Below are positions 1 through 20,403 of a stretch of 20,403 nucleotides of DNA, piece after piece. Below the pieces are notes generated by a model, which saw nothing but the letters and a program-made list of their open reading frames with translations, was not told the origin of the DNA and searched no databases. Made by a program: the position numbers and the translations under genes. Origin of the DNA: a virus; IMG/VR virus record IMGVR_UViG_3300032323_000193, positions 1-20,403 of that record. The stretch is one strand, 5' to 3'. The stretch's first letter is position 1, and each line of letters begins with the position of its first letter.

Positions 1-10
1 ATAAGAGAGT

Positions 11-451
11 ATGTTAAACTTCAACGCGCCATTGCACATTCAGAGAGAGAGGCTAATGACTTGCAAAAAATGTAAGTTCTACCAACCTACATTCGGCACA
101 TGCGGCACACCTTTAATCGGTGGAACCGTCATGCCAGAAGAAAACGAGGTCACTTACTACAAAGAAAAGATAAAGCTGTGCGGTTGCTTCATGGATGTAA
201 AGACAAAGTTCCGTTTCAGTTCATGCCCGGCTCATAAATGGTTTGCCATTGACATGAAGCCCGAGGAAATAGCAGCACTGGATGAATTTATTAAACGAGT
301 AAGCAAGGCCAATAAGATAGAGCAGGACGATTTACAGATGCTGTACTATTGGTTCAGCAAGATAACAAAGAAAAATGAAAAGCCTAGCGGGTGCGCATCG
401 TGCATACGTGATTTAATTAAAGAATTTAGAAGGCAATTAGGAAAAGTATAA
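11..451 (+). CDS. Cysteine-rich putative metal-binding phage protein
   Basis: A 146-residue product of unknown function. The N-terminal half carries Cys18, Cys21, Cys31, Cys57, Cys59, Cys72 and His75, spaced as in zinc-ribbon-like proteins (a CKKC knuckle, then a CGC, then CPAHKW). A second CASC pair sits near the C-terminus (Cys128, Cys131) ahead of a basic tail. Metal binding is inferred from this spacing alone. I recall similar small cysteine-rich proteins next to packaging and structural genes in Bacteroidetes phages. An in-frame TAA at 2-4 bounds the frame upstream. An alternative start at Met16 (56-58) is preceded by a purine-rich GAGAGAGG and would put the first CxxC right at the N-terminus, so the true start could be either. 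The gene reads in the same direction as everything downstream and ends 17 bases before the next start. Confidence 0.75.
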   Translation: MLNFNAPLHIQRERLMTCKKCKFYQPTFGTCGTPLIGGTVMPEENEVTYYKEKIKLCGCFMDVKTKFRFSSCPAHKWFAIDMKPEEIAALDEFIKRVSKANKIEQDDLQMLYYWFSKITKKNEKPSGCASCIRDLIKEFRRQLGKV

Positions 452-467
452 CTAAACAAATAATAAC

Positions 468-608
468 ATGCCATTACCAACACCAACATCAGACGAATCA
501 AAGAGCGCATTTATCGCACGCTGCATGAGTGATGCAAAAGTGCAAGGTGAGTTTCCCGATTCACAGCAGCGCATAGCCGTGTGCATTGCGCAGTATGAAC
601 AGAAATAA
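468..608 (+). CDS. Small phage protein with SKxxFIxRCM...EFPDxxQRxAVC motif
   Basis: A 46-residue product too short for ordinary gene callers. It starts MPLPTP and contains KSAFIARCMSDAK followed by EFPDSQQRIAVCIAQYEQ. From memory, this motif pattern recurs in many phage structural or packaging proteins, often as a short terminal segment and sometimes free-standing. Two conserved cysteines (Cys19, Cys39) flank the motif. No enzymatic role can be assigned. It lies between the cysteine-rich protein and the DUF5681-like protein, with an A-rich leader (AAACAAATAATAAC) typical of Bacteroidetes start regions. The reverse-strand frame covering this region is low in recognisable structure and overlaps both small genes, so it is a shadow. 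Confidence comes from the recognisable motif and the clean start and stop. Confidence 0.75.
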   Translation: MPLPTPTSDESKSAFIARCMSDAKVQGEFPDSQQRIAVCIAQYEQK

Positions 609-632
609 TTGTAACTAACAATTCTAAACAAT

Positions 633-902
633 ATGCCATTTGAAAAAGGAATATCCGGTAACCCTAATGGTAGGCCACAAGGAGCGTTAAGTGAAAAGAC
701 GAAGATGTGGAATGAATTAGGCGAATGGTTCACCCAGCAGGGTGCAGCCAAGTGCATGCGCATCATGAATGATATGGAGGATGAGGAATACATCAAACAT
801 TACACTGCGCTACTCGAATACTTCAAACCAAAACAAGCCCGCATAACGCATAGCGGCGATGAAAAGGCACCGGTGATTATTCAGGTGCACTCAGACTTGT
901 AA
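633..902 (+). CDS. DUF5681-type / small terminase-like protein
   Basis: An 89-residue protein beginning MPFEKGISGNPNGRPQGAL. The GNPNGRPxGA signature near the N-terminus is the hallmark of DUF5681 and of many Bacteroidetes phage small terminase or DNA-packaging proteins. The middle is helical (WNELGEWF, EEYIKHYTALLEYFKPKQ). The end, KAPVIIQVHSDL, resembles the short C-terminal strand of such proteins. A role in DNA recognition during packaging is plausible, but it is inferred from the family because no large terminase gene is present in the window to confirm the pairing. The position, just before the tail chaperone rather than beside a large terminase, is unusual. The start has an A-rich leader and no Shine-Dalgarno sequence. 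Confidence 0.7.
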   Translation: MPFEKGISGNPNGRPQGALSEKTKMWNELGEWFTQQGAAKCMRIMNDMEDEEYIKHYTALLEYFKPKQARITHSGDEKAPVIIQVHSDL

Positions 903-936
903 CAAAAAGGAATCAAAAACTACAATACAACGGAGC

Positions 937-1536
937 ATGAAACTTAAGTTAAACATAGCAGCCAACGCCAAAGGGGTAACACTCGGCAAGTACATCGACT
1001 ATCAGAATGCAGTCGATAAGGTTGAGCAGGTGCGCATTATCACAGGCAAGAACAACGAGAGCATTCGCCTGCTGCAATCAACTGTCATTGATGAAATCAT
1101 CATGCGCTTTGAAGCTGCAATTAAGTTAGGCAGCAGCGACTTTGAACGCAAGGTGCGCGTAGGTGCAATTGAGTTAGGGTTTATACCTAACCTTAACGAG
1201 CTTACGTTCGGTGAATACATCGACCTTGATACGCAATGCGGCAACATCTACAAAGACGGTGTGATAAACGGCGAAGCAGCGCACAAGATGATGTGCATAC
1301 TATACCGCCCTGTGAAGGCTAAGTTTGGCAAATACTACGATATTGAAGATTACAACCCTAACGCCAAACGTAAGTATGAGAGCGAAGTATTGCAGCTAAC
1401 ACTTGACCATGTACTGAATGTGCTGCTTTTTTTTTCGAGTTTAGAAATAGAACTATACAACAGTTCCCTAGAATATTTGGCCAAGGAGATAACGGAGATA
1501 GTGAAGGAGATGCAGGAACAACCCCAGACGGCTTAG
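937..1536 (+). CDS. Tail assembly chaperone, zero-frame (short) product
   Basis: A 199-residue protein with a recognisable Bacteroidetes-phage pattern: LGKYIDY near residue 17, LGFIPNLNELTFGEYIDLDT near 80-100, and ILYRPVKAKFGKYYDI near 120-135, then a hydrophobic helix (VLNVLLFFSSLEIELYN) and a charged tail. I interpret it as a tail assembly chaperone, the functional equivalent of lambda gpG, which binds the tape measure before tail tube polymerisation. Support comes from its place at the head of the tail block and from the out-of-frame extension that follows. The codons for LFF at residues 164-166 form a nine-T tract that makes a perfect -1 slippery heptamer. The -1 frame is then open to 1700. 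The zero frame past the tract still looks coding, so both short and long products are expected. Confidence 0.75.
   Translation: MKLKLNIAANAKGVTLGKYIDYQNAVDKVEQVRIITGKNNESIRLLQSTVIDEIIMRFEAAIKLGSSDFERKVRVGAIELGFIPNLNELTFGEYIDLDTQCGNIYKDGVINGEAAHKMMCILYRPVKAKFGKYYDIEDYNPNAKRKYESEVLQLTLDHVLNVLLFFSSLEIELYNSSLEYLAKEITEIVKEMQEQPQTA
1427..1435 (+). other. T9 slippery site for -1 frameshift
   Basis: Nine consecutive T bases. In the chaperone frame the codons are CTT TTT TTT TCG, so positions 1428-1434 form T_TTT_TTT, a fully re-pairable -1 heptamer. The -1 frame has its last upstream stop (TGA) at 1404-1406 and stays open to the TAA at 1698-1700, so the tract lies inside the open overlap. A weak hairpin (GAACT 1450-1454, AGTTC 1462-1466, seven-base loop) begins about 15 bases downstream, farther than usual for a stimulator. 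Transcriptional slippage or a homopolymer sequencing error are alternatives. Confidence 0.6.
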
Positions 1537-1700
1537 CCGTGTACGGATGGTTTCACATCATTGAATCACTAGCCGAACGTGATATAACAAAGTTTGATGC
1601 AGTCACGGAAAGAGGGGTATATGAAGTGTTCACACACTTGACATACTTAGCAGACTACGTGTACGTGCAAAAAGTAGAAATGAGAAAACGCAATAGATAA
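1434..1700 (+). CDS. Tail assembly chaperone -1 frame extension (GT-like C-terminal part)
   Basis: This is the -1 frame read on from the T9 tract. It adds 88 residues to the first 166 of the chaperone, for a 254-residue fusion. The part after about 1530 (GLAVYGWFHIIESLAERD, then ITKFDAVTERGVYEVFTHLT, then YLADYVYVQKVEMRKRNR) has the composition and pattern of the downstream half of phage tail chaperone pairs (GWxxxIxxLAxxDxxKxD...LTYxxD). Its TAA at 1698-1700 shares one base with the ATG of the next gene, exactly as at other junctions in this operon, which argues strongly that the frame is translated. No ATG exists in the overlap. The only alternative is a separate gene from GTG at 1539, two bases after the zero-frame stop, giving a product of about 53 residues. 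The stretch from the tract to about 1515 is less protein-like, so the exact shift point is uncertain. Confidence 0.7.
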   Translation, partial: FEFRNRTIQQFPRIFGQGDNGDSEGDAGTTPDGLAVYGWFHIIESLAERDITKFDAVTERGVYEVFTHLTYLADYVYVQKVEMRKRNR

Positions 1701-4700
1701 TGAGTAGCAGTTACAATTATAGTTACAACGTGTTAATCAATAGGCTCGAGGCATTTGCCGCAGGTCACTTCTTGATTAAACGATTTACTCACGGGCAAAT
1801 TGATATGAGTGATCAGTTAAATGATGACCAATATCCATTCATGCACGTAACGCCTGATACGATTGAACCTGTGAAGGGTGCAATGCAGTTTGGTTTCCAT
1901 ATCATGTTTGCCGATATACCGCGTGACAAAGAAACAAAGGCGGAATATCAGCGTGAAGTCATCAGCGATTGCATCAGATTGGGGCAAGACCTTGTAGCTG
2001 AAATACAAAACGGCCTTGAACTATTTGGCTTCAACGTGCAACTCGTTAACAACGTGGTGTTCGAGCCATTCATGGAGGAACAAAAGAACACGGTTACGGG
2101 TGTTGCGTTTACTATCAAGCTTGAAGTTCCATGGGACTGGAGTGCATGTGACATCCCGGCTATATGGTCCGTTGGTGGAGCAGGTGGCAGCGGTGGTCAA
2201 GGAACGGGCTATGGCATAACGCTTCAAACGAATGGCGTTGACAACGTAGTGCAAACACTTTTGAACTTAGTCGAAGGCACTAACATAACCATCACGGATA
2301 ACGGCAATGGATCTGTAACAATTGATTCAGCAGGTGGCGGGGTAACGGATTATGTGAGTACTGAGTTCAATGTTAATCACACCACAGCAACGGGCAACCC
2401 TTATGTGATTGGTGATCGCGTATGGTATAACGGCAACGTGTATCAATGCATAGCAAACAATGACGCGCTGCTGCCAACTAACACAACTTATTGGACACTT
2501 GTAAGCGCTGGTTTTAGGTTGCGCCAAAGTCCTGTAGATTGGAATGCAAGCACGGGTGATTTCCAAATACTAAACAAGCCAACGATACCAGCGGCACAGG
2601 TCAACTCGGATTGGAATGCTGTGAGTGGTGTTGCTGAAATTTTAAACAAACCCACTATACCCGCAGCGCAAGTAAATAGTGATTGGAACGCGGTTAGTGG
2701 TGTGGCGGAAATCTTAAACAAGCCTACTATACCATCGCCGCAGGGTTTGCAAGATGTAATTATTCAAGATGCTGTATTAACTCAAAACAATACTATTAAC
2801 GCCAATAACACGTTTTTAGTACTAAACAATCTCACTTCGCATTTTATAAATTTAAATGGCAAGTATGCTGTAACGGCAGAAGAAACAGACGATAAGACCG
2901 AAATAACTGCAGATTCAACTAATATAGAATTACGCTATGAGGATAAATTAAATGCACACCAAGCTATCATAAGCGTGAGCGGAGATAGTAGCGTAGAAAA
3001 CAGCGTAGCGGGTTTATATGCAATTAATCAATTCGGTTCGGTAGGCATTTCCGTTGGTGTCGATTCATCAGTTTTTCCTGCGATAGAAAATGAAGTCATT
3101 ATAAAAACACCCGCCGTAGATGCAGGCACCGCAACAAGTGGGCAAGTATTAACGCTAACAGATGCGGCAACAGGTCAAGTAGAATACACAACGGTTAGCG
3201 GCGGCGGCAGTGGCACGGTCACATCGGTTGCCACAGCAGGTTTGATTAGTGGTGGGCCAATCACAACGAGTGGCACAATTACAACAGCCATGAGTACGGG
3301 CAAACTTGTTGGACGTTATACTGCAGGTAGTGGCATCATGGAAGAAATCACTGTAGGAAGTGGTTTGACTTTGACAGGTGCAGGCGTGTTGAACAACACA
3401 GCCACACCAACGCCAACAGGTTACTATGGTGCATTTCAAGACGACACGACACAAACAGCGGTTAGTGCAAATACTGCCTATCCAGTAAAATTCAATACTA
3501 CTGATTTATCCAATGGTGTAACCGTTGTAAATGATGGGAGTGGAAATCCGACAAGAGTAACTTTAGCAAATACGGGAATCTATAACTTCCAATTCTCTTT
3601 GCAACTTGAAAAAACTGGGGGTGGTGGGAACTTTATAGTTGACATATGGTTGCGAAAAAATGGTGTTGACATACCAGACACAGCAGGAAAGGTAGTGCTT
3701 ACAGGCAGCGCAAATGCTTCACCTATAGTTGCGGCATGGAACTATTTGCTTGACTTAGCTGGAGGGGATTATGTGGAATTGATGTGGTCAACAACCAACA
3801 ACAATGCAATCATATTCGCCCAAGGACCAGTAGCTCCACATCCGGGTGTTCCATCATCCATATTGACCGTAACACAGCAGGCGGGTATCTTAGCAGGTAC
3901 AGGCATCACAGCCATCAATTCACTTACAGGTGCTGTTCAAACATTAACTACAGGCACAGCAGGAACTGACTTTGCAATAAGTAGCGCAGGCAGCACACAC
4001 ACGTTCAACTTGCCTACTGCCAGTGCTGCAAATCGTGGTGCATTGAGTAGCGCGGATTGGTCTACATTCAATGGCAAGCAGAATAGCATAGGACTTACAA
4101 CGGTGGGTAACAACCTTGCCACGCTAACGAATCCAAATGCACTTACGTATTTGCGCGTTAATGCGGATAACACAGTTACAGCTCGCACGCCCGCACAGGT
4201 GCTTACAGATTTAGGTGTAGCGTCATCAATAATTTTAGGCCGCGATTTTGGAATTTATTCGTTAACGGGAACCACTACCAATACAATAGTATGGAGCCAA
4301 GCAATAACCGCTAACACTTTACAAGCAAATGATTTCATTGAATGGTTCGCCCACTTTAATACAAATATCCCTAACACGATAGGCGTTGGTTATCGACTTT
4401 ACATTAATACGTCTGCATCCTTAACAGGTGCTACAATACTAGCTACGTTTACAAACACTTCGGGAACGGGTAACACGGGCATGGGGCGTAACATTTTCGT
4501 TACGGCTTCGGGCGTAAGTGGAAATTTGCGCGTAGCACCAGCAACCGTTTCAGCTACTATATCTTATGGCGGTTTTGCTACACCCGCCACAAATGCGCCT
4601 ATTGATACTACTGTGACACAGTATTTCATAATAGCAATTACAAACGGAAATACAACTTCAACGTCTAGTCTACAATCAACTTTAATCCGATTAACTCGAT

Positions 4701-4702
4701 GA
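1700..4702 (+). CDS. Tail-terminator-like N-terminus fused to a multidomain phage fibre
   Basis: A 1000-residue mosaic protein. Residues 1-155 form an alpha/beta domain (YPFMHVTPDTIEPVKG, FHIMFADIPRDKETKAEYQR, VTGVAFTIKLEVPWDWSACD) recognisable in Bacteroidetes phages. Its strand and helix order suggests a tail-terminator or neck-completion protein. A Gly-rich hinge (about 158-170) follows. Next come a CBM5/12-like module at about 215-272 (GDRVWYNGNVYQCIANN), three 24-residue DWNAxSG...ILNKPTIP repeats at 280-351, fibre segments such as GTVTSVATAGLISGG (about 505), a C1q/TNF-like jelly-roll candidate at about 574-727, a RGALSSADWSTFNGKQ collar motif at about 780, and a beta-rich end (845-1000). 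The likely role is host recognition. The 4-base ATGA overlap with the next gene and the TAATG start suggest coupled translation. Domain names are my pattern reading, not searches. Confidence 0.75.
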   Translation: MSSSYNYSYNVLINRLEAFAAGHFLIKRFTHGQIDMSDQLNDDQYPFMHVTPDTIEPVKGAMQFGFHIMFADIPRDKETKAEYQREVISDCIRLGQDLVAEIQNGLELFGFNVQLVNNVVFEPFMEEQKNTVTGVAFTIKLEVPWDWSACDIPAIWSVGGAGGSGGQGTGYGITLQTNGVDNVVQTLLNLVEGTNITITDNGNGSVTIDSAGGGVTDYVSTEFNVNHTTATGNPYVIGDRVWYNGNVYQCIANNDALLPTNTTYWTLVSAGFRLRQSPVDWNASTGDFQILNKPTIPAAQVNSDWNAVSGVAEILNKPTIPAAQVNSDWNAVSGVAEILNKPTIPSPQGLQDVIIQDAVLTQNNTINANNTFLVLNNLTSHFINLNGKYAVTAEETDDKTEITADSTNIELRYEDKLNAHQAIISVSGDSSVENSVAGLYAINQFGSVGISVGVDSSVFPAIENEVIIKTPAVDAGTATSGQVLTLTDAATGQVEYTTVSGGGSGTVTSVATAGLISGGPITTSGTITTAMSTGKLVGRYTAGSGIMEEITVGSGLTLTGAGVLNNTATPTPTGYYGAFQDDTTQTAVSANTAYPVKFNTTDLSNGVTVVNDGSGNPTRVTLANTGIYNFQFSLQLEKTGGGGNFIVDIWLRKNGVDIPDTAGKVVLTGSANASPIVAAWNYLLDLAGGDYVELMWSTTNNNAIIFAQGPVAPHPGVPSSILTVTQQAGILAGTGITAINSLTGAVQTLTTGTAGTDFAISSAGSTHTFNLPTASAANRGALSSADWSTFNGKQNSIGLTTVGNNLATLTNPNALTYLRVNADNTVTARTPAQVLTDLGVASSIILGRDFGIYSLTGTTTNTIVWSQAITANTLQANDFIEWFAHFNTNIPNTIGVGYRLYINTSASLTGATILATFTNTSGTGNTGMGRNIFVTASGVSGNLRVAPATVSATISYGGFATPATNAPIDTTVTQYFIIAITNGNTTSTSSLQSTLIRLTR
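2537..2752 (+). repeat. Three tandem 72-bp coding repeats (DWN...NKPTIP)
   Basis: There are three in-frame units of 24 codons at 2537-2608, 2609-2680 and 2681-2752. Units 2 and 3 encode the same first 18 residues (DWNAVSGVAEILNKPTIP), yet 9 of the 54 bases differ, all of them synonymous. The AAQVNS linker is identical in units 1 and 2, yet all six codons differ. These repeats are typical shaft or linker elements of phage fibres. Confidence 0.9.
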
Positions 4703-4959
4703 GAAACATACAACCTCTTGACATTTGGAGCGATGGCGATACTAAAACAGCTACATCAATCCTACTTTACATTAGCTACGATGACCTTGCTACGCAAGCA
4801 GCATTGGTTTATAAGCTATTTGATGCCATAGGCAACATCATATACGAGGGTCAACTACTTTTTACAGGACAAGAGTATACTGATTGGGGCAATAGTGGAG
4901 ATTCTAATGCTGAAGCTTACACGCTTGCAGCGGCACACTTAAACATCACGCTTGCATAG
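4699..4959 (+). CDS. Small conserved phage protein downstream of the fibre
   Basis: An 86-residue acidic protein (starts MRNIQPLDIWSDGDTKTA; ends with YTLAAAHLNITLA). The alternation of short strands (SILLYISYDDL, ALVYKLFDAIG, IIYEGQLLFTG) suggests a small beta-rich domain. I recall similar small proteins following large fibre or terminator-like genes in Bacteroidetes phages, but no function is established that I can name. It overlaps the fibre gene by four bases (ATGA) and shares one base with the next gene (TAGTG), so it is probably translationally coupled on both sides and made with the tail block. It could be a fibre-associated chaperone or a minor tail component, but this is a guess from position. 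Confidence 0.75.
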   Translation: MRNIQPLDIWSDGDTKTATSILLYISYDDLATQAALVYKLFDAIGNIIYEGQLLFTGQEYTDWGNSGDSNAEAYTLAAAHLNITLA

Positions 4960-5477
4960 TGGCGGATGCGTTTGAGGACATATTAAACGAGTACGCAGTT
5001 GCTGTTATAGAGCGTGCGCAATCCAACCTGCGTATTAAACGTAGGGTGCGCGGCAAGACCGTTAACCGCGTTGCATCGGGCAGGTTGCTCAATTCATTAT
5101 ACTACAATCTCAAAATCCGTTATAATAAGCCTACGATTGACTTCACCGTGTCTAATAATGAGGCGGGAAAGTATGCGGACGTGATTGAATTTGGTAGAAC
5201 ACCCGGTGCGAAGATGCCACCTGTTAAACCTATTGAGGATTGGATACGAATTAAACGTCTGAAGCTACGCAACAGGCAGGGCGAGTTTATCAAATCAACA
5301 GAGAGCAATATCAAGAGTGCTGCATTTGCCATTGCAAAGAGCATAGGCAAGAATGGTATTGAAGGAATCAACTATTACAGCGAAGCAATAGACGATACAT
5401 GGGACGAGTACAAGGATAAGCTAATGGAGAGTTACATTAAGTCAGTTGAACAAAGATTACTACTAAATAAAAGATAA
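4959..5477 (+). CDS. HK97-gp10-like head-tail/tail completion protein
   Basis: A 172-residue protein starting at a GTG that shares its first base with the previous TAG. No ATG lies near enough to replace it. After an N-terminal helix (FEDILNEYAVAVIERAQSNL) it has the SGRLLNSL helix and then ADVIEFGRTPGAKMPPVKPI, followed by DWIRIKRLKLR. The combination of an early (S)G(R)LxxSL, a central YADVIEFGxxPG..MPPVxPI and a trailing tryptophan helix is characteristic of the HK97 gp10 / minor tail family, which acts at the head-tail joint or in tail completion. The C-terminal half is helical and basic (KSAAFAIAKSIG, DKLMESYIKSVEQR). Here the gene is separated from the connector and portal genes by 14 kb, whereas this family usually sits right after them. 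Confidence 0.75.
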   Translation: MADAFEDILNEYAVAVIERAQSNLRIKRRVRGKTVNRVASGRLLNSLYYNLKIRYNKPTIDFTVSNNEAGKYADVIEFGRTPGAKMPPVKPIEDWIRIKRLKLRNRQGEFIKSTESNIKSAAFAIAKSIGKNGIEGINYYSEAIDDTWDEYKDKLMESYIKSVEQRLLLNKR

Positions 5478-6766
5478 TGGCAATAACGATAAATGACCAG
5501 CCATATAATTGGGCGGTACGTGGGCAAAAGCTAATGATCATTGCGACAAGTACGGAAACAGCACAGACTGGATTCCGTTATGGTGTTGAGGTTGTAATCG
5601 ATGCAAAGACGTACAACTTTTATCTACCTGCTGCTATCGATGGTAATTTATACTTTGACCTGTCGCCATTGCTTGAGGATATGCGCAACTATGAACCGCT
5701 CAATTTTCACTTTAGCACAGATGACACGGTTGACGACTTAAGCAAAAAGACAATCGACTTTACGCTTACTGAATGGTGGTTGGTTAGCGGTATTCTTACA
5801 CTCAATGAAGGTAGTGAAATAGAGGGTGAGCAAATGATAGCTATCAATGGATGCTTTCAAGTAATAGACGGCTACAAGCCAAACGTAGAAACAGGCTCGC
5901 AAAAGGTTAAGTATTCACTTAGTTCAAACGTTTCCTATGCCATGACCGATAGAACAACGGACACACATGGTTGGTATCTTGCCTTGACGTGGGGCTTTCC
6001 TGCAACGCCAAGTAGCTTACACGTGTGGATACCAGTATGGGAAAGTGACTACGGCGTGTTATCCATTCCCGGCAATGATACTTATCTTTCAAACAACATC
6101 ATTGACAATTTTACTATTCAGATATATTCAAGCACAGGCACAGCTACAAGTCAAACCATTTCATTGAATGGCTACGATATTGAGGCCCTGCCCGTTTATC
6201 CTGCTAACCTTAACGACTGGACAGGCTTGACCGTGAAGCCTTCATCATTTCCTGATTGGCGGTTCTATCGTGTTCGTGTTTATAACAGCACATCACAGCG
6301 GTCTATTGTCTACAACTTTTACAACGCGGGTAAGTATGGGTTAACCGATTGCCACAATGACCGCATACGCCTCGGGTGGGTAAATAGTCGTGGCGGTTGG
6401 GATTACTTCAACTTCACAAAGCGTAGTGAAATCACCGACGAAATAGAACGCAAGAACTACCGCAAAGTGTTGTTCAATGGTACAACATCAGTATTTAGTG
6501 CAAATTATAGAGGGCTTGTTGAAAGGCGCAACATGGCACAGCAGGTGCTTACCGTCACAAGTGATTACATCAGTGAAGGTGAGTTTAAGTTCTTGCGATC
6601 ACTATTGGTGAGCAATCAAGTGACATGGCTAACAACGGATGCGGGCAAGGTAGTAGAAGTACCCGTGAAGCTTGATGACACTACGTATGTAGAAAAGAAA
6701 ACACGTGATGGCAAGTTGTACAACGTAACTTTGAAGGTAAGAATCGCAAACGAATACTGGACATAA
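5477..6766 (+). CDS. Tail structural protein, probable distal tail/baseplate component
   Basis: A 429-residue, beta-rich protein with no signal peptide or membrane segment. Recognisable conserved stretches lie in the C-terminal half: DRIRLGWVNSRGGWDYFNFT (about 295-315), the RKNYRKVLFN and YRGLVERRNM segments, YISEGEFKFLRSLLVSNQVT, and EKKTRDGKLYNVTLKVRIAN at the end. I recall this pattern from Bacteroidetes phage tail operons, where the gene stands beside the large tail-tip protein. Its location between the gp10-like gene and the 1045-residue protein suggests a Dit-like or hub role connecting tube to tip, which is inference. Translation starts at ATG 5477, overlapping the previous TAA by one base. 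The next gene begins one base after its TAA. Confidence 0.7.
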   Translation: MAITINDQPYNWAVRGQKLMIIATSTETAQTGFRYGVEVVIDAKTYNFYLPAAIDGNLYFDLSPLLEDMRNYEPLNFHFSTDDTVDDLSKKTIDFTLTEWWLVSGILTLNEGSEIEGEQMIAINGCFQVIDGYKPNVETGSQKVKYSLSSNVSYAMTDRTTDTHGWYLALTWGFPATPSSLHVWIPVWESDYGVLSIPGNDTYLSNNIIDNFTIQIYSSTGTATSQTISLNGYDIEALPVYPANLNDWTGLTVKPSSFPDWRFYRVRVYNSTSQRSIVYNFYNAGKYGLTDCHNDRIRLGWVNSRGGWDYFNFTKRSEITDEIERKNYRKVLFNGTTSVFSANYRGLVERRNMAQQVLTVTSDYISEGEFKFLRSLLVSNQVTWLTTDAGKVVEVPVKLDDTTYVEKKTRDGKLYNVTLKVRIANEYWT

Positions 6767-6767
6767 C

Positions 6768-9700
6768 ATGAACGGAGAAGTACAGTTAATAATAACGACA
6801 GGCGGTGTTGCCACTTATAAAACGGGAGCAATTCCAAACGGTAGTTCTAATTTTATTCAAAATGATGGAAGTGTACCGCCGTTTTTAACTCCTGATATTT
6901 TAAACGCTTTTATTACTCAAGTTACAAACGGAGGTGATTCTACTATAAAGGCTTACGATAATTCGGACGTTTTACTCGCAACATATCATCTCGACCCTAT
7001 TCCCTCAACCGTTTTCGGTGTTAGTGGTGAGTTTAGTTTTGCTTTAGTTGAGATTGTTCTGCCTGATCCAAATCTTGTATACATTACATTTCAATTAGAC
7101 ACAGTTCAACAGCTTTATCTTGATCTATTCGAGAACGAAAGCATCTCGCAAAATTGGAAGTTTCAAGACCTTAATAACTTTACAGCACAGGGTGCATTCA
7201 CACGCGAGTTTCGTGTGCCATTTAGCCAAACTAATCAAAATGCATTAGGTGCGCTGTTTGACGTTAACGTAGAAGCAGGAACAGAAAACTATTTTCACTA
7301 CAAGCTACCTGCTGAAATACGCGTAGACACGTTACCCATTGCTACGGGTTACATTCGTGTGCGCAAGGTATACAAGCAGATGAACCGTATCAACGAGGTT
7401 GAGCTTGCGTTCTATGCAGAAACGCCTGACCTTGTACGCAACATCGGTGAAAAGAAGTTAAGTGAGATTGCTGACTTGCCTTCATTAAATGAAGAAGTGA
7501 GTTACGCCAATGTCACAGCACCAAACACTGAAAGGTATTGGACAATTTTAGATCGTGGTCAATTATGGAGTGAGGTGGGTGAAGCTAACACGCGTTCACT
7601 GCAAGACCCTAACACTCCCGTATATCCTGCTGACCTTACACCCGCTGTAAATTGGTGGTATTTGTTCAACCAAATAATCACAGATGCTGGATTTGATTTA
7701 GTTGCAGGCACATTGCAGAATATCTTAGAAACATACTACATGCCATGGTGCAATAGTCGATTCTTGCAAGGCAGTGACACAACAGGTGAGTTTGGATTCA
7801 GGGCCGAGGTAGGTACAAATTTTCCTACCAACGGATACATTCCTTTTGATGTAGAAATCTATGATAACCAATCTGATTTTAATCCTGCAACATTTACCTA
7901 TACTGCACCTGCCAGTGGTATCTACACATTTAATCTCAATTTGTTTATTGATAAGAACGCAGGCAGTGCGCGTGTTTTTATTCAAGCTATCATTAATACC
8001 ACCAATGTTGAGAATGTCATTGATGTAAACTTCTTTGAGCCTACGACATGGAATTTTACTCACTCATTAACATTAAATGCGGGTGATTCTGTGCGATGGT
8101 TTACGTTTAAACAAGGTACATCAAATACGCGCATCAATGCAGGCAGCACCATCCAGTTGCAAACCGCTAACTTGTTCTATTCGCAAGAGATTTTCTACCC
8201 ACTAAACGCACCCGACATGAAGCAAATAGACTTTGTGACGGATGTAATCAAAATGCACAACTGTGCTATCGTACCGGATAGGGCAATACCGAACAAAGTT
8301 TATATTGTTCCACAAAATAGCTATTTGGGTAGTGGTGCTGTGCTTGACTGGACAAGTAAACTCGACACAACGAAAGACATCGTTATAGGCAGCACAACCG
8401 ATTTGCAAAAAGGTAAGTTTCAATTTACTTACACGGCGGGTGAAGACATTATTTCCAAAGTATATCGCAATGTTGATCGTATCTATGGTGATTATGAAGC
8501 CATAGGCTATACCATCAACCCTAACACTTCGCCAAGTGATTTTGCAATAGGTGAGCAAAAGGTTACACTTGTGACACGCTCAACCCCTGCGGGCGTAGTG
8601 AATGGTAGCAACTACATCATGCCGATGTTTTTGAATGATTCTTTGCAGTTTGTTGCACCGGGGCCGCGCTGTTTGTTCTTAGCAGGTTCGTGGTTATGTC
8701 AATTATATGATGAGGGTAGCAGCACGGCTGTGCTGAATGAAGTGTTTACTTTGAATAATTACAGCATCATTTACGCGGAGATAGATGATGAAGATTTGAA
8801 CTGGGCACCTGAAGTGCCACCACACACAATCGTTAGCAATCCATACAACAACCTGTTTAATAAGTATTGGCGCACTTATATGAATGCGCTGTACTCACCC
8901 GAGGCTCGAATGATGGATGCACATTTTGCATTGACCTTATCTGATATCCTAACCTTTTCATTTGCTGACAAGATTTGGATACAGGATAGCTATTGGCGCA
9001 TAGTCGAGATTACGGATTATAAGGTGGGCATGTATGAGAGCACTAAGGTTAAGTTGCTGAAGTTCCTAGAAGATGTTGAAGATTGCAGCGGCACACCTAC
9101 GTCTATAAGTTTAAACGGGCAAGTGAACTTTGAAGATGCAGGCGGAGACCCTGTTGCACCTAGTCAAGATTGTTGTGTGCGCTATGGCTATACGTGGGAT
9201 GAAAATTTAGGTGTGTGCTGGGCGAATGTTCCAACAGGCAGCAAACCAAACTCACCAACAACGGGCAGCACAACCAACCCAGCACCACGCAGAACGGCAG
9301 TGCAAACGCGCAATTCTCAAATCACAAATAGTGTAATCAATGGTGAAGATGTGACCATAGAAAATGGTAACAAAGACATGCTTGCGGTTGGTGAGCGGTT
9401 AAAATTAGAAGGTGTTCAGAGTAGCACCGCTTTGCTAGGACGTAATGCCTACTCCAACATTATGGGCATGCACTACGGTGGTGGTGAACGTGTATCTGCT
9501 AAAGATGGCAATCAACAGACAGGCGTTATTGTTCTTGCCAACGCTTTCAACTTTACAGCAACAGGTCAAAATTTGGAATTGTTTACGGGCAACGATGTTC
9601 TAACCCGCATCAATCTACCCGATGACACATCAATGACTATCATGTACGTATTACAAGCATCTAACATGGCAGGCAATACGTACTACGAAACGGGATCAGT

Positions 9701-9905
9701 ATTTATTGAAAAGATTGCAGGCGTGACCGTTGCAACTTCACCAATTCAAATCACAACAGACAACTCGGGCACAACTACTTTTGTCCTAAGCATCGACATA
9801 AGCACTGACCCTGATGAACATCGTTTTATTGTGACAAGTGCCGGCACAGGATTTCCAGTAGCAAGTCAAGTTGTGCTAACCCTTTACTATACGCAAACAA
9901 GATAA
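6768..9905 (+). CDS. Large tail-tip/baseplate protein with C-terminal receptor-binding-like region
   Basis: A 1045-residue protein. Residues 1-110 are AT-rich in sequence and variable-looking. From about residue 115 the sequence becomes the conserved Bacteroidetes phage tail-tip type (YLDLFENESISQNWKFQDLN, GAFTREFRVPF, FHYKLPAEIRVDTLPIATGY, VELAFYAETPDLVRNIGEKK, ADLTPAVNWWYL). A beta-sandwich insertion follows at about 335-460, then DMKQIDFVTDVIKMHNCAIV (about 483-502) and SYWRIVEITDYKVGMYES, which resemble hub or tail-lysozyme-like folds. A Cys-containing segment (about 783-820: DVEDCSGTP, DCCVRYGYTWDENLGVCW) precedes a Thr/Pro-rich linker and a beta-rich end (880-1045). It probably forms the tail tip and contacts the host. 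No peptidase or hydrolase motif was recognised. Confidence 0.7.
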   Translation: MNGEVQLIITTGGVATYKTGAIPNGSSNFIQNDGSVPPFLTPDILNAFITQVTNGGDSTIKAYDNSDVLLATYHLDPIPSTVFGVSGEFSFALVEIVLPDPNLVYITFQLDTVQQLYLDLFENESISQNWKFQDLNNFTAQGAFTREFRVPFSQTNQNALGALFDVNVEAGTENYFHYKLPAEIRVDTLPIATGYIRVRKVYKQMNRINEVELAFYAETPDLVRNIGEKKLSEIADLPSLNEEVSYANVTAPNTERYWTILDRGQLWSEVGEANTRSLQDPNTPVYPADLTPAVNWWYLFNQIITDAGFDLVAGTLQNILETYYMPWCNSRFLQGSDTTGEFGFRAEVGTNFPTNGYIPFDVEIYDNQSDFNPATFTYTAPASGIYTFNLNLFIDKNAGSARVFIQAIINTTNVENVIDVNFFEPTTWNFTHSLTLNAGDSVRWFTFKQGTSNTRINAGSTIQLQTANLFYSQEIFYPLNAPDMKQIDFVTDVIKMHNCAIVPDRAIPNKVYIVPQNSYLGSGAVLDWTSKLDTTKDIVIGSTTDLQKGKFQFTYTAGEDIISKVYRNVDRIYGDYEAIGYTINPNTSPSDFAIGEQKVTLVTRSTPAGVVNGSNYIMPMFLNDSLQFVAPGPRCLFLAGSWLCQLYDEGSSTAVLNEVFTLNNYSIIYAEIDDEDLNWAPEVPPHTIVSNPYNNLFNKYWRTYMNALYSPEARMMDAHFALTLSDILTFSFADKIWIQDSYWRIVEITDYKVGMYESTKVKLLKFLEDVEDCSGTPTSISLNGQVNFEDAGGDPVAPSQDCCVRYGYTWDENLGVCWANVPTGSKPNSPTTGSTTNPAPRRTAVQTRNSQITNSVINGEDVTIENGNKDMLAVGERLKLEGVQSSTALLGRNAYSNIMGMHYGGGERVSAKDGNQQTGVIVLANAFNFTATGQNLELFTGNDVLTRINLPDDTSMTIMYVLQASNMAGNTYYETGSVFIEKIAGVTVATSPIQITTDNSGTTTFVLSIDISTDPDEHRFIVTSAGTGFPVASQVVLTLYYTQTR

Positions 9906-9915
9906 ACACAATACA

Positions 9916-10089
9916 ATGGACAACATCAAAAACACATTGCGCTATTTGCAGCTCGGAATCAAGACCATGCCCCAACACGTGTACTCATTGCGCCCTTGGC
10001 AACGTACCTTATGGTTTGTTACGCTGTATGTATGGCGCACATTCTTGTTTTTCGGACTAATCTATTTACTATCTAAACTAATATACTAA
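9916..10089 (+). CDS. Small protein with one C-terminal membrane helix
   Basis: A 57-residue product. The N-terminal 30 residues are polar and basic (MDNIKNTLRYLQLGIKTMPQ...SLRPWQR). The C-terminal 25 form one strongly hydrophobic segment (LWFVTLYVWRTFLFFGLIYL), which suggests a single membrane span with the basic N-terminus inside. Its TAA shares a base with the ATG of the tape-measure gene, so it is almost certainly translated and coupled to it. Possibilities include a holin-like or membrane-docking helper for tape-measure ejection, but the family is not recognised. It starts ten bases after the previous stop with an A-rich leader. Confidence 0.7.
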   Translation: MDNIKNTLRYLQLGIKTMPQHVYSLRPWQRTLWFVTLYVWRTFLFFGLIYLLSKLIY

Positions 10090-12305
10090 TGGCAGAGCCT
10101 ATCGTTCGGAGTTTCGTAATTGACACAAGCGAAAGTGAACAAAACTTAAAAGAGTTAGATGTTCAACTTGATGCAACCAGTGCCAAAATCAATAGTGCAT
10201 CACAATCATTCAACGTAAACACGAATGAGAGTGAGCAAAACCTTCAAGACCTCAACGAGCAGGTTAATGATTTAGGTAATAATCTTAAGGATTTACCTAA
10301 CGATGTAACCTTTCCAAGTGAGCCGTTTGATAAGGCTAATAATTCCTTGGATGGTATTGGTGATAAAGCGGAAAAGGCTAAGGAAAAATTAGACGATTCT
10401 GCTAAATCCGCAAAGAAGTTAGGAGAAAATGCCAAGGGTGCTGAATCAGGATTTAAGAAAGTAGGTGCTACTCTTAATGGACTTGCTAAGGCAACGGGTG
10501 TAGTAGCCTTATTGACGGCTGCATTTAATACTGTTAAGAGTGTTATTCAATCAACACAGCCAATTGCCGATGCTTTTAGTGCCGCTTTCGGTACGTTTAC
10601 GGATATTATTCGAGATGCATTTACGTACATCATGGATAACGCAGGTACGGTAGTTAATTATTTCGAAGCAATCTTCAATGACCCGGTACAAGCTTTAAAA
10701 GATTTTGGTGATGCTATCGTTGAGAACCTGATTGAACGATTTAACTCGTTTCTTGATACGCTTGGATTTATTGCAGAAGGTATTAAGAACCTTTTTACTG
10801 GTGAGTTTGATGCTGCACTTGAATCATTTAAGAACGCAGGTAAAGAATCGATTGATGTATTGACTGGTGTTAATGATACGGTAGATCGTGTAACTGATGC
10901 CGTGGTTGAAGGTGCAACTGCTTTTGCTAATTATGTTACCGAAACTTATAAGGCTAACGAAGCATTAGTGCAACTTCAAAACAATGCAAAGCTTGCTGCT
11001 GCCGAACAAGCACGATTAGCGGAACAATACGATAGGCAAGCGGAGTTGTTAAGGCAGACGCGAGATGATGAAAGCAAAAGCATTCAAGACCGTATTGATG
11101 CTAATACCAAGTTAGGCGAAGTATTAGAAAAACAAGAAAAGGCTGAGTTGGCAGCAGCGCAGGCACAGGTTGCAGCAGCACAAGCTACGTTTAACCACAA
11201 TCAAACCATAGACAATCAGGTTGCATTGACACAAGCTTTAGCAGGTGTTGATGGTGTACGTGCTAAAATTGCAGGTTTAAAGTCTGAACAACTTGTAAAC
11301 GAAATTGCGCTTAATAAGGAACTCAATGAATTAACTAAGGCACAAGTACAAAGCAATGCAGAACTTGCAATAGCCGAACAAAAGTTTGTTGCCGATAGTA
11401 TTAAAAACGATTTAGAAAGGCTCAATGCGCAGCGTGCGGTTCTTGAGCAAGAAAAGATTATTGCTTTAGATGCACTACAAGCGGAGATTGAAAAATATAA
11501 TCAAGGCACACAGGCAAGATTGGATGCTGAAATAGCATTTGCGCAAAAGAAACAGGAGATAGACCAAAACTTAGCAACTAATACCATTGCCATTCAGGAT
11601 GCAACCTTCGCAAGACAAACTGAATTGCAACGCCTGCAATTTGAAAACATAGGTGGTGATGCGCAGGCAAGAATAAACGCACTCAATAACGAATACGCAG
11701 AAAAGGAAAGGTTGTATGCGAACGATGCAGCAATGCTTGAGGAAATAGAAAAAGAAAAGCAGCGTAAGGTACTTGCTATAGAACAAGAAACCAAAGATTC
11801 AAAGTTGGCATTGGCTTCTGAAACACTGGGTGCAATTGGTAACTTGGCTGCTCTATTTGCCAAAGGAGATGAGAAGCGTGCAAAGCGTGCATTCCAAATT
11901 CAAAAGGCTGTGAGCATAGCACAGGCCACGGTTGATACTTACAAGGGTGCTAACGCAATCTTCGCAAGCGCGGCAGCTAACCCTGCAACCGTCTTATTTC
12001 CTGCTCAACCATTCATTGCAGCGGCTGCGGCTATTGCAGGTGGTATTGCAAACGTAGCCACTATTGCACAGCAACAATTTCAAGGTGGTGGAACACCCGG
12101 TGGAACTAATAGTGAAAATCCGCCAAGCTTGCCGGGTGATGGTGGCGGCGGTGGCGCACAGCCCGCGCAGTTCAATCCACTTGCTGCATCATTCCTACAA
12201 GATAGACCCGAGCAAATCACACCACGTGCGTATGTACTTGCGGGTGATGTATCCAGTGCGCAAGAAGTACGTGAGAATGTTGCAGATCTTGCACGCATCG
12301 GATAA
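10089..12305 (+). CDS. Tail tape measure protein
   Basis: A 738-residue protein. The N-terminus holds two copies of an ESEQNL(K/Q)(E/D)L motif (about residues 14-22 and 47-55) and a Lys/Asp/Ala-rich helical stretch (AEKAKEKLDDSAKSAKKLGE). Hydrophobic segments follow at about 130-155 (LAKATGVVALLTAAFNTVKS) and later at about 640-665 (AQPFIAAAAAIAGGIANVAT). Between them lies a long Ala/Glu/Gln/Lys coiled coil (about 290-600). The end has a Gly/Pro linker and TPRAYVLAGDVSSAQEVREN, a tail I recall from Bacteroidetes phage tape measures. Its role is to set tail length and leave the tail during DNA ejection. The gene begins in a TAATG overlap with the small membrane protein. No lytic transglycosylase or peptidase motif was seen. 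A hairpin follows the stop. Confidence 0.88.
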   Translation: MAEPIVRSFVIDTSESEQNLKELDVQLDATSAKINSASQSFNVNTNESEQNLQDLNEQVNDLGNNLKDLPNDVTFPSEPFDKANNSLDGIGDKAEKAKEKLDDSAKSAKKLGENAKGAESGFKKVGATLNGLAKATGVVALLTAAFNTVKSVIQSTQPIADAFSAAFGTFTDIIRDAFTYIMDNAGTVVNYFEAIFNDPVQALKDFGDAIVENLIERFNSFLDTLGFIAEGIKNLFTGEFDAALESFKNAGKESIDVLTGVNDTVDRVTDAVVEGATAFANYVTETYKANEALVQLQNNAKLAAAEQARLAEQYDRQAELLRQTRDDESKSIQDRIDANTKLGEVLEKQEKAELAAAQAQVAAAQATFNHNQTIDNQVALTQALAGVDGVRAKIAGLKSEQLVNEIALNKELNELTKAQVQSNAELAIAEQKFVADSIKNDLERLNAQRAVLEQEKIIALDALQAEIEKYNQGTQARLDAEIAFAQKKQEIDQNLATNTIAIQDATFARQTELQRLQFENIGGDAQARINALNNEYAEKERLYANDAAMLEEIEKEKQRKVLAIEQETKDSKLALASETLGAIGNLAALFAKGDEKRAKRAFQIQKAVSIAQATVDTYKGANAIFASAAANPATVLFPAQPFIAAAAAIAGGIANVATIAQQQFQGGGTPGGTNSENPPSLPGDGGGGGAQPAQFNPLAASFLQDRPEQITPRAYVLAGDVSSAQEVRENVADLARIG

Positions 12306-12333
12306 AAAGAAAGCCGCCCACGTTTGGACGGCT
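12303..12333 (-). terminator. Hairpin with reverse-strand U-tract after the tape measure gene
   Basis: AGCCGCCC (12312-12319) pairs with GGACGGCT (12326-12333), with one mismatch and a six-base loop. On the reverse strand the hairpin is followed by TTCTTTTTATC, the form of an intrinsic terminator. On the forward strand the next bases are ACCATAA, so it is not a canonical forward terminator but may slow or process the transcript after the tail block. Confidence 0.5.
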
Positions 12334-12394
12334 ACCATAACCTGAAAAACGATTGAATGTATAGAAACCTCACAAATATAAATAACTTTGAATC

Positions 12395-12991
12395 ATGGAA
12401 AAAAGAAAAGTAGTTAAGTGTGTTATTGATGAAGAAGGCCGTTTGGGTATTACCGCAATGGGCTTAGTAGATAGCCCTGCAATCGAGGAAAACTGGATAG
12501 CATTAAGCAAGATGCAGCTTGCTAAAGTGGATGAAGAACGCAGAATGCTATACGGCCCCGCGCTCATACCGGATAAGGAAATACTTCGTTATGACGAAAA
12601 GGGTGAACCCTACTATGTGTACTTTGAAAAGGCAACAGTAAGTGCGATTGCTCATCAGTTTTTCAAAAAGAATCTGCAACACACAACCAACTTGCAGCAT
12701 GAGATACCAGTTACGGGTGTGACCGTTGTGGAATCATGGATAAAGGAAGGCAAGAATGACAAGAGCATTGAACTTGGATTGCCTGAACTACCCGATGGGA
12801 CATGGTTTATTGGCACTAAGGTCGATGAAGAACATGTATGGAATGATGTGAAGGAAGGCAAGGTGCGCGGGTACAGCATAGAAGGGTTTTTTAATGAAGT
12901 AGGCGTGTCAATGAGTGGCGTTAAAAATTATGAAGCGGAATTGGTGCTGGAGTTAGATCAACTATTGAGCAGTGTAAATCCCAACAAATGA
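12395..12991 (+). CDS. XkdF-like prohead protease (peptidase S78_2)
   Basis: A 198-residue protein. It opens with an ITAMGLVDSPAIEENWIAL segment (about 19-37) typical of XkdF-type proteins. It continues with YGPALIPDKEILR and EPYYVYFEKATVSAIAHQFF, then NLQHEIPVTGVTVVESWI and VRGYSIEGFF. His102 (LQHE) and Ser161 (GYSIEG) fit the catalytic His and Ser of the S78-type, herpesvirus-assemblin-like prohead proteases, which cleave scaffold and capsid termini during maturation. The length is normal for a stand-alone protease. It is followed by a subtilase in a 4-base ATGA overlap, with scaffold and capsid genes next, the usual context for a maturation protease. The ATG at 12395 lies in an A-rich leader. 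Confidence 0.85.
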   Translation: MEKRKVVKCVIDEEGRLGITAMGLVDSPAIEENWIALSKMQLAKVDEERRMLYGPALIPDKEILRYDEKGEPYYVYFEKATVSAIAHQFFKKNLQHTTNLQHEIPVTGVTVVESWIKEGKNDKSIELGLPELPDGTWFIGTKVDEEHVWNDVKEGKVRGYSIEGFFNEVGVSMSGVKNYEAELVLELDQLLSSVNPNK

Positions 12992-15057
12992 AAATAAATG
13001 CTGTCAAATTTAAAGACAAGAAGTCTTTTGACAAAAACAAAACAAAGCCGAATGTTCGTGCTGTACATGAGCCGTTTGGTATCATTGTGTTCGAAGATGT
13101 TAACCCGGTTGCTCCTGATTTTACCAAAGTATCGCAGGCATACGAGGTAGATGGTTCACTAGATAACATCCCTTCGGGCATGGCTATTCTTGTTGCTCCC
13201 GATTTTGATGCAGCACAGGCGTACTTGCAAGGCATCAAAGTAGTGATCACTGAAACCTTTCCACTAACCAACACCATGTTCGTGGAGATTCCTGCGTTTT
13301 CATCATTCGATGAGTTCTACGCTGCACTCATTAATACCAAACTATTCACAAGCATAGAGCCCGATCATATACAACCGTTTCAAGTAGATGGCGATGGCTT
13401 CACTTATGCTCAACAATGGCACCTGCCTAACCTACGTTCACAAGAAGCATGGAGTTTAATTGATGGTGCCGCCTATGGTGAAGTGGCTGTATTAGATATT
13501 GCATGCGAGACTAATCATGAAGACTTGCAGGGGCGTATAAGTAGCACGTCATGGAACTGCGTGACCGATGCACCCGATGTAAACCCAGTGAGCGAGAATG
13601 AAAAGCATGGTACACCATGCAGCGGGTTGATATGCGCAACATCGGACAATGGTATAGGTGTATCGTCATTAGGCAACAATAAAGTGAATGTGCAATTTTT
13701 GCACATAGGATACGGGAGCAGCTCCAGCGGAAGCTTTCAAACATCGGACACCATCGTAACGCGTGCAATCAACAAGGCAATAGCTAACCCTAACTGCCTT
13801 GCTATCTCAATGTCATGGGGTGGTGGTAGCGCAACATCATATCCGTTGTTTCAAAACGCCCTCACATCTGCAAAGACAATCGGGCGCGGCGGCAAGGGTA
13901 TAGCAATCTTTGCAAGTAGCGGAAACCAATCGAGCCCAAACTTCACACAATCGCCCGCGATCTATCCGATGGTTCACGCGGTTGGTGCTTCTACACAATC
14001 AAACGTGCGTGCATCCTTTAGCAATTTCGGGCCGAAGACATTTGCAGCTACTCCTGGTGTATCATGCCCCACAACAGACCGCATGGGCACATCGGGTTAT
14101 AATGCATCGAGCAACTATACTAACTTTAGCGGAACATCATGTTCATGCCCTGTAATGGCAGCTATTGCAGCAAATGTGATTCTTGCCAATCCTGCATTGA
14201 CAGAGCCACAGGTCATTGATGTGATTAAGCAATCATGCAGAAAAACAGGCGGCTATGTATACGATGCCAATGGCAAAAGCTTGGAACTAGGATTTGGTGT
14301 GCCGGATATGTTCGCCGCTGTGAGCATTGCTAAATCTTTAGATGGTGGTGACCCTGTGCCCGTGCCAACACCTGAATATAATTTATTTGGCACCATCATA
14401 ACACCTGCTAATGCTGTGCAAGGTACAAGTGTGAATGTTGTGTATAGCGTGAATCTTGACAAGGCATACAGCAAAGACGTTACTACCAATGTGCAAATAG
14501 TATTCACAAGACCCGATAGCACTAAGCTCGTGTTCTATACGGGTGATGTAACCATACCTGCGGGCCAAACAACGGTTACTAAAACAACGCCGTTTGGTTT
14601 GCCTAATAATCAACTTGGCTCATCATTGTTTACGCTTGTGATAGATCCAAATATGCAGCTGATTGAAACCAATGAGAATGATAACAGCATAAGCACTGGC
14701 ACGAACATCACACCACTTTCACCGCCTTCAACTGGTTTAGATGCAGGTGTAACTATTGATAGCTATGAGTGGCTTGATGCTAACCGCGTGCGTATACGTT
14801 ACACGTTTTTTAATCGTGGCACGGTGGTAATCACTAGCATGAAAGTACAACATGGTTTGGTTGGTGGTTTTACTGGCACATGGAATCGCACAGATAGAAT
14901 AGAAGTAGGTAGAAGCATAACGATGGCAAGCGTTTACAACGTGACCATGCCCGTTATTGCTTTACCAACTGACTATGTGCTTACCATCACGGCTGTAAAT
15001 GGTGTGCCCGATAACAACAGCGCCAATAATACAGCACGTATGCAGATTAAAAAATAG
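12988..15057 (+). CDS. Subtilisin-like (S8) serine protease with C-terminal CARDB-like domains
   Basis: A 689-residue protein with an apparently intact S8 triad: Asp170 in VAVLDIACETNHEDL, His207 in KHGTPCSGL, and Ser384 in FSGTSCSCPVMAAIAAN. Oxyanion Asn313 is in FASSGNQSS. Residues 1-135 look like an I9-type propeptide (FVEIPAFSSFDEFYAALINT...IEPDHIQPF). Two Ig-like, CARDB-type domains follow at about 462-575 (ending LIETNENDNS) and 586-689. There is no obvious secretion signal, since the N-terminus is MKINAVKFKDKKSFDKNK. Eight cysteines lie in the catalytic part. The 4-base overlap with the prohead protease ties it to head morphogenesis expression. It may be packaged or displayed on virions to digest host surface layers, or may assist maturation; both are inference. 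A bidirectional terminator follows. Confidence 0.9.
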   Translation: MKINAVKFKDKKSFDKNKTKPNVRAVHEPFGIIVFEDVNPVAPDFTKVSQAYEVDGSLDNIPSGMAILVAPDFDAAQAYLQGIKVVITETFPLTNTMFVEIPAFSSFDEFYAALINTKLFTSIEPDHIQPFQVDGDGFTYAQQWHLPNLRSQEAWSLIDGAAYGEVAVLDIACETNHEDLQGRISSTSWNCVTDAPDVNPVSENEKHGTPCSGLICATSDNGIGVSSLGNNKVNVQFLHIGYGSSSSGSFQTSDTIVTRAINKAIANPNCLAISMSWGGGSATSYPLFQNALTSAKTIGRGGKGIAIFASSGNQSSPNFTQSPAIYPMVHAVGASTQSNVRASFSNFGPKTFAATPGVSCPTTDRMGTSGYNASSNYTNFSGTSCSCPVMAAIAANVILANPALTEPQVIDVIKQSCRKTGGYVYDANGKSLELGFGVPDMFAAVSIAKSLDGGDPVPVPTPEYNLFGTIITPANAVQGTSVNVVYSVNLDKAYSKDVTTNVQIVFTRPDSTKLVFYTGDVTIPAGQTTVTKTTPFGLPNNQLGSSLFTLVIDPNMQLIETNENDNSISTGTNITPLSPPSTGLDAGVTIDSYEWLDANRVRIRYTFFNRGTVVITSMKVQHGLVGGFTGTWNRTDRIEVGRSITMASVYNVTMPVIALPTDYVLTITAVNGVPDNNSANNTARMQIKK

Positions 15058-15111
15058 TGCTATATTCGTTGCGTTAATGCGTCAATGCGTTTTAGGTTAG
15101 AGTCAAAAAGA

Positions 15112-15138
15112 AAGGCCCAAACGAGGGCCTTCTTTTTT
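15112..15138. terminator. Bidirectional intrinsic terminator
   Basis: AAGGCCC (15112-15118) pairs with GGGCCTT (15125-15131) around the loop AAACGA. It is flanked by AAAAAG on the left and CTTTTTT on the right. It therefore works as a forward terminator 55 bases after the subtilase stop and as a reverse terminator 20 bases after the stop of the reverse-strand ribbon-helix-helix gene. Confidence 0.88.
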
Positions 15139-15158
15139 AAACCAAAATACAAAATCTA

Positions 15159-15293
15159 TCATAGGATACAGGCGCGAATATACTCCGCCACATTCATCTT
15201 TGATGCCTTCGCATTTTTTTTTACTACCTTCATTTGCTTGTCGGTTAATCTAACCGATGCTTTGTGCACATACGTTTCTGTGGTTGTTTTCAT
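15159..15293 (-). CDS. Hidden reverse-strand ribbon-helix-helix (CopG/Arc-like) protein
   Basis: A 44-residue product on the strand opposite to every other gene here. It starts at ATG 15293-15291 and ends at TGA 15161-15159. The sequence runs KASVRLTDKQMKVVKKNAKA and then SKMNVAEYIRACIL. That is a beta strand (ASVRLT), a first helix (DKQMKVVKKNAKAS) and a second helix beginning NVAEYIR, the classical CopG/Arc/MobC-type ribbon-helix-helix pattern with a (M/S)xxEYIR signature. Such proteins bind operator DNA as dimers. It has its own Bacteroidetes-type promoter at 15345-15374 and ends just before the bidirectional terminator, so it looks like a complete monocistronic gene. Its promoter lies directly before the scaffold start codon, so it may repress itself and the scaffold/capsid transcript. 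It contains a nine-A tract. The overlapping forward frame is Phe-rich and unlike a protein, so I regard it as a shadow. Confidence 0.8.
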   Translation of the reverse strand: MKTTTETYVHKASVRLTDKQMKVVKKNAKASKMNVAEYIRACIL

Positions 15294-15344
15294 ATTCTAT
15301 GTAATTATTTGCAGTTGCTAAGATAGGCATTCGGTTGGATGTAA

Positions 15345-15374
15345 CAAAACTATGTTTTTGCTACTATACCCAAA
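15345..15374 (-). promoter_or_regulatory. Bacteroidetes-type promoter for the reverse-strand RHH gene
   Basis: Read on the reverse strand, TTTG (15374-15371) is separated by 18 bases from TAGTTTTG (15352-15345), an exact TAnnTTTG -7 element. This fits the published Bacteroides/Flavobacterium consensus (TTTG or TTG, about 17-23 bases, TAnnTTTG). It predicts a start near 15338-15340 and a leader of about 45 bases before the RHH start. The -33 element lies within 15 bases of the scaffold ATG, so a protein bound here could affect both directions. No equally good forward promoter was seen in the 15294-15383 gap. Confidence 0.7.
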
Positions 15375-15383
15375 TATCCAACA

Positions 15384-15992
15384 ATGTCGAATATCAAAGA
15401 ACAAATCAAATCCGTATTCAATAAGTACGGCATTGACCCTTCAAGCGTTGGTATCAAGTTCGAAGAAGAAACTGCAGCGGCTGAAGCTCCGGCAACGGAA
15501 GTAAAGTTTGCAGTAGAAGGCACTTTGGCTGATGGTACTAAAATTTATTCTACCGCTGATGAGTGGGTAGTAGGTGTGGACATCTACACTCAAGATGCTG
15601 AAGGTAATCCAGTGCCGGTTCCTGCAGGCGAGTATTTGCTTGAAGACGGTGTTACCAAAGTCTATGTAGACGAAGGTGGCCTTATTTCTGAAATCGAGCG
15701 TGAAGAACAATCCACTGAAATGAGCAGCGAAGACCTCGTTGCTGTAATTGGTCAATTGTCTGAGCGTATCGCTGCATTAGAAACTGAAAAAACAGAGCTT
15801 GCTGCTGCAATCGAAACTGCAAAGAATGAGACCGCATCTGTAAAGGCTGAACTCGCTTCAGTTAAAAAAGCCCCTGCTGTACCTTCAGTTAAGTCACAAG
15901 AATTTAAGAAAAACGCTGCGCCTGTTGTTGCATCGAATGGTAACTCATTCAGCGACTTCATGGAAACATTGCGTGCTAAAAAAGTAAATTAA
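15384..15992 (+). CDS. Probable capsid scaffold protein
   Basis: A 202-residue acidic protein directly before the major capsid gene. The N-terminus is a short helix (NIKEQIKSVFNKYGI). Residues 35-110 contain a small beta-rich module (TLADGTKIYSTADEWVVGVD, VPVPAGEYLLEDGVTKVYVD) that I recall from Bacteroidetes phage proteins at this position. A coiled coil follows at about 115-165 (LSERIAALETEKTELAAAIE). The Ala/Pro/Lys-rich tail ends FSDFMETLRAKKVN, a helix that could bind capsid subunits. Length, acidity, coiled coil and place between protease and capsid all fit a scaffold; a specific family match is not claimed. It is the first gene after the terminator and RHH locus, so it may begin a separate transcript. 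Confidence 0.75.
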   Translation: MSNIKEQIKSVFNKYGIDPSSVGIKFEEETAAAEAPATEVKFAVEGTLADGTKIYSTADEWVVGVDIYTQDAEGNPVPVPAGEYLLEDGVTKVYVDEGGLISEIEREEQSTEMSSEDLVAVIGQLSERIAALETEKTELAAAIETAKNETASVKAELASVKKAPAVPSVKSQEFKKNAAPVVASNGNSFSDFMETLRAKKVN

Positions 15993-16017
15993 TTCACCTC
16001 ATAAATTTTAATTAAAA

Positions 16018-16914
16018 ATGCCAACAACAACTTCACTCACCACCACCTATGCAGGTGAATTAGCTGGTGAAATCGTAGCAAAGGCTTTGTTGTCAAACGT
16101 ATCTGCACAGTACGTGACAATGAAGCCAAACGTACCTTACAAATCAGTAGTACGTAAAATTGATGACACTGTAACATTTGCCGCAGGCACTTGTGATTTC
16201 ACGCCAACAGGCACGATCACTTTGACTGAGCGCATCTTGACTCTTGAAGAGTTCCAAGTTCAACGTCAAATCTGTAAGAAGGATTTCTTCATTGACTGGA
16301 CTACTGCTGACGTAATGAGCGGACGTGTAAACACACAAATCCAAGATGCAATCATTGGCCGTTTGGTTGGTGGTATTGCTGCCGCTAATGAAAGAATTAT
16401 GTGGGGCGGTGTTAACGCAACAGCTGGTGAATACGATGGTTTCGAAACTTTGATCAAGGCTGCAGGTTCAAACGCTGTATCTGCAGGTTCAGGTGCTATC
16501 AACGCTGGTAACATCATCGCTACCATTTGGGACATCATCAACACTACCAACGCTGCCGTTAAGGGTGCTGCTGAAAAGCCTGCATTGTACATGGGTCAAG
16601 CTGCATGGGAAGCTTACATGGAGGCGCAAATAGCTGCCGGCAATGGATGGTACTTGACAGGTGGTCCAGAGGTTAACCGTCGTTTTGTAGGAATGTACGA
16701 TATCTACGTTTGTCCGGGTATGACTGCAAACAATATCATCTTCGCACAGCCTAGCAACTTGATGCTCGGTACATGGCAAGAGAACCAAATGAACGAAGTG
16801 TTCATCTTGGATATGCAAAATTTGGATGGATCACAGAACGTACGTTACGGTGCACGTTTCTACTTGGGCGCACAGATTGCGGTTGGTGAAGACATCACCT
16901 ACTGGGGAGCATAA
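16018..16914 (+). CDS. Major capsid protein (HK97 fold expected)
   Basis: A 298-residue protein. Landmarks are TTTYAGELAGEIVAKALLSN at the N-terminus, YKSVVRKIDDTVTFAAGTCD (about 41-60), FQVQRQICKKDFFIDWTTAD (about 79-98), GGIAAANERIMWGG (about 118-131), YMGQAAWEAYM (about 191-201), and GARFYLGAQIAVGEDITYWG at the end. The order (N-arm, E-loop-like basic segment, helical spine, A-domain, C-terminal strand) fits an HK97-type major capsid protein of the Bacteroidetes-phage kind. No large cleaved delta domain is present, so the separate scaffold gene probably supplies that function. The start lies in an AT-rich leader (TTTTAATTAAAAATG), typical of highly translated Bacteroidetes genes. A terminator follows. 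Confidence 0.88.
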   Translation: MPTTTSLTTTYAGELAGEIVAKALLSNVSAQYVTMKPNVPYKSVVRKIDDTVTFAAGTCDFTPTGTITLTERILTLEEFQVQRQICKKDFFIDWTTADVMSGRVNTQIQDAIIGRLVGGIAAANERIMWGGVNATAGEYDGFETLIKAAGSNAVSAGSGAINAGNIIATIWDIINTTNAAVKGAAEKPALYMGQAAWEAYMEAQIAAGNGWYLTGGPEVNRRFVGMYDIYVCPGMTANNIIFAQPSNLMLGTWQENQMNEVFILDMQNLDGSQNVRYGARFYLGAQIAVGEDITYWGA

Positions 16915-16923
16915 TTAATAACT

Positions 16924-16947
16924 AAGGGGGTGTAACAGCCCCCTTTT
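16924..16947 (+). terminator. Intrinsic terminator after the major capsid gene
   Basis: AAGGGGG (16924-16930) pairs with CCCCCTT (16939-16945) around an eight-base loop (TGTAACAG) and is followed by a short T tract (TTTT, 16944-16947). It lies 10 bases after the capsid stop and 15 bases before the tail-tube ATG, so it probably attenuates rather than ends transcription. Confidence 0.8.
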
Positions 16948-16962
16948 AAAACTATATAAAAC

Positions 16963-17529
16963 ATGGCTTGTGAATTAACCACAGGATTTACCCTCGGATG
17001 CCTTGAAGGTATCGGAGGTGTTAAAGAAGTATTGATTGCTAACTACACTCTAGCGGGTGGTGCTGATTTTATGTCGGGCGTAACTTATGATGCTGTAACA
17101 GGTGAAGTAAATGCTTTGCCAACTGCAACTATCTATCGTTACGTTCCATTCCGTAACTCAGGTTCTTACATTGAAACCGTAAACAAAAACCTTGAAACAG
17201 GTACTTTGTTTTTCTCACAGGAAGTTGGATGGACTTTTGGTAAGTTGAACCAAGAAATGCGCAACGAGTTTTTAAATGTTGCAAAGGCTAAAATGATTGT
17301 GTTTGTTCGTACTAATGATGACCAAATCTTGTTGGTGGGTGCAACTGAAGGTTCACAGCTTACAGCTGGTACCGTTCAATCAGGTGCGCAAAAGGCGGAT
17401 TTGATGGGTTATCAAGTTACAACTACTGCAGAAAACCTTACACCTGCTGTTCACCTTGAGCCTTTCAATCCACTTACTGAAGTGCCATTTGAAAACTTTC
17501 CGACTATTACTGTAAGCCCTGCTTACTAA
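16963..17529 (+). CDS. Major tail tube protein
   Basis: A 188-residue protein beginning MACELTTGFTLGCLEGIGGVKE. This opening (MACxLTxG..LxC.....GGVK) is a pattern I recognise from tail tube proteins of Bacteroidetes phages. The middle (LETGTLFFSQEVGWTFGKLN, EMRNEFLNVAKAKMIVFVRT, LLVGATEGSQLTAGTVQSGA, DLMGYQVTTTAENLTPAVHL) has the strand-rich layout with one helix and the conserved GxxxGxxLTxGTxxxG...DLxGYxxT motif of tube subunits. It assembles as stacked rings that form the tail conduit. It sits between two intrinsic terminators and directly after the capsid gene, 4.6 kb after the tape measure, instead of beside the chaperone. This placement fits high expression with the capsid. Confidence 0.8.
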   Translation: MACELTTGFTLGCLEGIGGVKEVLIANYTLAGGADFMSGVTYDAVTGEVNALPTATIYRYVPFRNSGSYIETVNKNLETGTLFFSQEVGWTFGKLNQEMRNEFLNVAKAKMIVFVRTNDDQILLVGATEGSQLTAGTVQSGAQKADLMGYQVTTTAENLTPAVHLEPFNPLTEVPFENFPTITVSPAY

Positions 17530-17563
17530 GAATTGTTTTCCGTTTGTGTTCTTGTTGTATTGT

Positions 17564-17593
17564 AAAGGGGCAGGTTTTTACTTGCCCCTTTTT
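17564..17593 (+). terminator. Intrinsic terminator after the tail tube gene
   Basis: AAAGGGGCA (17564-17572) pairs with TGCCCCTTT (17583-17591). Two further inner pairs (one G-U) close a six-base loop. TTTTT (17589-17593) follows. It lies 35 bases after the tail-tube stop and 11 bases before the next ATG. Confidence 0.88.
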
Positions 17594-17604
17594 AAATAAA
17601 GTCA

Positions 17605-17994
17605 ATGATCTATCTCCAAACAAATACAGCTGACCAACAAGTGTTTCTATCACTTGACGAGGCAAGACAATACTTTGCCACACCATTCACTCACTATTTG
17701 ATGCTGCTAATACACGAAGAAAACAGCACTACGGGTGAACAACTAGCACAGGTTGCCACCATTATTGCCGAGAATACAAGAATTACGGAACTTGAAATTA
17801 CAACCGTTGGCCTTACCTTAGCAGGCAGATATAGGTATGAAGTATATGGTCAAAATTCTAGTAGCAATATTAACCCGGCAGCTGGTGTTGTTATTGGTTT
17901 GGTGGAGCGTGGATATGCTGTATTGAATCAAAACACACAATGGTTCGACGTACCTGTTATAACCATACCAAATGATATAATCTATGAACCATAA
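17605..17994 (+). CDS. Small beta-rich phage structural protein
   Basis: A 129-residue protein (starts MIYLQTNTADQQVFLSLDEA; includes FATPFTHYLMLLIHEENST, then LEITTVGLTLAGRYRYEVYG and NINPAAGVVIGLVERGYAVL). The strand pattern suggests one Ig-like or beta-sandwich domain. I recall very similar small proteins next to the portal gene in Bacteroidetes phages, but I do not know a proven function. A decoration, head-fibre or minor structural role is possible. It is the first gene after the tail-tube terminator and overlaps the portal gene by 11 bases, so the two are probably co-translated. Confidence 0.75.
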   Translation: MIYLQTNTADQQVFLSLDEARQYFATPFTHYLMLLIHEENSTTGEQLAQVATIIAENTRITELEITTVGLTLAGRYRYEVYGQNSSSNINPAAGVVIGLVERGYAVLNQNTQWFDVPVITIPNDIIYEP

Positions 17995-19789
17995 CGAATC
18001 AAATATAGTATCGCTAAAGCTTAGTGAATACGTAGCTAAAAGTGATGCAGAGAAAGTAGACCGCAAAGGGTGGGTTAACTACGGAGATGCAAATGATTTT
18101 CCGCAATACCTACGTGACCTATCACACGAATCACCCGTGCATGGTAGTTTGGTTGTAGCTATTGGTGACATGGTAGCGGGTAAAGGCATCCAGTCTGAAC
18201 AATATCAAGCCGAACTTGATGCACTTAACGTAGACACTTTAACCTATGCATGTGCAAAGGATTTAAAGTTGTTTGGCGGTTTCTTTATTGAAGTGATTTG
18301 GAGCAATGACAGGACGGTTATATCAAAGCTAAACCCTATACCATTTGAAGAATGCCGCATTGCGGTTAATCAAGATGATGAAAGTGAAATAGGTATTTTT
18401 CACAGCTACGATTGGGGCAACATTCGCAAAAAGAAAAACACACCCGAGTTCATTCCGAAATACAACTACCTCACACGTAATGAAGAACCGCGCCAAATCT
18501 ATTGGTGCTTTACATATACCGGCAGTGATACCTATCCTCGCCCCGATTATTGGTCTGCTATCAACTACATTGAGTTAGATAAGCAGATTTCTATATTCCA
18601 TATCAACCAAATTTCAAACGGTCTATTCCCTTCAACCATTATTAACTTCTACAACGGGCAGGCAACGCCTGAGCAGAAGCAACAAATGATGATGGACTGG
18701 GAGAATAAGATGTCGGGCGCACGTAATGCAGGCAAGGTGGTTATGTTCTTTAACGAACGTGACCAACCTAAGACCGAGATTACTCCATTCCCCGTAAACG
18801 ATGCGGACAAGCAGTACCAATTGATGGACAATACTGCCACGCAAAAGATTATTACAGCACACCGTGTTACAACTCCGCTGCTTTTCGGTATCCGTGACAC
18901 TGGGGGTGGTTTCGGTTCGAACAAAGACGAAATGGCTGTTGGTCTTGAGATATTCAACAAGCAGGTAATTGAGCCTTATCAAGCAATGATAAACAAAAGC
19001 ATCGAGGAACTATTGAGTAAGCAGTTGCCGGGTGTTAGTTTTGAGATTGTACCTAATACCCCCTTAGTGATTGAGCAAGTAGCAACGGCAAACGTGAATG
19101 AAACGGTTGTTGAAGCTGCGCCTGCATCATTAAATACAGAGCAAATTACGTCAATAGTTCAAACGGTACTTTCTGCTGCATTGCCACACTTGATGGGCGA
19201 AAAAAAAAAAGATGATAGCACAGTAGGTGATGCACTTATTGCATTAGGCGAAGACTGGAAAGAAGAATGGATTTTGATTGATGCGTACAACGCAGATGAG
19301 GAAATAGAACACGAGTTTGCGGTGCGCACAGGTGCGGCAAGACCAGCGGCAAAGAGTGAGCAAGATGCCATTATCGATGGTAAATACTTTATTACTCGTT
19401 ACGTTTACGCAGGTGACTTTAGGCATGATAATATGCGCCCATTCTGCAAGAAGATGCTTGAGGCGGGCAAGCTATACCGCAAAGAAGACATTGTTTCGAT
19501 GGAAAATGTAGCGGTTAATCCCGGATGGGGGCCGAACGGTGTAGACACCTATGACATTTGGTTCTACAAAGGCGGCGGTAACTGTCAACACTTTTGGGAA
19601 AAGCGTGTGTATGTAGACGCAAAGGGCGCGAAGATTAATCCTAATGACCCAGACGCAAAGCGTATAGCTGTGGCAATGGCTGAACGCATGGGATATAAGG
19701 TGCGTAATGACCAACGTGTAGCAAAATTGCCTGTTGACCAAGATAACAACGGCTTCTTACCAACCAATCCAATCTACGGAGATCAATAA
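17984..19789 (+). CDS. Portal protein with C-terminal MuF-like extension
   Basis: A 601-residue protein. The first 380 residues are a PBSX/HK97-type portal: GWVNYGDANDFPQYLRDLSH, SPVHGSLVVAIGDMVAGKGI, DLKLFGGFFIEVIW, SIFHINQISNGLFPSTIINF, RVTTPLLFGIRDTGGGFGSN and a long helix before residue 355. It forms the twelve-subunit ring at the head vertex. A normal portal of this type ends near 400-450 residues. Here a linker containing an A11 tract (Glu406-Lys409) leads to an extra domain at about 445-565 with FCKKMLEAGKLYRKEDI (Cys488), VNPGWGPNGVDTYDIWFYKG and GGGNCQHFWEK (Cys534, His536). The C...G(K)xYxxE...CxH arrangement recalls the C-terminal part of MuF/SPP1-gp7 minor head proteins; that relation is inference. 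The start overlaps the previous gene. Confidence 0.85.
   Translation: MNHNESNIVSLKLSEYVAKSDAEKVDRKGWVNYGDANDFPQYLRDLSHESPVHGSLVVAIGDMVAGKGIQSEQYQAELDALNVDTLTYACAKDLKLFGGFFIEVIWSNDRTVISKLNPIPFEECRIAVNQDDESEIGIFHSYDWGNIRKKKNTPEFIPKYNYLTRNEEPRQIYWCFTYTGSDTYPRPDYWSAINYIELDKQISIFHINQISNGLFPSTIINFYNGQATPEQKQQMMMDWENKMSGARNAGKVVMFFNERDQPKTEITPFPVNDADKQYQLMDNTATQKIITAHRVTTPLLFGIRDTGGGFGSNKDEMAVGLEIFNKQVIEPYQAMINKSIEELLSKQLPGVSFEIVPNTPLVIEQVATANVNETVVEAAPASLNTEQITSIVQTVLSAALPHLMGEKKKDDSTVGDALIALGEDWKEEWILIDAYNADEEIEHEFAVRTGAARPAAKSEQDAIIDGKYFITRYVYAGDFRHDNMRPFCKKMLEAGKLYRKEDIVSMENVAVNPGWGPNGVDTYDIWFYKGGGNCQHFWEKRVYVDAKGAKINPNDPDAKRIAVAMAERMGYKVRNDQRVAKLPVDQDNNGFLPTNPIYGDQ
19200..19210 (+). other. A11 homopolymer in the portal inter-domain linker
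   Basis: Eleven A bases are read GAA AAA AAA AAA GAT in the portal frame. A -1 slip meets TGA at 19213-19215. A +1 slip meets TAG at 19224-19226. Either slip would yield a portal core of about 410 residues without the C-terminal domain. Whether slippage occurs is unknown, and the tract may simply encode a Lys linker. Confidence 0.5.
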
Positions 19790-19797
19790 TCACAACT

Positions 19798-20367
19798 ATG
19801 GCAGAAGTACTTTTAATAAGCGAAAACTACATTAAGAAATACACCACTGTAAACGGTAGTGTTGACCCAAATCTTATGTATCCGTCCGTGTATTTGGCAC
19901 AGGATAAATGGGTGCTACCTTTCTTGGGTACGGACTTGATGAACAAGATTAAAAACGATGTAGCAAACAACACGATTGCGGGCAACTATCAAATCTTGCT
20001 TGAAGATTATGTGCAACGTGCGCTGCTTTGGTGGGTAATGGTTGACCTTACGCCGTCACTTTGCTACCGCATGGACAATGGCACTATTGTGCAGCGTCAA
20101 TCTGAAGACACAACACCCGTATCCGATGCCGTTATGAAGGATATGATTGACCGTGCTAGGCAGAATGCGGAACACTATACCACATTGCTCGTCGATTACC
20201 TGTGCGCAAACGCTTCATTGTTTCCTGAATACTCAACAGCGCAGTGGCCTGACCGTAGCGCACGCACTGACGTGACCAATACGCTCAACTACCAATTCAG
20301 CACGGGCAACACGGCAACTTCATTCCGTCCTACCTACTCACGTAACATCATTAACAGAATACCATGA
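19798..20367 (+). CDS. Head-tail connector / adaptor (DUF6712-like)
   Basis: A 189-residue mainly helical protein. Landmarks are ISENYIKKYTTVNGSVDPNL, MYPSVYLAQDKWVLPFLGTD, EDYVQRALLWWVMVDLTPSL, IVQRQSEDTTPVSDAVMKDM and a final FRPTYSRNIINRIP. These match my recollection of the Bacteroidetes-phage head-tail connector family (DUF6712), equivalent to gp6/gp15-type adaptors that bind beneath the portal ring. It starts eight bases after the portal stop and overlaps the next gene by four bases (ATGA), as expected of a connector operon. No gp10-like gene follows within the window; that gene is at 4959-5477 instead. Confidence 0.8.
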   Translation: MAEVLLISENYIKKYTTVNGSVDPNLMYPSVYLAQDKWVLPFLGTDLMNKIKNDVANNTIAGNYQILLEDYVQRALLWWVMVDLTPSLCYRMDNGTIVQRQSEDTTPVSDAVMKDMIDRARQNAEHYTTLLVDYLCANASLFPEYSTAQWPDRSARTDVTNTLNYQFSTGNTATSFRPTYSRNIINRIP

Positions 20368-20403
20368 GTGAAAAAAAGACACTGAAACAAGATTACACCG
20401 AAC
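20364..20403 (+). CDS. Start of a further phage gene, cut by the window end
   Basis: ATG at 20364 overlaps the connector stop in ATGA. Thirteen codons are visible (MSEKKTLKQDYTE) before the window ends. The overlap type is the same as elsewhere in the operon, so this is probably a real gene, but nothing can be said about its function. Confidence 0.6.
   Translation, partial: MSEKKTLKQDYTE

Follow-up and report, generated by a model that had tools for sequence, protein, structure and literature searches.

The window analysed here is a 20,403-base virus record (IMGVR_UViG_3300032323_000193) from an uncultivated phage. Opposite to its structural operon runs a reverse-strand open reading frame of 44 residues, between a subtilase-family gene and the scaffold-like gene that opens the late operon (Table 1). 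The first-pass annotation had read this frame as a ribbon-helix-helix (RHH) protein gene sharing a bidirectional terminator with the subtilase gene, and both gene and terminator are where that reading requires them. It had also supposed that genes of this size fall below usual gene-calling limits, which is incorrect: the frame measures 135 nt, and common gene finders have a default floor of 90 nt. The neighbours of the RHH gene, among those genes of relatives that were profiled, encode protease, subtilase, scaffold, capsid, and portal proteins. PHROG 24921 matches the head protease (12395-12991) with its first half and the scaffold (15384-15992) with its second, so that the two are one protein in other phages; in the window, the subtilase-terminator-RHH unit and the late promoter sit between them. 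The portal protein (17984-19789) extends about 200 residues past the C-terminal end of its Pfam portal match, with a conserved domain at the end. A search with the capsid protein against bacterial and archaeal genomes found no host or prophage.

Table 1. Features of the RHH locus and associated promoter elements in the window.
Feature	Position	Strand	Basis or remark
RHH protein gene, 44 aa (MKTTTETYVHKASVRLTDKQMKVVKKNAKASKMNVAEYIRACIL)	15159..15293	-	ORF list, profile, conservation, dN/dS, model
Subtilase-family gene, upstream	12988..15057	+	without match in many relatives where the RHH gene stays
Scaffold-like gene, first in the late operon	15384..15992	+	divergent from the RHH gene
Major capsid protein	16018..16914	+	distant relative of a Nonlabens phage P12024 protein
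Bidirectional intrinsic terminator	15111..15132		common to the subtilase gene (+) and the RHH gene (-)
Dyad of 16 bp, ATGTAATTATTTGCAG, candidate operator	15299..15314		over the predicted RHH start site; symmetry, matrix
RHH promoter -7 box, TATCTTAG	15318..15325	-	TAnnTT(A/C)G in all RHH-bearing representatives
RHH promoter -33 box, TTTG	15345..15348	-	19 nt before the -7 box; inside TGTAACAAAA of the late promoter
-35-like element, TGTAACAAAA	15340..15349	+	probable late promoter of the scaffold-capsid operon
-10-like element, CTACTATAC	15361..15369	+	probable late promoter of the scaffold-capsid operon
Second late-motif copy, TGTAAC-N16-CTACAATAC	898..928	+	upstream of the gene at 937

The RHH character of the protein is borne out by profile, model, and structure comparisons alike. 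The only profile that it exceeds above a curated cut-off is Pfam PF21983 (NikA-like; 34 bits, cut-off 27), matched over positions 6-39 of 72; RHH_1 stays below its cut-off (16.5 versus 20.5 bits) and CopG_antitoxin slightly under its own. An AlphaFold model built with 32 relatives (pLDDT 86) has helices at residues 18-30 and 35-43 and no tail after helix 2, and in relatives the chain ends at residue 44 or 45. The best Foldseek matches of this model are AtaR, Arc, the N-terminal fragment of NikA, and CopG, with probabilities of 0.9-1.0 and, for so short a chain, E-values of about 0.1 or weaker. The profile match covers the strand and the two helices, and the predicted fold resembles known RHH structures, the model being that of a monomer and the strand one that pairs only in the dimer. 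Searches of the protein against annotated phages (best E 0.06) and of its profile against PDB sequences returned nothing convincing. The 44-residue frame encodes a real RHH protein.

Relatives were fetched through their capsid and portal proteins. This gave 81 loci covering the region, a count that includes the window itself and in which some contigs are represented more than once. The reverse frame is conserved in 80 of these 81 loci, at the same place and on the same strand, always divergent from the scaffold gene and with its end at an identical position or one to two residues further on; it stays in place where the upstream subtilase has no match. A search seeded with the RHH alignment likewise gave 80 loci, all with the scaffold gene divergent and all with a promoter of the same type upstream of the RHH gene. 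The three codon positions have diversities of 0.28/0.20/0.57 and dN/dS has a median of about 0.10, so that a chance ORF is rejected by conservation and by this ratio; judged from these alignments, the gene is under strong purifying selection. Its sole loss is in locus L072, where, by comparison with the close relative L079, about 200 bp comprising the gene and the -7 box are gone. L072 keeps the plus-strand element of the late promoter and thus represents a natural knock-out, indicating that the RHH gene is not absolutely required. Apparent losses in L058, L059, L070, and L079 were rejected, since the ORF is present there, below the reach of BLAST.

The promoter originally assigned to the RHH gene proved to be wrong. 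TTTG-N18-TAGTTTTG does occur as a literal string on the minus strand from 15374, but among 31 representatives it is found in the window alone and was rejected. The conserved promoter is instead TTTG(15348)-N19-TATCTTAG(15325-15318), and the "TTTTG" within the sequence formerly taken for the -7 box is the true -33 box. In the alignment of the gap, TTTG-N19/20-TAnnTT(A/C)G is present on the minus strand of all 30 RHH-bearing representatives. The -7 box is one base off the flavobacterial sigma-A consensus TAnnTTTG (PMC9723704) and is of the Bacteroidota sigma-A type. At the other end of the unit, the terminator stem is preserved through compensatory changes in relatives. From these conserved elements we infer early, leftward transcription by the host sigma-A polymerase. 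The RHH promoters of L002, L005, L071, L075, and L079 have a GGCTACATTAGCC palindrome over the -7 box and are without a start-site dyad of the kind described below.

On the plus strand, the scaffold gene is preceded by a different motif, TGTAACAAAA-N11-CTAC(A/T)ATAC, a near copy of which, with a gap of 12 nt, stands before the gene at 937. Genome scans gave 20 matches to this motif in ten sequences, where 1.0 would be expected, and 19 of these fall at the same pair of late sites. There are only two copies per genome, and the 898-928 copy overlaps the stop codon of the gene before 937. A sigma-like gene lies at the start of the late arm in all of the nine relatives examined initially, and 22 of the 23 near-complete records have one. 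Its product matches the PHROG 1740 sigma factor (E 1.2e-6), and the structures nearest to its model (pLDDT 66) are SigH, RpoE, SigL, and sigma-E region 4 (Foldseek probability about 1.0, best E 1e-3), placing the fold nearest to ECF sigmas, with regions 2 and 4 of that type. The two-box motif is therefore the probable late promoter of an ECF-type sigma encoded by the phage, and this sigma would read both copies. Two side observations concern these records. In several genomes, the sigma gene (L152:3726-4283(+), L149, L156, and other relatives) has a conserved N-terminus without a clear ATG, GTG, or TTG start, the frame opening ...QIDCVSIHIGKHYN directly after a stop, so that an unusual start codon is possible. 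Records G004 (L152/L153) and G010 (L156/L157) have identical ends of 127 bp and are thus probably complete genomes, of about 31-34 kb.

The early and late promoters are physically interlocked: the RHH -33 box lies inside the plus-strand TGTAACAAAA, so that the box TGTAACAAAA/TTTTGTTACA is common to both, and this overlap is conserved even where the neighbouring subtilase has no match. Because of the shared box, the two promoters can hardly be occupied at once, as their geometry suggests. The earlier proposal that the RHH promoter abuts the scaffold start codon thus holds in that the promoter is locked against the start of the scaffold-capsid transcript, although through another promoter than the one proposed. 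Coupling of the RHH gene to scaffold transcription would be more directly explained by the overlapping promoters than by binding of the RHH protein. No ECF-type late promoter sharing a box with an RHH promoter was found in the literature searched, nor did that search return reports on RHH proteins or ECF sigmas in Bacteroidota phages.

Over the predicted RHH start site lies a 16-bp dyad, 2-3 nt downstream of the -7 box (CTGCAAATAATTACAT in the window; ATGTAAAAAATTACAT or GTGCAACTAAATGCAC in relatives); its core is the window's sole strict TGYAAN4TTRCA. Symmetry at the start site exceeds that of shuffled sequences (mean 4.3 versus 3.4, highest shuffle mean 3.8). Similar TGYAA-N4-TTRCA dyads occur at two distant early promoters, one beside the sigma gene and one before the recT-like gene. 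When about 32,000 positions were scored in 23 genomes with a matrix trained on these two kinds of site in other genomes, the start-site dyad of the RHH gene had a median rank of 12 (range 2-90). The recT-side dyad stands directly or almost directly before an early -7 box (17 genomes); on the sigma side, two of these genomes have the dyad next to the -7 box, and in others it is placed at the leftward early promoter's -33 region. On the sigma side, 49 of 60 distinct regions reach a dyad score of 9-10 out of 10, versus fewer than 2% of shuffles. In this region, for example in G018 (L343/L344) and G001 (L148/L149), a second dyad, GTGTACATTTGTACAC or similar, is placed over the leftward early -7 box next to the first, which suggests paired operator sites. 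The RHH dyad of the clade with lysine at RHH residue 10 (GTATAAATAAATAC) matches the other two sites weakly, ranking as low as 90, and from the RHH promoter of the L002-like clade such a dyad is absent. The start-site dyad is about 25 bp from the late promoter elements and not on the scaffold promoter. On the strength of these motifs, the chief targets of the RHH protein would appear to be early genes and not the scaffold cistron. A literature search for CopG operators found nothing. As for the suggestion that the RHH protein may repress both its own promoter and the start of the scaffold transcript, its first half is supported by a probable operator at the start site, which makes self-regulation plausible; repression of the scaffold promoter is possible, and not the best-supported reading.

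The candidate operators fall into two classes by their outer base, and these classes are mirrored in the RHH protein: residue 10 is lysine in all genomes of one class and not lysine in the other, the divergent G012 being set aside. An outer G accompanies Lys10 in 27 of 30 half-sites on the recT side, versus 1 of 14 without it, and in 27 of 28 versus 0 of 10 on the sigma side; since Lys10 was chosen post hoc and in genomes of common descent, Fisher values for these counts are not true probabilities. Among 20 proteins tested, columns that separate the classes perfectly are found only in the RHH protein, in a 78-residue helix-turn-helix (HTH)-like early protein, and, as one column, in the protein at 937. 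In gene trees built from full ORFs, there is a single change of operator class on the tree of the RHH protein, and likewise on that of the HTH-like protein, as against two to seven changes on 13 other gene trees (four each for the neighbouring scaffold gene, for sigma, and for recT). In the HTH-like protein, the classes are told apart without exception by V33, G45, and S46 of the presumed recognition region, and a strong association is seen for 11 of the 79 columns. The fold assigned to this protein is a putative one, read from its sequence by eye; it has no family match in Pfam or PHROGs and weak PDB matches only, and its profile found nothing convincing among PDB sequences. Since the genomes are mosaic, the operators and the two proteins, RHH and HTH-like, are inherited as a set even though many kilobases separate the RHH gene from the others. 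This covariation ties the RHH protein to the operators without identifying which protein binds them, and the Lys10 association was rejected as decisive proof because the HTH-like protein shows the same.

We therefore propose, tentatively and at somewhat less than an even chance for the reading as a whole, that the window derives from a Bacteroidota-type tailed phage and that its RHH protein is a putative small transcription regulator, an autoregulated repressor of early genes within an early/late switch. The RHH gene would be transcribed leftward and early by the host sigma-A polymerase, from TTTG-N19/20-TAnnTT(A/C)G to the shared terminator. RHH dimers would accumulate and bind TGYAA-N4-TTRCA-like dyads, the one over their own start site giving autorepression and the stronger ones acting at two early promoters, before the recT-like/exonuclease operon and at the leftward early operon beside the sigma gene. 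Binding there would turn early transcription down. The phage ECF-type sigma would then direct polymerase to the TGTAACAAAA-N11/12-CTAC(A/T)ATAC late promoters, and, through the box shared with the RHH -33 element, late transcription from the scaffold-capsid promoter would shut the RHH gene off. A broader form of the switch, in which sigma-A and ECF-sigma promoters share a box, the RHH and HTH-like proteins, two unrelated small DNA-binding proteins, share early operators, and all of these co-evolve in mosaic genomes, we regard as doubtful, if well within reach.

Of the alternatives, the one that fares best is also less probable than the early-gene repressor, and deserves serious weight: the 78-residue HTH-like early protein would bind the three dyads in the fashion of Cro, with the RHH gene as one of its targets and the RHH protein acting on another, unrecognised site or together with the HTH-like protein. 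The HTH-like protein tracks operator class as well as the RHH protein does (V33, G45, and S46; one change on the tree), and an HTH dimer would fit a dyad of 16 bp made up of two half-sites. However, its fold is putative, its gene lies close to the sigma-side dyad, so that the covariation may partly reflect linkage, and this account leaves unexplained why a distant RHH gene tracks operator class.

It is unlikely that the RHH protein acts mainly on the scaffold operon promoter, for instance at a CAAAA-N6-TTTTG inverted repeat, and keeps late structural genes repressed until its own dilution or removal. The spacer of that promoter does contain an imperfect inverted repeat, CAAAAC...GTTTTTG, with a T-rich right arm that is conserved here and absent from the other late promoter, and a small viral RHH protein, SvtR, represses a structural gene (PMC5569661). 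But the left arm is already explained by the two promoter boxes, core and right arm vary and are often asymmetric, the motif is single-copy, and better dyads lie on early promoters. Being imperfect, this repeat was rejected as the main operator and kept as a rival one. A good deal less probable still is a locus whose functional core is the promoter overlap itself, through polymerase exclusion, with an RHH protein that acts chiefly on host promoters: the overlap is conserved without a neighbouring subtilase match, but the RHH protein co-segregates with a phage operator class. That the gene is a leftover antitoxin or relaxosome (NikA/MobC) gene of a lost mobile element is hardly credible, its best family matches being NikA-like and antitoxin RHH models but the chain having nothing after helix 2, where a type II antitoxin would carry a tail, and the gene being followed by a terminator, flanked by structural genes with no toxin gene adjacent, under strong selection, and at a fixed place in 80 of 81 loci.

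Gene regulation in Bacteroidota phages is little known. For an abundant group of uncultivated phages, the locus yields candidate sequences of early and late promoters, an ECF-type sigma, and operators that can be tested, and it shows that a protein of just 44 residues can have a fixed place in a circuit of this kind. Parts of it recall known systems. The NikA/MobC family supplies the one profile passed, over positions 6-39 of 72, and a NikA fragment is among the top structures, but the gene is embedded in a capsid operon. CopG is nearly the same size, with the same predicted beta-alpha-alpha topology, but RHH_1 remains below its cut-off and the replicon context is absent here. As with T4 gp55-type late sigmas, a phage sigma here probably redirects host polymerase to late promoters; unlike them, it resembles ECF sigmas, is associated with a two-box TGTAAC/CTAC promoter, and had no match in 50,697 annotated phage records. 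During lytic growth, the autoregulated Arc protein of P22 represses phage promoters. Like the RHH protein it is a very short phage protein, and it is among the top structural matches, although a PDB sequence search detects no kinship; the RHH gene, moreover, opposes a capsid operon and adjoins an ECF-type late promoter, in a phage whose gene lists contain no recognised lysogeny module. SvtR of SIRV1 is a small viral RHH protein that represses itself and a structural gene, the latter being its strongest site (PMC5569661). It belongs to an archaeal virus with archaeal transcription machinery, whereas the strongest candidate sites of the RHH protein described here are on early promoters. By analogy, then, the kind of system that we propose is a known one, Arc and SvtR showing that small viral RHH proteins can do such work.
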